64,000 bases of DNA from Aneurinibacillus thermoaerophilus (GTDB taxonomy: Bacteria; Bacillota; Bacilli; Aneurinibacillales; Aneurinibacillaceae): positions 1 through 64,000 of the forward strand of contig NZ_FNDE01000011.1 of assembly GCF_900099925.1 (NCBI RefSeq), read 5' to 3'. This document shows positions 1-64,000 of the stretch, in pieces (position 1 is the stretch's first letter; each line of letters starts with the position of its first letter). Both the position numbers and the translations under genes were made by a program. Below the pieces are notes generated by a model. The model did no database searches and was not told the DNA's origin. It saw only the letters and a program-made list of their open reading frames with translations.

Positions 1-273
1 TTGGGTGAAAATTATAATATTTCCTTAGTTGAATGGAATCATGATATTGACCATGTGCATATTTTGTTCAAAGCACATCCAAATACTGAAATGTCAAAGT
101 TCATCAACGCTTATAAAAGCGCAAGTTCTCGACTTATCAAAAAGCATTTTCCACAAGTAAAAAGAAAACTTTGGAAAGAGTATTTTTGGTCAAGAAGCTT
201 TTGCTTGCTTACAACGGGTGGTGCGCCCATTGAAGTGATAAAGCAGTATATAGAAAATCAAGGGATGAAGTGA
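1..273 (+). CDS. tnpA: IS200/IS605 TnpA transposase, N-terminally cut by window edge
   Basis: This is the Y1 HUH single-strand transposase of an IS200/IS605 element. It cuts and joins the hairpin ends as single-stranded DNA. The visible 90 residues contain the HUH metal motif as His-Val-His in the stretch DHVHILF, and near the C-terminus the tyrosine of IKQYIENQG that forms the covalent 5'-phosphotyrosine link. Family members are about 130-155 residues, so some 40-60 residues lie before base 1. The TTG at base 1 is unlikely to be the true start. The broken tnpB begins 11 bases downstream in the same direction. Whether TnpA is intact cannot be judged from here. Confidence 0.85.
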   Translation: MGENYNISLVEWNHDIDHVHILFKAHPNTEMSKFINAYKSASSRLIKKHFPQVKRKLWKEYFWSRSFCLLTTGGAPIEVIKQYIENQGMK

Positions 274-284
274 GGTGATTCGAT

Positions 285-1303
285 ATGGCAAACAAAGCAT
301 ATAAATTTCGTCTGTACCCAACGCAAGAACAAGAGCAACTTCTTGCAAAAACCTTCGGTTGTGTCCGCTTCGTCTACAACAAAATGTTGGCTGAATGGAA
401 GGAAACATATGAACAATTCAAGGATGACAAAGAAACGCTAAAAAAGAAAAAATTCCCTACTCCTGCAAAGTACAAAAAGGAGTTTGTATGGCTAAAGGAA
501 GTAGACAGCCTTGCATTGGCAAATGCTCAACTCAACTTACAAAAGGCATACAAAAACTTCTTTTCTGGTCGTGCTGAATTTCCGAAGTTCAAAAACCGTA
601 AGTCGAGACAGTCCTACACAACCAATGTGGTGAACGGAAACATTATGCTTTTTGATGGCTATATCAAATTACCGAAACTAAAACTTGTGAAAATGAAGCA
701 ACATCGGGAAATTCCGTCACATCATATCATGCTGTTGTTGGCTTAGATTTTTCTATGAATGGCTTATTTGTTGATAGCGAAGAGGGTAAGACAGCCAATT
801 ACCCTCGTTTCTATCGCCAAGCCTTGGAAAAATTAGCGAAGGAACAGCGTATTCTATCACGCAGAAAGAAAGGCTCTAATCGTTGGCACAAACAACGTCT
901 GAAAGTAGCGAAGCTACATGAAAGGATTGCAAACCAACGTAAGGACTTTCTTCATAAGGAATCACATAAATTAGCGAAACGGTATGATTGTGTGGTTATC
1001 GAAGACCTCAACATGAAAGGAATGTCACAAGCCCTCAATTTCGGTAAAAGCGTTGCTGATAATGCATGGGGCATGTTCACGACACTTCTCCGATACAAGT
1101 TAGAGGAGCAAGGGAAAAAGTTTATCAAAATAGATAAGGGGTTTCCATCATCAAAAACTTGTTCATGTTGTGGTCAAGTAAAGGAGTCTCTATCTCTTTC
1201 TGAGCGCACCTTTCGCTGTGAATGTGGTTTTGTGGCAGACAGAGACTGGAACGCTTCTATCAACATCAAACATGAAGGATTGCGCTTATTAGCGTTAGCA
1301 TAG
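285..1303 (+). pseudogene. tnpB: TnpB (IS605 OrfB) RNA-guided nuclease, broken by internal deletion and frame change
   Basis: TnpB is the omega-RNA-guided DNA nuclease of IS200/IS605 elements, ancestral to Cas12. Frame one (285-746) gives the N-terminal part starting MANKAYKFRLYPT, then runs out of frame after KLKLVKMKQHREIPS. A second frame picks up around 705-725 (GNSVTSYHAVVGLDFSMNG) and runs to 1303 with the whole nuclease half: RuvC-I Asp in GLDFSMNG, RuvC-II Glu in VVIEDLNM, the zinc site CSCCG...CECG, and RuvC-III Asp in ADRDWNAS. About 30-45 residues expected between the parts are missing, so the lesion is a deletion that also shifted the frame. All catalytic residues survive, which suggests a recent break. 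A separate start at 755 would give only a nuclease half. Confidence 0.85.
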
Positions 1304-1316
1304 CAAAAAGAACTCT

Positions 1317-1426
1317 TGGAACGAGAGGGATAGCTCGGTCAGTTTTCGTTGGCTACTAAAAGCAACGATAAGTCGAGAAGCCCCCACTTCAAAAACCGTA
1401 AGGTTTTAAGTGGTGGGTAGTTCACA
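1317..1426 (+). ncRNA. IS605 right-end hairpin, likely 3' part of an omega-RNA
   Basis: Directly after the tnpB stop lies about 110 bases of non-coding DNA ending in an imperfect hairpin: CCCCCACTTCAAAAACC (1381-1397) folds onto GGTTTTAAGTGGTGGG (1402-1417). In this family the right end is both the TnpA recognition hairpin and the scaffold of the omega-RNA, whose guide comes from the DNA just beyond the element. The RNA role is inferred from the family. The hairpin itself is visible. Confidence 0.55.
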
Positions 1427-1572
1427 ACCTTTCTGATTCAGTTTGTTATATAAGTGTTTGGCAAATTTTCGCTTTTCCTTGTTATTTTTTAAATTTTTTT
1501 GTAAGATTTTTCGTGAAATTGCAGGTAAATCGTTACTTCATGACTAATTATCAAAGTATCGGGAGGTGCGAT

Positions 1573-1725
1573 ATGATGAGTGAAAAGATGTTTATCGGGG
1601 AGACAACAAAAGATGGCTATATTATTATTCCGCCGGAATTATATGGGGTTATCGGAAGTACATTTGATGTTTATACGGACGAAGAAGGGCGATTGATTCT
1701 GCGGATTTTTCAAAAAAGTCAGTAA
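1573..1725 (+). CDS. Small AbrB/MazE-like DNA-binding protein
   Basis: This is a 50-residue protein starting MMSEKMFIGETTK. The start was chosen at 1573/1576 because GGGAGGTG (1561-1568) sits just upstream; the longer frame from 1513 lacks a good ribosome site. The sequence GYIIIPPELYGVIGSTFDVY followed by DEEGRLILRIF matches the swapped-hairpin AbrB/MazE/SpoVT pattern (a beta-strand, Ile-Pro-Pro, a short helix ending in Gly, then two strands). Such proteins bind DNA as dimers, often as antitoxins or transition-state regulators. No toxin gene is adjacent: the next genes are a VanY-like enzyme on the opposite strand and the IS remnant. The assignment rests on the pattern only, and no specific target can be named. 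Confidence 0.6.
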   Translation: MMSEKMFIGETTKDGYIIIPPELYGVIGSTFDVYTDEEGRLILRIFQKSQ

Positions 1726-1821
1726 GTAAGCGTTTTTATGAAGCGTTTAGGGTGGAAGCAGGATAATGACTGCGCTTGTGACAAGAAGGGGAAAGACGGG
1801 ATTGTTTTGATGGATAAGTCA

Positions 1822-1873
1822 GGCTGTTGATTATTCAAGATTTTTGTGTTGACACCATGATTCATCAACAGCC
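1822..1873. repeat. Perfect 10-bp inverted repeat with 32-bp spacer
   Basis: GGCTGTTGAT (1822-1831) is repeated in inverse as ATCAACAGCC (1864-1873), ten bases beyond the stop of the opposite-strand carboxypeptidase gene. There is no T-run on either strand, so it is not a standard terminator. It may be a weak 3' stem or an operator. Confidence 0.45.
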
Positions 1874-1883
1874 TTGTATTCCA

Positions 1884-2699
1884 TCATTTTGATACGAGTA
1901 TCATATGTTGTACGTATTCTTCTAACGTTATATTTTTGCTTGCGATTTCCTTGGCAATGTTTATCCCTACATAACGGATGTGCCAGGGTTCGTATTTATA
2001 TCCGGTGATTGCTTCTTTACCTTTTGGATAACGAATGATAAAGCCGTATTCTGGGGCATGTTTGGCCAACCATTTTGCTTCGGGAGTATTAGCGAAGCAA
2101 TCTTCGGCCGCACATTTGCCGGTGCTGCCAGAGACGTCAATGGCAAGCCCTGTTTCATGTTCACTGTGACCCGGCGCCGCGCTGAATTTTCGCGCTGCTT
2201 CTTCTCCGTGGGTTTTGATATAGCGGTTGAACAGTGCTGTTTGCGTCTTATAGGAACGGTAGCCGGAGACGCCGCTCAGGTGGATTCCGTCTTTCTTCGC
2301 ACCGGCGAATAGCTTTTCTAAAGCTTGCGCCGCCTCTTCACGCATGAGCCGCTTTTCTAGTTTTTCTTTAAAAATAAACGGAACATTTGGTTCTACCAAA
2401 TCGGAAGGTTTATAGCCGTCTGGAAGCATCCATTGTTTGTTGACCAACACGGCGATATTGTCTGGATTGGCGACGACTTGCACAGCCTTGTTGTTTGCAT
2501 TTACAGTTTCATTTTTTGCTGGATTTTTTGAAGCGGCAGGTTCTGAAGAATAGCCGCTGGACTTGGACGCTGAAGAGGTGGGTGGCGTTTTTGGTGTTTC
2601 AGAAGACGTAGCCGCTGTTTGTTCACTGCACCCGGCGAATAGGGTTATCGCTCCGGCAAGCAACAGAGCACCTGTAACATTACGACGAACTTTATGCAA
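1884..2699 (-). CDS. D-alanyl-D-alanine (or LD-) carboxypeptidase lipoprotein, VanY/M15B family
   Basis: This is a zinc peptidase that trims the terminal D-Ala of peptidoglycan stem peptides outside the membrane. The 271-residue protein begins with a lipoprotein signal (lipobox LFAGC near residue 24), then a Ser/Pro/Lys/Ala-rich linker of about 60 residues, then the catalytic domain. M15B motifs are complete: SGYRSYKTQ, the zinc motif SEHETGLAIDVS with His and Asp ligands, and EPWHIRYVG with the second His. AAGGAAGAG precedes the ATG at 2699. It is transcribed alone. Close relatives are B. subtilis YodJ and pneumococcal DacB/LdcB; substrate chirality (DD versus LD) cannot be settled from sequence. 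Confidence 0.9.
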   Translation of the reverse strand: MHKVRRNVTGALLLAGAITLFAGCSEQTAATSSETPKTPPTSSASKSSGYSSEPAASKNPAKNETVNANNKAVQVVANPDNIAVLVNKQWMLPDGYKPSDLVEPNVPFIFKEKLEKRLMREEAAQALEKLFAGAKKDGIHLSGVSGYRSYKTQTALFNRYIKTHGEEAARKFSAAPGHSEHETGLAIDVSGSTGKCAAEDCFANTPEAKWLAKHAPEYGFIIRYPKGKEAITGYKYEPWHIRYVGINIAKEIASKNITLEEYVQHMILVSK

Positions 2700-2819
2700 A
2701 AAAATCTCTTCCTTTCTTTCTATGAAATTCTCCTCGTTTTTTACCCAGTGAGTTTTTAAAGATATAAAAATATCCCCCTGTGTAGTATAAAGAATTTCTG
2801 GATAAAAGCAACGTGCTTT

Positions 2820-3617
2820 TCATAATAGACCATGAGCTCGATATAATGCATTTTTTCGATTATCAAGATACTTCATAGGCTGCTCATCTCTTACTTTATA
2901 CACATCGTTCAGATTAACGGATGTGATGAGAAGTTCTTCGTTGTTTCCGCCTCTAGTCAAGAAGTTGCCTTCAGGAGAGATTACGGCGCTTTCCCCGAAA
3001 TACAGCGTCATTCCTTCAAGACCTACTTTGTTGGCTGCCGCGATAAATATTTGGTTTTCTAATGCCCGGGCCCGTAAAAAGACTTCTTGGTGCGGCTCAT
3101 AAGGAACGCTGTGCGCGTTTAGCACCATAATCATCTCTACTCCATTCATTGCATAAATTCTTGCCATCTCAGGAAACTCCACATCAAAAGTCATCATGAT
3201 GGCGATGTTTCCGGCTTCTGTGCGGAAAACAGGGAACTCTTCACCAGGGGTGAAAAATTCTTTTTCCTTATCGAAGAGATGAACTTTTCGATATACCCCT
3301 TTCAAGCTCCCATCTTTCCCGATAAAGGCGGCAGAATTGTAATATTGATTTTTATAAAATTCGGGGAAACCAATAATCACACCGATACCGGCTTCTTTTG
3401 CTTTTTCTTGAATGATTTGAATGCTTTCTCCCTCTGCTGTTTCCGCTAACTTTTGAATCTGATCTTGGATGAAGTACCCTGACAGAAACAATTCTGGAAA
3501 TAGAACATAATCCACGCCTTTTTCTTTGCACATTTGTATTGTTGAAATGGTACGGGTAAGGTTGGATTTTTTATCGAATGGAATTCCTTTTAACTGTGCC
3601 AGTGCAATCGTTAGCAT
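2820..3617 (-). CDS. Nitrilase-superfamily homologue lacking the catalytic cysteine (pseudoenzyme)
   Basis: The 265-residue carbon-nitrogen hydrolase fold is complete and ends normally. Nitrilases use a Glu-Lys-Cys triad. Glu is present in FPELF (E42) and Lys in YRKVHLF (K111), but the Cys normally found before the conserved FDVEFPE block is Thr here (T143, codon ACT at 3191-3189). Amidase activity by the known mechanism is therefore not expected. The gene lies 9 bases behind the sigma-54 activator gene on the same strand, so the two are almost certainly co-transcribed, and an intact nitrilase lies in the divergent operon. A ligand-binding or regulatory role is an inference. A single-base sequencing error would not convert Cys (TGT/TGC) to ACT. 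Confidence 0.88.
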   Translation of the reverse strand: MLTIALAQLKGIPFDKKSNLTRTISTIQMCKEKGVDYVLFPELFLSGYFIQDQIQKLAETAEGESIQIIQEKAKEAGIGVIIGFPEFYKNQYYNSAAFIGKDGSLKGVYRKVHLFDKEKEFFTPGEEFPVFRTEAGNIAIMMTFDVEFPEMARIYAMNGVEMIMVLNAHSVPYEPHQEVFLRARALENQIFIAAANKVGLEGMTLYFGESAVISPEGNFLTRGGNNEELLITSVNLNDVYKVRDEQPMKYLDNRKNALYRAHGLL

Positions 3618-3626
3618 GATATTGTT

Positions 3627-4883
3627 TTACCTTCCTTCATTACGAAATTCTTTTAGCTTTTTGGCGATCGTTGATTGATCGACCCCTAATGCTTGTGCCG
3701 CTTTGTATGTGCTTTTGTAAAGTTCGTACGCTCTTGTAATTAAATCTTTTTCCAGCCTTTTTTTTGCTTCCTTTAAAGGTATAATTTCGCTTTTCTGATA
3801 TGGCTCAGTATATTTTGTACTTAAAGAATGAAAGAATGGAGGTAAATGTGTAAGCTGGATTTCATTGTCCTCGGTTGTAATAAAGATTCTTTCGATTATG
3901 TTTTCTAATTCCCTTACATTCCCTGGCCATTCATATTGTGTAAAAACGTCTTCAACATCTGGATGAAACGTTTTAAAAATGCCGTATTTTTTCACCAGTT
4001 TGTTCAGAAAATGACGCGCTAAATATACAATGTCTTCCTTTCTTTCTTTCAATGAAGGAATTTCAATTGGAACGACATTAAGCCGATAATACAGGTCTTC
4101 CCGGAATTTTTTTTGTTGGACAAGTTCCAATAAATTTTGATTCGTAGCGGCGATAACACGGACATTGATGGGGACTAATTTAGCTGAGCCAATAGGGCGA
4201 ATACAGTTTTCTTGTAGAACTTCAAGCAACTTCACTTGAAGATTCAAAGGAAGTTCACCAATTTCGTCAAGGAAAACAGTACCTTCATTTGCTGATTCAA
4301 AGATTCCTTTTTTTCCTCCCCGCTGTCCCCCCGTAAAGCTACCATGCGTATACCCGAACAATTCTGCTTCCATTAGTGGTTCAGGGATAGCACCACAGTT
4401 CACAGAAACAAAGTTTTTGTCTGAACGGCTGCTGTACTTGTGGATGAGTTTAGCGATCATACTTTTTCCTACCCCGGATTTACCAAGCAGCAGGATGGTG
4501 GAATCAACGTAGGAGACTTTTTTGATAATTTCCATTATTTGTTTCATTTTTGCTGAATGGGCAATAAAAGAAGTTTCTATCGTTGAAATTTCGTTTTCTG
4601 TGCTGGCATACTGCACTGTTTCTTTGTCCTTTGATATTGCCAGTAATATTTTATCTTTTTCTTTTATAATCAGAAATTCAAAGGAGGATATTTTCAATTG
4701 TACAATTTCATTTTCATGCAGTGTGTTTACTTGTTGCTGAATGATGTTTTTCAGAAGATGGAGCGTTTCTTCATTAAAAAATGTACGCAAAAGTTCCAGC
4801 TGATTTAAGCTGAAAAGAGGTTCATTTGATTTTGTTATAGTATGTAGTCTCCAATGATAATTAACTTTCATATTTTCTATCAT
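3627..4883 (-). CDS. Sigma-54-dependent transcriptional activator (enhancer-binding protein)
   Basis: This is an AAA+ activator that remodels sigma-54 RNA polymerase. The start is placed at ATG 4883 (MIENMKVNYH), nine bases after AGGAGGA; a TTG at 4910 gives a poorer start. Layout: a sensor region of about 120 residues with no domain I recognise; the AAA+ core with Walker A GKSGVGKS, the sigma-54 contact loop GSFTGG (a variant of GAFTGA) and Walker B TVFLDEIG; the arginine-finger/R-box region with GNVRELEN; and a C-terminal Fis-type helix-turn-helix (KAAQALGVDQSTIAKKL). The divergent operon from 5146 carries a -24/-12 promoter and repeated upstream sites, so it is the obvious target. The downstream partner is the pseudo-nitrilase. 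Confidence 0.93.
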   Translation of the reverse strand: MIENMKVNYHWRLHTITKSNEPLFSLNQLELLRTFFNEETLHLLKNIIQQQVNTLHENEIVQLKISSFEFLIIKEKDKILLAISKDKETVQYASTENEISTIETSFIAHSAKMKQIMEIIKKVSYVDSTILLLGKSGVGKSMIAKLIHKYSSRSDKNFVSVNCGAIPEPLMEAELFGYTHGSFTGGQRGGKKGIFESANEGTVFLDEIGELPLNLQVKLLEVLQENCIRPIGSAKLVPINVRVIAATNQNLLELVQQKKFREDLYYRLNVVPIEIPSLKERKEDIVYLARHFLNKLVKKYGIFKTFHPDVEDVFTQYEWPGNVRELENIIERIFITTEDNEIQLTHLPPFFHSLSTKYTEPYQKSEIIPLKEAKKRLEKDLITRAYELYKSTYKAAQALGVDQSTIAKKLKEFRNEGR

Positions 4884-4912
4884 TTTTGAAAATCCTCCTA
4901 CTATACACAATA

Positions 4913-5028
4913 ATGAAAAAATTCATCTGGTGATTTTTTTCATTATCCTGTGATTTTTAACTATTTTTTAACGAGATTCCCTCTTTAATTTTGAATATAT
5001 AATGATTTTTTTCATTGATTTTCTTCAT
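4913..5028. promoter_or_regulatory. Four copies of a 13-bp element, putative enhancer sites for the sigma-54 activator
   Basis: TGATTTTTTTCAT occurs at 4931-4943 and 5003-5015, with close copies TGATTTTCTTCAT at 5016-5028 and TGAATTTTTTCAT (read on the minus strand) at 4913-4925. Each is itself near-palindromic (TGA...TCA). They lie 40-155 bases upstream of the -24/-12 promoter at 5068, the distance range of enhancer-binding-protein sites. The 4913 copy also sits near the activator's own start and could allow autoregulation. Function is inferred from position and repetition. Confidence 0.7.
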
Positions 5029-5067
5029 TGTACAGCCTGTTTTTATTATTTTCAATAAATTTTATAT

Positions 5068-5083
5068 TGGCATAAAATTTGTA
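5068..5083 (+). promoter_or_regulatory. Sigma-54 (-24/-12) promoter of the permease-deacetylase-amidase operon
   Basis: TGGCAT (5068-5073), five bases, then TTGTA (5079-5083) matches the consensus TGGCAC-N5-TTGCA at the invariant GG and G with the correct 11-base phasing. It lies 38 bases before the first small ORF and 63 before the permease start. The divergent neighbour encodes a sigma-54 activator, which strongly supports the call. Confidence 0.85.
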
Positions 5084-5120
5084 TTTAAGAAATTATGTAA
5101 AAATTGAGAGGAGGGTTTAT

Positions 5121-5159
5121 ATGAAAAGGAATAAAAGATGGGGGGATGTGTATGTCTAA
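5121..5159 (+). CDS. Possible 12-codon leader peptide overlapping the permease start
   Basis: ATG at 5121 follows a strong ribosome site (GAGGAGGG, about 6 bases away) and encodes MKRNKRWGDVYV before a TAA at 5157-5159. The permease start codons (5146 and 5152) lie inside it in another frame. The best Shine-Dalgarno sequence of the operon therefore serves the short ORF, with the permease probably translated by coupling or from the weaker GGGGGG run. The peptide itself is unlike anything I recognise. Confidence 0.4.
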   Translation: MKRNKRWGDVYV

Positions 5160-6537
5160 CAAGCAGGCACCTCATTTTCGTAGAACATTAACGTTGTTTC
5201 CGCTTGTTATTCTCGGTCTCGCTTACATGGCTCCGATGACCGTGTTTTCCACGTATGGAGTTGCGGCGCAGACGACACATGGCATGGTTCCAGCTGCTTA
5301 TATAGTAGCCCTTCTTGCTATGCTATTTACTGCATATAGCTACGGAAAGATGGTAAAAGCATATCCTGTTGCAGGTTCAGCTTATACGTATACACAGAAA
5401 ACGATCAGCCCTCATCTTGGATTTCTGGTTGGCTGGTCTGTATTGATGGATTATCTTTTCTTGCCGATGATTAATTTTCTGCTATCTGGCATTTTCTTAT
5501 CGGCTGCCTTTCCTTCAGTTCCATCGTGGATCTGGATTATTTTGTTTATCGCCATGATTACGGGGATCAACATTTTGGGGATTCGAATGACGGCAAAAGT
5601 CAACGGAGTGCTTGTTTTATTTCAATTTCTTGTGACCGTAATTTTTGTGGCCTTAGCCGTAAAAGGAATTACAAATGGAATGGGGCTGGGCACGCTGTTT
5701 TCTGTGTTACCTTTTTATAATCAGGATGTTTCGTTTTCTTTTGTGCTGGCCGGAGCTTCGATTCTATGCTTGTCGTTTCTCGGATTTGATGCGGTGACAA
5801 CGCTTTCAGAAGAGACGATTGAACCTAAGAAAACAGTACCAAGAGCTATTTTCCTAGTGACATTCATTGGAGGAGCACTTTTTACTTTTGTATCTTACAT
5901 TACACAAGTGGTGTATCCGGATTTTACTTCGTTTAAAGTTGTAGATTCTGCTGCTTTTGAAATTGCTCAATACATTGGGGGAGCGTTATTTGCTTCTTTG
6001 TTTCTGGCAGGAATGATTACTTCGACGATTGCATCTGGCATGTCATCGCACGCAAGTGCAGCGCGACTGCTATTTGCTATGGGGCGGGAAGGCGTACTGC
6101 CAGAGAAACTATTTGGCTATGTACACCCGAAATATAAAACGCCATCCCGCAATATTTTTCTAATTAGCTTATTTTCATTATCAGCGCTTGTTGTTGATTT
6201 AGCGACAGCCGCTTCTTTTATTAATTTCGGTGCGCTAGTAGCGTTCACATTTGTCAATCTGTCCGTTATTTTTCACTATTATATTCGCAATAAACAGCGC
6301 GGTATAAAAGGGGCTTTTCTGTATGTATTACTGCCGCTGATTGGTTCCGGGTTTACTATTTGGCTTTGGACGAACCTGGACAAACATTCGATTATGCTGG
6401 GAAGCGCCTGGATTATAGCAGGAATTGTGTATCTGCTGTATTTAACGAAGTTTTTTACCAAAAAGCCGCCGCAACTCCATTTTGAAGAGGTTGAATCTTC
6501 TGTTGATTCAACAGAAGATCAGTCCATTGTTTCCTGA
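5146..6537 (+). CDS. APC-superfamily amino acid/polyamine permease
   Basis: This is a 463-residue inner-membrane permease with about 12 hydrophobic segments. The N-terminus carries the APC signature (LGLAYMAPMTVFSTYGVAA), later GMSSHASAARLLFAMGREGVLP, and the loop LGFDAVTTLSEETIEPKKTVPRAI typical of amino acid/polyamine/organocation carriers related to PuuP/YfnA. It is the first full gene of the sigma-54 operon and is followed 27 bases later by an acetylpolyamine-deacetylase-like enzyme, then a carbamoylputrescine-amidase-like enzyme. A polyamine, acetylated polyamine or related amide is therefore the likely substrate (inference). ATG 5146 or 5152 may be used. Confidence 0.88.
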   Translation: MCMSNKQAPHFRRTLTLFPLVILGLAYMAPMTVFSTYGVAAQTTHGMVPAAYIVALLAMLFTAYSYGKMVKAYPVAGSAYTYTQKTISPHLGFLVGWSVLMDYLFLPMINFLLSGIFLSAAFPSVPSWIWIILFIAMITGINILGIRMTAKVNGVLVLFQFLVTVIFVALAVKGITNGMGLGTLFSVLPFYNQDVSFSFVLAGASILCLSFLGFDAVTTLSEETIEPKKTVPRAIFLVTFIGGALFTFVSYITQVVYPDFTSFKVVDSAAFEIAQYIGGALFASLFLAGMITSTIASGMSSHASAARLLFAMGREGVLPEKLFGYVHPKYKTPSRNIFLISLFSLSALVVDLATAASFINFGALVAFTFVNLSVIFHYYIRNKQRGIKGAFLYVLLPLIGSGFTIWLWTNLDKHSIMLGSAWIIAGIVYLLYLTKFFTKKPPQLHFEEVESSVDSTEDQSIVS

Positions 6538-6564
6538 GTTACTACGCTAGAGGAGAGAACAGGG

Positions 6565-7662
6565 ATGAAATCAATCGGTTTTGTTTTTCACGAAGATTAT
6601 GTAAAGCATGATACAGGTGAGCAAGTGTATGTTGTAGGAGGAAACGAAACGCTGAATGTTGGTCTGGAATTTGAAAACCATTTTCGCGTTCGCTACATCA
6701 AGGAGATGTTGGAGAAAAGTGGGCTGCTGGCAAAAATGAAAACGTTTGTGCCGGAACCGGCTACCGATAGGGATTTGCTGCGTGTGCATACACAGCGTCA
6801 TATCGACAATATGAAGGAAACAGCTCGTAAAGGTCTCCGTGTGTTCGGCCCGGAAGCGTATGGTTGCCCTGTTTCAGAAGAGATTGCCCGTCTATCTGCT
6901 GGGGGTGCGATGAAAGCGGTTGATATTGCGATGGATAATGAAGTGAAACAGGCGTATGCACTCATTCGTCCACCGGGACACCATGCCACAAGCGATCAAG
7001 CAATGGGATTTTGTCTGTACAACAATGTCGCGATTGCAGCCCGGTATGCGCTGGACGTATACGGCCTGGAACGGGTGGCGATTGTGGATTGGGATGTACA
7101 CCATGGAAACGGAACGCAGGATATTTTCTACCATGATAAAAACGTGCTATTTATCTCTGTACATGAAGATAGCTATTTTCCGGCGAATACAGGAAAAATT
7201 GAAGAAGTTGGCGAGGGAGAGGGAGAGGGTTATAACGTTAACATTCCCCTTCCTTCCGGGACAGGGAATGCGGGATATCAATACGCATTTGAGCAACTTG
7301 TGCTTCCGATTCTTGAGAAATACGAGCCGCAGTTGCTGCTCATTTCCGCTGGACAAGATCCAAACTGTATGGATCCGCTTTCCCGTATGGTGGTCACGCG
7401 TGAGGGATTCCGTTATATGGCGAAAGTGGTGCGGGAGTTAGCTGAAAGAATATGCGATGGGCGCTTGGTAATCCTTCAGGAGGGCGGATATAGCCTACCG
7501 TACTTACCCATTGCTACATTAGGTGTAATCGAAGGGCTAATGGATTGCGAAGCAGACTTCCGTGACCCGCATTCCGTTCCAGAGCGACCGGTTACACAGG
7601 AACTGTGGGAAGCGATCTTTGCATGCAAGAAGATATTTTCTCAATATTGGAATAATATTTGA
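6565..7662 (+). CDS. Histone-deacetylase-family amidohydrolase (acetylpolyamine deacetylase-like)
   Basis: This is a zinc amidohydrolase of the class II HDAC / acetylpolyamine amidohydrolase family, removing acyl groups from amines. The 365 residues are full length. Visible active-site elements are RPPGHHA (about 134-140, with the paired His), zinc ligands D177 and H179 in DWDVHHGNG, the third ligand D265 in SAGQDPNCMDP, and the catalytic Tyr in EGGYSLPYLP near residue 309. GAGGAGAG precedes the ATG. The position between a polyamine-type permease and a carbamoylputrescine-amidase-like enzyme supports a role in uptake and deacetylation of acetylated polyamines. An acetoin-utilisation AcuC role is less likely because no acu genes are nearby. 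Confidence 0.88.
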   Translation: MKSIGFVFHEDYVKHDTGEQVYVVGGNETLNVGLEFENHFRVRYIKEMLEKSGLLAKMKTFVPEPATDRDLLRVHTQRHIDNMKETARKGLRVFGPEAYGCPVSEEIARLSAGGAMKAVDIAMDNEVKQAYALIRPPGHHATSDQAMGFCLYNNVAIAARYALDVYGLERVAIVDWDVHHGNGTQDIFYHDKNVLFISVHEDSYFPANTGKIEEVGEGEGEGYNVNIPLPSGTGNAGYQYAFEQLVLPILEKYEPQLLLISAGQDPNCMDPLSRMVVTREGFRYMAKVVRELAERICDGRLVILQEGGYSLPYLPIATLGVIEGLMDCEADFRDPHSVPERPVTQELWEAIFACKKIFSQYWNNI

Positions 7663-7719
7663 AATAATCTTTTGTATAACATTTTTGTCATAGACAATAT
7701 ATTTCAGGAGGCAACAAAG

Positions 7720-8610
7720 ATGAGTGAAAAAGTGACCCTTGGATTGATTCAAGTAAAATGCGGAGAAGATATTGAGCAAAACGTAGCCTATACGATTGAA
7801 AAAATAGAAGAAGCAGCTATGAAAGGTGCGCAAATTATTTGCTTACAGGAATTGTTCAATGTGCAATATTGCGGCCAAACGGTTTCTGTGAAAGGGTATG
7901 ACCTTGCGGAGCCTGTAGATAGCCCAACATTGCGGAAGATGGGCGAATTGGCAGGGCGCTTAGGGGTTGTTCTTATTGTGCCATTCTATGAGAAGGCAGG
8001 GCGCGGTGTATACTTTAACAGTGCGGTCGTATTCGATGCGGATGGCTCTTACCTTGGTACCACACGAAAAAATCATATTCCGGATGGGCCGCAGTACCAT
8101 GAGAAATATTATTTCATTCCTGGAAACACAGGTTATCCGGTGTATAAGACACGTTATGGAACAATCGGTATTGGGATTTGCTGGGATGAATGGTTCCCGG
8201 AAGTGGCCAGAATTCTGGCGCTACAAGGTGCGGAGATTTTGTTCTATCCTTCCGCGATCGGTTCCGAGCCGGATCATCCGGAGCTTTGCACCCGCCGGGC
8301 CTGGGAGAAGGCAATTTCTGCGCATGGCATTTCGAACGGTTTGTTTGTAGCGGCGGTAAATCGTGTGGGTCGCGAAAAGAATATGACGTTTTATGGTGGA
8401 AGCTTTGTCAGCAACCCGCTGGGTGAGATTATGCAGTCGCTGGATGATGAAGAGGGAATTTTAATTCAGGAAATTGACAAGAAGGAAATTGACTTTGCGC
8501 GTAATCTACTTCAATTTTTACGTGATCGTCGTCCGGAAACGTATGGTCTGCTGTTGAAGCAGGAGGCGCTTCCAACGAAAACTGTTTTCCCGGCTCCTGT
8601 TCGTTTATAG
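7720..8610 (+). CDS. Carbon-nitrogen hydrolase, N-carbamoylputrescine amidase-like
   Basis: This is an intact nitrilase-superfamily enzyme of 296 residues. The start at 7720 follows TTCAGGAGG at a good distance. The triad is complete: Glu in CLQELFN, Lys in TTRKNHIPDG, and Cys in IGICWDEWFPE. The segments KNHIPDGPQYHEKYYFIPG and ILFYPSAIGSEP closely follow plant and bacterial N-carbamoylputrescine amidase (AguB), which makes putrescine from N-carbamoylputrescine; beta-ureidopropionase is the alternative. No agmatine deiminase gene (aguA) is visible. It is the third gene of the sigma-54 operon, 57 bases after the deacetylase. Compare the co-regulated homologue at 2820, whose Cys is Thr. Confidence 0.88.
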   Translation: MSEKVTLGLIQVKCGEDIEQNVAYTIEKIEEAAMKGAQIICLQELFNVQYCGQTVSVKGYDLAEPVDSPTLRKMGELAGRLGVVLIVPFYEKAGRGVYFNSAVVFDADGSYLGTTRKNHIPDGPQYHEKYYFIPGNTGYPVYKTRYGTIGIGICWDEWFPEVARILALQGAEILFYPSAIGSEPDHPELCTRRAWEKAISAHGISNGLFVAAVNRVGREKNMTFYGGSFVSNPLGEIMQSLDDEEGILIQEIDKKEIDFARNLLQFLRDRRPETYGLLLKQEALPTKTVFPAPVRL

Positions 8611-8803
8611 TTATTGCTTTCTTTTACTGCTGTCTTCTGCATTTTTACAGGACGTTCTACTCTTCTTGAGGGACTGCGGCTTTGGCGCGGCAAGTCTAGT
8701 TGGTATACTCTTTTGAAAGAGATGATGATTTTTCTGGAAAAGGGAATATTTTGCTAATGATCAATTCAAAATAAAGGAGGGAGCAATGAAAGGAGTGAAT
8801 CGC

Positions 8804-9046
8804 ATGGCAAAAATTGCAGTGGAAAATACGTTAACAGATGTGAAGCAATATCTAGAGAGCCAGGGACATCAGGTGGTGGCCATGAACGAGGCAAACATCG
8901 CGGGCTGTGATTGTTGCGTTGTTTCCGGACAGGATATAAATCTAATGGGTATGGCAGACATGCTAACGAAAGCCTCCGTTATCAACGCGCAGGGAATGAC
9001 GGCGGAAGAAGTTCTTGAGGCGGTCAACCGCAACATACAGCGCTAG
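8804..9046 (+). CDS. YkuS/UPF0180 family protein
   Basis: This is an 80-residue conserved Bacillales protein of unknown function. MAKIAVENTLTDVKQYLESQ, GCDCCVVSGQDIN and VINAQGMTAEEV match the UPF0180 (YkuS) pattern throughout, including the vicinal cysteines of GCDCCV. The start at 8804 agrees with the family N-terminus (MA-K/R-IAVE) and has AAGGAG nine bases upstream; an in-frame ATG at 8786 with AAAGGAGG is also usable. A strong terminator follows at 9056, so it is probably monocistronic. The CDCC motif could bind metal, which is only a suggestion. Confidence 0.88.
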   Translation: MAKIAVENTLTDVKQYLESQGHQVVAMNEANIAGCDCCVVSGQDINLMGMADMLTKASVINAQGMTAEEVLEAVNRNIQR

Positions 9047-9055
9047 CGTTACACG

Positions 9056-9095
9056 AAGAAACAAGGATGCCAACAAAGGTGTCCTTGTTTCTTTT
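9056..9095 (+). terminator. Rho-independent terminator after the YkuS-like gene
   Basis: AAGAAACAAGGA (9056-9067) pairs with TCCTTGTTTCTT (9082-9093), followed by a short T-run. Confidence 0.85.
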
Positions 9096-9229
9096 ACCAC
9101 CGGGTGAAAATATAAAACCTTGTTTTTACAGGGGGAAAATAGGTCTTCGATGTTTACTTAAGCTGGGTATGGTATAATATGGTTGATGTCGTCTTTCAGC
9201 TTTTATCGAATCCGAATGCGCAGGTTAGG

Positions 9230-9278
9230 TTGAGAAGGGAAAAAGTATGTTTTATAATTGAAATTGATTATCATTATC
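9230..9278 (+). promoter_or_regulatory. Sigma-A promoter overlapped downstream by a Fur box
   Basis: TTGAGA (9230-9235), 17 bases, TATAAT (9253-9258) is a near-consensus sigma-A promoter. Immediately after it lies GAAATTGATTATCATTATC (9260-9278), matching 16 of 19 positions of the Fur consensus GATAATGATAATCATTATC. Fur bound here would cover the transcription start. The first downstream reading frame is the 41-codon ORF at 9295. A second TATAAT with an extended TG lies at 9173-9178. Confidence 0.8.
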
Positions 9279-9294
9279 TTTTTGAAGGACAAGC

Positions 9295-9420
9295 ATGAAA
9301 GTGCAGGTAGTTTCGGATATATATGAAATAGTGGCTTCTTATCTTTGTGAAACGAGGTGTCTTTCGTTTATATTGCAACATGCTGGAGAGATATTTCGTT
9401 CTCTTCAGACAGAATCATAG
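9295..9420 (+). CDS. Candidate Fur-regulated 41-residue protein
   Basis: ATG 9295 follows GAAGGA at about 6 bases and opens a 41-codon frame starting MKVQVVSDIYEIVASYL and ending SLQTES. It contains two cysteines (CETRC) and is mildly acidic. I do not recognise it. It is the first ORF after the Fur-boxed promoter, starting about 30 bases from the predicted transcript start. The same transcript could instead act mainly as a small RNA, in the manner of FsrA, ending at the hairpin at 9602-9690. Coding status is uncertain because the frame is short. Confidence 0.45.
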   Translation: MKVQVVSDIYEIVASYLCETRCLSFILQHAGEIFRSLQTES

Positions 9421-9601
9421 CTTCGCTTCTGACCAAACGGTTTGCACTGTTCTTTACCGGTATGTTATGCAGCATGACAGGTTTACGTGAAGCGTATATT
9501 CTTTCGCTTTCGTCTGTTTCGCGATAATAAATAAAGGCTCGTACTCGTTTGGTGTGAAAGAAGCAGTATTCAAGTTAGGGCTCTTCATAGAAAAAGGCGC
9601 A

Positions 9602-9690
9602 CAGGAAGAAGGGCGTATTATCTATCCGTGCTTCATCGCATCTGTGATAGATGAAAATTTCTCCTTCTTCCTGGGCTTTTGTTTTTTTTT
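9602..9690 (+). terminator. Long structured terminator ending the Fur-boxed transcript
   Basis: CAGGAAGAAGG (9602-9612) pairs perfectly with CCTTCTTCCTG (9663-9673), followed by TTTTGTTTTTTTTT. Inside the loop TTCATC (9632-9637) can pair with GATGAA (9650-9655), or ATCTATC (9620-9626) with GATAGAT (9646-9652); the two inner pairings exclude each other. It may also end the convergent ylaN transcript. Bases 9421-9601 show no other gene. Confidence 0.8.
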
Positions 9691-9747
9691 CGTTCCAGTA
9701 AAGCCCGAAGCCGTGTGGAAAGCGGAAAAAAGCATGCAACGGTTTAA

Positions 9748-10005
9748 TTACTGGCTCTGTCCTATTTTTTCTGAAATCCGCTTCTCCAATCCGTCTAGAA
9801 TTTCTCTTCCTTCTTCTTTGCTTAGCAGGTCAAGCCGTGTCAGAAAATCGATGACGCGCGACAGGCCAAACAACTGGGTATCGAGCACTTCTTCATAAAG
9901 CGGACATTTTGGCATTGTTAGATTATTGCGCTGGACCTCGATCAAACGTTCGATTTTATTGGCTTCTGCTTTGAGCAGTTCTAATGCTTGTGTTTTAATA
10001 TTCAT
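9748..10005 (-). CDS. ylaN: YlaN/UPF0358 iron-responsive protein
   Basis: This is an 85-residue cytosolic protein matching B. subtilis YlaN along its length: [41 protein letters not shown] and [11 protein letters not shown]. YlaN is known to bind iron, to interact with Fur, and to be dispensable when iron is supplied. Here it lies convergent to a Fur-boxed small transcription unit and near dps and pfeT, an arrangement that fits an iron-homeostasis neighbourhood. A ribosome site AAGGTGG precedes the ATG at 10005. It is monocistronic. Confidence 0.9.
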
Positions 10006-10175
10006 ATAGTTGCCACCTTCTCCTTGTTTAACTTTACTCTGACGGAAGAATGATTATTTTTCTCACTTTACTTTGAGTATAGCAAAAAAGAAAAACATGT
10101 GTAGGTTATAATACACTTCCTTTGCAATTTCGATATTCATACCAAAGATAGATCATTCCAGAAAGGGACAGGAGA

Positions 10176-10679
10176 ATGAAAAGATTATGTATTGTTCCCT
10201 GCGGGGCAAGAAAAATATGGGATAAATATCCAGACGCTGGCCCGACCCGGGCCGATGAAGCATATATTAGTCCATTCGGCAAGGCATGCCGACGATATGC
10301 GGCACGCTTTTTTGATCGGTGGGTGATTTTATCGGCTAAATATGGTTTTTTGTTGCCGGATGACATTGTTCCAGAAAATTATGATCTTGCGTTTGATTCG
10401 AAACGTCCGGGCATTATTAGTACAAGACAGTTACAGGCACAGATGAAAGCAAAAGAATTGGATACGGTTTCGGAAATTGTCGTGCTCGGTGGCAAAAAAC
10501 ACCGCAGAGTGGTCACTGCGGTGTTCGGTGATGGGTATACATACCGTTTTCCGCTTAGCGATTGCAAAGGGATTGGCTATATGTTGCAACGTTTAAATCA
10601 GGCCGTCATGGAAGGAAAAGAGTTAGATGGAGAAAGCGCACGGGGAGGATTTTGTGAACCGCCGTTAGGCTCTAGGTGA
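10176..10679 (+). CDS. DUF6884-type protein
   Basis: This 167-residue protein has the pattern VPCGARKIW near the N-terminus, GPTRADEAYISPFGKACRRYA, then WVILSAKYGFLLPDD and ENYDLAF. These are the hallmarks of DUF6884, a family that resembles the YaaA/DUF328 fold in its ILSAKYGFL segment. The biochemical role is unknown to me. The last 25 residues (Gly/Glu-rich) look non-conserved. The ATG follows ACAGGAGA. It lies divergently from ylaN and before dps, with no obvious shared promoter. Confidence 0.7.
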   Translation: MKRLCIVPCGARKIWDKYPDAGPTRADEAYISPFGKACRRYAARFFDRWVILSAKYGFLLPDDIVPENYDLAFDSKRPGIISTRQLQAQMKAKELDTVSEIVVLGGKKHRRVVTAVFGDGYTYRFPLSDCKGIGYMLQRLNQAVMEGKELDGESARGGFCEPPLGSR

Positions 10680-10805
10680 AGTTTGGGATCTGGCTTCCGT
10701 TTTGCTCAACAAAGGGCTATCCTGCATCGGGGAAGCCGCCTGCTCCGAATATGAAGCTTCAAATAAATAACGAAATTGAAAGTTGAACATAATAGCTATA
10801 AGGTG

Positions 10806-10841
10806 TTGACATTTTTACACAAAAGAGTATAATGATTATAT
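10806..10841 (+). promoter_or_regulatory. dps promoter with PerR box
   Basis: TTGACA (10806-10811), 16 bases, TATAAT (10828-10833). Overlapping the -10 is GTATAATGATTATAT (10827-10841), 13 of 15 matches to the PerR consensus TTATAATNATTATAA. In B. subtilis the dps homologue mrgA is PerR-repressed, so the match agrees with known biology. Confidence 0.85.
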
Positions 10842-10902
10842 ATTTAATTGTAATAGTTTCAAATAAATAATTATTGTTATTAAATTAAAGGAGGAAAGAA
10901 CA

Positions 10903-11337
10903 ATGAAAAATGTGACAGAGGTATTGAATCGACAAATTGCTAACTGGACTGTATTGTACGTAAAATTGCACAATTATCATTGGTACGTGAAAGGAAGCCA
11001 ATTCTTCACCTTGCATGCAAAATTTGAAGAGTTTTATACAGAAGCAGCAGGTTATATTGACGAGCTCGCGGAGCGTTTGCTTGCCTTGAAAGGCGCCCCG
11101 GTTGCAACAATGCGTGAATGTCTTGAACTTGCTTCCGTGAAAGAAGCAACAAACCAGGAAGACGCACGTGAAATGGTGCAGACGCTTGTAAACGATTTTG
11201 AGCAAATAAACAAGGAATTGAAAGAAGGTATGGAACTGGCAGAAAAAGAAAATGATGAAGTAACAGGCGATATGTTACTTGCCATCCATTCTTCGCTTGA
11301 AAAGCATATCTGGATGCTAACTTCTTTCCTTGGGTAG
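10903..11337 (+). CDS. dps: Dps/MrgA ferritin-like iron-storage and DNA-protection protein
   Basis: This is a 144-residue four-helix Dps monomer. Twelve such subunits form a cage that oxidises Fe2+ with H2O2. The inter-subunit ferroxidase signature is visible as [10 protein letters not shown] with the metal His, then [25 protein letters not shown] supplying the second His and acidic ligands. The length is typical. AAAGGAGG lies seven to eight bases before the ATG. It has a PerR-boxed promoter and a strong terminator at 11401, so it is a single-gene peroxide-response unit. The other PerR target here, pfeT, is the next large gene. Confidence 0.95.
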
Positions 11338-11400
11338 TGGACGACAGGCTAAGAATACGTTGGCGATTCAAAGATGAAGATAGCTAGGTAGAAAACGAAG

Positions 11401-11436
11401 AACGCTCTGGAAACCTTTTGGTTCCAGAGCGTTTTT
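11401..11436 (+). terminator. dps terminator
   Basis: AACGCTCTGGAA...CC and GGTTCCAGAGCGTT form a long stem with a TTTT loop, followed by a T-run ending at 11436. Confidence 0.9.
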
Positions 11437-11457
11437 TAAAGATATGTATATATGTTA

Positions 11458-11562
11458 TTATCTTTCCTTCCCGCTTGTCACGTTTGCAAATGAATACAGA
11501 AGGAACGGAGATGAGATAAGCAGCACGATAAATAATGCAGCTTCAATTGTATAAATGTCCAT
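11458..11562 (-). CDS. Candidate 34-residue single-pass membrane peptide behind a Fur-like palindrome
   Basis: ATG at 11562 opens 34 codons beginning MDIYTIEAALFIVLLISS, followed by PFLLYSFANVTSGKER. This gives one hydrophobic helix of about 20 residues and a short basic tail. AAGGAGTGGAG lies directly upstream. The promoter is near-consensus (TTGACT-N17-TATAAT on the minus strand) and is followed at once by a 27-bp near-palindrome with a Fur-like core. I know no family for it. The signals for transcription and translation are better than expected by chance. Small membrane peptides that tune transporters are a precedent, and the iron ATPase gene pfeT is the divergent neighbour. Confidence 0.65.
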   Translation of the reverse strand: MDIYTIEAALFIVLLISSPFLLYSFANVTSGKER

Positions 11563-11578
11563 AAATTCTCCACTCCTT

Positions 11579-11631
11579 AATTGAAAATAATTATTATCTT
11601 CAATTATAAAGCTGTGCTGGAACTTAGTCAA
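11579..11631 (-). promoter_or_regulatory. Promoter and Fur-like palindrome of the 34-residue ORF
   Basis: On the minus strand TTGACT (11631-11626), 17 bases, TATAAT (11608-11603). Downstream, half-sites AATTGAA (11579-11585) and TTCAATT (11599-11605) flank the core ATAATTATTAT; 12 of 13 base pairs of the 27-bp palindrome are symmetric. TGAAAATAATTATTA (11582-11596) matches the Fur 7-1-7 consensus at 12 of 14 positions. Confidence 0.75.
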
Positions 11632-11662
11632 TAAAAAATAGCCTATTTTTGTTTTTTTTTGC

Positions 11663-11699
11663 TTTTCAGCAGGAGAAAATTAGATTATAATAATTATAA
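11663..11699 (+). promoter_or_regulatory. pfeT promoter with a perfect PerR box
   Basis: TTTTCA (11663-11668), 17 bases, TATAAT (11686-11691). The 15-mer TTATAATAATTATAA (11685-11699) matches the PerR consensus at every specified position and covers the -10. B. subtilis pfeT (zosA) is a PerR target. Confidence 0.88.
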
Positions 11700-11770
11700 A
11701 TTAATTGCCTATAAGCAAAAAAATTAGCCTGAGACAAAAATGAAAATCATTCTTAACTAAACGCAGAATT

Positions 11771-11798
11771 ATGCTGCTGTCGTTCCTGACAGCAGCAT
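11771..11798 (+). repeat. Perfect 11-bp hairpin in the pfeT 5' leader
   Basis: ATGCTGCTGTC (11771-11781) pairs with GACAGCAGCAT (11788-11798) over a six-base loop. No T-run follows. The pfeT leader between promoter and start is about 150 bases, long enough for post-transcriptional control, but no known riboswitch is recognised. Confidence 0.6.
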
Positions 11799-11848
11799 TC
11801 GTGCTTTCTGCAGAAAAATTGAGATTTATTATCAGGGGGGAAACGAAG

Positions 11849-13780
11849 ATGAATGAAGCAAAACCGACATGTACATCATCTATGTTCGTACAATCTGATA
11901 TGAAACAAAAAGACTGGATACGGTCGCTTAAGCGGCATGGTGAAGGAATCGCTGCAGTTGTGTGTGGCGTATTTACATTTGCAGCTTGGATAATACAGCA
12001 CAATGCTTACACATGGTCTTTTATTTTGTATATTTTGGCATACTGTGTCGGCGGATATATGAAAACGAAAGAGGGAATTTTGACGCTAATCAATGAACGG
12101 GAACTTGACGTAAATTTGCTTATGTTGCTTGCGGCGGTAGGCGCGGCCAGCATCGGATACTGGTTCGAGGGCGCCATTCTCATCTTTATCTTTGCACTGA
12201 GTGGCGCGCTGGAAAGCTATACGATGATGCGCAGTTACCGGGATATCGCTTCGCTTATGGATTTAAAGCCAGAAACGGCACGTTTGTATAAAGATGGAAC
12301 GGAAAAACAGGTAAAAATTGAAGAACTACGGGTAGGCGATAAGATTATCGTGAAACCAGGTGAACGCATTCCAGCGGACGGCGTTATTAGAGAAGGAACG
12401 TCTTCTATAAACCAGTCTTCGATTACGGGAGAGTCGCTTCCGGTAGAAAAAAATGTGGAGGATACGGTATACGCCGGAACACTGAACGGGGAAGGCTCAC
12501 TTGTGATTGAGGTAACGAGCGAGAGCGAATCAAGTCTGTTTTCGAAAATTATCCGGCTTGTGCAGGAAGCGCAGAGTGAAATGCCGCCGTCCCAGCGATT
12601 CATTGAGCGCTTTGAAGGCATATACGCAAAAGTGGTGGTCGGAATTACGCTGCTGCTTATGCTCATTCCGTACTATGTGCTGGGCTGGAGTTGGTCTGAA
12701 GCATTATATCGTGCGATGGTCTTTCTTGTTGTTGCTTCCCCATGTGCGCTTGTAGCTTCTATTATGCCCGCGATGTTGTCCGCTATTTCCAATAGCGCCC
12801 GCAAAGGTGTACTTTTCAAAGGCGGGGCTCATTTGGAAAATCTGGCTGGTGTCCGTGCGGTAGCGTTTGACAAGACGGGGACATTAACGATAGGACGTCC
12901 TCAGGTAACCGATGTTATCCCATTGCAAGAATATAGTAAGGAAGAACTTCTTTGGATCGTTGGTTCTATAGAAAGCTTGTCGGAACATCCGATCGGTCGC
13001 GCAGTGACTGAGAAGGCGGAAGAAGCCGGACGACCATTGCATCGCCCGCAGCGAATGCAGGCGGTGACCGGATTCGGAGTTGTGGCTGAATTTGAAGGAC
13101 AAAGGTGGAAAATCGGCAAGGAAGCGTTTGTCGAAGACGATGAAGATATTACACATCTAACAGGAATCGTAAACCGCCTTGAGGGTGAAGGAAAAACAGT
13201 CATCTTTGCACAAAATGAGAGCGGACTCGCTGGGCTGCTTGCGGTGCAGGATACGCTTCGTCCAGAGGCGAAAGAAACGGTGGCATGGCTGAAGAACCTT
13301 GGGATTACTGTTGTCATGCTAACCGGTGATAAACGGGCGGCCGCTGAAGCCATCGCCGCTGAAGCGGGCGTGGACGAGGTATATGCGGAGTTGTTGCCGC
13401 AACAAAAAGTAGAAAGAATTAAAGCGCTGCGTGAGCGGTATGGTAAAGTGGCGATGATTGGCGATGGAGTGAATGATGCACCAGCGCTGGCTACCGCTTC
13501 GGTCGGCATCGCAATGGGAAACGCGGGCAGTGACGTGGCGCTTGACACGGCTGACTTAGTGCTGATGAACGATGATTTGAAAAAAATTCCTATGGCAATT
13601 CGTCTTGGTAAAAAAGCGGGTCGCGTGATCAAGCAAAACATTGCGTTTTCGCTGAGCATCATTATTCTTTTGATTCTTTCCAACTTTGCGCAGTCCCTTA
13701 CATTGCCGCTCGGCGTTATCGGACATGAAGGCAGCACGATTCTTGTGATTTTAAACGGTCTGCGGCTTCTTAGGGGGTAG
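11849..13780 (+). CDS. pfeT: PfeT-type P1B4 ATPase, peroxide-induced Fe(II) efflux pump
   Basis: This is a 643-residue heavy-metal P-type ATPase that exports Fe2+ from the cytosol. The start at 11849 follows CAGGGGGG; the upstream extension to 11771 is a leader hairpin. Motifs in order: TGES in SITGESLPVEK (actuator), the membrane metal site SPC in VVASPCALV, the phosphorylation motif DKTGT, SEHPIGRA, MLTGD, and the hinge GDGVNDAPAL. The last helix reads HEGSTILVILNGLRLL. SPC plus HEGST marks the P1B4 group (PfeT, formerly ZosA), as opposed to CPC pumps for Cu or Zn/Cd. No N-terminal CxxC metal domain is present. The perfect PerR box upstream agrees with B. subtilis regulation. Confidence 0.92.
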   Translation: MNEAKPTCTSSMFVQSDMKQKDWIRSLKRHGEGIAAVVCGVFTFAAWIIQHNAYTWSFILYILAYCVGGYMKTKEGILTLINERELDVNLLMLLAAVGAASIGYWFEGAILIFIFALSGALESYTMMRSYRDIASLMDLKPETARLYKDGTEKQVKIEELRVGDKIIVKPGERIPADGVIREGTSSINQSSITGESLPVEKNVEDTVYAGTLNGEGSLVIEVTSESESSLFSKIIRLVQEAQSEMPPSQRFIERFEGIYAKVVVGITLLLMLIPYYVLGWSWSEALYRAMVFLVVASPCALVASIMPAMLSAISNSARKGVLFKGGAHLENLAGVRAVAFDKTGTLTIGRPQVTDVIPLQEYSKEELLWIVGSIESLSEHPIGRAVTEKAEEAGRPLHRPQRMQAVTGFGVVAEFEGQRWKIGKEAFVEDDEDITHLTGIVNRLEGEGKTVIFAQNESGLAGLLAVQDTLRPEAKETVAWLKNLGITVVMLTGDKRAAAEAIAAEAGVDEVYAELLPQQKVERIKALRERYGKVAMIGDGVNDAPALATASVGIAMGNAGSDVALDTADLVLMNDDLKKIPMAIRLGKKAGRVIKQNIAFSLSIIILLILSNFAQSLTLPLGVIGHEGSTILVILNGLRLLRG

Positions 13781-13868
13781 TTTCTATTTTCAGCATGTTG
13801 ATAAACGCTTGCTTATATTGATTCACCTCGCATTCTACAGGAGATAAATCAAAGAAAGAAGAAAGAGG

Positions 13869-14357
13869 CTACTGACGCAACCTCTTTTTATAAGTAAGGA
13901 AGTAGTAATCATACGGATTTTTTGCATCTTTGACACCTTTTCGCTTAGAGATAAGTTCCCATTCTGACATATCGATTGTTGGAAGATAGGTGTCGCCCGG
14001 AAAGCTAGCTTTAATAAGCGTGAGGTAAAGCGTATCAGCCAGTGGAAGGAATAATGTGATGATTTGCGTTCCTCCGATAACATCGATCGGATCTCCGGAA
14101 AAGCGGGACAGCACTTCCTCTACGGAATGTAGAACCACGCAACCTTCCGCCTGGTAGTCCGGATTTTTTGTCAAAATCACATTTGTACGTCCTGGCAACG
14201 GCCGGCCGATCGATTCGTATGTTTTTCTGCCCATTACAATGACATGCCCCATTGTAAGGCTTTTAAAATGAGCGAGATCTGCCGGCAAGTGCCAGGGCAG
14301 CTTGTTTTCCTTTCCAATAACTCTGTTTTGATCCATAGCGACAACGATCGAAATCAT
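13869..14357 (-). CDS. folA: Dihydrofolate reductase
   Basis: This enzyme reduces dihydrofolate to tetrahydrofolate with NADPH. The 162 residues are full length. MISIVVAMDQNRVIGKENKLPWHLPADLAHFK carries the substrate-site region with the usual Asp of PADLAHFK; MGRKTYESIGRPLPGRTNVILT is the NADPH-binding signature; VIGGTQI and the C-terminal YYFLTYKK strand are typical. AAGGAG precedes the ATG. Thymidylate synthase, often its partner, is not adjacent: the upstream gene on the same strand is a DedA protein, 39 bases away, possibly co-transcribed. Confidence 0.95.
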   Translation of the reverse strand: MISIVVAMDQNRVIGKENKLPWHLPADLAHFKSLTMGHVIVMGRKTYESIGRPLPGRTNVILTKNPDYQAEGCVVLHSVEEVLSRFSGDPIDVIGGTQIITLFLPLADTLYLTLIKASFPGDTYLPTIDMSEWELISKRKGVKDAKNPYDYYFLTYKKRLRQ

Positions 14358-14396
14358 GTCAAAATCTCCTTAGGACTTTCTAAAATATGCTCATTC

Positions 14397-14996
14397 TTAG
14401 GATGCGGGTTTACTGCGCATCCGGATAGCCACCCAGAGCAGCACGATGCCCGCCAGCAACACGCCTAAAGCCAAAAGACCGTAATTATGGACAATCATTC
14501 CAATTTTGTCGATGTATTTGCCAAACAACCGGCCGATAATAAAAAAGGCAAGCGTCCAGATAAACCCGATTGTATAGGAAAAAAATGCGTAACGGATGAA
14601 TGGCATGCGCCCGATCCCCACTAGGTAAGGGACAAGATGGCGGACAATCGGGAGTGCATAGCTGATGCATAGCGAGTAAGAACCGTAACGTTGGACTAAG
14701 CCGTACGATTTTGAGAGATATTTATCTATATTTTTCTTTTTCTTGAGTTTATTCAGCATCGGTGGGCCCATTATTCGGCCAAGACCATAGCCGATAGAAA
14801 GGCCGGAGATGACTCCGAGATACGTAATACAAAAAGCGGTAACCGGGTGAAGCAGACCAAGAGAGGCTGCGAATCCTCCGGCCATGACCACCGCTTCATC
14901 GGGAATCGGCATGCCGATAATTCCAAGCCATAAGCAAAAAAATAAGGCAGCGTAACCGTATTGCCCGATAAGTGTTACAAGTGTGTCAGCGTTCAT
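14397..14996 (-). CDS. DedA-family membrane protein
   Basis: This integral membrane protein of the DedA/VTT superfamily has members that act as lipid (undecaprenyl phosphate or phospholipid) flippases. It has 199 residues from ATG 14996, chosen because GGGGG lies just upstream (a TTG at 15008 is the alternative). Family features include the re-entrant segment PIPDEAVVMAGGFAA, GYGLGRIMG, and the second half IVRHLVPYLVGIGRMPFIRYAFFSYTIG with the conserved Arg and Gly. About five hydrophobic segments are seen. The substrate is unknown. It may be co-transcribed with folA. Confidence 0.88.
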   Translation of the reverse strand: MNADTLVTLIGQYGYAALFFCLWLGIIGMPIPDEAVVMAGGFAASLGLLHPVTAFCITYLGVISGLSIGYGLGRIMGPPMLNKLKKKKNIDKYLSKSYGLVQRYGSYSLCISYALPIVRHLVPYLVGIGRMPFIRYAFFSYTIGFIWTLAFFIIGRLFGKYIDKIGMIVHNYGLLALGVLLAGIVLLWVAIRMRSKPAS

Positions 14997-15205
14997 AATA
15001 TCCCCCAATATGTCTATTTCTTTTCATTATAATAAAGTTTTAGACGGAATTGAAATGTGGTAAAAAATTACGATCATTATCGTGGATGAAATGTTTTATG
15101 ATACTTATTTTTATTTATGCAAGTGATGCGCTTTAGGAGAGCGGTAAAAAAGCAAACGAAAACTTCTTCTTGCAAAGCTTTTCCCAATCGGCTATTATAT
15201 TATTA

Positions 15206-15450
15206 GTAAAGTGAATGATATGCCTGCGATGTTCGATTCATTTTCTTTGTTTCGAACCGTAACAATAAAAAGGGAGTCTTATATTAAGCCATGGACACTA
15301 TGCTCACATTGATGAGACAGTGGAAATGACTTTGCGGACACCCACCTGCGAGAGCGGGTTTTGAAACATGAGGATGAAACGGCATAGGCGGGGTTTTAAT
15401 TAAGAAAAGCTAAGAACACTTATAGTGAACATGCAAGTGTTCTTTTTATT
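15206..15450 (+). ncRNA. Putative free-standing structured RNA with its own promoter and terminator
   Basis: The 520-base gap between the DedA gene and the YqzM-like gene has no plausible ORF. It holds a promoter (TTGCAA 15170-15175, 17 bases, TATTAT 15193-15198), a strong terminator at 15412-15447, and between them complementary segments. TCTTATATTAA near 15278 can close with TTAATTAAGA near 15395. CCC-ACCT-GC with a GAGA loop pairs with GCGGG near 15341-15360. GTTT-TG-AAAC forms a short stem. No match to 6S, SRP, RNase P or known riboswitch cores could be made by eye. Confidence 0.6.
15412..15450 (+). terminator. Terminator of the putative structured RNA
   Basis: AAGAACACTT (15412-15421) pairs with AAGTGTTCTT (15435-15444), followed by TTTATT. 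Confidence 0.85.
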
Positions 15451-15458
15451 TGCGAACA

Positions 15459-15497
15459 GAAAAGGAAGCGCGGAGAAATACCCGCGCTTCCTTTTCT
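15459..15497 (-). terminator. Terminator hairpin downstream of the YqzM-like gene
   Basis: AGAAAAGGAAGCGCGG pairs with CCGCGCTTCCTTTTCT over a seven-base loop. It lies about 30 bases beyond the opposite-strand small gene and may act in both directions. Confidence 0.75.
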
Positions 15498-15529
15498 GCA
15501 TGTATGACGGAGTTCTGAATAAACAATCA

Positions 15530-15670
15530 TTATTTCATCATATACTCTGCGATCATCATGCCGATAAAAATGAGCATGAAAATACCGAATGAAGCACCGA
15601 ATCCAATAGAAGAATCCACGATATCATTTTGGTTTGGGTCTAGGTTCAGGTCAGGGTTAGGCTTCGTCAT
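15530..15670 (-). CDS. Small YqzM-like membrane protein
   Basis: This 46-residue frame starts MTKPNPDLNLDPNQND, with GGAGGTGA seven to eight bases before its ATG at 15670. The second half, VDSSIGFGASFGIFMLIF, then IGMMIAEYMMK, is one membrane helix. The block ND-VDS-GFG-SFG resembles the YqzM family of Bacillales, small proteins of unknown role. A hairpin terminator lies just downstream. It is too short for many gene finders, but the strong ribosome site and family-like core support it. Confidence 0.75.
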   Translation of the reverse strand: MTKPNPDLNLDPNQNDIVDSSIGFGASFGIFMLIFIGMMIAEYMMK

Positions 15671-15763
15671 TTTACTCACCTCCGCTCTTCCATCATACCA
15701 TATTATGTATATTTGCGCCTATGAGAAGGAAAGACAAGCTGATGACAATGTAGGCGGATAGGT

Positions 15764-16276
15764 TTATTCACCAACCATTTTTTGGATGATGTTTTCAAGT
15801 GTTTCCGGAGGAAGTATGCCGTCCGCAATGTGGATAATTTCCCCGTCTTCATTTATAAATACGTTGGTTGGAAAGTGCGCGACCTGATATTTTTCGGTGA
15901 TGTCGCCATTTTTGTCGAACAGTACTGGGAAAGGAATTTGGAAGAAAGCAGCGAATTTTTTCGCGTTTTCTTGTTTATCGTTTGCTGTGACATTGACCGC
16001 CAGGATTTCAAACTTTCCGTTATACTTTTTGTAAAGGCGGATAAGAACTGGTGTTTCTGCCCGGCATGGTCCACACCATGAAGCCCAGAAGTTGATGAGC
16101 ACCGGTTTGTTTATTTCAGAAAGGTGGTATGTTTTTCCATCAAGTCCGATCAGGCTGAAATTGGGAGCGTGGAAGCCAACTTTCGCTTTTTCTTCTTTTT
16201 TGGAGCCAGAGATGCTATAGAGCGAATAGCCGATAAGTGCAAGAACGATGGCGAAGGCGAGCCAAGCTTTTTTCAT
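15764..16276 (-). CDS. Thiol-disulfide oxidoreductase, ResA/TlpA type
   Basis: This is a membrane-anchored thioredoxin-fold protein of 170 residues facing outside. The start at 16276 follows CAGGTGA. An N-terminal helix (WLAFAIVLALIGYSLYSI) is followed by the AhpC/TSA-like domain: GFHAPNFSLIGLDGKTYHLSE, the active site WASWCGPCRAE, and the cis-Pro motif VAHFPTNVFI. ResA proteins reduce apocytochrome c haem-site cysteines, and StoA acts in spore cortex formation; sequence alone does not separate these. The c-type haem protein at the end of the window would need such a reductase, though the genes are not linked. Confidence 0.88.
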   Translation of the reverse strand: MKKAWLAFAIVLALIGYSLYSISGSKKEEKAKVGFHAPNFSLIGLDGKTYHLSEINKPVLINFWASWCGPCRAETPVLIRLYKKYNGKFEILAVNVTANDKQENAKKFAAFFQIPFPVLFDKNGDITEKYQVAHFPTNVFINEDGEIIHIADGILPPETLENIIQKMVGE

Positions 16277-16427
16277 CGTTTTCACCTGCTTTATTGTACG
16301 AATATGATTTATGGTTTGAGAGTTGAACAATCATTGGCGGCCCGAATGGAAGAGGCGGCAAAGCCGCTCATATAATCGTGTCTATTCTCGCATAAGCGGG
16401 AAGCGAAATGCAATAACCATTCGGTAC

Positions 16428-17210
16428 CTAGCGCTTTCGCCTTTTTCTTTTCGTTTGTGTCCCGTATAGCAGGCGATGGGCGAGAGCAGGACGGGGCGTG
16501 ATAATTCCGTCGGTACCAAGTTCAATCATTTGCTTAATCTCGGCGAGTGTATCTACCTGGTAGGGGACAATCTTTAGTCCATGGCTACGGCAGATTTCCA
16601 ACAGTTGTGCGTTAACTCCGCGAACGGGTGGGTGAATATACGCACACTTGTATTCCAAGGCATAGCGCCATGGCTCGCGGAGCTGGCCAAAATAAAGGAA
16701 CGCGATGTCGGTTTTGCAGTCGTGTTTACGCAACAGTTCGAGGCTGAACGGGTTAAAAGTAGAGATGATCACTTGCCTGGCCATTTTATGACTGTGAACA
16801 AGCTGGATGACCTTTTGTTCGAGTCCGTTTTTCATCGCGAAAAAGTTTTTTAATTCAATGTTTAGTATAATGTTTTTTCCAGCAATGCGTGTAAGCACTT
16901 GTTCCAGTGTCGGAATAGGGGTGCCAGCGAACCGGGGGTGTTTCCAAGCGCCAAAGTCCATTTTTCGCAGCTGGGTTAGCGTATAGTCGCTGATTTTTCC
17001 CTTTTGACCAGTAATGCGCTGCAATATCCAGTCATGAAACACGACAACGTGTCCGTCTTTTGTAAGCTGAACATCCAATTCAATGCCGTTTGCCCCCTCT
17101 TTTATCGCATGCGCAAAAGCGGGAAGTGTATTTTCCGGATAGTTGATAGAAGAGCCGCGATGTGCGTAAATAAGAAATACATCTTTCATACGGAAGCAGC
17201 CTCGCTTCAT
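16428..17210 (-). CDS. Glycerophosphodiester phosphodiesterase
   Basis: This is a GDPD-family TIM barrel that splits glycerophosphodiesters into glycerol-3-phosphate and an alcohol. Catalytic blocks are visible: IYAHRGSSINYPENTLPAF with the His-Arg pair, GIELDVQLTKDGHVVVFHD with Glu-Asp and the second His, and LNIELKN later in the barrel. No signal peptide is seen, so it is probably cytosolic. The very basic tail (KRKRRKR) is unusual. Two in-frame ATGs (17210 and 17189) are possible. A small GC hairpin near 16350-16370 may end the transcript before the thioredoxin-like gene. Confidence 0.9.
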   Translation of the reverse strand: MKRGCFRMKDVFLIYAHRGSSINYPENTLPAFAHAIKEGANGIELDVQLTKDGHVVVFHDWILQRITGQKGKISDYTLTQLRKMDFGAWKHPRFAGTPIPTLEQVLTRIAGKNIILNIELKNFFAMKNGLEQKVIQLVHSHKMARQVIISTFNPFSLELLRKHDCKTDIAFLYFGQLREPWRYALEYKCAYIHPPVRGVNAQLLEICRSHGLKIVPYQVDTLAEIKQMIELGTDGIITPRPALAHRLLYGTQTKRKRRKR

Positions 17211-17319
17211 TTTTTATCGGTCTTTATACATTATGCGCTTAGAAAAAAGCACATTCACAAATGTACAGAATAACTGGGGTATGATTATACTTAGGATAAT
17301 GGAACGGAGGGACGAAGTG

Positions 17320-18057
17320 ATGGATACTGCATGGTTTGTAAGATCATTTCAGGAAGATTATGCCACTTTGTATCGGCACCGCGATGAAGCATCGGCGCAG
17401 CGTGAAATTAACAGCTTGCTTGAAAACCTACCGCTGCCGAAAACGGGGAAAGTGCTGGATTTTTGCTGTGGCGATGGGCGGCACTCCCGGGCGCTTGCCA
17501 AGCGCGGGTATGAAGTTGTCGGATTCGATTTATCCGATTATTTGCTTGCAGAAGCCCGTCGAAAAACGAAAGATGGAAACATTATATATTATCGTTATGA
17601 TATGCGCGAAATTCCGTTTACAAGTGAGTTTGATGTGCTATTTAATTTGTTTACAAGCTTCGGCTATTTTGCAGAAGATAGTGAAAACGAAAAAGTGCTG
17701 CAAAAAATGGCGCAAGCGCTTAAGCCAAGGGGACATTTCGTTATCGACTATTTAAATCCGTTGTATATTCAAGAACATCTTGTGCCTGAATCTGAGCGAA
17801 ACGTAGGTGGCAAGCATATTATAGAGAGACGCAAAATCGAAGATGGATTTGTCATAAAGGAAATCATTATTACAGAGAATGGAGACGAGCGCCGGTTCTG
17901 GGAGCGGGTGCGCATGTATAGGCGAGAAGAAATGGAGGAAATGCTTTCCCGTGCTGGACTCGAAGTACGGGGCGTGTATGGCGATTATGATTTTAGGCCG
18001 TACTCCAAAGAAGGAACTCGCATGATCCTTTATGGTCGTTGTCATAAGGAGAAATAA
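17320..18057 (+). CDS. Class I SAM-dependent methyltransferase
   Basis: This 245-residue protein starts MDTAWFVRSFQEDY; ATG 17320 was chosen for GGAGGGA upstream. SAM-binding motif I is VLDFCCGDGRHSRALAKRG, with motif II acidic residue in VVGFDLS and motif IV near FDVLFNLFTSFGYF. The C-terminal half contains the beta-rich insert seen in small-molecule methyltransferases (EDGFVIKEIIITENGDERRF). The substrate cannot be assigned. The next gene, 75 bases later, is an HxlR regulator on the same strand but with its own strong ribosome site. Confidence 0.85.
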   Translation: MDTAWFVRSFQEDYATLYRHRDEASAQREINSLLENLPLPKTGKVLDFCCGDGRHSRALAKRGYEVVGFDLSDYLLAEARRKTKDGNIIYYRYDMREIPFTSEFDVLFNLFTSFGYFAEDSENEKVLQKMAQALKPRGHFVIDYLNPLYIQEHLVPESERNVGGKHIIERRKIEDGFVIKEIIITENGDERRFWERVRMYRREEMEEMLSRAGLEVRGVYGDYDFRPYSKEGTRMILYGRCHKEK

Positions 18058-18132
18058 TGGATCATCGTTTGATGTCAATTTATTTGTATCGTTACTTATT
18101 CATGATAAAATGATAAAGGAGGTGTGTGTGTC

Positions 18133-18441
18133 GTGGATTACAGCAAAATGTGTCCGAAGTATGAATCGGCCATTGAGCTTCTCGGCAAGAAATGGTCAGG
18201 ATTAATTATTCGCGTGTTGCTTGGCGGTCCAAGACGCTTTAAAGATATTAAAGCCCAAATTCCTGAGATGAGTGATCGGATGTTGACCGAACGGATGAAG
18301 GAGTTTGAGGAAGCAGGGATTCTGGAGCGCAAAGTTTATCCGGAAACACCGGTACGAATTGAATATGAATTAACAGAAAAGGGACGGGACTTAAAGCAAG
18401 TAATTGAGGCAATCCAGCATTGGGGAGAAAGATGGATGTAG
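18133..18441 (+). CDS. HxlR-family winged-helix regulator
   Basis: This is a 102-residue MarR/HxlR-type DNA-binding protein. GTG 18133 (VDYSKMCPKYE) is preferred because AAAGGAGGT is nine bases upstream; an earlier GTG at 18124 is too close. Features are the N-terminal Cys (MCPKYESAIELLGKKWSGLII), the recognition region GPRRFKDIKAQIPEMSDRMLTERMKE and the wing EYELTEKGRDL. HxlR proteins often sense aldehydes, quinones or thiol stress through this Cys. No divergent target is visible. Confidence 0.9.
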   Translation: MDYSKMCPKYESAIELLGKKWSGLIIRVLLGGPRRFKDIKAQIPEMSDRMLTERMKEFEEAGILERKVYPETPVRIEYELTEKGRDLKQVIEAIQHWGERWM

Positions 18442-18457
18442 GACAAGCTCCAGACGA

Positions 18458-18489
18458 AAGCCAGACCATTGCATGATCTGGCTTGTTTT
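18458..18489 (+). terminator. Terminator after the HxlR gene
   Basis: AAGCCAGA (18458-18465) pairs with TCTGGCTT (18477-18484), followed by a T-run. It also faces the convergent SASP gene. Confidence 0.8.
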
Positions 18490-18529
18490 TCATCCATGAA
18501 GGTATTGGAATGCTATGTGAGAGGGAAGA

Positions 18530-18739
18530 TTAAAAACGACCGCCAAGTTGTTGCTCAGCCATTTGCACCAAACGCTTTGTAATTTCGCCGCCAACAGAGC
18601 CATTTTGACGAGATGTTGTATCCGGTCCAAGTTGTACACCGAACTCGGATGCGATTTCGTACTTCATTTGGTCAAGCGCACGCGCTGCACTGGGTACAAC
18701 AAGAGTGTTGGTGTTGGAAGTGCGTTGGTTTTGAGCCAT
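18530..18739 (-). CDS. Alpha/beta-type small acid-soluble spore protein
   Basis: This 69-residue SASP coats and protects spore DNA and is degraded at germination. Both family signatures are present: the GPR protease site region [11 protein letters not shown] and the C-terminal DNA-contacting stretch [19 protein letters not shown]. The N-terminus is Asn/Thr-rich, as usual. A good ribosome site (GTAAGGAGATG) lies upstream. Expression is expected from a forespore sigma-G promoter, which I did not try to fix. The gene establishes that the organism makes spores. Confidence 0.95.
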
Positions 18740-18892
18740 GGTTTGTTCATCTCCTTACGAGAAGTTTTGTCAAGGATATTTATCCTTGTAAGTATATTGT
18801 CACGAAACATCTGCTCGCTCATACGTGGCAAATTATAGTATAGGGAGAATCTAATGGTTATATAGTGTCAGGTACGAAGAAAGGAGAACTCG

Positions 18893-19336
18893 ATGAAACA
18901 AATCGCATGCCCGTATTGCGGAAAACAAGTTACAGGAAATCATCGATATGAAGTGAAGTGCTATCACTGCGGTAAGTACAGCTATCTGACGGACGGCTTG
19001 TCGGCAGTGGAGGAAAAACAGGAGTTGTATGATGCCGCGCGTCAATATGCATATACGTATGTGCCTGAAGATGTCCGCGAATATGTGGATAAATATGGTC
19101 TTGCACAATCCGGGCCGACGACGCTTCGCTGGTTTCGTGATCACGAAGAAGATGCATATCGAAAAATGAAGAAATTTCTTGATGAACAGCTGGATGAACA
19201 GACATTGAAGCGCTTGCATGATAAACACGATGGCAAGTTGCCATTCGTGTTGTTTGTGCTTGACTTTCTGAATTTTCCGTTGCGCCGCGCGTCGCTAGAA
19301 TGGCAATTGGATCAGTCGAGTAGCTGCGATTTTTAA
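18893..19336 (+). CDS. Hypothetical zinc-ribbon protein
   Basis: This 147-residue protein begins with a zinc ribbon, CPYCGKQVTG...KCYHCGKYSY, two CxxC pairs spaced about 18 residues apart. The rest is mainly helical and charged (YVPEDVREYVDKYG, RKMKKFLDEQLDEQTLKRLHDKHDG) and ends in a more hydrophobic strip (LPFVLFVLDFLNF). I do not recognise the family. The ATG follows AGAAAGGAGA and a terminator follows, so it is a real single-gene unit. The zinc ribbon suggests nucleic-acid or protein binding, no more. Confidence 0.8.
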   Translation: MKQIACPYCGKQVTGNHRYEVKCYHCGKYSYLTDGLSAVEEKQELYDAARQYAYTYVPEDVREYVDKYGLAQSGPTTLRWFRDHEEDAYRKMKKFLDEQLDEQTLKRLHDKHDGKLPFVLFVLDFLNFPLRRASLEWQLDQSSSCDF

Positions 19337-19373
19337 CATATTCTGCGTAAGAGAAGTTTCATAACCATGTACC

Positions 19374-19409
19374 AATCCTTATCCGGGTATACGGATAGGG
19401 ATTTTTTTT
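19374..19409 (+). terminator. Terminator after the zinc-ribbon gene
   Basis: AATCCTTATCCG (19374-19385) pairs with CGGATAGGGATT (19392-19403), followed by a long T-run. Confidence 0.88.
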
Positions 19410-19542
19410 ATGATGTAGGAAAAAGGGGGAAAACTTATCCCAAACGGCAAAAATAAGCGGGGCAAAGGTTGCGTTGTGCGTGAGGGGATGATAGATTAGT
19501 GACATAAAATGTACACAAATAAGAAGAACAACGGTGAGTGGA

Positions 19543-22500
19543 ATGATTGAGACAATTGAACGCCTGACACAGGTTCAGGAGGAACAGATTTCGGTTCCTG
19601 CTGAAGTATTGTATTACCGTATTGAGAAAGTAAAGGAAGATTTTTCTGCCGCGGGAGACGAAAAAAATGCTAAAAAGGCAGGGCAGTTGCTTGAAAAGTT
19701 GCTAAAGAAAGAATTTACCGTCGCTTTTTGCGGGCATTTTTCCGCTGGTAAATCAAGTATGATTAATGCGATTATGGGAAGTCAGGTACTGCCTTCCAGT
19801 CCGATTCCGACCAGCGCCAACGTCGTCAGCATCAAAACCGGAAAAAAAGCGGCTCGCATTTTTTTTAAGCACGGTAAAACGATCGATTTTGGCCCGGAAT
19901 ATGACATCAATGAGCTAAAAACGTACGCGGTGAACGGGGATGAAGTCGAGACGATCGAACTGTACCATCCGTCCAATTTGCTCGGCGAGGTCATTAGTAT
20001 TATGGATACTCCGGGCATCGATTCGACAGATGATGCCCACAAAGTTTCGACCGAATCGTCGCTTCATTTATCTGACGCGGTGTTTTATGTGATGGACTAC
20101 AACCACGTCCAATCAGAAGTTAATTTCCAATTTACGAAGGAACTAAAAGATCGGGGCGTGCCGGTTTATCTTGTTATTAACCAGATTGATAAGCATGTCG
20201 ACTTTGAGCTTAGCTTTACCCAGTACCGCGAGAGCGTAATGGACGCTTTTCGCCACTGGGACATTGAGCCAGATGGTGTTTTCTTTACTTCTTTAAAAGA
20301 TCCGTTTCATTCCGAAAACCAATGGCAGGAGCTGCTCGCGCAACTAGGTCGGATGTTCAAAGGGAAGGAAAGGTTACTCATTCCGAGTATTTTTCGCGCC
20401 ACGTTATATCTTATTGCTGAACATCGTAAGTTTTTGCATGAAAAGCACGCGCTTAAGCGCGAGCCTTTTGAGCGCTTGCTTGAAGAAAAAGCGGATGGGG
20501 AGAATATACAGGCGCGATACGCCGCATTATCTACTCGTCTTGCTTCACTTTTTGAAACAACAGAGAAGTTTGAAAAAGAGGGAAAGCGGGAATTGCAGAG
20601 CATCTTGGACAACGCGCCGCTCATTCCGTTTTCAACCCGGGAACTGGCCCGCTTGTTCTTGGAGAGTCGCCAGCCGGGGTTTAAAGTTGGTTTTCTATTT
20701 TCGGCAAGCAAAACAAAAGAAGAAAAGGCCAAACGGCTGAACGATTTGTACGTGGAATTGTCGCAGAACACTTCCGCGCACTTGGAGTGGCATATTAAGG
20801 AATTGCTTCGTACGCTGCCGGAAAAGTATGGATATGATGATAGCGAATATCAGAAACATGCTATGGAGTTCAGTGTCAAGTTTGACGAAGACTTGCTGGT
20901 ACATGCCGTAAAACCGGGTGCGCTTACAGGCGGTGAAGCCGTTTTGAACTATTCAAAAGATATTGCAGACGCGGTCAAAAGTCTGTACCGCCGTGCGGCG
21001 CTGACCATGATCGAAGGCGCGGCGCAGGCGCTACGTCGTCAAGCGGAGGAGCAGGCGCAGGATATCAAGCGCGAATTGGAGGAAATCCGCGGGTTGAAGG
21101 AAGCACAAGACGCGTTGGTTGCGCTCAATCGAAGAGAAAGCGAGGCAGAAGCGCGCCTGACCGATGTGCTTATCAATGGAATTCCGGGCGAAGAGCAGGC
21201 TCCGCCGCTTCAAGCGTATGAACAACAGAAGGCGGAACGGGTTGAAGTGCCGCAAGCTCCAGACGATAGGGCCACGGTAAAAAGGCCAGTTCATTTAGCG
21301 GTGAAAAAAGAAGAAGCAGAATCATCCGCTTCTTATTCTTCCCCAATTAAAAAAGATTATAAGTCTTTCATGTTAAAAACGGCTGATATGCTGCGCCGGA
21401 GCGCGCAAGTTATTCAGGATATTCCAGGGCTTGCGGGAAGTGCGTGCGCGATGGAACAGCGGGCTGAACGCCTCGAGAAAAACCGTTTCACCGTCGCGCT
21501 GTTCGGTGCGTTCAGCGCGGGCAAATCGTCGTTTGCGAACGCATTGATGGGTGATTTGATTCTGCCGGTATCGCCGAACCCAACGACGGCAGCAATTAAT
21601 AAAATTTTGCCGCCGGATGAAAACAATCCACACGGCAGTGTCCGGGTACGTTTGAAAACACGTGAAGACATTACAAATGATGTGTTGCATTCGCTTGAGG
21701 TATTCGGTATAAGCGCTGAAACGATCGAACAAGCAGTTGAATGCTCGTCAGCGCTGGATGCGAAAGATGTGCATCCAACCGCGAAGCCGCACTATAGTTT
21801 CTTGCGCGCAGTGCAAAAAGGATACAGCGAAATCGAGTCGCAGCTTGGCCAAGATTTAATAATCGGACTAGAAGAGTTTCGGGAGTTCGTGGCGCAGGAG
21901 CATAAGGCGTGCTTTGTAGAATGGATTGAATTATATTACGATTGCCCGCTTACCCGACAGGGCATTATTCTCGTGGATACGCCAGGCGCCGATTCGATCA
22001 ACGCTCGCCATACCGGGGTAGCGTTTGAATACATTAAGAATGCAGATGCTGTTTTGTTCGTGACATATTATAACCACGCGTTTTCCCATGCGGACAGGGA
22101 GTTTTTAATCCAGCTTGGGCGTGTAAAAGATACGTTTGCGATGGATAAAATGTTCTTTATCGTTAATGCAGCCGATCTGGCCCGTTCGCAGGAAGAACTT
22201 GAAGGTGTGGTGGAGCACGTCGTGCAAAATCTTGCCACTTGTGGTATTGTGCGCCCGCGCATTTATCCCGTATCCAGCCAGACAGCGTTGCTTGCACGAA
22301 TGGGGGCGCATGGGAAGTTGAACGAGTCGGCTGCCGGAATTCTTCGCAAGCGACTTGGCGTCGCAGCGGAAGCGCCGTTGCCGTCCGTGGCGGAAGCGCT
22401 CCACTTCTCTGGCCTTTCTCATTTTGAAAATGAGTTTATCGCGTTTACGTTGGAAGAGCTAACGAGGATTGCTCTGAACGAAGCATTTGCTGAGGTGCGC

Positions 22501-23346
22501 CGCGTGCTTCAGACGATGGACGATTTAATCGCCACAGCCCGTCAGGACGCTTCTTTGCGTGATCAGCAATTAAAAGCGGCGGAAGCGCGCAGGGAACAAG
22601 CGCTGCAAACAATACACGAGCTGGACACGGCGGCTGATATTCAGGCGCTGGAAAAGGAAATTCAGGAGCTTGTTTATTATGTCAAACAGCGTGTTATGCT
22701 TCGGTTCAATGAAGCGTTCCGCTATTCGTTTAACCCGGCTTCACTTAAGGATGATGGGCGCGGGATACAAAAGACATTGCAGCTGAGCTTGGAAGAGTTG
22801 TCACGTTTTCTGGCGTTTGATCTGGCACAGGAGATGCGTGCGACTGCGCTGCGCGTCGAAAGGTTTATGGCACAAACAGGCGAAAAAATCCGTGAAAAGC
22901 TAATGAATCGGATGCAACTTGAACATTTTACATTGCGTGCCTGGGAACATCCAACTTACAATACACCAGATTTCAGCGCCGATTTCCCGGAAGGTACCAC
23001 TGATGAATTGAGAAGCTCATTGAATTTCTTTAAAAATCCGAAGCAGTTTTTTGAGCAGGGGGGGCAGGAAAAGATGAAGGCCGATCTTGAGCGAAAATAC
23101 CAGATCCCTGTGCAGGCATACACTGCACAAGGCGAAGAGGTGCTTCGCAGTCACTATGTTCCTGCCTTTAAAGAAGAGATTGCCGCGGCGCAAGCGAGAG
23201 CGGTGACCGAGGTGGAAGAGTATTTCGCCGGGCTTTTCGCTGTGCTTGGTATGAAGATCAATATCGAAGGTCTTATGGATCGCCGGAATCAGGTAAATAG
23301 CATGTTGATGCTTGTTGAAAAAGAAATAAATGTAAAAGAAAAGTAA
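19543..23346 (+). CDS. dynA: Double dynamin-like GTPase DynA
   Basis: This large membrane-remodelling GTPase of about 1,267 residues is made of two dynamin units in one chain, as in B. subtilis DynA (YpbR). Head 1: P-loop GHFSAGKSS near residue 64, DTPGID near 155, NQID near 212. Head 2: P-loop GAFSAGKSS near 653, DTPGAD near 811, NAAD near 875. Each is followed by long helical stalk and paddle segments; a Pro/Glu-rich linker lies around 550-610. DynA tethers and fuses membranes and protects against phage and pore-forming stress. ATG 19543 or GTG 19534 may start it. It is about 75 residues longer than the B. subtilis protein. Confidence 0.93.
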   Translation: MIETIERLTQVQEEQISVPAEVLYYRIEKVKEDFSAAGDEKNAKKAGQLLEKLLKKEFTVAFCGHFSAGKSSMINAIMGSQVLPSSPIPTSANVVSIKTGKKAARIFFKHGKTIDFGPEYDINELKTYAVNGDEVETIELYHPSNLLGEVISIMDTPGIDSTDDAHKVSTESSLHLSDAVFYVMDYNHVQSEVNFQFTKELKDRGVPVYLVINQIDKHVDFELSFTQYRESVMDAFRHWDIEPDGVFFTSLKDPFHSENQWQELLAQLGRMFKGKERLLIPSIFRATLYLIAEHRKFLHEKHALKREPFERLLEEKADGENIQARYAALSTRLASLFETTEKFEKEGKRELQSILDNAPLIPFSTRELARLFLESRQPGFKVGFLFSASKTKEEKAKRLNDLYVELSQNTSAHLEWHIKELLRTLPEKYGYDDSEYQKHAMEFSVKFDEDLLVHAVKPGALTGGEAVLNYSKDIADAVKSLYRRAALTMIEGAAQALRRQAEEQAQDIKRELEEIRGLKEAQDALVALNRRESEAEARLTDVLINGIPGEEQAPPLQAYEQQKAERVEVPQAPDDRATVKRPVHLAVKKEEAESSASYSSPIKKDYKSFMLKTADMLRRSAQVIQDIPGLAGSACAMEQRAERLEKNRFTVALFGAFSAGKSSFANALMGDLILPVSPNPTTAAINKILPPDENNPHGSVRVRLKTREDITNDVLHSLEVFGISAETIEQAVECSSALDAKDVHPTAKPHYSFLRAVQKGYSEIESQLGQDLIIGLEEFREFVAQEHKACFVEWIELYYDCPLTRQGIILVDTPGADSINARHTGVAFEYIKNADAVLFVTYYNHAFSHADREFLIQLGRVKDTFAMDKMFFIVNAADLARSQEELEGVVEHVVQNLATCGIVRPRIYPVSSQTALLARMGAHGKLNESAAGILRKRLGVAAEAPLPSVAEALHFSGLSHFENEFIAFTLEELTRIALNEAFAEVRRVLQTMDDLIATARQDASLRDQQLKAAEARREQALQTIHELDTAADIQALEKEIQELVYYVKQRVMLRFNEAFRYSFNPASLKDDGRGIQKTLQLSLEELSRFLAFDLAQEMRATALRVERFMAQTGEKIREKLMNRMQLEHFTLRAWEHPTYNTPDFSADFPEGTTDELRSSLNFFKNPKQFFEQGGQEKMKADLERKYQIPVQAYTAQGEEVLRSHYVPAFKEEIAAAQARAVTEVEEYFAGLFAVLGMKINIEGLMDRRNQVNSMLMLVEKEINVKEK

Positions 23347-23434
23347 ATCATCCCTCGTCACCCTATGTTTTTTTTACTATAATAAATAAAAAGCGTAAGA
23401 AGACAGAAAAAAGAGTATGGTGGGTGAATGCCGG

Positions 23435-23860
23435 ATGAAAATTGTCGAAACGAACTTAATCGGCCAGGAATTTTCGTTTGATTTAGTTGACACGGTATTG
23501 CATGACATTGGGTTTAATCGCGGCGGCATGTTTGACTATGATTGGGCAGCATATGATTATCCACTTATGACATCCAAAATCGGCGATTATGTGTATTTGC
23601 GTATTTTTACGCGCGCTACATCCGGGGAAATTGAACGCAGCAACTGCATGGTGAAGGTGACTGATGTTATGATCTCTGGAGCCAAGTATCATGAAGGACT
23701 TGATTTTAACAAAGAGATCGAAAAGCGTTATGTGGATCGTTCACGGGAGATTTTGAATGAAGTGGCCCAGCACTTGAAAATGGATAAGATAGAAATTAAC
23801 ATCCGTGATGCCAGCGCTGAGGAGTGCCAAGCGCGTAGCGGCGTCCGTCCTGTGTTTTAA
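23435..23860 (+). CDS. YugN-like family protein
   Basis: This 141-residue protein (MKIVETNLIGQEFSFDL) matches the YugN-like family of Bacillales by VLHDIGFNRGGMFDYDWAAYDYPL, the YLRIFTRATSGEIE segment and the layout of short strands. Function is unknown. The start at 23435 follows GGTGGGTGA; an in-frame ATG at 23417 lacks a site at the right distance. It has its own terminator. The gap after dynA is under 100 bases, so read-through from dynA is possible. Confidence 0.75.
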   Translation: MKIVETNLIGQEFSFDLVDTVLHDIGFNRGGMFDYDWAAYDYPLMTSKIGDYVYLRIFTRATSGEIERSNCMVKVTDVMISGAKYHEGLDFNKEIEKRYVDRSREILNEVAQHLKMDKIEINIRDASAEECQARSGVRPVF

Positions 23861-23872
23861 GGAAAGCGAACG

Positions 23873-23910
23873 AAAGTTTCCGACCGTATATAATGGTCGG
23901 AAACTTTTAT
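23873..23910 (+). terminator. Terminator after the YugN-like gene
   Basis: AAAGTTTCCGACC (23873-23885) pairs with GGTCGGAAACTTT (23895-23907), with a T/A-rich tail. Confidence 0.88.
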
Positions 23911-23969
23911 TATTATTTGGAAACGGCTATGATAAAAAGGAAATAAAAGGGCGAAAGAGGATGGGAAAT

Positions 23970-24440
23970 ATGTTGGGTGTGAAAAAAATAGGCTGGTCTG
24001 TTCTGCTTTCTTTGTTTGTTCTCGTCGCTTGTAGCGCGAACGAGAAAGAACAATCAGTTTCGCAAAATGATGGCGGATTGCAAGTTACTTTTACAACGCC
24101 GAAAAAAGTGGAAGCAGGAAAAAAGACGGAATATACGGTACATGTTTCGCGAAATGGAAATCCCGTTGCTGATGCAGAAGTCATCGTGCATCTTGAAATG
24201 GCGGATATGGACCATGGTTTAAACGGGTTTCGGGGCAAAATGACCGAATCGGGCGTGTATAAGGGACAAGCTGTGCTGCCGATGGGAGGAGACTGGATTG
24301 CGTACGTAAAAGTAAAGAGAGGATCGGAGAAGGTGACGAAACGGTTTGAATTCAAAGCAGAGGGAGGAATGATGTCTCCGGAAGAACTGGAAAAATCAGG
24401 TTTACATGAAAATGGATCGCTTAAGAATCCTGATTTCTAG
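23970..24440 (+). CDS. YtkA/FixH-like lipoprotein
   Basis: This 156-residue surface lipoprotein (MLGVKKIGWSVLLSLF, lipobox LVAC) starts at 23970, nine bases after AGAGG. The mature part is an immunoglobulin-like YtkA domain: VTFTTPKKVEAGKKTEYTVH, VIVHLEMADMDHGLNGF and GGDWIAYVKVKRG. The Met/His cluster MADMDHG is the type of site that binds copper in related proteins, some of which help assemble cytochrome oxidase. A copper role is an inference. It ends at a strong terminator shared with brnQ. Confidence 0.82.
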   Translation: MLGVKKIGWSVLLSLFVLVACSANEKEQSVSQNDGGLQVTFTTPKKVEAGKKTEYTVHVSRNGNPVADAEVIVHLEMADMDHGLNGFRGKMTESGVYKGQAVLPMGGDWIAYVKVKRGSEKVTKRFEFKAEGGMMSPEELEKSGLHENGSLKNPDF

Positions 24441-24447
24441 ATGGATA

Positions 24448-24486
24448 CAAAAACGAGCATATGCTTCTGGCAAATGCTCGTTTTTG
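24448..24486. terminator. Bidirectional terminator between the YtkA-like gene and brnQ
   Basis: CAAAAACGAGCAT (24448-24460) pairs with ATGCTCGTTTTTG (24474-24486), giving T-runs on both strands between two convergent genes. Confidence 0.9.
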
Positions 24487-24511
24487 CACATGTCCATCAG
24501 CTTCACACTAT

Positions 24512-25849
24512 TTATTGTGTGACTGTTTTGCGGAAAGAAGAAAGCGAAACAATTCCCCCGATGATTATCCCAAGGAGAGCGGGAATGATCCAGCCCATAC
24601 CTTGACTCATTAGGTCGCTCATTAACGGTAACTTACTTAGCGCTTCGGTTATACGCTCCGTTTTCACGCCGGTGACAGTCAGCCCATCAAGCACCGAGAT
24701 GAGAGCCGCTCCGATAACGCCGCCCGTATAAACAGAACGGTGTTCTTGGAATGCTCGGCCGCAAAGTGTTAGCACAATCAGCACAATGGCAATTGGATAG
24801 AGCGTAACAAGCAGCGGCACAGAAATCTTTAGAATAGTAGATAGACCAAAATTGGAGATCGTCAGGCTAGATAATATAAGCATTGTCATGATCGCACGAT
24901 AGGACAAACGATTGCCTGTTATTTTTGAGAAAAATGCCGCGCAGCTTATAATTAAACCGACCGCTGTCGTTAAGCAGGCAAATGTAACCGCAAACCCGAG
25001 CAAGGTTAACCCGGTTTGTCCAAGTAGGTGCTTGGAAAGAAGCGTAATCAATTGTCCCCCGTTTTCATACGCTCCAACTGCGGGGCCGCTGGTAGCTCCG
25101 AGATAGGTCAGGCCGATATAGAGCAGACTGAGGCCGATAGCCGCAATGAAACCGGATTGCATGATTACCTTTGCCTGTGCCTTTTGCTCACTTATACCAC
25201 GTTCACGTACCGCGTTAGCAATTACGATGCCGAATACGAGTGCTGCCAGTGTATCCATCGTATTATATCCTTCCAGGAAACCTTTTGAAAACGGTTTTTC
25301 CAGTGTAGTCGGCGTGTAATCGCCAAGCGGCGCCAGCGCACCACGGATAAGCAAAATAGCCAGCAGCGCAATCATAAACGGTGTGATGACTTTTCCAAAA
25401 CGGTTTACCAATTTACTTGGGTTCAAGCACAGCCAGTACGTAATTCCGAAAAATACAACAGAGTATACGAAAAGACTCCAGGCAGACGTTTTGGCTGCTT
25501 CTGGCAAAAACGGCGCCACTCCGATTTCAAACGCGACTGCACTTGTCCGTGGAATTGCTAAAAGTGGCCCGATCGATAGGTAGGTTAGTACAGAAAAAAT
25601 AGTAGCGAACATCGGATGGATACGATGTCCTATGTGCTGGATATTACCGCCAGCGCGCGCGACGGCAGCCACTCCGAGCAGAGGCAGGCCTACGCCTGTT
25701 ATCAAAAACCCTAAAACAGCCTCCCACATCTTAGAGCCTGCATCATGTCCGAGTGTTGGGGGGAAAATAATGTTACCCGCTCCCAAGAAAAGCGAGAATG
25801 TCATTAATCCGATCGCAAATAATTCTTTAAATGATAAAGCTTGTTTCAT
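24512..25849 (-). CDS. brnQ: Branched-chain amino acid:cation symporter BrnQ
   Basis: This is a 445-residue LIVCS-family permease that imports Leu, Ile and Val with Na+ or H+. It has about 12 hydrophobic segments. The N-terminus FAIGLMTFSLFLGAGNIIFPPTLGHDAG is diagnostic; GFLEGYNTMDTLAALVFGIVIANAVRERG is the second conserved block. It is monocistronic. The 300-base upstream gap contains an AT-rich promoter region and a small stem (25892-25911) but no T-box. CodY control, as in B. subtilis, is possible but not demonstrated. Confidence 0.95.
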   Translation of the reverse strand: MKQALSFKELFAIGLMTFSLFLGAGNIIFPPTLGHDAGSKMWEAVLGFLITGVGLPLLGVAAVARAGGNIQHIGHRIHPMFATIFSVLTYLSIGPLLAIPRTSAVAFEIGVAPFLPEAAKTSAWSLFVYSVVFFGITYWLCLNPSKLVNRFGKVITPFMIALLAILLIRGALAPLGDYTPTTLEKPFSKGFLEGYNTMDTLAALVFGIVIANAVRERGISEQKAQAKVIMQSGFIAAIGLSLLYIGLTYLGATSGPAVGAYENGGQLITLLSKHLLGQTGLTLLGFAVTFACLTTAVGLIISCAAFFSKITGNRLSYRAIMTMLILSSLTISNFGLSTILKISVPLLVTLYPIAIVLIVLTLCGRAFQEHRSVYTGGVIGAALISVLDGLTVTGVKTERITEALSKLPLMSDLMSQGMGWIIPALLGIIIGGIVSLSSFRKTVTQ

Positions 25850-25891
25850 AGTGCCTCCTTGGAAAAGATAACAGAAATAACAGAATTTTTT

Positions 25892-25911
25892 GTCGTTCTT
25901 TATCGAACGAC
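25892..25911. repeat. Perfect 7-bp stem in the brnQ leader
   Basis: GTCGTTC (25892-25898) and GAACGAC (25905-25911) flank six bases about 45 bases upstream of brnQ. No T-run follows in the brnQ direction, so it could be an operator or an mRNA leader stem. Confidence 0.4.
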
Positions 25912-26090
25912 TTATTTATCATAACATATTTAATTTATAAATAAAGTATAGAAGATGAATTCGTAATTGATTGTTTATTCTGCAAATTATTAGAAGCGGA
26001 CGGAAAGAAGATCGGCAGCTATTCTAGTGATCGGGATAAACAATTAAGAATTTTTAAACATTATTTTTTAGCGAAATAATGCTAGGTTAG

Positions 26091-26110
26091 TTGTAACAAA
26101 TTTGTTACAA
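26091..26110. promoter_or_regulatory. Perfect 20-bp palindrome upstream of the YpuI-type gene
   Basis: TTGTAACAAATTTGTTACAA is fully self-complementary and lies 48 bases before the start of the downstream gene, in the 308-base gap shared with divergent brnQ. No T-run follows, so a dimeric-regulator operator is more likely than a terminator. I cannot name the regulator. Confidence 0.6.
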
Positions 26111-26157
26111 TTCAATGTAAGAGGGAAGAGAAATCTTATAAGATTGGAGGGTGTCTT

Positions 26158-26661
26158 ATGCCAGAGACTCAGTTGAAAGAAATCTGTGAGGAGTCCTACA
26201 ACAGGCTGAAAAAGGTTTGTATGGAATTGGAGAAATTTTTGAACACCACAACATTAAATCAGCTTGTGCAAGCGTCTTCAGACCCTGAACAGTATGAGTC
26301 ATATTACCGGGATTACCTGTCAGATCTCCGCCATTTACTCGTCAATTGTGAGAATGCGTATGAAAAATTAGGTATTTGTTTGCGACGTGCCCGTTTCAAC
26401 AAAGAATTTGCGGAAGAGGCCCTCTACTTGGTGTACCATACGTGTGTGAACTTATTTTTCTATCCTAAAGGGGAAGTGTATGAGGAAGATGGACGCAATT
26501 CGTACACAGGTCGCGATGCGATTATCTTCCACAAAGAAGTGACGCCGGAATTGAAAGCGCTGACGTTAGGAATGTCCAAGGTATTCGAATATTTGCGTGA
26601 CGAGCTTCAATATTATGAGACAGATTACGTAACTATGAAGCGTATGAGTGCAACACATTAA
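26158..26661 (+). CDS. ypuI: YpuI/DUF3907 family protein
   Basis: This 167-residue cytosolic protein is conserved in Bacillales with unknown role. Matching blocks are LEKFLNTTTLNQLV, YESYYRDYLSDLRHLLV, ARFNKEFAEEALYLVYHTCVNLFFYPKG, the central EDGRNSYTGRDAIIF, and the C-terminal LRDELQYYETDYVT. TTGGAGG precedes the ATG. A perfect 20-bp palindrome lies in its promoter region and a terminator follows, so it is a single-gene unit. Confidence 0.85.
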   Translation: MPETQLKEICEESYNRLKKVCMELEKFLNTTTLNQLVQASSDPEQYESYYRDYLSDLRHLLVNCENAYEKLGICLRRARFNKEFAEEALYLVYHTCVNLFFYPKGEVYEEDGRNSYTGRDAIIFHKEVTPELKALTLGMSKVFEYLRDELQYYETDYVTMKRMSATH

Positions 26662-26673
26662 ACAGTTAAATGA

Positions 26674-26715
26674 AAACCTCCGTTATCCGCTTTCGGGATT
26701 ACGGAGGTTTTTATT
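26674..26715 (+). terminator. Terminator after the YpuI gene
   Basis: AACCTCCGTtATCC...GGATtACGGAGGTT forms a long stem, followed by TTTATT. Confidence 0.88.
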
Positions 26716-26819
26716 ACTTAAAAAAGTATATTTTGCTTTAAAGTGTAAAAAGTAATATACTTTCTTTTTTTATAGTTTAGAGAGGAAAAAGTTACGAAAC
26801 GTTTGCCCGCGCGCTTTTC

Positions 26820-28232
26820 TCATGGAAACAATTTCTGAAGCTGTTCCCAGAATGTATTTTTTTGTGTAGGTTTAGTGGCTGAAGGCGTGGTATTTTGCGT
26901 GTGGGTGCCGGCCAACTGCAGGGCGTGGGGTACGTTTACAATGCCGTATCCGTAATAATGATCCCAGCCAGGCTGACCCGCGTCCCAGGTAGCTGCACGT
27001 ATAATTTTCATAACTTCGCTATTGTTTAGTTCCGGGTTTAGCGAACGAATAAGCCCGGCTAACCCGGCGACATGTGGGCACGCCATGGAAGTACCGGAAA
27101 GGGAGGCGTAGTCACCCTGCACATATGTGCTTGGAATATCCACGCCTGGCGCCGCTACGTCGATGTAGGAACCGTAATTCGAAAAATTCGCCTGATTTCC
27201 TTGCCAATCAATCGCAGCGACGCTGATAACTTCCGGATATGCGGCGGGAAAACTCGGTTGGGAGGTGTGATCGTTTCCGCTGGCCGCCACCATGACAACG
27301 TTTTTACTAAATGCGTATTTGATCGCATCATGTAGTACGTTAGACGGGTGATAATTGCCCACACTCATATTAATTACGCTGGCTCCGTGATCGGCTGCCC
27401 AAATGATACCGCGGGCAATATCGAACGATGAGCCGCTTCCGTCGCTTCCAATACCTTTAATAGGCATAATTTTATTGTTCCAAGCAATGCCTGCAATTCC
27501 TTCACGGTTGTTTGTTTTGGCAGCGATAATTCCGGCGACATGCGTGCCGTGGCCGTTATCGTCCTGAGGGCGATCGGAGTCGTTGAGCACATTATGGCCT
27601 TTGACAAGCTTGCCCTGGAATTCGGGGTGCGTCAGATCGACCCCTGTATCGATGACCGCGATGATGACGTTTTCTCGCCCTTTGCTAATGTCCCAAGCTT
27701 GTTCCATGTTAATGGCAGGCATATTCCATTGGTAGCGTGGATAAAGCATATCGTTTGGCGTTGCGTTGGGAAGCAAAAGATAGTTTGGCTCCGCAAACTG
27801 CACGTTTGGCCGCTTGTTGAAATATGCGATCAGTTCGTCGGCAGACATGGTTCGCGATTTGAAAATATACATGCTGCCGAATCGCGCTTTTTCCCAGCCG
27901 TTAATTGCCTGTATCATTTGTTTGAGCTCGGTGGGAGAAGGCGGACGCTTGAATTTTACGGTCACTTCGCGTTTCATGTAGTGGCTTGTTTCATTGCTGT
28001 TGTGATGAATTGTGATGACGTGTTCACTATTGTTCAGCCTGGTGCGTGTTTCATTCAGTCCGCTGATGTAGTTAATGCGGTAAAATTTATGTGGTTTTGT
28101 CTGTTGTGAAACAGATGAAGTGTCCGGTTTCTTTGGAGGGGCTTCGCTTTGTTCTGGCTGGGCCAGAAGAAAGCAAGCACCCGCAAAAATGACAGCCAGC
28201 CCGCCTACCGCGTATCGAGTAAAGTTTCTCAT
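26820..28232 (-). CDS. Secreted subtilisin-like serine protease (S8)
   Basis: This 470-residue exported protease has a signal peptide (YAVGGLAVIFAGACFLLAQ), an I9-type propeptide (about residues 75-150, with VTVKFKRPP and KRPNVQFAEPNYLL), then the subtilase domain. The catalytic triad is Asp in AVIDTGVDLTHPEF (near 196), His in DDNGHGTHVAGII (near 231) and Ser in LSGTSMACPHVAGLAG (near 381), with the oxyanion Asn in AASGNDHTS. The domain has thermitase-like features (YGYGIVNVPHAL). It ends in a short Thr/Gln-rich tail. Role is probably extracellular protein degradation. It is monocistronic. Confidence 0.94.
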   Translation of the reverse strand: MRNFTRYAVGGLAVIFAGACFLLAQPEQSEAPPKKPDTSSVSQQTKPHKFYRINYISGLNETRTRLNNSEHVITIHHNSNETSHYMKREVTVKFKRPPSPTELKQMIQAINGWEKARFGSMYIFKSRTMSADELIAYFNKRPNVQFAEPNYLLLPNATPNDMLYPRYQWNMPAINMEQAWDISKGRENVIIAVIDTGVDLTHPEFQGKLVKGHNVLNDSDRPQDDNGHGTHVAGIIAAKTNNREGIAGIAWNNKIMPIKGIGSDGSGSSFDIARGIIWAADHGASVINMSVGNYHPSNVLHDAIKYAFSKNVVMVAASGNDHTSQPSFPAAYPEVISVAAIDWQGNQANFSNYGSYIDVAAPGVDIPSTYVQGDYASLSGTSMACPHVAGLAGLIRSLNPELNNSEVMKIIRAATWDAGQPGWDHYYGYGIVNVPHALQLAGTHTQNTTPSATKPTQKNTFWEQLQKLFP

Positions 28233-28392
28233 AGCTATCCTCCTTTCCGCAAGCGTGCGGTTAGGTATAGCGTTTGGCTGGCACCTCGATCGTATGAACG
28301 GTGAATTTTAACAGCTGCTTTTAACAGCATATTAAGCGTAAAGGAAACATCAATGAAAACTAAAATAAATATAAAAAATCATAATTTTAAAA

Positions 28393-28443
28393 AGGTAAAC
28401 GCTTTATTTTGTCGAATACATGTAGTACATTGTTATATAACAA
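28393..28443 (+). promoter_or_regulatory. acsA control region: cre-like site and two palindromes
   Basis: AGGTAAACGCTTTAT (28393-28407) matches 13 of 15 positions of the CcpA cre consensus WTGWAARCGYWWWCW. It is followed by ATGTAGTACAT (28420-28430, five-base arms) and the perfect palindrome TTGTTATATAACAA (28430-28443). acsA is CcpA-repressed in B. subtilis, which supports the cre call. The palindromes have no assigned factor. The rest of the roughly 290-base gap back to the protease gene shows only AT-rich sequence. Confidence 0.6.
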
Positions 28444-28527
28444 GATGTATACAAACACCAAGACATATAGATAGAACGATAAGGGCTTGGGGAAAATTGC
28501 ATTCGTTTGGGGATGGGGGTAGAAATC

Positions 28528-30249
28528 ATGGCTACAAAAGAAGGACTACAGGATATTATGATGCTTGACGAAACGGCAAATTTAAAAAATTACGAGGAAG
28601 CCGTTCGTACCATGGATTGGAAAGAAGTGGAGAAGAATTTTTCCTGGCATGAAACAGGAAACGTAAACATTGTATACGAGGCGATTGATAGGCATGTAGA
28701 TACAGGAAATGGCGATAAGATCGCGTTGCTTTATATGGATGGAGAGCGGGAAGAACGATACACGTACGCGGAGTTGCGTCAGTTGTCCTGCCGATTCGCT
28801 AATGGATTGAAGGCGAAAGGTGTAAAAAAAGGTGACAGGGTCTTTATTTTTATGCCGCGCAGTCCCGAGCTGTATATTGCTTTGCTTGGAATTGTACGCA
28901 TCGGTGCCATCGCGGGTCCGCTGTTTGAAGCGTTTATGGAGGATGCGGTGCGCGATCGTTTGCTGGACAGCGGTTCCGTGGCTGTCGTAACGACACAGTC
29001 CTTGCTGTATCGCATTCCTGTGGAGGAATTGCCGGAATTAAAACACGTGATTCTTGTCGGAGCCGAAGGAAAAACAGCAGAAAATCAAACGTTGTATCAG
29101 GAACTAATGTCCATATCCGATGAATATATAATCGAGTGGGTAGAGCGTGAATCAGGCATGCTGTTGCATTACACATCGGGCTCCACCGGTAAGCCGAAAG
29201 GCGTTTATCAGGTGCATGATGCCATGGTGCATCAATACCTGTCCGGAAAATGGGTATACGACCTGCGCGAAGGTGATGTTTACTGGTGTACGGCGGATCC
29301 GGGATGGGTAACCGGAACATCAGCGGGTATGTGGGCGCCGTGGTTGAACGGTGTGACGGTTGTGCTGCGCGGTGGACGCTTTAAGCCAGCCGATTGGTAC
29401 GCTACGCTGGAGAAATATAAAGTGAACGTGTGGTTCAGTGCGCCGACCGCATTTCGTATGCTGATGGGTGAAGGGGATGAATTGCCGAAACGGTATAACC
29501 TTTCCCATTTGAGGCATATTCTTTCAGCGGGAGAGCCGCTTAACCCGGAAGTTATCCGCTGGGGATTGGATGTGCTGAACCTACGTATTCATGATAACTG
29601 GTGGATGACAGAAACGGGTTCGACCATCTGCGCAAACTACCGTTCCATGCCGATTCGTCCGGGTTCGATGGGGAAGCCGTTGCCCGGCATTAAGATGGCG
29701 GTTGTTGATGACGAAGGCAATGAATTGCCGCCGAATACAATGGGGAACCTCGCGATTATGCCACCATGGCCGGCTATGATGCGCCAAATCTGGAACAATC
29801 CGGCTAAGTATGAAGAATACTTTAGAACTGGTTGGTATATTTCTGGTGATTCTGCGTATATGGATGAAGACGGCTATTTCTGGTTTGAAGGGCGCGTGGA
29901 TGATGTCATTAATACGTCCGGCGAACGTGTTGGTCCATTTGAGGTTGAAAGCAAACTGGTAGAGCATCCGGCGGTGGCAGAAGCCGGCGTAATCGGGGTA
30001 CCGGATCCGGTGCGTGGAGAGATTATTAAGGCGTTTATTACGCTTCGTGCAGGATATGAGGCGAGTGACGCTCTAAAAGAAGAAATTCGTCTTTTCGTTA
30101 AAGAGCGTCTTGCTGCACATGCGGCACCGCGCCAGATCGAATTTCGCGACAAGCTTCCAAAGACGCGTTCTGGCAAAATTATGCGTCGTGTGCTAAAAGC
30201 GTGGGAGCTTGGTCTGCCGACTGGTGATCTGTCGACTATGGAAGAGTAA
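28528..30249 (+). CDS. acsA: Acetyl-CoA synthetase
   Basis: This enzyme activates acetate to acetyl-CoA via acetyl-AMP. It has 573 residues from ATG 28528 (MATKEGLQDIMMLDE), close to B. subtilis AcsA. Adenylate-forming motifs are LLHYTSGSTGKPKGVYQVHD (P-loop), the ANL signature WWMTETGSTICANYRS, and the hinge GRVDDVINTSGERVGPFEVE. The regulatory lysine, acetylated in relatives, lies in PKTRSGKIMRR. The histone-deacetylase homologue at 6565 is far away and probably not its partner. A cre-like site upstream suggests carbon-catabolite repression. Confidence 0.95.
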   Translation: MATKEGLQDIMMLDETANLKNYEEAVRTMDWKEVEKNFSWHETGNVNIVYEAIDRHVDTGNGDKIALLYMDGEREERYTYAELRQLSCRFANGLKAKGVKKGDRVFIFMPRSPELYIALLGIVRIGAIAGPLFEAFMEDAVRDRLLDSGSVAVVTTQSLLYRIPVEELPELKHVILVGAEGKTAENQTLYQELMSISDEYIIEWVERESGMLLHYTSGSTGKPKGVYQVHDAMVHQYLSGKWVYDLREGDVYWCTADPGWVTGTSAGMWAPWLNGVTVVLRGGRFKPADWYATLEKYKVNVWFSAPTAFRMLMGEGDELPKRYNLSHLRHILSAGEPLNPEVIRWGLDVLNLRIHDNWWMTETGSTICANYRSMPIRPGSMGKPLPGIKMAVVDDEGNELPPNTMGNLAIMPPWPAMMRQIWNNPAKYEEYFRTGWYISGDSAYMDEDGYFWFEGRVDDVINTSGERVGPFEVESKLVEHPAVAEAGVIGVPDPVRGEIIKAFITLRAGYEASDALKEEIRLFVKERLAAHAAPRQIEFRDKLPKTRSGKIMRRVLKAWELGLPTGDLSTMEE

Positions 30250-30298
30250 AAGAGTCAAAAAGAGAGGATGATTCTTTTCTGGTTCTTCTTGACGCTTT
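30248..30298 (+). terminator. Stem after acsA overlapping the thiD promoter
   Basis: AAAGAGTCAAAAAGA (30248-30262) pairs with TCTTCTTGACGCTTT (30284-30298) at 13 of 15 positions. It directly follows the acsA stop. There is no long T-run, and the right arm contains the -35 TTGACG of the next promoter. Confidence 0.5.
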
Positions 30299-30427
30299 GG
30301 CGTAGAAGGAGTACCATTGGAATGAACTCAATACGAAAACCGCCACTAGGGGAGCTCTTGGGCTGAGAGAAGCGCTTGCTTCGACCCTTAGAACCTGATC
30401 CGGATAATGCCGGCGGAGGGAAGTGGA
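30289..30427 (+). promoter_or_regulatory. Promoter and TPP riboswitch controlling thiD
   Basis: TTGACG (30289-30294), 17 bases and TACCAT (30312-30317) form a plausible promoter. The thi-box runs from about 30342 to 30427, with the hallmark segments GGGCTGAGAGA, ACCCTTAGAACCTGATC and GGATAATGCCGGCGGAGGGA. It binds thiamine pyrophosphate and, with the terminator at 30468, should stop transcription of thiD when TPP is high. Confidence 0.93.
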
Positions 30428-30467
30428 CGGGTGATGCCGCGTAGCTGCGCTTATATATGCATCTCAC

Positions 30468-30496
30468 ACGCCACTCCACCGGGGGGCGTTTTTTGT
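30468..30496 (+). terminator. Riboswitch-controlled terminator before thiD
   Basis: ACGCC-A-CTCC pairs with GGGG-GGCGT, followed by TTTTTT (to 30495). It is the expression platform of the TPP riboswitch. Confidence 0.85.
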
Positions 30497-30544
30497 ATAT
30501 GAAGGGAAAATGCAGGAAGCAGACAGCGAAGAGAGGTGTGTATA

Positions 30545-31357
30545 ATGACAGTGCATAAAGCACTAACAGTAGCAGGGTCTGATAGCGGCGGCGGCGCCGG
30601 TATTCAGGCGGACTTAAAGACATTTCAGGAGCTTGGTGTATACGGCATGTCCGTACTTACCGCACTTACGGCACAGAATACGCAGGGGGTACACGGCGTG
30701 TTTCCAGTTCCTCCTGAGTTTATCGCGCAGCAAATGGATGCGGTGCTTTCGGATATCGGGACGGACGCAGTAAAAACGGGGATGCTATTTAATAGCATCA
30801 TTATTGAAACGGTCGCAAAAAAACTCAAGGAATATAATGTGCGTAATTATGTGCTCGATCCGGTCATGGTTGCCAAAGGAGGTGCCCCTTTGTTAGTTAC
30901 GGAAGCGGTGGCTGCCGTCAAGGAACATCTGCTGCCGCTTGCGACGGTCGTTACTCCTAATCTTCCGGAGGCGAAAGTGTTGACAGGCATGGAAAAGATT
31001 GAAACGAAAGAAGAGATGAAAGAAGCGGCTAAATTGCTTCACGATTGGGGAGCGCAACATGTAGTAATTAAAGGTGGACACGGCACAGACGACATTGTGA
31101 CCGACCTGTTGTATGACGGGCGCGAGTTTGTAGAATTGTCCGCTGAACGATTCCATACGCAGCATACGCACGGTACCGGCTGCACGTTTGCGGCCGCCAT
31201 CGCGGCGGGGCTCGCCTCTGGAAAAAACGTTCGGGAGGCAGTAAAGCAGGCAAAGGTCTTCATTACGGCCGCTATTAGTCATCCGCTCGGTATCGGACAC
31301 GGCCACGGTCCAACCAACCATTGGGCGTACCGAAGAGAAGGAAGCAACGATGTTTAA
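30545..31357 (+). CDS. thiD: Hydroxymethylpyrimidine/phosphomethylpyrimidine kinase ThiD
   Basis: This 270-residue ribokinase-fold enzyme phosphorylates HMP and HMP-phosphate in thiamine synthesis; Bacillus ThiD/PdxK homologues may also accept pyridoxal. The start MTVHKALTVAGSDSGGGAGIQADLK carries the substrate loop. DAVKTGMLFN, YVLDPVMVAKGG, VVTPNLPEA and the anion-hole motif THGTGCTFAAAIAAGLA with catalytic Asp/Cys region are all present. Placement directly behind a TPP riboswitch confirms the thiamine role. The ATG at 30545 follows AGAGGTG. No other thi gene follows. Confidence 0.95.
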   Translation: MTVHKALTVAGSDSGGGAGIQADLKTFQELGVYGMSVLTALTAQNTQGVHGVFPVPPEFIAQQMDAVLSDIGTDAVKTGMLFNSIIIETVAKKLKEYNVRNYVLDPVMVAKGGAPLLVTEAVAAVKEHLLPLATVVTPNLPEAKVLTGMEKIETKEEMKEAAKLLHDWGAQHVVIKGGHGTDDIVTDLLYDGREFVELSAERFHTQHTHGTGCTFAAAIAAGLASGKNVREAVKQAKVFITAAISHPLGIGHGHGPTNHWAYRREGSNDV

Positions 31358-31406
31358 GGCATGAAATAAATGGGCGTGTTTTGCAGTAAGTATAGAAAGA
31401 AGAAAT

Positions 31407-31471
31407 GAGGGGTCAGGCTCGTAACAGAAAAGGCTCGTGTCTTTTTTGTTGCCTATTCCTGACCTCTCGCC
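31407..31471. terminator. Long hairpin between thiD and the phasin-like gene
   Basis: GAGGGGTCAGG (31407-31417) pairs with CCTGACCTCTC (31458-31468), with an inner stem AACAGAAAAG / CTTTTTTGTT. It lies between convergent genes and probably stops transcription from either side. Confidence 0.7.
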
Positions 31472-31507
31472 TTATTTATAGAATCTTACTGAAATTTTAC
31501 TGAATAT

Positions 31508-31876
31508 TTATATTGTTGCTTTTTGGTTTGCGTTTTTACTCTTTTTCAGTGTTTCTTTGATTTCGTTCAGTGTTGACAATATTTCATCATCCAATCTTTC
31601 GTCCAGTTTTTCCACCTTTTCTTCCAACTGGATGACCAGTTGGGCGACGCGGGCAATTTCTTCTTTGCTGGGCAGGTTATTTTCATTGAGAATTTGGTCT
31701 ACCATCTTCTTGTATTGCTCCTGGGAATAAAAAAACCATTTTTGATATTCTCCGATCATAGACCCGTATTCTGTTGTCTTAATGAAATCGTCTATCGTTT
31801 TCCCGAAAGTTTTTTCCACAAGGTCGTACCAACTCTTCCACATTTGCACTGGATCGAACGTTTGATTGGATGCCAC
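31508..31876 (-). CDS. Polyhydroxyalkanoate granule/synthase-associated protein (phasin or PhaR-like)
   Basis: This 122-residue protein starts MASNQTFDPVQMWKSWYDLVEKTFGK and ends in a coiled coil (IARVAQLVIQLEEKVEKLDERLDDEI). The N-terminal FDP-MWK-WYD pattern and the LPSKEEIARVAQLVIQLEEKV segment are like Bacillus PhaR (class IV PHA synthase subunit) and related granule proteins. It lies divergently from phaQ, the PHA-responsive regulator, which supports a PHA role. No phaC, phaB or phaA gene is in the window. Which of phasin or synthase subunit it is cannot be decided here. Confidence 0.65.
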   Translation of the reverse strand: MASNQTFDPVQMWKSWYDLVEKTFGKTIDDFIKTTEYGSMIGEYQKWFFYSQEQYKKMVDQILNENNLPSKEEIARVAQLVIQLEEKVEKLDERLDDEILSTLNEIKETLKKSKNANQKATI

Positions 31877-32036
31877 GCGAATCCCTCCTGTTTTTAATCT
31901 CTCACTTTTATATTACGTATGGTAGGTAAAATATACAAACAAAAATCTTTAAAAAATTAAAAAATATATGTTATTTTTCTGTTTGGTTGTTCGTATAGTG
32001 AAATGAATAGGACACGATAAGGGGGAGAAGTACGTT

Positions 32037-32435
32037 ATGGGGAATAGCAAAAACGAACATAGTAAAGATAAAGTTTACGTCTGTAGCGCGAGCGCGCCGA
32101 AAAATTTACTGATACCCTGTGTCTTGCTTTTGCTCCGCCGGATGAGTAACTATGGATATCAAATTGTTCATGATTTGGTAGAATTCGGATTTTCTTCTAT
32201 TGATCCTGGTTATGTATACCGGATCTTGCGGCAGTTAGAGAGTGAAAAATTTGTGCAATCACGTTGGGAAGTTTCCAGCGGGGGACCTCCCAAAAGGATG
32301 TACTCTATCACTGATGTAGGAAATGAATACCTTGATACGTGGTCTCAAGCCTTAGAAAAGTATCAATACACATTGAAGCGTTTTTTTAGCATGTATGAAC
32401 GGCTTTTATTTTCTTCAACCGAAAACAAAAAGTAG
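32037..32435 (+). CDS. phaQ: PHA-responsive PadR-type repressor PhaQ
   Basis: This 132-residue PadR-family winged-helix protein resembles B. megaterium PhaQ, the poly-beta-hydroxybutyrate-responsive repressor. KNLLIPCVLLLLRRMSNYGYQIVHDLVEFGF is the PadR N-terminal helix set; DPGYVYRILRQLESEKFVQSRWE is the recognition helix and wing; GGPPKRMYSITDVGNEYLDTW is the PhaQ-like C-terminus. Its divergent neighbour looks granule-associated, so it probably controls the shared 160-base promoter region. Within that region CAAACA (31936-31941) and TGTTTG (31980-31985) form a spaced inverted repeat. Confidence 0.8.
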   Translation: MGNSKNEHSKDKVYVCSASAPKNLLIPCVLLLLRRMSNYGYQIVHDLVEFGFSSIDPGYVYRILRQLESEKFVQSRWEVSSGGPPKRMYSITDVGNEYLDTWSQALEKYQYTLKRFFSMYERLLFSSTENKK

Positions 32436-32497
32436 ATTATTTTTAAGAAAGCAGAAGTGCTTCAGGTGTATATCAGCCGTTTCAAATTTCATGTTTT

Positions 32498-32567
32498 GCG
32501 TAAAGGATGCTCGTGACTTCAGTCATGAGAGGAATTTACGCTAGACTCAGGCGTGCCTTATGGCACG
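32498..32567. mobile_element. Solitary IS200/IS605-like end remnant
   Basis: The gap between phaQ and the next gene contains a long imperfect hairpin: GCGTAAA (32498-32504) and TTTACGC (32535-32541) enclose CTCGTGACT / AGTCATGAG (32510-32529). A second stem follows, CGTGCC-TTAT-GGCACG (32552-32567). Paired subterminal stems of this kind mark IS200/IS605 ends, and no transposase is nearby. It may be a non-autonomous relic. The family assignment is tentative. Confidence 0.4.
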
Positions 32568-32661
32568 TGAATGAGCTTACATCCCTCGTTTCTATTCACA
32601 GCATGTAGCATTCTATTCCTTAATTAGCTAGAATTGAGGAAAAGGGGCGGGAGGTGAAAGC

Positions 32662-33246
32662 ATGGATTACGTAGAGCGGAATCGGGCTTCTTTTGATAAA
32701 CTGGCCAATCAGACAGGGGTGAAATGGCGTCATCATGAACTGACGATACAATTTATTTCAGCGTTTCAAATGCTTCTGGGCGGTAATTGCGTGTTGGATC
32801 TCGGTTGCGGCGCGGGGCATGATGCGCTTCGGCTCAAGCGGTATGACCTGCAGGTGCAAGGGCTTGATATTAGCGAAGTTATGCTTGAGCAGGCCAAACA
32901 AAAAGTCCAGGGTGTGGAATTTATTCAAGGGGATTTCCGCCATATTCCGACGGGAAGCGAACGGTATGACGGTGTGTGGGCGAACGCTTCACTCATTTAT
33001 CTTACAAAAGAGGATTTACATAAGGCTTTAGATGAAGTATATCGAGTATTAAAGCCGGGTGGTGTATTTTTTTCTTCTTACCGTCTGGGTGAAGGAGATG
33101 TGGTTATTGACAATATCTTTCACCAATTGTATGGAGAAGAGGAGATTCAGAATGTTTTGCGTTCGCATGGCTTCCGCATTTTTGATAGGACGAATACAGG
33201 AGGCGGAGACGAACCGTACCTGAGCCTTTATGCCATTAAGCAATAA
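32662..33246 (+). CDS. Class I SAM-dependent methyltransferase
   Basis: This 194-residue methyltransferase has motif I VLDLGCGAGHDALRLKRYDL, motif II VQGLDISEVMLEQAK, post-II VEFIQGDFRHIP, motif IV YDGVWANASLIYL and motif VI VLKPGGVFFSSYRLGEGD. It resembles small UbiE/Tam-like enzymes. The C-terminal GGGDEPYLSLYAIKQ is typical. The substrate is unknown. GGGAGGTG lies before the ATG. A perfect terminator follows. Confidence 0.88.
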   Translation: MDYVERNRASFDKLANQTGVKWRHHELTIQFISAFQMLLGGNCVLDLGCGAGHDALRLKRYDLQVQGLDISEVMLEQAKQKVQGVEFIQGDFRHIPTGSERYDGVWANASLIYLTKEDLHKALDEVYRVLKPGGVFFSSYRLGEGDVVIDNIFHQLYGEEEIQNVLRSHGFRIFDRTNTGGGDEPYLSLYAIKQ

Positions 33247-33261
33247 TCCATTTGATTACAT

Positions 33262-33298
33262 AAAATAGCCAAAGGAAGTCCTTCCTTTGGCTATTTTT
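33262..33298 (+). terminator. Strong terminator, target-type site of the intron fragment
   Basis: AAAATAGCCAAAGGAAG (33262-33278) and its perfect complement (33281-33297) flank a two-base loop. The right arm ends in TTTTT, and the group II intron fragment begins directly after it. Confidence 0.95.
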
Positions 33299-33299
33299 G

Positions 33300-33390
33300 G
33301 TGATGCGCCTGGCATGGGCGTCATCTCCAGGGTTCAAGTCCCGAATGGCGAAAGCAGTAGTAGCCATTAGCTTAAGACAAGGGTGTCGAC
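33300..33390 (+). mobile_element. Truncated 5' end of a group IIC intron
   Basis: The stretch starts GTGATGCGCCTGGCATGGGC and continues CAGGGTTCAAGTCCCGA, GCAGTAGTAGCCATTAGC and AAGACAAGGGTGTCG. This order follows the domain I start of bacterial group II introns, especially the thermophilic GsI-IIC type. After GGGTGTCGAC the similarity stops, and no reverse transcriptase or domain V is found. Class C introns insert just behind terminator stems, and this piece starts right after one. Confidence 0.78.
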
Positions 33391-33445
33391 CAAACAAGAA
33401 CTTGCATTTTTTCATAGGTGAGAGGACGGGGATGACTCTTCTTTC

Positions 33446-33937
33446 CTACTCGGTTGTGTACTGTTGTTTTGCCAGGGTGCGACGTCGGTTGCGGATTTCG
33501 AAACGCTCAGGGGCGGTGCGGTAGTTCCAGCGTTCTTCTTCTGTTTCGGGAAGCACAGGCGGAACGGGCGTTGGTTTGCCGTTCTCGTCTAAGGCGACGA
33601 ACGTCAAATAAGCCTGTGAAGTTAAACGGCGTTCTCCTGTAAGCAGATTTTCCGCTTCTACTTTTACATAAACCTCCATGGATGTGTTGTGTGTCCATGA
33701 TACATAGGCTTCTAAGCAGATGGCTTCACTCGTGCAGATCGGCGCCAAAAAATCGAGGCTGTCACTTGATGCGGTCACTACTTGCCTGCGGCAGTGTCGC
33801 ATAGCCGTGATGCTAGCGACTTTATCAATATATGCCATAACTTTGCCCCCGAAAATTGTGCCATGGTAGTTCGTGTCTGGGGGTAGCACAATATCGGTCA
33901 TAATCGTGCGGGATTCGCTTGTCTTTTTCGCTTGCAA
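33446..33937 (-). CDS. Acyl-CoA thioesterase, YkhA/hotdog family
   Basis: This 163-residue hotdog-fold acyl-CoA hydrolase starts at a TTG (33937), nine bases after GGAGGTG. Family blocks are MTDIVLPPDTNYHGTIFGGKVMAYIDKVASITAMRHC, with the Asn/His/Gly active-site region, then VTASSDSLDFLAPI and AYVSWTHNTSMEVYVKV. It resembles B. subtilis YkhA and broad-range medium/long-chain acyl-CoA thioesterases. The C-terminal 30 residues are basic (RNRRRTLAK). It is transcribed alone. Confidence 0.9.
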   Translation of the reverse strand: MQAKKTSESRTIMTDIVLPPDTNYHGTIFGGKVMAYIDKVASITAMRHCRRQVVTASSDSLDFLAPICTSEAICLEAYVSWTHNTSMEVYVKVEAENLLTGERRLTSQAYLTFVALDENGKPTPVPPVLPETEEERWNYRTAPERFEIRNRRRTLAKQQYTTE

Positions 33938-34071
33938 ATGGTGTTCACCTCCACAAAGTTAAAGTAGGCAGGCACCTAATTTGCCGCCTCTGGGCAAGTG
34001 TCGTGTCTTACCGTCTCATGGGTGAATACAGTGTAGCAGATTAAAAAATACATGAATGGAGGAAGTTACAC

Positions 34072-34374
34072 GTGTATTCTCATTATCCCATGGGCATGGT
34101 TCAGACGACGGATGTGGAAATCGTTAAGTGTTACTATCACATGGAGAAGATGAAGTATTACGAGTACAAGTGTCATAAGCATATGCATCATAAAAAGCAC
34201 TACAAGAAGTATTATAAACGTTATTGTTACCACAGAAAAATGTATGAACATTATTACAAAAAAGGCTATTATGCAATGCCATACCCGACTGCCTCGGCAC
34301 AGCAACCAATGTCGCCTTCGTGCTATCCGACCGCTCACTACGATAAGCGTGACGATAGCTCTTCCAGCTACTGA
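34072..34374 (+). CDS. Tyr/Lys/His-rich low-complexity protein, possible spore coat component
   Basis: This 100-residue protein starts at GTG 34072, just after GGAGGAAG. About 21 Tyr, 14 Lys and 10 His make nearly half the chain, in runs such as CHKHMHHKKHYKKYYKRY and YHRKMYEHYYKKGYY. The C-terminus is Pro/Ser/Gln-rich and ends DDSSSSY. Such composition is typical of spore coat or crust proteins that are cross-linked through tyrosine, and of metal-binding surface proteins. I know no homologue. A strong terminator follows. A sigma-K promoter was not identified with confidence. Confidence 0.75.
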   Translation: MYSHYPMGMVQTTDVEIVKCYYHMEKMKYYEYKCHKHMHHKKHYKKYYKRYCYHRKMYEHYYKKGYYAMPYPTASAQQPMSPSCYPTAHYDKRDDSSSSY

Positions 34375-34397
34375 GATAATATAGCATACAAAAAAAC

Positions 34398-34456
34398 GGG
34401 GCGTGTTTGTCTGTTTGTCCCTCTTTTGTAGGGACAAACACGTCCCCTTTGTTTTT
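34398..34456. terminator. Bidirectional terminator between the Tyr/His-rich gene and fetB
   Basis: GGGGCGTGTTTGTC pairs with GACAAACACGTCCCC. An alternative inner stem, TTTGTCCCT / AGGGACAAA, uses the repeated TGTTTGTC. T-runs occur on both sides. Confidence 0.85.
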
Positions 34457-34457
34457 C

Positions 34458-35210
34458 TTATTTCCAACCTATGTATTGATGGTTGCGGTTGAAAAGGGTG
34501 GGGTAGACGAGAAAACCGAGAATAATGCTTGTCAGGGCGGAAGCGGCCGTAAACGAAAACATAATCAATAGTTGATAGCGAACCGCTTCAATGGGACTTG
34601 TACCCGCGATAATTAATCCGGTCATCATGCCGGGAAGCTGGACGAGCCCGATCGTTTTCATAGAATCAATAACCGGGATCATACCGGCGCGAATTGCCTG
34701 GCGGGTCATACGTTCGCTTGCCTGGCGGCTTGTAGCTCCTAGCGAAAGCGCCACGAGAATTTCTTCCCGCATTGATTCTGCTCGTTCTCGCATTTGGTTA
34801 AGCAGGAGGGAAGAGACGATCATGCAGTTGCCGATCACCATACCGCTGATTGGAATGATGGATTTCGGCTCCCAGTGAATCAGATCAAGCGCCAGCATCA
34901 TACCAATTGTGAATCCAGTTACAACCGAGATGGTGAAAAAAATACGAGCAAATACATGCGGAACGCCTTTGCCTCGTTTGGCCGAATTATGGGCTGCAAC
35001 AAGAACCATCATGAACAGCATGCAAGCAATAAACGCCCAGTGCCGGCTTGAAAACACGAATTCCAGTACATATCCCACAGCGACTAATTGAATGATCGCG
35101 CGGATCGTGCCGATAAACATGTCACGTTCAAGCTTTAGTCTAAGCTGGAGCGATAAAAGTATGGCAATAAATACGAAACTAACAGTCATAATGGTAGCCA
35201 GTATACTCAT
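34458..35210 (-). CDS. fetB: FetB-type ABC permease (iron export)
   Basis: This 250-residue membrane protein of the UPF0014/FetB family has about seven hydrophobic segments and conserved blocks FIGTIRAIIQLVAVGYVL, GMVIGNCMIVSSLLLNQM, ALSLGATSRQASERMTRQAIRAGMIPVIDSMKTIGLVQLPGMMTG and QLLIMFSFTAASAL. In E. coli FetAB exports iron and protects against peroxide. Here fetB lies 38 bases behind fetA in one operon. This is the second iron-efflux system in the window after PfeT. Confidence 0.9.
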   Translation of the reverse strand: MSILATIMTVSFVFIAILLSLQLRLKLERDMFIGTIRAIIQLVAVGYVLEFVFSSRHWAFIACMLFMMVLVAAHNSAKRGKGVPHVFARIFFTISVVTGFTIGMMLALDLIHWEPKSIIPISGMVIGNCMIVSSLLLNQMRERAESMREEILVALSLGATSRQASERMTRQAIRAGMIPVIDSMKTIGLVQLPGMMTGLIIAGTSPIEAVRYQLLIMFSFTAASALTSIILGFLVYPTLFNRNHQYIGWK

Positions 35211-35248
35211 TTGATCGTACGCTCCTTCAATCGCCCACCTTCAAGATG

Positions 35249-35881
35249 CTATTGGATGTTTCCGAGGCGTGTTGCCTGTTCCGGAGAATGGGTAATCCAT
35301 AGTATAGTGTGTCCTTTCGCGTGGTAATTGCGGATTTCCTGTTCGATATGTTCCGTTGTTTTTTTATCGAGTGCAGAGGTTGGTTCATCCAGTAGCAGCA
35401 CATCCGGTGCAAGCGACAGTGACCGGGCGATATTGACTCGTTGTTTTTCACCGCCGGATAGCTCTCCAACGTTGCGTGATAAGTAATCACGGGGGAGGCT
35501 GACACGATCTAGCAATTTTTGCATCTCTTGTTTTTCTAATTTGCCGCCCCTGATTTTTGCGGGATAATCGAGATTGTCCGCTACGGTGCCAGGGAACAAA
35601 ATGGGTACTTGGAAGACATAATGCAGGTTTCGGCGCAGTTCGGGAGGATTCCAGTCAGAAAGCGGTTTTCCCTGATAGACGATACGTCCTTTGTCAGGCT
35701 CTTCAAGGCGAGTTAACAGGCGGAACAGCGTGCTTTTTCCGGTTCCGGAAGGGCCTGTAATTGTAATGAAGGCGCCTTGCGGGACAGAAGCCGTGATACC
35801 GCATAGTGGCATGGCAATATGCCCGGATGTTGCATATGATTTTGAAACATCAGAGAGCTCAATGATGGCTCTTTTTTCCAT
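35249..35881 (-). CDS. fetA: FetA-type ABC ATPase (iron export)
   Basis: This 210-residue ATPase subunit is paired with FetB. Walker A is GPSGTGKSTLFRLLTRLEEPD, the signature is LSGGEKQRVNIARSLS, Walker B VLLLDEPTSALD, and the H-loop Thr-His in ILWITHSPEQ. The start at ATG 35881 or the GTG pair at 35890-35893 follows AAAGGAGG. The C-terminus is short, as usual for FetA. No Fur or PerR box is evident in the short upstream region, so regulation is open. Confidence 0.88.
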   Translation of the reverse strand: MEKRAIIELSDVSKSYATSGHIAMPLCGITASVPQGAFITITGPSGTGKSTLFRLLTRLEEPDKGRIVYQGKPLSDWNPPELRRNLHYVFQVPILFPGTVADNLDYPAKIRGGKLEKQEMQKLLDRVSLPRDYLSRNVGELSGGEKQRVNIARSLSLAPDVLLLDEPTSALDKKTTEHIEQEIRNYHAKGHTILWITHSPEQATRLGNIQ

Positions 35882-36002
35882 GAAGGCCACCACCTCCTTT
35901 ATATGTAGGAATTACATTTAGTATGCATGTATAGTATATATAAGTATGGGGAGATGTTGGAAGAGATGGATCAATGATATTTACATGGAAAGGAAGAATT
36001 TT

Positions 36003-37184
36003 TTGAACAACACCATTGCATATCAGTACATATGGAAAATTTCATATCGGCTTGTGGTAGAAGAAGATTATACGGTGCTTCACTCAGAAGAAGGGATCGT
36101 TCATTTGTTGCGGCAGAAAGGAAAAGAGTGCCACTACATCCAGCTTCGGCTCGCCGACTTTTTATGGGAAGGCACGCTGATATATGATGTGCGGGAGAGT
36201 GCCGCGCGCCTAGAAGATTTGCGCAGGCGGTTCGGCGTGCGGGCTATGAAAGGCAGGATCGTATATGTATGTTATGAATCGGTAGCGGATAGTATGCGGG
36301 AAGCGCTACGCGCCGAGCAAGGGATAGACGAATTCCAAGTTTCGCTCGATGTTGCCGCTTATGCGCTTTTAGAGAGACGCTGGATAAGCAAGGGGGAAAG
36401 CTCGGGAAATCATATGCTGTATTCTTCGGCTTTGTTTGCGGAAACAGAGATTTCGGAAAATGATCCTCCGGCTTCGTATTGGATGCAGCGCATCGAACAG
36501 ACAGAAGTGGAACGGGAGCGGGAACTGCGAGAAACGTTTTTTTACGGCAGGCCGCGCTTTACGTATTTTTTCCTCGTCATTATTATCGCGCTGTTTATTT
36601 TGATGGAACTGAGCGGAGGAAGCCAAAATCCTCGCGTTCTTCTCTTTTTCGGGGCAAAATATACACCGCTGATTCTTGAAGGAGAATGGTGGCGCTTTAT
36701 TACTCCGATGTTTTTGCATATTGGTTTGATGCATATTCTATTTAACGGGTTTGCATTATATTCTCTGGGAACGTTGACTGAGCAGTTATATGGTTCGGTC
36801 AGGTACTTTATCATTTACATGCTTGCTGGCATCAGTGGGGTCGTAGGGAGCTTTGCGTTTTCTCCCAATCTTTCCGCAGGGGCGTCTGGCGCAATATTTG
36901 GCTTGTTTGGCGCGCTGTTATATTTTGGCACACAGAATAAATCCTTGTTTTTTCAAACGCTTGGGACAAATATTCTTGTTGTGCTTGGAATTAACCTGGC
37001 TATCGGTTTTTTATCACCGCAGATTATCGATAATTATGCCCACTTGGGGGGGCTTATCGGCGGTTTTCTTGCTTCAGCGATTGTTGGGTTGCCTCGAAAA
37101 AAAGGGAATCCATTTATAAAAGCGGGAGCCTTTATCTTGCTTGCCGTATTGATATGGTGGGGAATGAAACGAGGCGGACTGTGA
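36003..37184 (+). CDS. gluP: Rhomboid-family intramembrane protease, GluP/YqgP type
   Basis: This multi-pass rhomboid serine protease cleaves membrane proteins within the bilayer; B. subtilis YqgP cuts the Mg transporter MgtE and cooperates with FtsH. The start at TTG 36003 follows AAAGGAAG, and the encoded NNTIAYQYIWKISYRLV lines up with the YqgP N-terminus. Residues 1-170 form the soluble N-domain. The rhomboid core has GEWWRFITPMFLHIGLMHILFN, the catalytic Ser in SAGASGAIFGLFGA, and the His in NYAHLGGLIGGF. It is shorter than YqgP and lacks the C-terminal TPR region. Confidence 0.9.
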   Translation: MNNTIAYQYIWKISYRLVVEEDYTVLHSEEGIVHLLRQKGKECHYIQLRLADFLWEGTLIYDVRESAARLEDLRRRFGVRAMKGRIVYVCYESVADSMREALRAEQGIDEFQVSLDVAAYALLERRWISKGESSGNHMLYSSALFAETEISENDPPASYWMQRIEQTEVERERELRETFFYGRPRFTYFFLVIIIALFILMELSGGSQNPRVLLFFGAKYTPLILEGEWWRFITPMFLHIGLMHILFNGFALYSLGTLTEQLYGSVRYFIIYMLAGISGVVGSFAFSPNLSAGASGAIFGLFGALLYFGTQNKSLFFQTLGTNILVVLGINLAIGFLSPQIIDNYAHLGGLIGGFLASAIVGLPRKKGNPFIKAGAFILLAVLIWWGMKRGGL

Positions 37185-37307
37185 TTTTCATATTTTCTTT
37201 CCCAAAAGCCTAAAAGATTCAGCATAGATAAATTCCTTTCCCCTTCGGGAAATGTCCGATATAATAAACAATTGAAAGTGATTTTTCACAAAAAGGGGTA
37301 GGAGTGT

Positions 37308-38843
37308 ATGAAACAGTTTAAGGATAGCATATACAAGCTGATCGTCGAAACATCCACCAATCTGCCTCCGGATGTGCGCAGAGCGATTGCAAAAGCAAGA
37401 CAAAAAGAAAACGCGGGCACTCGTGCGGCTCTTTCTCTAGCTACGATTGCACAAAATATTGAAATGGCGGAAACAAATGTATCGCCTATCTGTCAGGACA
37501 CTGGTATGCCAACGTTCGAAGTGCATACACCAGTAGGATCGAATCAGATTGAAATGAAGAAAGCCATTCAGGAAGCAATTGAACTCGCAACAAAGAACGG
37601 CAAGTTGCGTCCGAACTCCGTCGATTCATTGACCGGTGAGAACAGCGGCACAAACCTTGGACCGGGAACGCCGGTGATTCACTTCGAACAATGGGAGAAA
37701 GACGAAATTGAAGTGAAGCTGATTTTGAAAGGCGGCGGCTGTGAGAACAAAAACATCCAGTATAGCCTTCCGACTGAGCTTGAAGGGCTTGGCAAAGCAG
37801 GCCGTGACCTGGATGGTATCCGTAAATGCATTTTGCATAGCGTATACCAGGCGCAGGGACAGGGCTGTAGCGCCGGCTTTATTGGTGTGGGCATTGGCGG
37901 TGACCGGACGACCGGTTATGCGCTTGCAAAAGAGCAGCTCTTCCGCAAAGTGGATGATGTGAATCCGAACCCGGAACTTGCGAAACTGGAAGACTACATT
38001 ATGGAAAAGGCGAACGCACTTGGCATCGGTACGATGGGCTTCGGCGGTGAAACAACGTTATTGGGCTGTAAAATCGGCGCCATAAATCGTCTGCCTGCAA
38101 GTTTTTTCGTATCCGTGGCTTACAACTGTTGGGCGTTCCGCCGTCAGGGGGTAACGATTGACCCGGCAACTGGTGCAATTAAGGACTGGTTATATAAAGA
38201 AGAAGGAAAAATTGACCTGAATGAGGGTGTGCAAGAGCAGCCAGTGCAGGCGGAAGAGCGCCGTCAGGTTGTCCTGCAATATCCAATTACAGAAGAACAA
38301 GTGCGCAGCCTGAAAGTGGGCGATGTGGTGATTATTAACGGTCTGATTCACACAGGGCGTGACGCTTTCCATAAGTACATGATGGATCACGACTGTCCGG
38401 TTGATTTGAATGGCGGCGTTATTTATCACTGTGGTCCGGTTATGTTGAAAGATGAGAACGGTGAATGGCACGTCAAAGCGGCTGGTCCGACGACAAGCAT
38501 CCGTGAGGAGCCGTATCAAGCGGATATTATGAAGAAATTCGGCATTCGTGTTGTTATCGGCAAAGGCGGTATGGGTTCGAAAACACTTCAGGGACTTAAG
38601 GAACACGGCGGCGTATACCTCAATGCTATCGGAGGCGCAGCCCAGTACTATGCAGATTGCGTGAAGAAAGTAGAAGGTGTTGATTTCCTTGAATTTGGTA
38701 TTCCGGAGGCAATGTGGCACCTTCAGGTAGAAGGGTTTGCTGCCATTGTTACGATGGATTCGCATGGCAATAGTTTGCATGCGGATGTGGACAAAAGCTC
38801 TTTTGAAAAATTGGCGAAATTTGCTGAACCGGTATTTAGTTAA
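37308..38843 (+). CDS. Class I (Fe-S) fumarate hydratase
   Basis: This 4Fe-4S-dependent fumarase has alpha and beta domains fused in 511 residues. Cluster cysteines are visible at C62 (SPICQDTG), in GGGCENKN and in TTLLGCKIG. The beta half starts near PITEEQVRSLKVGDVVIINGLIHTGRDAFHKY and ends with IPEAMWHLQVEGFAAIVTMDSHGNSL. The labile cluster makes it oxygen- and iron-sensitive, in contrast to class II FumC, and it adds an iron-demanding enzyme to this region. The start has GTAGGAG upstream. A terminator follows. Confidence 0.94.
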   Translation: MKQFKDSIYKLIVETSTNLPPDVRRAIAKARQKENAGTRAALSLATIAQNIEMAETNVSPICQDTGMPTFEVHTPVGSNQIEMKKAIQEAIELATKNGKLRPNSVDSLTGENSGTNLGPGTPVIHFEQWEKDEIEVKLILKGGGCENKNIQYSLPTELEGLGKAGRDLDGIRKCILHSVYQAQGQGCSAGFIGVGIGGDRTTGYALAKEQLFRKVDDVNPNPELAKLEDYIMEKANALGIGTMGFGGETTLLGCKIGAINRLPASFFVSVAYNCWAFRRQGVTIDPATGAIKDWLYKEEGKIDLNEGVQEQPVQAEERRQVVLQYPITEEQVRSLKVGDVVIINGLIHTGRDAFHKYMMDHDCPVDLNGGVIYHCGPVMLKDENGEWHVKAAGPTTSIREEPYQADIMKKFGIRVVIGKGGMGSKTLQGLKEHGGVYLNAIGGAAQYYADCVKKVEGVDFLEFGIPEAMWHLQVEGFAAIVTMDSHGNSLHADVDKSSFEKLAKFAEPVFS

Positions 38844-38866
38844 CACTATTTTTGTCGAAATTGGCG

Positions 38867-38896
38867 AAGCCAGCAAGTCATTTGCTGGCTTTTTTG
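38867..38896 (+). terminator. Fumarase gene terminator
   Basis: AAGCCAGCAA (38867-38876) pairs with TTGCTGGCTT (38882-38891), followed by TTTT. Confidence 0.9.
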
Positions 38897-38934
38897 CTTG
38901 AACAGGTATAATGATTGAGAAAGGATGTTACCAA

Positions 38935-39135
38935 TTAGAAAAAGTCTTTCCCTTCATCTTGGTTATCACGCGCCGCGTCGATAGCGCCGAGCACGATGTG
39001 AGCAAGCCCAAAGCCGGCCAGTCCCCAAGCATAAGAATTGTTAGGCTGAATATCCGTATGGCGACGGTTCATCATGCTAAGCCCGGTCAACGTAACGGCC
39101 GTTCCGAGCGCGATCGGGATAATCCCTTTTCTCAT
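38935..39135 (-). CDS. Small membrane protein of unknown function
   Basis: This 66-residue protein starts at ATG 39135, eight bases after AGGAGGTG. It starts MRKGIIPIALGTAVTLTGLS (first membrane helix), has a polar middle NRRHTDIQPNNS, then the second helix AWGLAGFGLAHIVLGAIDAA and an acidic tail DNQDEGKDFF. I do not recognise the family. It is short and hydrophobic with good translation signals, so it is likely real. It lies convergent to the fumarase gene. Confidence 0.7.
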   Translation of the reverse strand: MRKGIIPIALGTAVTLTGLSMMNRRHTDIQPNNSYAWGLAGFGLAHIVLGAIDAARDNQDEGKDFF

Positions 39136-39330
39136 CAGTCCAGCACCTCCTGATAACATGGTTCCCTGATCGGGGACGGGATATGTTTGTCATTGTTTGT
39201 ATAGAAATGTAGTACAATAAAAGGGCAGTTTTTTTATCTAAAATCGCACAGACTCCCCCTACCTATAAGCGTTAGCCATAGGTGGAGAGTTGACAAGAAG
39301 CCTACATTGCAGAAAGGAGATGGCGTAGAG

Positions 39331-40227
39331 ATGGTGTACTGGCGTTCCGTGCTGCTTGTATTTCTCGGTGCGTGCAGTTACGGAATATTATCAACATTCG
39401 TTAAGCTCGCATATCAAGCGGGGTTTGTGCCAGCGGAAGTCAGCGGTAGCCAGATGTTTTTGGCTATGACATTCATGTGGACGGTTGCGCTTTTATTTTC
39501 TAAGCCAAGATTGAAAAAAAAGCATTGGCCTGTGCTAATGGGAATCGGTGTGATGAGCGGACTGACCGGTGTGTTTTATTATCAATCTTTGCAATATGTC
39601 CCGGCTTCGATTGCGATTGTCCTGCTATTCCAGTTCACCTGGATCGGTGTGCTGGCAGAAGCTGTAATGGAACGGAGGCGGCCCGGCTGGGAAAAAATAG
39701 GGGCACTCGTTTTGCTTGCCATCGGTACGGTACTGGCTGGTGGCATATTTTCCTCGACATTCGGAGAGCTTAAGCTGATCGGGGTGGTATACGGACTTCT
39801 TTCCGCATTTACGTATGCGATGTTTGTTATTTTTAGCGGAAAAGCTTCAGAAGATCTTCATCCTTACACACGTTCCGCTGTCATTCTTACCGGTTCGGTA
39901 CTTGTGACGTTTCTGGTTTACCCACCTGTCTTTCTTATTAATGGAGCGTTTGCGGAAGGACTGCTTGTGTATTCACTGCTTTTGGCCCTGTTCGGCGGTG
40001 TGATTCCGACGCTTTTTTTTACGCTCGGCGTGCCTCATATCGGTGGAGGGCTTGCTACGATTTTAGGTGCTGCAGAGCTTCCCATGGCCGTATTTATGTC
40101 GAATACGGTGTTGAAAGAAAGCGTAAGCGCTTGGCAATGGTTTGGCGTAGCTGTGATTTTGCTTGGAATTGCCGTACCGGAAATTGCCCGCAAATGCCGG
40201 GCGGCTGTTTTACAGAAGGCTGATTAA
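39331..40227 (+). CDS. EamA/DMT-family transporter
   Basis: This 298-residue drug/metabolite transporter has ten hydrophobic helices formed by two EamA repeats: SYGILSTFVKLAYQAGF...YYQSLQYVPASIAIVLLFQFTWIGVLAE and, later, GLLSAFTYAMFVIFSGKASE...AAELPMAVFMSNTVLKESVSAWQWFGVAVILLGI. The substrate is unknown. The start at 39331 follows AAAGGAGA. In the 195-base gap upstream, ACCTAT (39258-39263) and ATAGGT form an imperfect stem flanked by CTCC / GGAG. Confidence 0.88.
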   Translation: MVYWRSVLLVFLGACSYGILSTFVKLAYQAGFVPAEVSGSQMFLAMTFMWTVALLFSKPRLKKKHWPVLMGIGVMSGLTGVFYYQSLQYVPASIAIVLLFQFTWIGVLAEAVMERRRPGWEKIGALVLLAIGTVLAGGIFSSTFGELKLIGVVYGLLSAFTYAMFVIFSGKASEDLHPYTRSAVILTGSVLVTFLVYPPVFLINGAFAEGLLVYSLLLALFGGVIPTLFFTLGVPHIGGGLATILGAAELPMAVFMSNTVLKESVSAWQWFGVAVILLGIAVPEIARKCRAAVLQKAD

Positions 40228-40294
40228 TTGGTCTTTTTGTTTTTTTCTGGTATGCTCAAGAAAGATACGAAAAAGGGTAAAGGGGTAAGATTGT

Positions 40295-41365
40295 ATGGAT
40301 AAACAAATGACGCTGTTTAAACGGTTAACAGAAGCGTGCGGTGCTCCTGGATTTGAAGGAGAAGTTCGTGCCATTATAAAGGAGTACATAAGTGAAACGA
40401 CAAATGAGATCGTTTTTGATAATTTGGGAAGCATTTTTGGTGTGCTGCGCGGCGACGAGAACGGCCCGAAAATTATGGTAGCTGGTCATATGGATGAGGT
40501 TGGTTTTATGGTAACACGCATTACGGATCAAGGGTTTATCCAGTTTCAGCCGCTGGGCGGATGGTGGAGCCAGGTTCTGCTGGCGCAACGCGTACAGATT
40601 ATCACGAACAACGGCCCGATCATGGGCGTTATCAGTTCCATTCCACCGCATGTGTTGCCGGAAAGCAGAAAGAATAAACCGATGGATATAAAAGATATGT
40701 TCATCGATATCGGAGCGGATAATAAAGAAGACGCAGAGGAAATTGGCGTCCGTCCCGGACAGCCTATTTTGCCCGTTTGTCCGTTCACGGTAATGGGAAA
40801 TCCGAAGAAGATGATGGCTAAAGCATGGGATAATCGGTATGGTTGCGCGCTTGCCGTGGAAATGATGCAGGAAATGAAAGATGCGAAGCACCCGAACATA
40901 ATTTATGGCGGAGCGACGGTGCAGGAGGAAGTTGGCTTGCGTGGCGCCGGGACGGCGGCAAACATGATCGAACCGGATGTGTTCTTTGCGTTGGATGCAA
41001 GTCCGGCCGGGGATATTCCGGGTCTCAAGGAAGGGATGGGCAAGCTCGGGAAAGGGCTATTGATGCGTATTATGGACCGGACGATGGTAACGTTGCCAGG
41101 GTTGCGTGATTTTATGATTGATACGGCTGAAGAGTTAGGCATTCGTTATCAATTTTTCGTTTCTCCGGGCGGAACGGATGCGGGACGAGTACACTTGACG
41201 GGAAAAGGGGTTCCATCGGCTGTTATCGGCATTCCGGCCCGCTATATCCACAGCCACGCAGCCATTATTCATCGCGATGATTATGAGGCGGCTAAACAGC
41301 TTTTGCTGGCGCTGTTAAAGCGCCTGGATCACGCGGCATTAAAGCGCATTAAAGAACGGCAGTAA
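40295..41365 (+). CDS. ysdC: M42-family glutamyl/leucyl aminopeptidase
   Basis: This 356-residue dinuclear-metal aminopeptidase is like B. subtilis YsdC and FrvX. Metal and catalytic blocks are [53 protein letters not shown] and [19 protein letters not shown]. It is cytosolic and probably forms a dodecameric cage that digests peptides left by proteases. AAAGGGG precedes the ATG. A hypothetical gene follows after 19 bases, likely co-transcribed. Confidence 0.93.
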
Positions 41366-41384
41366 AACGCGGAGGGGAAGCGTC

Positions 41385-41900
41385 GTGCAGTATTTATACT
41401 TGCACAGAATTACGAATAACAAACAGCAGGAAGCACAATACGTATACCGCTTTGATGATCACAGGCTTTCTCCCGGCAATCTGGTGATTCGCAAGCTGTT
41501 TTACTGTATGTTGCAAGCATTACAGGATGAATTGACAGACGTAGAGATCGAATATAATGACGCGGAAATCGTTAAGTTTGCCGGAATGGAGAGGGCGGTG
41601 GCATTCTTGACGCTGATGGGCGCGCAGAAAGCAGAACAGCGCGAATACCGGAAGGACGGCGTGTTGTTGAGCCGGACCTTTACGACAAAGCTTACGCCTG
41701 AACGGCTTACTTACTTCTTCGGCCTTCAGGATTTGGATGAAGTGTATCGTCTTCGTTTTTTGGCTGGAGAAGAGGAAAGGATTCATCTTTATTTTGCTAG
41801 CACGTTGAGTTGTCGATTATCTTTCCAGAAAGAAGAAACGTTTCTTGCACTTTTGGAACGTCATCGGGTGCCGCATAAAATTTTAGAGGCAAAGCGCTAA
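41385..41900 (+). CDS. Hypothetical protein in the M42 peptidase operon
   Basis: This 171-residue cytosolic protein starts at GTG 41385 after GCGGAGGGG and begins MQYLYLHRITNNKQQEAQYVY. It has no signal peptide or membrane segment and alternates helices and strands, with several Leu/Phe-rich strips (LVIRKLFYCMLQALQDELTDVEIEY). I recognise no motif. The 19-base spacing from the peptidase gene and the shared terminator at 42022 indicate one transcript. Confidence 0.7.
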   Translation: MQYLYLHRITNNKQQEAQYVYRFDDHRLSPGNLVIRKLFYCMLQALQDELTDVEIEYNDAEIVKFAGMERAVAFLTLMGAQKAEQREYRKDGVLLSRTFTTKLTPERLTYFFGLQDLDEVYRLRFLAGEEERIHLYFASTLSCRLSFQKEETFLALLERHRVPHKILEAKR

Positions 41901-42021
41901 TTTTTTGTCGATTTTTGCGTAAAAACAGGTGGATTTCCTAAATTTTCTATTGTTTCTTGCTGAATTTTATATTATTCTTTTTATGACAACTTATTCAAAT
42001 GGTTGAGAGTTGTTGTTTTTT

Positions 42022-42048
42022 GGCTCCGCTTTTGCGGAGTCTTTTTTT
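42022..42048 (+). terminator. Terminator of the M42 peptidase operon
   Basis: GGCTCCGC-TTTT-GCGGAGTC followed by TTTTTTT. Confidence 0.9.
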
Positions 42049-42116
42049 GTCGACAAGAAGTTTGTTTGCCTCAGAAAATAAATATTAACAGGTGTGATAT
42101 ATACAGATGTTTTCCA

Positions 42117-42167
42117 TATACACAAAAACCCGGAGAAAGGAATGCTTCTTCCAGGTTTTTGTGTATA
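42117..42167 (-). terminator. Terminator of the antiporter operon
   Basis: TATACACAAAAACC (42117-42130) pairs perfectly with GGTTTTTGTGTATA (42154-42167), with an inner GGAGAA / TTCTTCC stem. It lies just past the stop of the opposite-strand gene at 42170. Confidence 0.88.
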
Positions 42168-42169
42168 GA

Positions 42170-42667
42170 TTATATAATTTCGAATCCGGTAATCCCTTTA
42201 ATGGGATTGTCCATGTTGCGGCCATCCCCATAATACAGGTAAACGGGACCATCTTTGCGGATCGGTTTGCCGTCGATCGCGAAACAGACAACCGCTTCAT
42301 ATGCCTCGCTTAAAGGAATACGTATTTCTTCACCGCTTTCCCGTTTACAAACCAGGGTAGAAGCGGTTTCGTTCGGTTCCGCGTTTTTCAGGAATGGGCC
42401 AAGGTTCATACCGTAATCGCCCACGATTTTTTTCTTTTCTGCGAACAGTTTCTCGCTTTGTTGCGTTGGGGCGACACCTTGCGTTAATTCGCGATCCCAC
42501 CGTTGCCCGATTTTCATAAGAGAATCATCAGCACCTTCAGTTTTTTCTTGGCCGATGTTCGCAAAGAAATCCTCTAATTTGAATTTCCGATCATCGAAAA
42601 TCCAGACGCTTGGATCAAGGGTAATGCTGTATTTTACATTGCCGCTGATGGTAATAACGTCTGCCAT
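42170..42667 (-). CDS. Hypothetical protein downstream of the Ca2+/H+ antiporter
   Basis: This 165-residue soluble protein starts MADVITISGNVKYSITLDPSV. Other visible parts are the charged middle (EKTEGADDSLMKIGQRWDREL) and a beta-rich end (AVVCFAIDGKPIRKDGPVYLYYGDGRN). The final GPVYLYYGDG-MDNPIKGI faintly recalls the beta-sandwich of sulfite-oxidase-like proteins, but no cofactor residues can be named. It is 15 bases behind the antiporter gene on the same strand, so it is co-expressed with it. Confidence 0.75.
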   Translation of the reverse strand: MADVITISGNVKYSITLDPSVWIFDDRKFKLEDFFANIGQEKTEGADDSLMKIGQRWDRELTQGVAPTQQSEKLFAEKKKIVGDYGMNLGPFLKNAEPNETASTLVCKRESGEEIRIPLSEAYEAVVCFAIDGKPIRKDGPVYLYYGDGRNMDNPIKGITGFEII

Positions 42668-42682
42668 ATTTTCTCACTCCTT

Positions 42683-43735
42683 TTATAGAAAGTAAAACGC
42701 GGCGCCAAGGATAACATACACGACAATGAGCAGCACGCCTTCGTACCAGTTGGTGTTTCCGTCGCGGGAGATGGACGACGCGATAAACGCGCTTACGCCG
42801 ATGGCGGCTAATTCGTACGCCGTGAATATAAGATCCATCTGTTTGCCGAAGATAAGGCTAACAAAAACGAGCGTTGGTGCCACGAATAGCGCGATTTGCA
42901 GGCTGCTGCCGACCGCGATTTCCACGGACGCGCCGATTTTATTTTTCAATGCGAGGAAGATAGCTGCGCTGTGTTCGGCAGCGTTACCGACAATCGCAAT
43001 CACGAAGGCACCGACGAAGATTTCGGACCAGCCGAGGGCGTGTGCCACCTCTTCAATACTATGCACCAGCCACTCGCTTGTAATCGCGACGAAGACGGTA
43101 GCCACTACCAGCATAATAATAGAGAATCCTTTCCCCCAGCGCTGTCCTTCCTCGATTTCTTCTTCAACCGCATGATCGGCCAGTTCTTCTTTATGCGTAA
43201 TCATAGAGAAGATGAGCCACAGTATGTAAGCGATAATAAGAAGGCCAGCGATAATCAAACTCAGTGTGTCGATACGCTCCGGCTTCAACTGTTTAAGAAA
43301 TACGGCCGGAATAAACAGCGCGATTACGGAGAGCAGCATGAGCGACGCGTTATGGCCGGCCAGAATCGGGTTAAAGCGCTGTTCTTTGAATTTTAGGCCA
43401 CCAGCGATAACGCTGAGTCCAAGGACGAGCAGCAAGTTCCCGATGATGGAGCCAGTGATGCTCGCTTTCACCATGTCGAACAAACCTTCTTTAATAAGGA
43501 AAATGGCGATAATAAGTTCAGCCGCGTTGCCAAACGTAGCGTTCAGAAAGCCGCCGATGCGTTCGCCAGCGTAGTGGGCGACATTCTCCGTTGCGCGGCC
43601 GAGAAGCGCAGCCAGCATAATGATGGCCGCCGAGGTTGTGACAAATTGCAGGCCGGATGATTGGGTGAAGTAATGTGCCCAGCCGCTTAGCGCTGTCAGC
43701 GCGATGACGAGCGCAAAAAACATTTTCTGATTCAA
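42683..43735 (-). CDS. Ca2+(cation)/H+ antiporter, CaCA superfamily
   Basis: This 350-residue membrane exchanger is of the ChaA/YfkE (CAX) type. Two alpha-repeats are plain: NATFGNAAELIIAIFLIKEGLFDMVKASITGSIIGNLLLVLG and IAIVGNAAEHSAAIFLALKNKIGASVEIAVGSSLQIALFV, each with the GNAAE metal-coordinating Asn-Glu. About 11 helices with an acidic cytosolic loop (EEEIEEGQ) are seen. It exports Ca2+ using the proton gradient. The downstream 165-residue gene shares its transcript. Confidence 0.93.
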   Translation of the reverse strand: MNQKMFFALVIALTALSGWAHYFTQSSGLQFVTTSAAIIMLAALLGRATENVAHYAGERIGGFLNATFGNAAELIIAIFLIKEGLFDMVKASITGSIIGNLLLVLGLSVIAGGLKFKEQRFNPILAGHNASLMLLSVIALFIPAVFLKQLKPERIDTLSLIIAGLLIIAYILWLIFSMITHKEELADHAVEEEIEEGQRWGKGFSIIMLVVATVFVAITSEWLVHSIEEVAHALGWSEIFVGAFVIAIVGNAAEHSAAIFLALKNKIGASVEIAVGSSLQIALFVAPTLVFVSLIFGKQMDLIFTAYELAAIGVSAFIASSISRDGNTNWYEGVLLIVVYVILGAAFYFL

Positions 43736-43863
43736 AAAATTCCCTCGCTTTCTTCACCGATTCCTTGATTTTTGGTTTGCGGATGAATAACCTAAACAAT
43801 AGTGTAAAACAAAGAAGAAGAAAAAAGCAAAAATTTTTCACATATCGATAGGAGAAACGGAAA

Positions 43864-45168
43864 ATGAAAAAAATAGCTGTAATCGGAGCGGGATATGCGG
43901 GGCTAGCCGTAGCTACTGGTCTGGCTCATTTCGGCAACAAAATTCGCTGTTTCGATATAGATGAAAAGAAAATCGCATTGCTTTCCGAAGGAGACCTTCC
44001 GTTTTACGAACCGGAGATGGAAGAAGAGCTGCACCAGCAGGTGGCGGAGGGAAGGCTTTCATTTGAAACAAACGTTGTGGAAGGTGTCACATGGGCGGAT
44101 ATCGTTTTTATTGCGGTAGGAACACCAGGGATGGAAAAAGGAGCCGCTGACGTATCAGCGGTGTTGGAAGTGGCTGAAACCATCGGGCGGCATAGCGGGA
44201 CGGATACGGTTGTCGTTATTAAAAGTACAGTTCCGCTTGGTACATGTGAAAAGGTGCAGGATGTGCTGCGTAAAACGGCACAAGGTCGATGGTCCTGCGA
44301 TGTGGTGGCTAACCCAGAGTTCTTAAGAGAAGGGCAAGCGCTGCGAGACTTTTTCCATCCGGCTCGGATTGTTATCGGCGCGGAAAGCGAACGAGCGGTA
44401 GAAACGATGCGAGCGCTGTACGCTCCACTAGTAAAGGCCGGGGTACCGTTTTTAATCACGGATTTCAGAACGGCGGAAATGATTAAATACAGCGCCAACA
44501 GCTTTTTGGCGATGAAAGTCGCTTTTATAAATGAAATCGCGCGGCTGTGCGATGCGATGGGGGCGGATGTCACAGCTGTGGTGAAGGCGTTGGGAGCCGA
44601 TCCGCGCATTGGGAACCAGTATCTGTCGCCAGGACCTGGCTACGGAGGTTCGTGCCTGCCGAAAGATACGGAAGCATTCGCCTTGTCCGCGCGGGAAGCA
44701 GAAGCGCCGCTTACGATTGTAGAAGCGGTAATCGAAAGCAATAAACGGCATAAACTTTATGTGGCGGAAAAAGTAAAACAAGAATTTTCTGATTTAAGAG
44801 GCATTAGGCTTGCTGTTTTTGGGCTCGCGTTCAAAGCGGGAACGGACGATATGCGCGAATCACCGGCTGTTGCCATTATCGAACAGTTACTTAAGGAAGG
44901 CGCACAAGTCTCGGTGTATGATCCGGAGGCGCTCATCAATGCGAAAAAGAGGTGGAGGAAACAGCTGGCATACGGGAAGAATCCGTATGAAACAGCAAAG
45001 GGGGCCTGCGCGGTGCTGGTATTGACTGAATGGCCCGAATTTCTTGCGCTTGATGCAGAAAAGCTGGGTAGAGTAATGGAGAAAAAAGTGTTGTTTGATT
45101 TTCGTAATTTGTATAACAGAAGCGTCTGGGAACGCGCTGGTTTTCAGTACAGAGGGATGGGGCGATAA
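43864..45168 (+). CDS. ugd: UDP-glucose 6-dehydrogenase
   Basis: This 434-residue NAD-dependent enzyme oxidises UDP-glucose to UDP-glucuronate for teichuronic acid, capsule or other polymers (TuaD/Ugd family). Motifs are the NAD site IGAGYAGLAVATGLA, VGTPG, KSTVPLGTCEKV, NPEFLREGQA, the Lys-Asn region MIKYSANSFLAMKVAFINE, and the catalytic Cys in GPGYGGSCLPKD. The C-terminal domain has FGLAFKAGTDDMRESP. The gene stands alone, without tua neighbours. The glycosyltransferase genes at 47-52 kb could use related sugars, but no link is shown. Confidence 0.93.
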   Translation: MKKIAVIGAGYAGLAVATGLAHFGNKIRCFDIDEKKIALLSEGDLPFYEPEMEEELHQQVAEGRLSFETNVVEGVTWADIVFIAVGTPGMEKGAADVSAVLEVAETIGRHSGTDTVVVIKSTVPLGTCEKVQDVLRKTAQGRWSCDVVANPEFLREGQALRDFFHPARIVIGAESERAVETMRALYAPLVKAGVPFLITDFRTAEMIKYSANSFLAMKVAFINEIARLCDAMGADVTAVVKALGADPRIGNQYLSPGPGYGGSCLPKDTEAFALSAREAEAPLTIVEAVIESNKRHKLYVAEKVKQEFSDLRGIRLAVFGLAFKAGTDDMRESPAVAIIEQLLKEGAQVSVYDPEALINAKKRWRKQLAYGKNPYETAKGACAVLVLTEWPEFLALDAEKLGRVMEKKVLFDFRNLYNRSVWERAGFQYRGMGR

Positions 45169-45205
45169 AAAATGTTATAACAGAGAATAAGTTTCTTTCT
45201 TTTTA

Positions 45206-45234
45206 TTGACAATAGTTATCATTCGCACTAAACT
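45206..45234 (+). promoter_or_regulatory. Promoter overlapped by a Fur box, iron-uptake operon
   Basis: TTGACA (45206-45211), 17 bases, TAAACT (45229-45234). TGACAATAGTTATCA (45207-45221) matches 12 of 14 positions of the Fur 7-1-7 consensus TGATAATNATTATCA and covers the -35. The first gene starts at 45321. Confidence 0.75.
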
Positions 45235-45320
45235 ATATAGCGAACATGAAATGATAATAAATTTTACTGTATTATCTGTATTATCTTTATAAGCACCTAG
45301 AGGGAGAAGGGATTTCGATA

Positions 45321-46523
45321 ATGAAAGCATGGAAAGTATTGACCACTATAGCAGTCGCGACGATGTTTGTACTATCTGGATGCGGTACTGGACAGGGAGC
45401 AGCTAAGCCGCAGACGGAGAGTAAACAGGCGCAGGCAACGGAAACGAAAACAGAATCGAACAAGCCGCAAGAAGGGCAATTTAATGCTACCGCTTATACT
45501 TCCGCGTTAAAAGAACTTGTTAGCTTGGTGAAGAAAGGTGAAGACAAAACGCCGGTAGATTGGGATAAGGCGCAGAAAGCATACGACGAAAAGCTGAAGC
45601 AGCACGTTCAGATGCTGGATGGAGAATATAAAGAAAAGGTTGATGAGCAGCTGACTGCAGCGCTTACCGCCGGTAAAGCGGGACAGATGCCTGCGTCAGT
45701 AGTGGGCCAAATCGTCGATAAACTGCTTCAGAAAACGGCATTTTTGACGGCACGTTACGAGTTTAAGCAGGCGGACGACAGATTTGACAATAAAGAAGAA
45801 GCGAAAAAAGCGGTAGCAACCGCAAAAGAAGTTTATGAAGCTTCTTTGAAAGGCACGATGGAGAAGCGCGATAACGCGTATCAGACTCAGCTGTTGAGCG
45901 CCATTGATACCGGATTTTCCGAAATGAACAGCGCTATTGATAAAGGTGATAAACTGGCGTACAATCTCGGCAAACAAATGGTTGATAAATCGCTCATGAA
46001 AGGTTTCTATCTCGCTTCTGGCGGTGAAAAAGGCTACGCTTACAAAATTGAAAAAGGCGTCCAAGAAGGTGAGAAGCAGGAGAAGTTGAAAGAGATGCAG
46101 GCTGAGGGGTGGGCGTTCTTCCAATCGCTTCAGGGATACCTGTCAAAGCATGATAAGGAATCTGCGGATTATATTAACCAACAGTTTGATCTGTCCAACG
46201 ATCCGAAAACGATCAAAGGTGGCAAAATAAATGCAGCGTATATTCGTGCAATTACAGCTACAGCCAAGAGTGAATATGACGAATCATTCAAAAATTGGGG
46301 ACAAGACAAAGCGGTGATTACTTCTTTAGAAGGTGCGCTTTTTCTCGATATGATAAAATTGGATTTACCGAAAGTGCTGGGAGACAAGGCGAAGGCGGAT
46401 AAGCTGCTTGAACAGGCGCAACAACATTTGAATGCCGTGAAAGCAGGCGATAAGCAAAAAGCGGAAGCAATTTATAAAGAAATGACACCAGCGCTTGACA
46501 AGCTTACATCCTACGGTAAATAA
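45321..46523 (+). CDS. Helical surface lipoprotein, first gene of a Fur-boxed iron operon
   Basis: This 400-residue lipoprotein (lipobox VLSGC near residue 21) has a Gln/Glu/Thr-rich spacer and then a wholly helical, Lys/Glu/Ala-rich body with recurring blocks such as TARYEFKQADDRFDNKEEAKKAVATAKEVYEASLKG. No GxHxxE imelysin/EfeO motif is found, so it is not a classical EfeO. Position behind a Fur box and upstream of an FTR1 permease suggests a substrate-capturing or accessory role in iron uptake (inference). The next gene is a related-looking helical protein. Start: GAGGGAGAAGG before the ATG. Confidence 0.85.
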   Translation: MKAWKVLTTIAVATMFVLSGCGTGQGAAKPQTESKQAQATETKTESNKPQEGQFNATAYTSALKELVSLVKKGEDKTPVDWDKAQKAYDEKLKQHVQMLDGEYKEKVDEQLTAALTAGKAGQMPASVVGQIVDKLLQKTAFLTARYEFKQADDRFDNKEEAKKAVATAKEVYEASLKGTMEKRDNAYQTQLLSAIDTGFSEMNSAIDKGDKLAYNLGKQMVDKSLMKGFYLASGGEKGYAYKIEKGVQEGEKQEKLKEMQAEGWAFFQSLQGYLSKHDKESADYINQQFDLSNDPKTIKGGKINAAYIRAITATAKSEYDESFKNWGQDKAVITSLEGALFLDMIKLDLPKVLGDKAKADKLLEQAQQHLNAVKAGDKQKAEAIYKEMTPALDKLTSYGK

Positions 46524-46560
46524 TTGAAAAATTATATCATAAAGAGCAGGGGGCATGGTT

Positions 46561-47322
46561 ATGAAACAATCAGCGTTCATTTCCGCCCTCTTTGTTTGCT
46601 TGCTTATGTTTACGCTTGCGCCGGTGCCGGCGTGGGCGTATTCATACGGCAATCCAAACGAAGAGGCCGTAGCGGAAAACTACAAACAAGTGGCGGCAAA
46701 ATTGAATCAGGATCCTCCGGATTACAGCGGAGCGATTCAAGTATTCCAGTCTATTAAGGGAGAACTGGACATGCACATGGGGCCTGAGCCGGCGAAAGTG
46801 ATGATTCAGGCGCTTGAGGATAAAGATAAAGAAGCGGCCCTGAAAGCGTATCATCAAGTGCTCGTGCTGAACATCGCACGTCGCATGGAGAGTGTAGAAA
46901 AAGACTTTAAAAATTATGAACAAAATAAACTTTTGCTTGCAAAAGCAAGGGCTACATACGAAGCACTTTCCCCGATCGTGAAAGAAAAAGACCAAGCGCT
47001 TGACCAAAAAGTGCGCGCTGCGTTCGATGAAGCGCTTGCTTCGCTTGGCAACCCGGGCTTGTTCGGCGTTGGGATAAAAGAGCCGGATCAGGCCAAATAC
47101 AAGGAAAAGAAAGAAGAGATTTATAAAACGCTACAGGACAAGTTTCAATTGAAAGACATAGAAGTTGGCCACTTTAAACCGGGCGAAGGACCGGGCAATA
47201 CGGCAAACGCGAAAAAAACATCCACTGGTATCAGTGACTTGAAAAACTGGGTTCCGCTCGCGGTGATCGTGATCGTACTTGGATTCATTATTTTTCGGAC
47301 GATGCGCAAACGGCGCGGATAA
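46561..47322 (+). CDS. Exported helical protein with C-terminal membrane anchor, iron-operon accessory
   Basis: This 253-residue protein has a cleavable signal (FISALFVCLLMFTLAPVPAWA), a mature helical domain (YKQVAAKLNQDPPDYSGAIQVFQSIKG, LLLAKARATYEALSPIVKEKDQALDQKV), a Gly/Pro/Asn-rich linker and a C-terminal helix (WVPLAVIVIVLGFIIFRTM) with a basic stop. The start at 46561 follows AGCAGGGGG; ATG 46555 is too close. The helical domain resembles extracytoplasmic modules fused to or paired with FTR1 permeases in other Firmicutes (family knowledge, not verified here). It is 37 bases after the lipoprotein gene. Confidence 0.82.
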   Translation: MKQSAFISALFVCLLMFTLAPVPAWAYSYGNPNEEAVAENYKQVAAKLNQDPPDYSGAIQVFQSIKGELDMHMGPEPAKVMIQALEDKDKEAALKAYHQVLVLNIARRMESVEKDFKNYEQNKLLLAKARATYEALSPIVKEKDQALDQKVRAAFDEALASLGNPGLFGVGIKEPDQAKYKEKKEEIYKTLQDKFQLKDIEVGHFKPGEGPGNTANAKKTSTGISDLKNWVPLAVIVIVLGFIIFRTMRKRRG

Positions 47323-47325
47323 ACG

Positions 47326-48825
47326 ATGAAGCGCGCAGCATTGATAACCTTCTTGGCGTTGCTTGTCCGTCTGCCGTTTTTGGCGCAAGGACCGGGTGGA
47401 TGGGATGATGTGGATTTTGCGTTAGGGCTGCAAGAGTATGATTTGGCAGCGATGCAGCCTCATTTTCCCGGTTACCCGATATATATGCTGGTTGCGTTTT
47501 TATTCGGCAGTTTGACTGACAATCCCTTTCTTGCGCTGTCCGCGCTATCCGCCGTGGCGGCATCGCTTACCGTTTTCCCGTTATATAGCATCTCTTTACG
47601 TTGCGGCGGAAAGCGGGTGGCTGATGCCGCTTGCTTGTTGTGGGCTGTAGCGCCGCTTTCGGTTGTGCTCGGGACGCAGCCGTTATCAGACAGCTTTGGT
47701 ACATTGCTGGCCACATTGCTTGTCGCAAGCAGTCTTCGTGCGCTGGATGGAACGCTTGGCGAACGGCGACGAGCACTGGCTCTTTTGGTGAGCGGGATTT
47801 TGCTTGGACTTTTGTACGGTGTACGGGTGTCATATATCATGCTGGGAGCTGTACCGCTTTGGGCCGGATATGTATATGGGCGGGATACAAAGCGGTGGAT
47901 GGACGTGGCGAATGCTGCGTTTGGAGCCGCTCTTGTGTCGTTGTTATGGGTGTATGCAATGGCGGTGAACGTAGGAAGCATGCAAGGGCTGTGGGAGCTT
48001 GCGCGCGCTTTTACTGGCGGTCATTTCTCCGATTGGGGTGGCGCGTACACCGGGGGAAATATCATGGAGCGTTTTGGCTATTGGATGTTACGCCAGTGGC
48101 TGGCGGCGGGGCTGGGCGCGCCATGGCCGGGACAGCACTGGATAAGTCTGGGCGTGCTTGTTCTTTTGCCGGTAGCTCTGGTCGGATGGTGGATGGTGCA
48201 AAAGAAAGTGCGTCGGACAGCGCGTACACGTTGGCGTGAAGCCGGACTTTTTTTTATGTGGATTGTTCCGTATTTTTGGTGGGCGTTTTTTGCTCAGAAT
48301 GTAGAGAAACCGCGCCATATTTTGCCGTTGCTTGTTCCTTTGCTTCAGGGACTTGCGTTTGGTTTCCTAAGCTGGCGGAGAGCAGGGAGAGTCTTTTTGC
48401 TGGCATTTGCCGCATGTATGGCGGCGGTGAGCTGGACACAGATTCATGATCAGCGGACGCAGGCGTCACCGATGGTGCAGCTTGCGGATTATGCCGCGCT
48501 ACATTTGCCGGCTTCAGGTGTAGTGTACACATACGAAGAAGAACGAGTGATGCGTTATCGTCATCCGTCGCTACAGGTGGTTCGTTTGCGCGGCTGGCCT
48601 GTGTTTCAAACATCGGTTCTTAGCCTGAGAGCGCAGCCTGAATCCGTGTTTATGACCGATGCGGTCTTGGAAGGCTTTCATAAACCGATCTTGCGGCAAT
48701 ATGTCAGGGAACGCGCACGTTTTACGGGAAACCCTTGGCTGTACCCGACGTATCATCGCATTATTTTGTATGAGATTCGTCCAGATCGGAAAGTGGAATG
48801 GCGCAATTGTATCCGAAATGGATAA
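47326..48825 (+). CDS. GT-C fold membrane glycosyltransferase (PMT/ArnT-like)
   Basis: This 499-residue multi-pass protein has a short N-terminal helix followed by WDDVDFALGLQEYDL, which fits the acidic D-x-D/E catalytic loop of GT39/GT83-type enzymes that move sugars from polyprenyl phosphate. HFPGYPIYMLVAF, LLLGLLYGVRVSYIMLG and ENVEKPRHILPLLVPLLQG-like elements are also typical. It starts four bases after the preceding iron-operon gene, so it is translated from the same mRNA. A DPM1-like gene that could supply the lipid-linked sugar lies at 51316. Acceptor and sugar are unknown. Confidence 0.78.
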   Translation: MKRAALITFLALLVRLPFLAQGPGGWDDVDFALGLQEYDLAAMQPHFPGYPIYMLVAFLFGSLTDNPFLALSALSAVAASLTVFPLYSISLRCGGKRVADAACLLWAVAPLSVVLGTQPLSDSFGTLLATLLVASSLRALDGTLGERRRALALLVSGILLGLLYGVRVSYIMLGAVPLWAGYVYGRDTKRWMDVANAAFGAALVSLLWVYAMAVNVGSMQGLWELARAFTGGHFSDWGGAYTGGNIMERFGYWMLRQWLAAGLGAPWPGQHWISLGVLVLLPVALVGWWMVQKKVRRTARTRWREAGLFFMWIVPYFWWAFFAQNVEKPRHILPLLVPLLQGLAFGFLSWRRAGRVFLLAFAACMAAVSWTQIHDQRTQASPMVQLADYAALHLPASGVVYTYEEERVMRYRHPSLQVVRLRGWPVFQTSVLSLRAQPESVFMTDAVLEGFHKPILRQYVRERARFTGNPWLYPTYHRIILYEIRPDRKVEWRNCIRNG

Positions 48826-48874
48826 TTGATTTCACCCGTTCTTCCACTTATAATGAGAATGAAAATAATTATTG
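48826..48874 (+). promoter_or_regulatory. Internal promoter with Fur box before the FTR1 gene
   Basis: TTGATT (48826-48831), 17 bases, TATAAT (48849-48854). TGAAAATAATTATTG (48860-48874) matches 11 of 14 positions of the Fur 7-1-7 consensus and lies over the expected transcription start. The permease can therefore be expressed apart from the upstream genes. Confidence 0.72.
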
Positions 48875-48901
48875 ATTAGTGATTTTGAGGGAGTGGCGAG
48901 C

Positions 48902-49825
48902 ATGGAGTTGCAGGCTTTTTTAATTACGTTCCGCGAAGCTCTGGAAGCGTTGCTCATTGTCGGAATTATTACCTCCTATTTAAAGAGGGTCAACCGTCCT
49001 GAATTCACCAAATACGTATGGTTAGGTGCAGCGCTTGCGATCATTGCTTCGCTTGGTCTCGCCTTGGTCTTCCAGGTAGTGTTGGATGGCTTCGCTACGA
49101 TGGGCGCACAGACCTACATGAAAGTGGGGATTATGATCATTTCCGGTCTTTTGCTCACGCAAATGGTGTTTTGGATGGCGGCGCAAGCGAAGGATATTTC
49201 AAGCGAAATGAAGGGCAAATATGATAGGTTTATTACGACGGGCAACGTGATTGGCATGGTAGTTCACGCATTTCTCGTCGTCTTACGCGAAGGGGTTGAG
49301 ACGGTATTTTTTTTCGCGGCGATTACGGGTGGCGATATTGGAAAAGCGATGCAAACGTGGGGCTCGTTTGGCGGCATCGTGCTTGCAGCGGTTGTCTCCT
49401 TTCTGTTCTTCCGCGGAACAATGCGCATTCCGCTTAAAACTTTCTTCAAAGTAACCGGAGCATTTATTGTGTTGATTGCCGCTGGATTAATCGTGCAGGC
49501 GATTTCAATTTTGCAGGATATGAACATTCTCGGATCGCTCGTGCCTCATGTATATGACTTAACGTGGTTTATGCCAGAGCATCCGATTGATGAGCAGCAC
49601 TATATTCGCGATACGGGACATACGCCTGTTATTTCCGGAGATGTAGGTGTTTTCCTTAAAGCGTTGTTTGGATATGCATCCTCCCCTTCGCTGGAAGAAT
49701 GCCTGGTTTACTGGGGATACTTCCTAGGGCTGTATCTGCTTTTACGCGGCAGAAATGAACGGAAAGACGCGGCGGAAGGGATGGAGTATGCGAAGGAGAG
49801 TCAGGCAAAGATTAAAGAAGCATGA
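48902..49825 (+). CDS. FTR1-family high-affinity iron permease
   Basis: This 307-residue permease of the oxidase-dependent (FTR1/EfeU) family has seven helices. Both iron-binding REXXE motifs are present, in TFREALEALLIVG and VLREGVETVFFFAA. It has its own Fur-boxed promoter and sits downstream of two exported helical proteins, forming an apparent ferrous/ferric uptake system. No EfeB-type peroxidase or multicopper oxidase lies beside it. The start at 48902 follows GAGGGAGTGG. A terminator hairpin directly follows the stop. Confidence 0.92.
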   Translation: MELQAFLITFREALEALLIVGIITSYLKRVNRPEFTKYVWLGAALAIIASLGLALVFQVVLDGFATMGAQTYMKVGIMIISGLLLTQMVFWMAAQAKDISSEMKGKYDRFITTGNVIGMVVHAFLVVLREGVETVFFFAAITGGDIGKAMQTWGSFGGIVLAAVVSFLFFRGTMRIPLKTFFKVTGAFIVLIAAGLIVQAISILQDMNILGSLVPHVYDLTWFMPEHPIDEQHYIRDTGHTPVISGDVGVFLKALFGYASSPSLEECLVYWGYFLGLYLLLRGRNERKDAAEGMEYAKESQAKIKEA

Positions 49826-49826
49826 G

Positions 49827-49847
49827 AGCCGGCGCAGCCGGCTTTTA
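49827..49847 (+). terminator. Terminator after the FTR1 gene
   Basis: GCCGGC (49828-49833), three-base loop, GCCGGC (49837-49842), then TTTTAT. Confidence 0.7.
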
Positions 49848-49871
49848 TCTTTGCGGGAGAGGAGAACGACA

Positions 49872-51353
49872 ATGAAAAAAGCGTCAGCGTTTGAAATTAT
49901 TGCGGCCCGCTGCTGGAATGTGTTGAACGAAGGGAAGACATTTACTCCTGTATATGTAACGGGCATTGCATTTCTTTACTATGTGGCAACCGACTGGCAG
50001 ACAGATAAATTTTTTGTGGCTCTACTCTGCTTATTGCCGTTGTTTGTAATTTATTATGCGTATGATTTTCCATTGTATTTACGATGGTTTTTATGGCTGC
50101 CTCTGCTTGCCGCGACCTGGCTGTTTGGTGTGCTCGATATAGGGCTGTTGCTGTTTAGTCTTGGTATGTATATTTTTTTCACCGTGTTTTTCTGGGGAAC
50201 ATTGTATTATCATTTGCGGATCGGTACAACCTGGTGGAATTTCTTGCGTATCTGGAAACTATTCTTGAAAAATACGGACTCCACCAGTGGTAATGTCTTT
50301 GAGCAAGTGCCGAAGTTTTTTCTTCAGCTTCTTGTTTTTTCAGCGATTTATAATGTGCCAGAGCCAGCGGCACTTCTGGGAAAGCTAGTGGTGTTTTCAG
50401 CGGCGCTGCTTGTAGCTTCATACATGATTCACAAATATTTATTTAATTGGAAGCCGGTAGAATACCCAACATATACCGATCCGGCTGATTTGCCGAAAAA
50501 GCCGCTGGCAAAAAAGGTGGTTGTGGTTGTTATTGATGGTTGCCGCAAAGAGCGTCTTTATGAAGCGGATGCGCCGTTTTTGCATCGTTTGATGCAGGAA
50601 GGAACCGTGTATGAAACGATGGAAACGATTTATCCAGCTCGCACCGTTACCTGCTTTTCTTCTATGTTTACGGGAACGTATCCGAGCGAACATGGCATTA
50701 AATCCAATATGGTATGGAGTTTATTAGTGAAAGTGGAAAGCATATTCGACGTACTGAAAAAGCAGGGAAAAAAGGGAGTGCTGTTCGGGTGCGCGCATCT
50801 GATCGATGCATTCGGTGATTATGTTGAAAGTTTCACTGCGGTTTCGCACAACGATATTGTTGATAGAAAGATTATGGAGCAGGCCAAAGTCATTTACGAG
50901 CGGGAAAATCCTGATTTGTTTGTTGTACAGATGATTGCTGTAGACCAGACCGGACATAGCCGGGGTGTGCTATACCCGGAATATCTAGAGAAAATAAAAG
51001 AAGCGGATGAACTTATCGCTGATTTTCACGCCTGGCTGATGAAGCGCGGCGAAATGGATGAAACGGCGTTTATTGTTATGGCGGATCATGGCCAAGGAAA
51101 CGGGATTGGCGGACACGGTCATCTGGATGTTGGCGAGCGGTTCGTACCGTTTCTCATGCATGGTCCAATGATTCAGCGTGGGAAGCGGGTGGAAGAATTT
51201 CGCAGCATTGTATCGCTTGCCCCGACCATTAGCGCTTTGCTAGGCGTACCGCTGCCCGATCACGCGCGCGGACCGATCCTAAAAGAAGCATTCAAAGCGG
51301 AGGAGTCGATAGAAGATGAAGAAGCTTATCATCGTTATTCCCGCATTCAATGA
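49872..51353 (+). CDS. Membrane-anchored type I phosphodiesterase / nucleotide pyrophosphatase
   Basis: This 493-residue protein has about 200 residues of membrane segments at the N-terminus (VTGIAFLYYVATDWQTDKFF, FPLYLRWFLWLPLLAATWLF and others), then an alkaline-phosphatase-superfamily domain. Metal sites are VVVVIDGCRKERL (Asp), the nucleophile Thr/Ser region IYPARTVTCFSSMFTGTYPSEHGI, IAVDQTGHSRG, VMADHGQGNGIGGHGHL and the final His. It may cleave phosphodiester-linked lipid, nucleotide or polymer substrates. The start at 49872 follows GAGAGGAG. The last 38 bases overlap the next gene, a GT2 glycosyltransferase, which points to a joint role in an envelope glycan. Confidence 0.85.
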   Translation: MKKASAFEIIAARCWNVLNEGKTFTPVYVTGIAFLYYVATDWQTDKFFVALLCLLPLFVIYYAYDFPLYLRWFLWLPLLAATWLFGVLDIGLLLFSLGMYIFFTVFFWGTLYYHLRIGTTWWNFLRIWKLFLKNTDSTSGNVFEQVPKFFLQLLVFSAIYNVPEPAALLGKLVVFSAALLVASYMIHKYLFNWKPVEYPTYTDPADLPKKPLAKKVVVVVIDGCRKERLYEADAPFLHRLMQEGTVYETMETIYPARTVTCFSSMFTGTYPSEHGIKSNMVWSLLVKVESIFDVLKKQGKKGVLFGCAHLIDAFGDYVESFTAVSHNDIVDRKIMEQAKVIYERENPDLFVVQMIAVDQTGHSRGVLYPEYLEKIKEADELIADFHAWLMKRGEMDETAFIVMADHGQGNGIGGHGHLDVGERFVPFLMHGPMIQRGKRVEEFRSIVSLAPTISALLGVPLPDHARGPILKEAFKAEESIEDEEAYHRYSRIQ

Positions 51354-52050
51354 AGAAGCATCCGTAGGTACGGTTATTGCCAAAGTGCCGCATGCATTTG
51401 ATCCGGATGTAAAAGTGGAAATACTGGTTGTCAATGACGGTTCGACTGACCGTACGGTGGAAGCAGCGGAGCGCGCTGGCGCGGAACATATTATGACATT
51501 TTCCAAAAACAGAGGATTAGGCGCTGCAGTGCGCGAAGGGTTGAAAGAAGCATATCGGCTGGGTGCCGATCTTGCGGTGATGATCGACGCGGACGACGAA
51601 TACCCGGCTGATCATATCCCGCGTGTGGTAGCGCCGATTTTGAAAGGCGAGGCAGATTATGTGCTCGCTTCCCGTTTTCGTCGACGCGTGCGCGGCATGA
51701 AATTGTATCGCCGGCTTGGTAATTACTTTTTTACCGCGCTGCAGATGTTGCTTCTGCGCAAATGGATTACGGACGGACAAACCGGCTTTCGCGCTTTTTC
51801 GCGTCCGGTGTTGCGAGATATGGACATTATTCATGATTATAACTACGCCCAGGTAATGACAATGAATATTGTGCGCCAGGGTTATCGTCTCGCTGAAGTA
51901 GACATCCCATACAAAGTGAGAGAAACGGGCGAATCGTTTATTACATTTTGGGGTTACTTGATCAATGTCTTCCCGGCCATCTGGCGGGAATGGCGGCGGA
52001 CGGACATGAAAAAGCATTCCGGCCGCTTTGATTCAAGAATGCAGGAATAA
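51316..52050 (+). CDS. GT2 glycosyltransferase, dolichol-phosphate mannosyltransferase-like
   Basis: This 244-residue cytosolic enzyme likely loads a hexose onto polyprenyl phosphate. Motifs are VIPAFNEEASVGTVI, VVNDGSTDRT (nucleotide site), KNRGLGAAVREGL, the DxD-type MIDADDEYPAD, then DYVLASRF and DGQTGFRAF. There is no C-terminal membrane pair, as in soluble DPM1-type proteins. It overlaps the phosphodiesterase gene by 38 bases, implying translational coupling. Together with the GT-C enzyme at 47326 it makes a plausible donor/transferase pair. Confidence 0.88.
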   Translation: MKKLIIVIPAFNEEASVGTVIAKVPHAFDPDVKVEILVVNDGSTDRTVEAAERAGAEHIMTFSKNRGLGAAVREGLKEAYRLGADLAVMIDADDEYPADHIPRVVAPILKGEADYVLASRFRRRVRGMKLYRRLGNYFFTALQMLLLRKWITDGQTGFRAFSRPVLRDMDIIHDYNYAQVMTMNIVRQGYRLAEVDIPYKVRETGESFITFWGYLINVFPAIWREWRRTDMKKHSGRFDSRMQE

Positions 52051-52061
52051 AAATAAAGCAG

Positions 52062-52098
52062 GCGGGTGAGGAACTAAGTTCCCACCCGCTACGTTTTT
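52062..52098 (+). terminator. Terminator after the glycosyltransferase gene
   Basis: GCGGGTG-A-GGAAC pairs with GTTCC-CACCCGC (ending 52089), followed by ACGTTTTTT. Confidence 0.82.
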
Positions 52099-52149
52099 TC
52101 TTATCATGTAAGTAGCAAAAAACTCGCGAGGTACGTCTGTCTTTGCTTT

Positions 52150-52905
52150 TTATTTGCAGAAAATGTGTTTTCCAATCTTTTTAATCTGCGGGCGTGTCCA
52201 AATCCATGGTGATGTGGCTGTATCCGGGTTGAAGTAATAAAGAGCGCCACCGGTAGGATCCCAGCCGTTAAGAGCATCCTGAACCGCTTTTTCCGCCGTT
52301 TTGTTTGGCGTCAGCCAGATTTGGCCGTCCGCCACTGCCGTAAAAGCTCCAGGTTCAAAAATGACGGCGCTTGGGGAATCAGGGAATGATGGGCTCTTTG
52401 TACGGTTCAAAATAACCGCAGCTACAGCGACTTGTCCTATGTACGGTTCCCCGCGCGCTTCGCCGTATACGGCATTCGCCATAATTTTTAATTCGTTTTT
52501 TGATAGGGCCATATTGGTTTTTGGCAGCTTTTCGCTTGGTTTCGGCGACGGAGATGAAGCAGCGGTTTCACCCGGGCCAGGACGCCAATTTTTCGTCGCT
52601 TGCCACAGCTTCAATTTCGTTTTTGGTCCGAGAATACCGTCAATTTTTAAACCGAATTCGTATTGGAAGTTACGCAGCGCGTTATATGTGCGCCATGAAA
52701 ATACGCCGTCTACTTTTCCTGTATAGAAACCAAGAAACTTTAGCCGACCTTGCATTTCCTTTACGTCTGGCCCAGACGAGCCGACATACACCGTTTGTTT
52801 GCTAAAAGCGTGTGTAATCTGGTGTGGAATCCAGGGAAAACTTGCGTATAACAAAACGAACGCCACGCAAAGGCAGACAAGCCATGCACCCTTTTTTCTG
52901 TTCAT
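52150..52905 (-). CDS. sleB: Spore cortex-lytic enzyme SleB
   Basis: This germination enzyme opens spore cortex peptidoglycan at muramic-delta-lactam sites. It has 251 residues: an N-terminal export helix, a peptidoglycan-binding domain (VYVGSSGPDVKEMQGRLKFLGFYTG...GILGPKTKLKLW), a Pro/Ser linker, and the SleB catalytic domain (IMANAVYGEARGEPYIGQVAVAAVILNR, with the catalytic Glu, then GAFTAVADGQIW and ALYYFNP). The start at 52905 follows GGAGG. In most Bacillus species ypeB follows sleB; here the downstream neighbour is an unrelated convergent gene, so ypeB is not linked. Confidence 0.94.
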   Translation of the reverse strand: MNRKKGAWLVCLCVAFVLLYASFPWIPHQITHAFSKQTVYVGSSGPDVKEMQGRLKFLGFYTGKVDGVFSWRTYNALRNFQYEFGLKIDGILGPKTKLKLWQATKNWRPGPGETAASSPSPKPSEKLPKTNMALSKNELKIMANAVYGEARGEPYIGQVAVAAVILNRTKSPSFPDSPSAVIFEPGAFTAVADGQIWLTPNKTAEKAVQDALNGWDPTGGALYYFNPDTATSPWIWTRPQIKKIGKHIFCK

Positions 52906-53021
52906 AGGAACCTCCATTTACAAAGTTTGAGCGTAGTTATCCATATTTTGAACGATAAGAAAGAAAAACATGTGTATAATGAAAAGAGAACAAAAAGGCA
53001 ATGATTGGAGTTAAGGGAACT

Positions 53022-53294
53022 ATGGATAATCAGTTTGAGGAAATGGCAAAAGTGTGCAAGGCGCTCGGTCATCCGATACGCCTGAACATTTTGGATTTGC
53101 TGGCAAAGCAGGAGGAATATTATTGCGGTGATATCGTTTCTCTTGTTGGCATGGCCCAGTCCACCGTTTCACACCATTTGAAAATCTTGAAAGATAGCGG
53201 ACTTGTGGAAACAGAGGAGCGCGGAACGTTTGTGTGTTACCGCGTACGGCGGGAGAAGATGGAGGAACTTTCAAAATTCTTGCTCGCATTTTAG
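53022..53294 (+). CDS. ArsR-family winged-helix regulator
   Basis: This 90-residue DNA-binding protein starts MDNQFEEMAKVCKALGHPIRLNILDLLAKQ and continues with the recognition helix SLVGMAQSTVSHHLKILKDSGLVETEERGTFVCYRV. The start at 53022 follows AAGGGA. Cys occurs at CKAL, YYCGD and FVCYR, so metal or redox sensing is possible, but the classical ELCVC metal motif is absent. The next gene is an Asp23-family protein 92 bases away; no transporter is adjacent. Confidence 0.9.
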   Translation: MDNQFEEMAKVCKALGHPIRLNILDLLAKQEEYYCGDIVSLVGMAQSTVSHHLKILKDSGLVETEERGTFVCYRVRREKMEELSKFLLAF

Positions 53295-53386
53295 AAAATT
53301 TTACGACGCTTTCGGCAAACAAGTTGTCATTGCCCATTTGAAAGAATAAAATGAAAACTAACTAGGTACACAAAGGAGGAATTCCC

Positions 53387-53782
53387 ATGACCGATGATGT
53401 AAAAGGAAACGGAGTTGTACGCATTGCGGACGATGTAGTGGCCGTAATCGCTGGAATCGCAGCAAGCGAAACCGAGGGTATCGCAGGGATGTCAGGCGGA
53501 ATTACCGAGGGACTGGCGCGTAGGGTCAGCGGTAAGAATGTGCAAAAGGGAGTATCTGTGGAAGTCGGGGAATTTGAAGCGGCCATTGACCTGCGCGTTA
53601 TTGTTTCATACGGTTCGAAAATAGATGAAGTATGCCGGAATCTACAGCAAAATGTAAAAGATGCGGTTGAATCAATGACAGGTTTGCGCGTAGTCGAGGT
53701 CAATGTGAAAGTAGAAGGCGTGGAATTTCCAAAGCAGGAAAAAGAGATGCTGCCCGAGTCGGCGGCACAGCGCGTAAAATAA
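53387..53782 (+). CDS. Asp23/Gls24-family envelope stress protein
   Basis: This 131-residue protein has Asp23 family blocks: VRIADDVVAVIAGIAASETEGIAGMSGGI, KNVQKGVSVEVGEFEAAIDLRVIVSYG and VESMTGLRVVEVNVKVEGVEF. Members are membrane-associated or cytosolic scaffolds induced by alkaline or envelope stress; B. subtilis has YqhY and YloU. AAAGGAGG precedes the ATG. Two terminators follow. Linkage to fatty-acid genes (as for yqhY) is not seen here. Confidence 0.92.
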   Translation: MTDDVKGNGVVRIADDVVAVIAGIAASETEGIAGMSGGITEGLARRVSGKNVQKGVSVEVGEFEAAIDLRVIVSYGSKIDEVCRNLQQNVKDAVESMTGLRVVEVNVKVEGVEFPKQEKEMLPESAAQRVK

Positions 53783-53822
53783 AGCAAAAAGGCTGTTCGG
53801 TCTTCCGAAAGCCTTTTTGCTT
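53782..53822 (+). terminator. Terminator 1 after the Asp23 gene
   Basis: AAGCAAAAAGGCT (53782-53794) pairs with AGCCTTTTTGCTT (53810-53822). Confidence 0.85.
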
Positions 53823-53836
53823 ATACAACTGATTCC

Positions 53837-53880
53837 ATGACCTTTCCTTTACTTGTATAGTGAGGGGAAGGTCATTTTTA
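53837..53880 (+). terminator. Terminator 2 before the secreted repeat protein
   Basis: ATGACCTTtCC pairs with GGggAAGGTCAT (ending 53875), followed by TTTTTA. Two terminators in tandem insulate the next gene. Confidence 0.75.
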
Positions 53881-53963
53881 GTTATTTACAAACATATAAT
53901 TGTACATTATAATATTTTGTATAAAAATTGAAAAAAATACAATTTTTGAAAAGGGGAGGTTTT

Positions 53964-54506
53964 ATGAGAAAAACGATAATGTTTTCTTCATTATTTACAG
54001 TTTTTTTGATGTTTGGCGGTCAATCAGTTAGTGCTAATGAAATCGCTACACCTTCATCATCCCCAGATGCAAATGCTGTAAATCAAAAGGCACCTATTCC
54101 TTTGTCGTTAAGTGATGCATACAAAGTGACCATAGAAAAATCAGATGTCAAAGTAGAGGATTCTGCCCAAGTTGTGTCTTCTCAAAAGGATGTAATTCCT
54201 TTATCATTAAGCGATGCATACGAAGTAAGAGTTGAATCATCAGTGCCGACTTTAGTAAACGGCGTAACAGTAAACAAGCCAGTATTTAATTTCTATTTCA
54301 AAAACATAGTAGTAAACCAATCGTATACGATTTCTCAAGACAAATCATTTGTTGTTAAAGGTCATAGTTCCGGGGTGAAAATTACAAAAAATCAAGTAGT
54401 TGGTAATACCAGAGAGATTGCTTTTTATGTTACAAGTAAAGGACAGCACACGATAACATTAGAAAACGATCACGAGATTAGAAACTTGATTTATCAAACT
54501 CAATAA
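53964..54506 (+). CDS. Orphan secreted protein with an internal repeat
   Basis: This 180-residue exported protein has the signal peptide MRKTIMFSSLFTVFLMFGG and likely cleavage after SVSA. The mature protein has two copies of a motif, PLSLSDAYKVTIEKS and PLSLSDAYEVRVESS, each led by Ile-Pro and about 43 residues apart, then a beta-rich C-terminal half (VFNFYFKNIVVNQSYTISQDKSF, ITLENDHEIRN). The start at 53964 follows AAGGGGAGG. Base composition is clearly AT-richer than the neighbours, and a transposon-like relic follows, hinting at recent acquisition. I recognise no family. Confidence 0.78.
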   Translation: MRKTIMFSSLFTVFLMFGGQSVSANEIATPSSSPDANAVNQKAPIPLSLSDAYKVTIEKSDVKVEDSAQVVSSQKDVIPLSLSDAYEVRVESSVPTLVNGVTVNKPVFNFYFKNIVVNQSYTISQDKSFVVKGHSSGVKITKNQVVGNTREIAFYVTSKGQHTITLENDHEIRNLIYQTQ

Positions 54507-54740
54507 ATTGTAGTATTTCATTCCTTTACGCTGGATTTGGACAGGGACTATCTGTACTTTCCGGTTTGACAGACACTCCACACGGCTGAAGCGGTCAGAT
54601 ACCTGGGGTATTAGCGTCCGCGAGCCGTTTCCGTTTTGGACAACACCCAAGTTTAGGGGCGTGTCATCACCTCATCTGTTCTACGGTGCTACACCGCATG
54701 TACCTACATGGACGGCTCAGCAATGGATGAGTGCAAAGAA
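54507..54740 (-). other. Non-coding gap with a possible transposon-derived relic
   Basis: The gap contains a minus-strand open stretch of about 60 codons (MGVVQNGNGSRTLIPQVSDR and KVQIVPVQIQRKGMKYYNLL) without a ribosome site. The second part resembles the out-of-frame tail seen at the 3' end of some degraded IS605/IS1341-type tnpB copies, and the GC-rich block 54570-54720 differs from the AT-rich gene before it. No intact domain is present. The assignment is weak. Confidence 0.3.
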
Positions 54741-54742
54741 TG

Positions 54743-55237
54743 CTATCTTGGCTCGATGAGATAAAACGTCCCGGTACCTGCCAGAACGAGTTGGCTTTGG
54801 TCATTATGTATTTTGCATTCACACACGCACAATGTTTTGCCCCTTCTGAGAACGGACGCGGTAGCGATCAGTTTATCCCCTGTTCCTGGCGATAAATAGT
54901 GAACGTTCATCTCGGTTGTTACTACTTTATATCCGGTCGATCGGCTTGCAACTGAGCCCATGACTGCATCAGCCAATGTAGCCGTAATACCGCCGTGCAC
55001 AATGTTTAAACCGTTGAGCATAAACGGGGTGATCGGCACTTCAAAACGATATGTTCCATCTTCCAGATATTCTCCCTGCAATCCGAGAAAACCGGACAAA
55101 TAAGCAGTTTTGCGTTTGCGATCACGCATATATTCGATAGCTTGGCGCGCGAGGTAGAGAATTTGCTGTTCGTCTTCCGTACCGTTTTTCAATGTATCTC
55201 TGATAAATTCTAGCAATGATTCCTGATCTTTCTGCAT
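54743..55237 (-). CDS. PaaI-type hotdog thioesterase
   Basis: This 164-residue protein has an N-terminal helical extension of about 60 residues (LLEFIRDTLKNGTEDEQQIL) and then a PaaI-like hotdog domain: GFLGLQGEYLEDGTYRFEVPI, the active-site region NIVHGGITATLADAVMGSVA and VTTEMNVHYLSPGTGDKLIATA. It probably hydrolyses small or aromatic acyl-CoA thioesters. Substrate is not predictable. TAAGGAGATG precedes the ATG. It lies 157 bases behind ilvA on the same strand but beyond a terminator. Confidence 0.85.
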   Translation of the reverse strand: MQKDQESLLEFIRDTLKNGTEDEQQILYLARQAIEYMRDRKRKTAYLSGFLGLQGEYLEDGTYRFEVPITPFMLNGLNIVHGGITATLADAVMGSVASRSTGYKVVTTEMNVHYLSPGTGDKLIATASVLRRGKTLCVCECKIHNDQSQLVLAGTGTFYLIEPR

Positions 55238-55292
55238 TTTGCATCATCTCCTTAATAGTGGAATGTTTTTTTTATTATAACTAAAAAATAAG

Positions 55293-55323
55293 AAGGGTGT
55301 CCCAAAAATGATGGGGCACCCTT
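55293..55323 (-). terminator. ilvA terminator
   Basis: On the minus strand AAGGGTGCCCC and GGGACACCCTT form a stem, followed by CTTATTTTTT. Confidence 0.85.
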
Positions 55324-55394
55324 TTGCGTTACCATATATACGCATAGAAAATATTGCATTCCGTTTGCGATCAAATGACCTTTTGAGATAGTCT

Positions 55395-56411
55395 CTATCC
55401 TACGAGCGCCTGGGAGGCGAGCATAGATAGACGGGTGAGATCCACGTTGCCGCCGCTTACTACGAAAGCGACTTTTTGCTTTGGCAGGGAAAGCTTGCCT
55501 GAAATAAGTGCAGATAGGGCAGCAGCGCCCGCGCCCTCGGCTAACACTTTGCTTCGCTCAAGCAGCAAGCGCATGGTTTGCTTGATGTCTTCTTCGGTCA
55601 CAAGAATAATATCATCTACGAATTTGCACATCATGGCGAGCGGGAGTTTTCCCGGCATTTTTACAGACAGTCCGTCTGCGATGGAAACGGGATGTGAAAT
55701 CAGCACCTGTTTTCCTGCCTTCCAGGATAAGTAGCCGGAATTTGCCTCTGCAGGTTGAACGCCGATGATCTTGACGGAAGGTTTGAGCGCCTTGGCCGCT
55801 GCGGCGATACCGCTGATAAGACCGCCGCCTCCGATCGGGACGACAATGACATCCAAATCAGGATTCGCTTCAAATATTTCGAGCGCAATGGTTCCCTGCC
55901 CGGCGATGACATCCGGGTCATCAAACGCGTGCACGAACGTACTCCCTTCTTCCGCTGCAATTTGCCTAGCTTTGGCGCAGGCATCGTCATATGTGGCGCC
56001 ATGCAGCACGACGCGCGCACCGTATCCTTCTGTTGCCTGTATTTTTGTCTTTGGAGCATGCGCTGGCATAACGACGGTTGCAGGGATACCGTATTTTTGG
56101 GCGGCAAGCGCCACACCTTGTGCATGGTTACCCGCAGAAGCGGTAATCAGACCACGTTTCCTTTCTTCTAAAGATAGACTGACGAGCTTATTATAGGCGC
56201 CGCGGATTTTAAAGGCCCCTGTTTTCTGCAAGTTTTCTAGTTTTAAGTATACTTCGCAGCCGCACATCCGGCTGAATGTTTGCGAAAGGTGAAGCGGTGT
56301 CTTATGGATCACTCCTTTCAGACGTTCGCCAGCTTTCTGTACTTGTGCAAGTTGAACTTCGTAATTCCCAAGGAAACCACCTCCAATAATAATAAAAAAA
56401 TCCCGTCCCAT
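55395..56411 (-). CDS. ilvA: Threonine ammonia-lyase without ACT domain
   Basis: This PLP enzyme converts threonine to 2-oxobutyrate. The PLP lysine is in KTGAFKIRGAYNK; SAGNHAQGVALAAQ and the phosphate loop PIGGGGLISG are present, and the chain ends after VSGGNVDLTRL with no C-terminal ACT regulatory domain, so it has the size of a catabolic or simple enzyme. A T-box upstream with an apparent Ile codon suggests the biosynthetic role. Start is unresolved: GGAGGTGG lies at 56386-56379, but no in-frame ATG/GTG/TTG follows it at the right distance (a TTG there is out of frame). The ATG at 56411 falls inside the T-box terminator stem. Confidence 0.88.
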   Translation of the reverse strand: MGRDFFIIIGGGFLGNYEVQLAQVQKAGERLKGVIHKTPLHLSQTFSRMCGCEVYLKLENLQKTGAFKIRGAYNKLVSLSLEERKRGLITASAGNHAQGVALAAQKYGIPATVVMPAHAPKTKIQATEGYGARVVLHGATYDDACAKARQIAAEEGSTFVHAFDDPDVIAGQGTIALEIFEANPDLDVIVVPIGGGGLISGIAAAAKALKPSVKIIGVQPAEANSGYLSWKAGKQVLISHPVSIADGLSVKMPGKLPLAMMCKFVDDIILVTEEDIKQTMRLLLERSKVLAEGAGAAALSALISGKLSLPKQKVAFVVSGGNVDLTRLSMLASQALVG

Positions 56412-56683
56412 ACAGGGACGAGATTGCTCGCGTTACCACCCTGATTCCGCTGTGTTTTAACTCCATACCAGAAATGTGTATACTTACATACAGCGGCACC
56501 TTATTCAGCGTACCATCATACGCCGTTCCTGATAACGGAGGAAAGCCGGTCGCTCCTACTGCAATGTTCGGATGACACCTCAGAGGGGATATGATGTTCC
56601 TGCCGTTCACTGACTCGCAGCTACCGTCAGCTCTCTGGGGAACGGGAAAGGAAATCACGTGTCCTCATCACAGGTTATTCTGA
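56394..56683 (-). promoter_or_regulatory. T-box riboswitch leader of ilvA, probable Ile specifier
   Basis: On the minus strand the T-box sequence AGGGTGGTAACGCGAG (56442-56427) is followed by the terminator AATCTCGTCCC / GGGACGGGATT with a T-run (to 56394). Stem I lies between about 56660 and 56500 and contains CAGAGAGCTGACGG. A loop reading GGAACATCATATCC (near 56600-56587) offers ATC, an isoleucine codon, as specifier. Uncharged tRNA-Ile would then prevent termination. Confidence 0.88.
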
Positions 56684-56781
56684 ATATTAGAGTATAAATA
56701 ATTTGGAAAAGTTGTTGAAATTATAACAAATCAATTTGTTTCCCGCAAGAGGGAAAAATGATAAATAGCGAAGGTGGAACG

Positions 56782-58704
56782 ATGAAGATAAGGGATGTTT
56801 TTGAGCAGCTTAATACGCGGCTGTTGTGGAGACTCGCGGAAGAGAATGCATGGCCGTTCACATTCGGGGAGGCGGAGGCGCCGCTTGATGAAATAGCAGC
56901 TTACATAAAGGACGCGCGCACCATTGAGAAGACTTGGCAGGTACTATCCAGAGAGGAAAAAGAAGTATGGTTGCATTTTTTGTTTCGCGTTGGAGAAGAT
57001 ATTGTGACGTACAGGCAAATGGAGGAATATGCGAAAGCAGTGTCGCCGATTGTTGCATACGCGGGTCTTACCGGATTACGACGGCGCGGACTTATTTATA
57101 CGCTGCGGCGTCTGTGGGGGGAAGTAGTATATTTGGCGCCGTATGATGTGCAGAGAGCATGGCGCGCTTGGCTTTTGCCGCGGGTGCTGTCAGAAACGCA
57201 AGCAATATCCGTAGATGCAGAGTTCCAATCTGTTACGCCGCTTGTTCATGTGCTTTTCCGCCTGTTGCAAACGCATCGCCACAAACCGATCGCGCTTACT
57301 AAAAAGAAAACGATGACAATGAAAATGCGTCGCGTTTGGCAGGCAGTTATCCCGTATGCGGAAGAATGGTTCGCCCCGCTGTATCCGGAAGCGTGTGGAG
57401 ACGGTGCGGCACGGGAGCGATTTTTTCTGGAATTGCTTGCTGAGATGGATTTATTGCGTGAGCGGGAGTCAGAAACCGGGCTGGAGTATATTGTCCATGA
57501 AACGGCGGCGGCCCGGCTGTTTCATGGCGCGGAAGCGGATGTGCAGCGCCGTGTTTATCAGCAAGTGAAAGAAAAGCTAGGCAGGCTGGGGCCTTGTAAT
57601 CCTGTCATTTTGGATTGGATGGAAGCGAAAGGTGTGAACACGTTTTCCCTGAATGAATTGCAGGCAGCGGAAAATAGGCTTTTGCGGGAGAAAAGCCAGG
57701 CCAATCAGTCCAAACACTGGCAGGTGTTTGCCGAAAATATATGCGCTTTGCTTACCGCTTTTGGATTTATTTCTAGGACGGGAGAAGGAATGGACGCGTC
57801 TATGCGCTGGAATATGAATTTGACAGCCAATGAGGAAAATGCCGTAGCGAATTATGGTATCGGGTATGTCCAACCTACGTTTGAAGTGCTTCTGCTGCCG
57901 CATGCATCATATGAGGTGCGCTGGCGTCTTGGCAGGTATGCAGAACTGGTAGAGCAGCAGGAAGTATGGGTGTTTCGCCTGACACGGCAATCAGTGCGGG
58001 CGGTGAAGGGGGAAGAAGAGAACGAAGCGCTTATCCGTTTGCTTGAGCAAATTCAGCTTGAGGTTCCGGATAATGTACGCGTGCAACTAGAGCAATGGAT
58101 GCGGAGCGAACCAAGCGTCATGCTCGAACAAGTAGTGCTCGTGCGCTGTCCGGATGCAGAAACGGCGCAACAGCTAGCCGCTTTGCCGGAATTTGCTCCG
58201 TATTGGCGTGCGAGAATCGGCGAAAAAGATTTTATTGTAGATGCGTCGCAGGAAGCAGCGTTGCGAGAGGCTTTCACGCTCCGCGAGATAAATATAAACC
58301 AAAAAAGCACGGCAAAAGAGCCGAGTGAAGCGGGACGGTTTCCATCGCACGCCTCGCATTCTATTGGGTTTGCGGAGAACGGATATAAGATTGAATCTGT
58401 ATTCCCTGCTTTTGAAGATGTTTTGCCTGAATTAAAAGATGTACCGACGATATGGCACAAAAATTTCCAACGATATCATCATTCAACGCTTCGCACGTTG
58501 CTTATGACTGCGCGTTCGCTTGGCATCCGACTAAAGCTGGAAATTAATAACCGGCCTATAGAAAACGCCCGCGTGCTTGATATACGCGCAGAAGGCGGAG
58601 CGTATCGGCTGACGCTTGATGCGGAAGGGCGGATGGAGAACATAAATATGGAGAATGTAGGGAGAATAAAATTAGAGCTGCCCGCCCTTTGGAACGAGGA
58701 CTAG
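56782..58704 (+). CDS. Large helicase-associated-domain (XPB-like accessory) protein
   Basis: This 640-residue cytosolic protein has no helicase motifs itself. The N-terminal 330 residues are helical, with Trp/Arg-rich winged-helix-like parts. The segment near residues 365-510 (YGIGYVQPTFEVLLLPHASYEVRWRLGRYAELVEQ, FRLTRQSVRAV, VPDNVRVQLEQWMR) follows the helicase-associated domain found next to XPB/Ssl2-type helicases. The last 100 residues (TLRTLLMTARSLGIRLKLEINN...ARVLDIRAEGGAYRLTLD) look WYL-like. Related proteins in Bacillales usually sit near a DEAD/XPB helicase; none is in the window. Start at 56782 follows AAGGTGG. ylbF follows after 43 bases. Confidence 0.72.
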   Translation: MKIRDVFEQLNTRLLWRLAEENAWPFTFGEAEAPLDEIAAYIKDARTIEKTWQVLSREEKEVWLHFLFRVGEDIVTYRQMEEYAKAVSPIVAYAGLTGLRRRGLIYTLRRLWGEVVYLAPYDVQRAWRAWLLPRVLSETQAISVDAEFQSVTPLVHVLFRLLQTHRHKPIALTKKKTMTMKMRRVWQAVIPYAEEWFAPLYPEACGDGAARERFFLELLAEMDLLRERESETGLEYIVHETAAARLFHGAEADVQRRVYQQVKEKLGRLGPCNPVILDWMEAKGVNTFSLNELQAAENRLLREKSQANQSKHWQVFAENICALLTAFGFISRTGEGMDASMRWNMNLTANEENAVANYGIGYVQPTFEVLLLPHASYEVRWRLGRYAELVEQQEVWVFRLTRQSVRAVKGEEENEALIRLLEQIQLEVPDNVRVQLEQWMRSEPSVMLEQVVLVRCPDAETAQQLAALPEFAPYWRARIGEKDFIVDASQEAALREAFTLREININQKSTAKEPSEAGRFPSHASHSIGFAENGYKIESVFPAFEDVLPELKDVPTIWHKNFQRYHHSTLRTLLMTARSLGIRLKLEINNRPIENARVLDIRAEGGAYRLTLDAEGRMENINMENVGRIKLELPALWNED

Positions 58705-58747
58705 GCAGAGAATATGCAACATGGTACAATGATACCGAGGTGAGAAT

Positions 58748-59230
58748 ATGTCAGGTCAGACAGCGACTGTATCACCGCTTGATTTTTATGAAGTGATGGA
58801 ACGAGCGCATCGCATCGGAGAGCAGCTCGTGGCCTCTGAGGAAATGAAACGGTACCTGGAATTCCGCAGGCGGATGGAACAGGACCCGGAGGCGGAAGCG
58901 AAGATTGCTTCCTTCAACCGCATGAAGGAAGCGTATGAGGAAGTGCAGCGATTCGGAAAATACCATCCAGATTATGATAGAGTCACTCGCGAGATTCGGC
59001 AGAAAAAAAGAGAGATGGAAAAAGTAGCAACTGTCGCCGCTTTCAAAAAAGCGGAAAATGACCTGGATGAGTTGTTGTACCGTATCAGCCGCACCATCGC
59101 TGACGCGGTTTCTGCGAGCATTAAAGTGCCGAGTAACAATCCGCTGTATGAATTGGCGGGTGGTGGCTGTGGTAGCGGCGGGTGCGGGACGGGCGGTAGT
59201 TGTGGCTGCACCGTTAAAAAGGGGATATAA
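58748..59230 (+). CDS. ylbF: YlbF, RNase Y specificity (RicF) factor with C-terminal Cys cluster
   Basis: This 160-residue YlbF/YmcA-family protein has an N-terminal helical domain (VMERAHRIGEQLVASEEMKRYLEFRRRMEQDPEAEAKIASFNRMKEAYEEVQ) followed by KAENDLDELLYRISRTIADAVSASI and a Gly/Cys tail GGGCGSGGCGTGGSCGC with four cysteines. In B. subtilis YlbF joins YmcA and YaaT in the Y-complex that carries Fe-S clusters and directs RNase Y. The tail is the expected cluster-ligand region. ylbG follows, as in B. subtilis. The 266-base gap between them contains a GGCCGC / GCGGCC stem at 59262-59285. Confidence 0.92.
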   Translation: MSGQTATVSPLDFYEVMERAHRIGEQLVASEEMKRYLEFRRRMEQDPEAEAKIASFNRMKEAYEEVQRFGKYHPDYDRVTREIRQKKREMEKVATVAAFKKAENDLDELLYRISRTIADAVSASIKVPSNNPLYELAGGGCGSGGCGTGGSCGCTVKKGI

Positions 59231-59496
59231 AGATGGGAGGCTGCTCCTTCTGTCTTGCAAGGGCCGCTTGAGAGATCAGGCGGCCTGATGTACATTTGAT
59301 TTAATATGTCCGCGCTTTTGCGGGCAGAGATAGGAATGTCAGAATGGATGATATTATATTCTTGATACAAGCAAGTGAGGTTTTATAGCGTATAAGTTAG
59401 AACTAAGGGAACTTATAAAGTTGTCATTTTTTAGAGCCTCAGTGTTTGATAACAATCATCGCTGATGGATACTATACGAAAAAGGAGAGTCGGAGA

Positions 59497-59814
59497 ATGA
59501 GAGAGCGACGTGTCGGGCTTGCGGTGTATGTCAAGAATATCAAAGTGGCTCGTAACTTGCGCAAGTTTGGCAATATTCATTACATATCCCGTAGGTTGAA
59601 TTATGTATCCATGTATATCGCCGCAGATACGTTAGAAGAAACGATTGAGAGAATTTCCCGGCTTGACTTTGTTACTAAGGTGGAGAAGTCTTACCGCCAT
59701 GAAATTCCGGTACATTATGATAATGCAAAGCCAGATAAAGCGAAAGAATTCGACTATAAAATGGAAGAATCGCAAATCTTGTCTATCGCCAGGGGAGGAG
59801 CAATCGAACGATAG
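59497..59814 (+). CDS. ylbG: YlbG/UPF0298 protein
   Basis: This 105-residue protein (MRERRVGLAVYVKNIKVARNLRKFGNIHYISRRLNYVSMYI) matches the UPF0298/YlbG family, a small Bacillales protein of unknown role encoded next to ylbF. The continued match LDFVTKVEKSYRHEIPVHYDN covers the family core; the last 35 residues are variable. The start at 59497 follows GTCGGAG. The gene order ylbF-ylbG is the conserved one. Confidence 0.9.
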   Translation: MRERRVGLAVYVKNIKVARNLRKFGNIHYISRRLNYVSMYIAADTLEETIERISRLDFVTKVEKSYRHEIPVHYDNAKPDKAKEFDYKMEESQILSIARGGAIER

Positions 59815-59943
59815 ATGAGAGAACAGGCAGCATTCCGTTTCGTAACAAAATTGTTATAGTTCCCCTTTTTGTTTGTTGGAAAACAGTGTAACATTGTTTT
59901 AGAATAATAGGGAAGGGATTTTGCAGAATGGGGGAAGTAATGT

Positions 59944-60390
59944 ATGTTTCAAAAAATTTTAGTAGCAATTGATGGCTCTGAAATGGGAGAAAAAGCGCTA
60001 GATGTGGCGCTTGCCATCGCAAAAGAAGAGCAAGTTGAACTCAGCTTGCTTCATGTGGGAAAAGAAGTTGTCGTTTCGCCGTATATGGTCGGAGAAATGG
60101 CTTATATTTCTAAACATTATGATATTGATTTTAATGAAGCGATGAGAAAAGAAGCCGAAGAATTGCTAAATAAGGCGAAAGCAAAAGCCGAGGCGCAAGG
60201 GGTGGCGGCAACGCCTGTCTATCTAAAGGGAGATGCGGCACGGCAAATCGTGGATTACGCGGATAAAAATAAATATCAGCTTATCGTGATCGGCAGCCGC
60301 GGGCTGAGTGGCTTTAAGGAAATGATGCTCGGCAGCGTTAGCCACAAAGTGTCGCAGCTAGCGACCTGCCCGGTGTTGATTGTGAAGTAA
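59944..60390 (+). CDS. Universal stress protein, UspA family
   Basis: This 148-residue single-domain UspA protein starts MFQKILVAIDGSEMGEKALDVALAIA and has the ATP-binding signature IGSRGLSGFKEMMLGSVSHKVSQLATCPVLIV (G-2x-G-9x-G-S type). It probably binds ATP and acts in stress survival; the specific signal is unknown. GGGGGAAG lies before the ATG. It is followed by a terminator and then the Fur-boxed promoter of the lipoprotein operon. Confidence 0.93.
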   Translation: MFQKILVAIDGSEMGEKALDVALAIAKEEQVELSLLHVGKEVVVSPYMVGEMAYISKHYDIDFNEAMRKEAEELLNKAKAKAEAQGVAATPVYLKGDAARQIVDYADKNKYQLIVIGSRGLSGFKEMMLGSVSHKVSQLATCPVLIVK

Positions 60391-60408
60391 TACAATGCAA
60401 GCAAAAGG

Positions 60409-60446
60409 AAATCATTCCTGTTTTTTAGCGGGGATGATTTTTTCTT
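60409..60446 (+). terminator. Terminator after the universal stress protein gene
   Basis: AAATCATTCCTG (60409-60420) pairs with CGGGGATGATTT (60429-60440), followed by TTTC. Confidence 0.82.
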
Positions 60447-60500
60447 GTCTTTTTTTAGGAAGACAATTATACTTAAAATCAGATAATGAGAATCATTTTC
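60445..60500 (+). promoter_or_regulatory. Promoter with a strong Fur box, lipoprotein operon
   Basis: TTGTCT (60445-60450), 17 bases, TATACT (60468-60473). GATAATGAGAATCATTTTC (60482-60500) matches 17 of 19 positions of the Fur consensus, the best Fur site in the window. It lies over the expected transcription start, 29 bases before the first gene. Confidence 0.88.
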
Positions 60501-60528
60501 ATAATAGAGGATAGAGGAGTGAAGGGGT

Positions 60529-62634
60529 TTGCAAGAGAGAAAGAAAAAATACCCGTTTCGCACGGTCATGTCGATAAGCTTAGCTTCCGTGCTTGCATTT
60601 ATGAGCGGCTGCGGTACGAATGAAAAGGCAGCCATGACAGGGGAAGACACTAAGGCGAAGAAACAGGAAGCGAAACAAAACGTTTCCGTACCGGTTAAAG
60701 ATTATACTTTTGATACGGCCGGCAATATGTTTGCCTATACGGAATTTGAACTGTCGGGCGAGCCGATGGTAGAAGCGCTTGGCTTAGATCTGGATGTGCT
60801 GGATGCGGCGAAAGTTGATCAGCCGACTGTCTTTGATTACACGGCCGGAATTGAATCGTATGAGTATTCGGAAGAGGCGATGTACGAAGTTGTGGAAAAA
60901 TCAGGCCTTGGTCTTCATATGATTCACGCGCCAATGATCAAACAATTGGCGCAGAAGGCGGGCAAGAAAGAGAATGAAATGTTGGCGCAGCGCTTTATTG
61001 AGTTGGCGAATGCTGCAGGACATAAGCCGGATGAAATTCCGCGCAACATGTATCCGACGTTTATTGAGTACAGCAAAGGCGATCCGCACTATATTCAGCC
61101 TGTGGACACATCGAAATTTGCCGACGGTGAGAACGGTACATACATTCCGAAATATCAGGTCGACTTTAAAACGCTGCGGTGGGATCGCGATAAGATGGAT
61201 AAAACGCTGGTTCCGGCTGCGTATGGCTCCGTCTTTTTGAAACAAGCGCTATGGGCGAGCGACTTTTTAGGAGCAATGCACACGATAGACACGGAAGAGG
61301 AAGTGGAACCAAAAACGGATAAAGATGACGAAAACCCGAACATTGCCTTTGGCGGAGACTCTACTGATGGTCTTCAAGGTTTAATCATGTCCGAGCAGAT
61401 GTGGAACAAGGCTGCATATATCCGGGATTCCCTGTTTTATAATCCACAAACCGGAAAACTAGGCAAAGCGGAAGGCGCTTCTTATGATCCGAAGAAGCAG
61501 CTTGTGTACCTGCCGCATGCCATTGCCGTTACGGAAAACGGAGATAAGGAATATACGGCAGCTACGTCGCTTGAAGTGAAAGATCCGCGCAGCTTGCTAC
61601 AGGATCAGTGGCTGATGTTATGGGCTTTGTCTGAATACTTTGGTATGACAGATCAGCGGGAAGCTAATGCAAACACGAATCCGGCATTCCGTGCCGTATA
61701 TGACGGAAAGCCGTTCCCGGCTGCGCCGAAGCAAAATATTGATAACCGCGCAGATAACGATATTCGCTCGGATGATCCGTATTCCATTAACCGTGACCTG
61801 TTGTTGCAAATCTTCAAAAATATTCAGATGATGCACTGGAATGATAAGGAAGGCGTGTTTATTGCTGAACATGATGGTAAGCAGCAGGGCATGCATATGG
61901 ATACATTTGATGCCGCATATGCTATGGAAGCGTTACGCATTTTCCAACGTGCGTTTGATGGCTTACCGGTTGGCTACGCCAGCGGGGACGATGCCAAAGG
62001 ATTGGAGACAAAAGAAGGAAAAGCCGCGCTTGACATGATCCGCAAGCAGGCTGACTTTATCATTTCCAAGATGATTGATGAAAAAGGATTGGTGGCTAAC
62101 GGTTGGACAGTGGGCAAAGGCAAAGACGCAGATGCGCCGACACTGAAGGCACAAACCGGCGCCATCCGTGGCTTGACGGCTGCGTTTCTAGCGACTAAAG
62201 ATCCAAAATATCGTGAGGCAGCACGGAAAATTTACGCGGCTATGGATAAATACATGTGGGACGATAAAGTGAAAGCATATAAAACGTCAGGGGATCAATA
62301 CGAGTATGATGCCGTTGTCGCAGGCGGTGTTTCTGGAGCATTACGTATGGGTATTGCTTCCCTGCATAACATAGAAACCGATAAAGAAAAGATTCCGGCA
62401 CTTGATCGCAAGACCATTATTTCGCGCTACGTCGATTTTTACGATCGCGTAATTGATGGCCCGGCGCTTGACCAGGGCATGCAGACGAGCGAATTCTGGG
62501 ATACTGGAGACTTTTATAAAGAAGGCGACAAGTCCGGTAATACAGATGGTGATAACGTGCCACAGATTCAAGCCGGTCACGGTAAATATGGTATCGCGCC
62601 GGTACTTGTTCCGGTTGAGGTGAAAAGCAAATAG
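60529..62634 (+). CDS. Fur-regulated surface lipoprotein with an alpha-barrel-like fold
   Basis: This 701-residue protein starts at TTG 60529 after GAAGGGG. The signal has lipobox FMSGC (Cys near residue 27), so it is membrane-anchored outside. The body shows repeated helix pairs with patterns such as LLQDQWLMLWALSEYFG, TFDAAYAMEALRIFQRAFDGLP, TGAIRGLTAAFLATKDPKYREAARKIYAAMDKYMW and DAVVAGGVSGALRMGIASL. These recall (alpha/alpha)6 barrels of glycosidase or thioredoxin-like-domain proteins. No catalytic pair can be assigned. It heads a Fur-boxed operon with a YVTN/cytochrome lipoprotein, suggesting a role in iron acquisition or redox chemistry at the surface (inference). Confidence 0.85.
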   Translation: MQERKKKYPFRTVMSISLASVLAFMSGCGTNEKAAMTGEDTKAKKQEAKQNVSVPVKDYTFDTAGNMFAYTEFELSGEPMVEALGLDLDVLDAAKVDQPTVFDYTAGIESYEYSEEAMYEVVEKSGLGLHMIHAPMIKQLAQKAGKKENEMLAQRFIELANAAGHKPDEIPRNMYPTFIEYSKGDPHYIQPVDTSKFADGENGTYIPKYQVDFKTLRWDRDKMDKTLVPAAYGSVFLKQALWASDFLGAMHTIDTEEEVEPKTDKDDENPNIAFGGDSTDGLQGLIMSEQMWNKAAYIRDSLFYNPQTGKLGKAEGASYDPKKQLVYLPHAIAVTENGDKEYTAATSLEVKDPRSLLQDQWLMLWALSEYFGMTDQREANANTNPAFRAVYDGKPFPAAPKQNIDNRADNDIRSDDPYSINRDLLLQIFKNIQMMHWNDKEGVFIAEHDGKQQGMHMDTFDAAYAMEALRIFQRAFDGLPVGYASGDDAKGLETKEGKAALDMIRKQADFIISKMIDEKGLVANGWTVGKGKDADAPTLKAQTGAIRGLTAAFLATKDPKYREAARKIYAAMDKYMWDDKVKAYKTSGDQYEYDAVVAGGVSGALRMGIASLHNIETDKEKIPALDRKTIISRYVDFYDRVIDGPALDQGMQTSEFWDTGDFYKEGDKSGNTDGDNVPQIQAGHGKYGIAPVLVPVEVKSK

Positions 62635-62655
62635 GAGGCTATCCTCCTATTTTTG
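62631..62655 (+). terminator. Hairpin between the two lipoprotein genes
   Basis: ATAGGAGG-CTAT-CCTCCTAT overlaps the stop codon and is followed by TTTTT. It probably acts as a partial terminator that lowers expression of the second gene. Confidence 0.75.
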
Positions 62656-62697
62656 CTGTTTATTATTATAGAAAAAGAAAATGCGGGAGCAGAAAAA

Positions 62698-64000
62698 ATG
62701 AGGAAATGGAGAATTTGGATTGCCGCCGCGTTCGTTCTGTTAATGATGCTGAGCGGATGCAGCGAGAAAGAGACTGTAACGCAAGAAACGGTGACGCGCA
62801 ATGCCCCGGTTTCAAGCAATAGCATTGTCAAAAATCGGGCCGGGGATGTATTGTACACGGCTAATATTGATGTTAACACCGTATCGGTGATCGATGTGAA
62901 GCAGAACAAAGTTACCGCAGAGATTGCGGTAGGCCGTGAACCGCGTCAATTGGCGTTAAGCCCGGATGAAAAAACGTTGTACGTTACGTGTATGTTTGAC
63001 AACAAAGTTGATGTTATTGATATCGCCGCCAAAAAAGTGACGGCGTCGATTCCGGTCGGTATCGAACCGTTTGGCATCGTGACGAGTCCGGACGGAGGAA
63101 AAATATATGTTAGTAATTACCGTTCTTCCACATTGTCTATCATTGACCCTGAGAAACGAGAAGTAACAAAAACGATAAAAGTTGAGGAACGACCGCGCGG
63201 GCTGGCGTTAACCGCGGACGGAAAAAAACTGTATACGGTTCACTATTTGTCCGGGCATATTAGCGTGGTTGATACTTCCAAAGAAAAAGTGGGAAAAATA
63301 ATCGCTTTAGCTCCTTCTCCGGATAAAGAGGATCGCAAAAAGAGCCAGGGGCTTCCAAATACGGTTGAGCAATTCGTGATTGCGCCTGACGGTAAGACCG
63401 CTTGGGTACCGCATCTTGTAACAAATACAGATACGCCGATTCATTTTGAGGAAACTGTTTTTCCGGCGATTTCGGTTATCGATCTTGAAAAAGATGAAGA
63501 AATCAAGCAGGAACGTAAACAATTATTTGAGAAAATGGATGTGCGAGATGTAAAAAATGAAACGATAATCGTGTCTAATCCGGCCGATGTAGCATTTATG
63601 CCGGATGCAAGCAAAGCGTTCGTGCTTATGTCGGGCAGCGAAGATTTGGTTGTATTTGACTTGGTCCGGGGCGGTAAGGCGACTCAAATCGTGCGGCGCA
63701 TTCCGGGCGATAACCCGCGGGGGATGGTGCTGTCGAACGATGGAAACGAACTGTATGTGCACAATGCAATGAGCCACAGTTTAGCTCGCATTGAAACGGG
63801 CGGGAATGAGGCATATGCGGAAGCGAAAGCAAAGCCTGAAACGTTGCGGTTGATTGCCAAAGATTCATTGCCGCCGCTTGTCCGGAAAGGGAAAACCATA
63901 TTTTTTAGCGCGAATAGCGATAAATTTGCGGCACCGATTACGGGGAATAACTGGATGAGTTGCGCGTCTTGCCATGCGGACGGGGACATTAACGGATTAA
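62698..64000 (+). CDS. YVTN beta-propeller lipoprotein with c-type haem site, 3' end cut
   Basis: The open frame runs past the window end, giving 434 visible codons. The start at 62698 follows GGGAGC. MRKWRIWIAAAFVLLMMLSGC is a lipoprotein signal. Repeats of the YVTN type follow (VIDVKQNKVTAEIAVGREPRQLALSPDEKTLYVTC, DIAAKKVTASIPVGIEPFGIVTSPDGGKIYVSNY, and others), forming a beta-propeller. The last visible part, LVRKGKTIFFSANSDKF and MSCASCHADGDINGL, contains CxxCH for covalent haem c and resembles the start of a di-haem cytochrome c peroxidase/MauG-like domain. Fur control and pairing with another lipoprotein suggest a surface redox function linked to iron. Total length is unknown. Confidence 0.9.
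   Translation, partial: MRKWRIWIAAAFVLLMMLSGCSEKETVTQETVTRNAPVSSNSIVKNRAGDVLYTANIDVNTVSVIDVKQNKVTAEIAVGREPRQLALSPDEKTLYVTCMFDNKVDVIDIAAKKVTASIPVGIEPFGIVTSPDGGKIYVSNYRSSTLSIIDPEKREVTKTIKVEERPRGLALTADGKKLYTVHYLSGHISVVDTSKEKVGKIIALAPSPDKEDRKKSQGLPNTVEQFVIAPDGKTAWVPHLVTNTDTPIHFEETVFPAISVIDLEKDEEIKQERKQLFEKMDVRDVKNETIIVSNPADVAFMPDASKAFVLMSGSEDLVVFDLVRGGKATQIVRRIPGDNPRGMVLSNDGNELYVHNAMSHSLARIETGGNEAYAEAKAKPETLRLIAKDSLPPLVRKGKTIFFSANSDKFAAPITGNNWMSCASCHADGDINGL

Follow-up and report, generated by a model that had tools for sequence, protein, structure and literature searches.

A putatively Fur-controlled lipoprotein pair with a di-haem propeller protein is associated with FTR1-type iron permeases in Bacilli lacking EfeB

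Results

A conserved pair of lipoprotein genes, A and B, is tied to FTR1-family iron permeases in Bacilli genomes that lack EfeB, the haem protein that usually partners FTR1. This link is the main new result of our analysis of a 64,000-nt stretch of Aneurinibacillus thermoaerophilus DNA (the window). A strong FTR1 match (best E ≤1e-34) was present in 18 of the 19 pair-bearing genomes and in about 53 of 379 others, the latter count having been made by eye from a table (Fisher p about 8e-14, for genomes that are not independent of one another). We conclude that an iron-acquisition role of the pair is well supported by genome evidence.

Structure and conservation of the gene pair

Gene A (60529-62634, forward strand) starts with TTG and codes for a 701-residue lipoprotein with the lipobox ..LAFMSGC. 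No match over cut-off was obtained in Pfam, NCBIfam or direct PDB searches, the Pfam and NCBIfam searches covering MbnP-type families; a weak profile match to cellobiose 2-epimerase was seen (E 1.8e-4). The AF2 model of A (mean pLDDT 69.8; barrel portion mostly 75-97) gave Z scores of 19-24 to GH105, GH76 and epimerases in structure comparison. A is therefore predicted to be an alpha/alpha barrel without a named family, which agrees with the alpha-barrel-like lipoprotein of the initial annotation. Identity to these alpha/alpha-barrel structures is about 10%, and at such a level a common fold shows no function for A. Many aromatic residues of A are invariant, for example within ..GMQTSEFWDTGDFY... 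The genes are currently annotated as 'hypothetical protein' (A) and 'lactonase family protein' (B).

Gene B (62698-64677, forward strand) runs past the window edge, and its part beyond 64000 was read from the same contig. It starts with ATG (the longest open reading frame begins upstream, at 62653) and codes for a 659-residue lipoprotein (lipobox LLMMLSGC) that combines a YVTN/lactonase propeller with a C-terminal domain carrying two CxxCH motifs. The initial annotation, which ended at 64000, had the propeller and the lipoprotein nature right and counted one CxxCH; the CCP_MauG domain that it suggested looking for further downstream is complete and exceeds its Pfam cut-off (PF03150, 26.4-28.8 bits against 25.6), as do Cytochrom_C and RoxA-like. 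Both CxxCH motifs are invariant in 22 homologues. The sequence WDG(S/T/G)R, found in all B homologues, aligns with FWDGR of 1iqc and 1nml, and B retains the FxWDGR-type inter-haem Trp of peroxidases. The AF2 model is confident for the propeller and of low confidence for the di-haem part, so that this domain was assigned from sequence, by which B is a di-haem protein of the CCP/MauG type. The best solved relative of B is a surface-layer YVTN protein.

The linkage in relatives, on which the initial annotation had staked its reading, is conserved: A and B are adjacent at 22 of 22 distinct loci compared, and no third conserved gene was found among the neighbours at these loci. Both genes occur in 18 of 398 Bacilli genomes, forming a two-gene unit conserved in about 5% of the sampled Bacilli species, and the sole close B without A in this set starts at a contig edge. 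In the window, a terminator-like hairpin noticed earlier between the two genes could be placed at 62629-62652 (forward strand; AAATAGGAGG-CTAT-CCTCCTATTT, 10 pairs, weak T tail); it is probably partly read through.

Regulation of the pair

A Fur box, GATAATGAGAATCATTTTC, matching the consensus at 17 of 19 positions, lies at 60482-60500 of the forward strand and overlaps the promoter region of A. It is placed just downstream of the -10 element of a promoter-like pair (60445-60473, forward strand; TTGTCT and TATACT, 17-nt spacer) that scored 9/12 in a consensus scan in which the number of such sites was not above that in shuffles. A site just past the -35 and -10 elements is the usual position for a repressor. 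The window contains four Fur-box matches with three or fewer mismatches, against 0.03 expected by chance. The score of the box upstream of A, previously called the best in the window, was borne out, but the box is tied with another 17/19 match at 9260-9278 on the minus strand.

Upstream of A, a Fur box was present at 19 of 22 homologous loci (shuffle p≤0.05), the mean best score being 15.2/19; shuffles gave 11.0, and the regions upstream of B 10.8. At 20 of the 22 loci Fur is a better fit to the box than PerR is, and at 21 a better fit than Zur; PerR and Zur were rejected as regulators of the pair because of this weaker fit. The boxes, which recur in many Bacilli families, support the control of the pair by Fur that had been proposed for this locus.

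The preference for Fur over PerR also bears on the reading of the pair as a peroxide defence or respiratory peroxidase merely induced at low iron. Reduction of H2O2 is the reaction of the CCP family, whose motifs are retained in B; the regulator preference, however, speaks against this reading, which also leaves the strict pairing with A and the FTR1 association unexplained. We consider it the least likely of the explanations discussed here.

The FTR1 cluster and the absence of EfeB

The window also contains, 11 kb upstream of A-B, an FTR1 cluster with its own Fur box. All of its genes are on the forward strand. A 400-residue lipoprotein (45321-46523), which has a weak FEA1-related match (NF038033, E 4e-11; 42 bits where the equivalog cut-off is 250) and whose homologues have a Fur box upstream, is followed by a 255-residue exported 'YSYG...LGNPGLFGVG' protein without a named family (46555-47322) and a PMT_2-type membrane glycosyltransferase (47326-48825). 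A 15/19 Fur box (48855-48873, forward strand) directly upstream of FTR1 is kept in two genomes of the same genus (14/19 in L129, 15/19 in L145). The permease itself (48872-49825; alternative ATG start at 48902) belongs to the FTR1/EfeU family (PF03239, E 2.7e-38) and matches NF041756 EfeU with E 1e-57 at a score of 195.7, below the equivalog cut-off of 255. A protein of the type I phosphodiesterase/alkaline-phosphatase superfamily (49872-51353) and a family-2 glycosyltransferase (51316-52050) complete the cluster. A CxxCH scan revealed no other di-haem gene at FTR1 loci.

The two glycosyltransferases and the phosphodiesterase would suit a role of the pair in remodelling surface glycan or the S-layer at low iron, without direct iron chemistry, A being a sugar-active alpha/alpha-barrel enzyme. 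The structural matches of A to GH105, GH76 and epimerases, its cellobiose 2-epimerase profile match and the surface-layer relative of B point the same way. Against this, A is below the cut-off for Pfam sugar families and shares only a common fold at about 10% identity, while the di-haem domain, Fur control and FTR1 link are left without an explanation; we regard glycan remodelling as very unlikely.

In pair-bearing genomes, FTR1 usually lies within a conserved, Fur-boxed cluster. The association with the pair also holds within narrower groups: in family f159, FTR1 was found in 3 of 3 pair-bearing genomes and in 1 of roughly 28 others listed, and in the genus of the window in 3 of 3 genomes with the pair and 0 of 4 without it. 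The one pair-bearing genome in which FTR1 was not found, G476, is in 420 contigs. Most genomes have A-B and FTR1 at separate places, and only in the genus of the window are they closely linked. At least 17 genomes have FTR1 without A-B and without DyP, 14 or so of them with most of the cluster; A-B is therefore not required for FTR1.

EfeB/DyP (PF04261) was found in none of the 19 pair-bearing genomes, including that of the window, whereas it was present in 5 of 5 long-EfeU genomes and in the E. coli and B. subtilis controls. Neither A nor the 400-residue cluster lipoprotein matched PF09375 (EfeO/M75).

Homologues in Aeromonas and Bacteroidales

The pair had been taken for a Gram-positive system. 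This view does not hold, since homologues of A and B occur in Aeromonas and one of A in a Bacteroidales MAG, beyond which a search of Bacteroidota for A gave weak partial matches only. In Aeromonas caviae, a B homologue (31%, E 1e-75) stops where an FTR1 gene (PF03239, E 2.7e-42) begins, and the locus is adjoined by homologues of two other FTR1-cluster genes, those for the 255-residue exported protein and the PMT_2-type glycosyltransferase. The propeller and first haem domain are kept in this homologue, and in place of the second there is a multihaem domain with matches to the MtrC/MtrF-like and cytochrome c7 families. The Aeromonas A homologue (43%) adjoins genes for isochorismate synthase, AMP ligase, isochorismatase and NRPS, a catecholate-siderophore locus with a 16/19 Fur box.

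A siderophore locus next to A, and haem domains typical of outward electron transfer in B, would fit an extracellular reductase or haem-iron releaser, in which respiratory electrons passing through the c-haems reduce Fe(III) chelates or free iron from siderophores or haem, and A binds the chelate; a part in releasing iron from haem has been ascribed to EfeB/FepB (PMC3577903). FTR1 systems, however, are oxidase-dependent (PMC9174327), and because of this iron oxidation is likelier than reduction or release; the peroxidase-type inter-haem Trp of B also favours oxidation, and a conserved redox-donor gene is absent from the operon. We therefore judge a reductive or releasing role to be rather unlikely. 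The iron link made in the initial annotation, which proposed an iron-reducing or iron-releasing pair, is strong; it is the direction of the reaction that we would revise, in favour of oxidation for FTR1.

The Bacteroidales A homologue lacks the FWDTGDF stretch, and there are A homologues without an adjacent B. No residue of A is thereby shown to need B, which argues against a reading of B as MauG/MbnH-like, with A as its substrate and a conserved Trp or Tyr, for instance, modified to form an iron-binding site. A di-haem enzyme that is strictly paired 1:1 with a secreted protein and controlled by metal starvation, and the abundance of invariant aromatics in A, would be expected on this reading, but A has no MbnP-type family match, and we consider the modification of A improbable. 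The copper-repressed pairs MbnH/MbnP and CorB/CorA are thought to build a metal site by partner modification. By analogy, B might oxidise residues of A to give a high-affinity iron site feeding FTR1, an iron counterpart of MbnH/MbnP, a scheme that we hold to be decidedly improbable; we know of no description of iron capture through a protein-derived cofactor.

Discussion

The reading that we prefer, and to which we give about an even chance, is that A-B is an iron-repressed, surface-anchored accessory module for FTR1-type uptake in which B oxidises Fe2+ in EfeB's place. Upon iron shortage, Fur would leave the promoters of A-B and of the FTR1 cluster. B, anchored by its lipid to the outside of the membrane, would oxidise Fe2+ with its two c-haems, using peroxide or another acceptor in the manner of bacterial cytochrome c peroxidases, and the resulting Fe3+ would be handed to FTR1. 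The propeller may provide a docking or binding surface; A, also lipid-anchored and in this model an obligate partner of B, may bind or present iron or an iron complex, or dock B. A CCP-like sequence cannot separate iron oxidation from iron reduction or protein modification, and we infer which way the redox step runs, the physical contact with FTR1 and all of A's activity.

To our knowledge, FTR1 permeases depend on an oxidising partner, and no such partner is known for many of the FTR1 genes of bacteria. The di-haem pair described here is tied to FTR1 in EfeB-less genomes from many families of Bacilli and also, as separated genes, in Aeromonas. Two unannotated genes can thus be named as likely iron-uptake genes, and the identity of the iron oxidant in EfeB-less FTR1 systems becomes a directly testable question. 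A literature search for a link between YVTN, peroxidase and Fur found nothing.

Among known proteins, hydrazine synthase (HZS) beta-gamma, fused in Ca. Scalindua, likewise combines a propeller with a di-haem CCP-like domain, and the best solved matches of B include HZS beta and gamma; HZS-betagamma homologues in 'Bacillus' have already been noted (PMC12758564). In the alignment with HZS gamma (5c2v_C), B has Thr at the third haem-binding Cys and WDG where HZS is without Trp, the Cys and the His in place of Trp having been described for HZS gamma (PMC12758564). NF052340 and NF052342 were far below cut-off with truncated B as the query, and no HZS alpha gene was recognised adjoining B, whose partner is a different protein. 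A hydrazine-synthase-type enzyme was rejected because these key residues differ. One branch of the HZS-betagamma-like propeller/di-haem proteins acquires a suggested function from our analysis.

With di-haem cytochrome c peroxidases and MauG, B shares the CCP_MauG match, the two invariant CxxCH and WDG(S/T/G)R; it differs in its N-terminal YVTN propeller, Gram-positive lipid anchor and Fur-controlled pairing with A. MbnH/MbnP and CorB/CorA also couple a MauG-like enzyme under metal-starvation control to a secreted partner, but there the metal is copper rather than iron, the partner is of a family that A does not match, and the fusion to a propeller is peculiar to B.

Chlamydomonas-type FTR1 works with FEA1 and the ferroxidase FOX1. 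In the window, FTR1 is clustered with an extracellular protein weakly related to FEA1 (covered in PMC8098128). No multicopper oxidase was seen in searches of the A-B operon or the FTR1 cluster, and the candidate oxidase here is the di-haem B, as opposed to FOX1.

The closest parallel is provided by EfeUOB/FepABC/YwbLMN, in which an FTR1-family permease is likewise joined, under iron regulation, by a haem protein outside the cell and by another extracytoplasmic protein (PMC9174327, PMC3577903). The paradox of haem use under iron limitation, pointed out earlier for B, is not a new one, since the haem protein EfeB presents it in iron-regulated EfeUOB operons (PMC3577903). B would fill the place of EfeB, but EfeB is a DyP protein, whereas B is a lipid-anchored di-haem c-type protein of the CCP/MauG type fused to a propeller; A is a predicted alpha/alpha barrel and, by the family searches done, not M75; and A-B forms an operon separate from that of the permease.

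Conserved gene pair downstream of a Fur box

In the window, a Fur box at 60482-60500 (plus strand, 17/19 match) lies directly downstream of a -35/-10-like pair and precedes gene A, coding for a predicted 701-residue surface lipoprotein (60529-62634, plus strand). Gene B, on the same strand, codes for a 659-residue YVTN-propeller lipoprotein and runs, as read on the contig, from an ATG at 62698 past the window edge to 64677. The box and both lipoproteins were re-found as the initial annotation had described them; its ranking of the box as the best in the window is correct for the score but not for sole first place, which is shared with a 17/19 minus-strand site (9260-9278). That site falls in a stretch of ca. 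900 bases in which no gene is obvious; the closest plus-strand ORFs of at least 100 residues begin at 9554 and 10176. The whole genome contains about 20 Fur-box-like sites with three mismatches or fewer, versus one for a reversed control pattern; two of them, located 71 and 139 kb along contig C33, match at 18/19 each.

Among 398 sampled Bacilli species, 18 carry gene A and one more gave a weak match; A loci were also identified in named genomes of Fictibacillus, Peribacillus, Ectobacillus, Bacillus, and Brevibacillus. Comparison of gene neighbourhoods, proposed for other Bacillales in the initial annotation, revealed that the A-B linkage is kept, with B directly downstream of A in all 22 distinct loci, while no third neighbour is conserved across them. 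A search with the B di-haem domain alone returned the same genomes as the A search; the sole additional close match is in a genome where B starts at a contig edge. The mean best Fur-box score was 15.2/19 upstream of A, versus 11.0 for shuffles and 10.8 upstream of B. The box upstream of A was significant in 19 of the 22 loci, and the site is closer to Fur than to PerR or Zur. We conclude that the finding on A-B is real and exceeds chance. On an Anoxybacillus amylolyticus plasmid, A is annotated as 'hypothetical protein' and B as 'beta-propeller fold lactonase family protein'.

Association with FTR1 iron permeases

A gene for FTR1, an EfeU-family iron permease (48872-49825), is found in the same window as A-B, in a cluster (45321-52050) that has Fur boxes and also codes for a FEA1-related-family lipoprotein (weak match), an exported 'YSYG' protein of no named family, a phosphodiesterase, and two glycosyltransferases, one of PMT_2 type and one of family GT2. 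The cluster occurs in most FTR1-positive genomes checked, and is kept in many Bacilli and partly in Aeromonas. A strong FTR1 match was observed in 18 of 19 pair-bearing genomes, versus ca. 53 of the rest of the same 398 Bacilli; the contrast is also seen within single families and within the window's own genus, which reduces phylogenetic confounding but does not eliminate it. The gene for the DyP haem protein EfeB, the usual FTR1 partner, was found in none of the 19 pair-bearing genomes, but in each of the five genomes that carry the long form of EfeU. Since many FTR1-cluster genomes contain neither DyP nor A-B, the pair is an accessory rather than a fixed subunit of the FTR1 system.

A plasmid-collection search revealed Aeromonas homologues of A (43% match). 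In A. caviae, the A homologue, which has no good Fur box of its own, neighbours, across a gap of ca. 1 kb, a set of catecholate-siderophore genes (for isochorismate synthase, AMP ligase, isochorismatase, and NRPS) whose Fur box matches at 16/19. A homologue of B, matching at 31% (E 1e-75) across the propeller and the first haem domain and extended by a multihaem part, lies ca. 80 kb away from the A homologue. An FTR1 permease gene starts exactly where this B homologue ends, and homologues of two Bacilli FTR1-cluster genes lie just past FTR1. On Aeromonas plasmids L080 and L083, the A homologue, glgC, and an EAL-domain gene are flanked by IS elements, an arrangement that looks like a relocated segment of chromosome.

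Predicted properties of A and B

Direct searches with A gave no match in Pfam, NCBIfam, or PDB. An AF2 model built from nine sequences (mean pLDDT 69.8, pTM 0.76; low confidence in the N-terminal third and C-terminus) has an alpha/alpha-barrel fold resembling GH105, GH76, epimerases, and a DsbH-like protein (Z 19-24, ca. 10% identity); a profile search retrieved cellobiose 2-epimerase (E 1.8e-4). Function cannot be read from this predicted fold. In a Bacteroidales A homologue (L010:2282-4468, 31%), a tail for type IX secretion (Por_Secre_tail) is present, and no B gene lies in its vicinity.

The C-terminal domain of B matches CCP_MauG, Cytochrom_C, and RoxA-like profiles above cut-offs, the CCP_MauG match being obtained when the protein is extended beyond base 64000, as initially suggested. 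The YVTN propeller with a CxxCH haem site was correctly recognized, except that the full protein contains two CxxCH, both in its C-terminal domain, rather than one. In FTR1-type uptake, iron oxidation is coupled to transport (PMC9174327). As a di-haem lipoprotein of peroxidase type that has a Fur box, is linked to FTR1 and occurs in genomes lacking EfeB, B is best read as a putative oxidising partner for FTR1 uptake, with A as its candidate extracellular helper; the supported steps of this mechanism are genomic. Alternatively, B may reduce ferric complexes or modify A in a MauG-like manner. The initial assignment of the pair to iron chemistry, as an extracellular iron-reducing or iron-releasing system, was right in kind, but the pair is better described as a new accessory to uptake through FTR1.

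The B propeller is similar to YVTN proteins and to hydrazine synthase (HZS) beta; among solved structures, the di-haem part is closest to HZS gamma, followed by bacterial peroxidases. Bacillus HZS-betagamma homologues are mentioned in passing in PMC12758564, where the passages on them give no iron connection. Both CxxCH and a WDG(S/T/G)R motif, which aligns with peroxidase FWDGR, are retained in all B homologues. In contrast, HZS gamma lacks the WDG Trp that B has, and contains an extra Cys that is absent from B.
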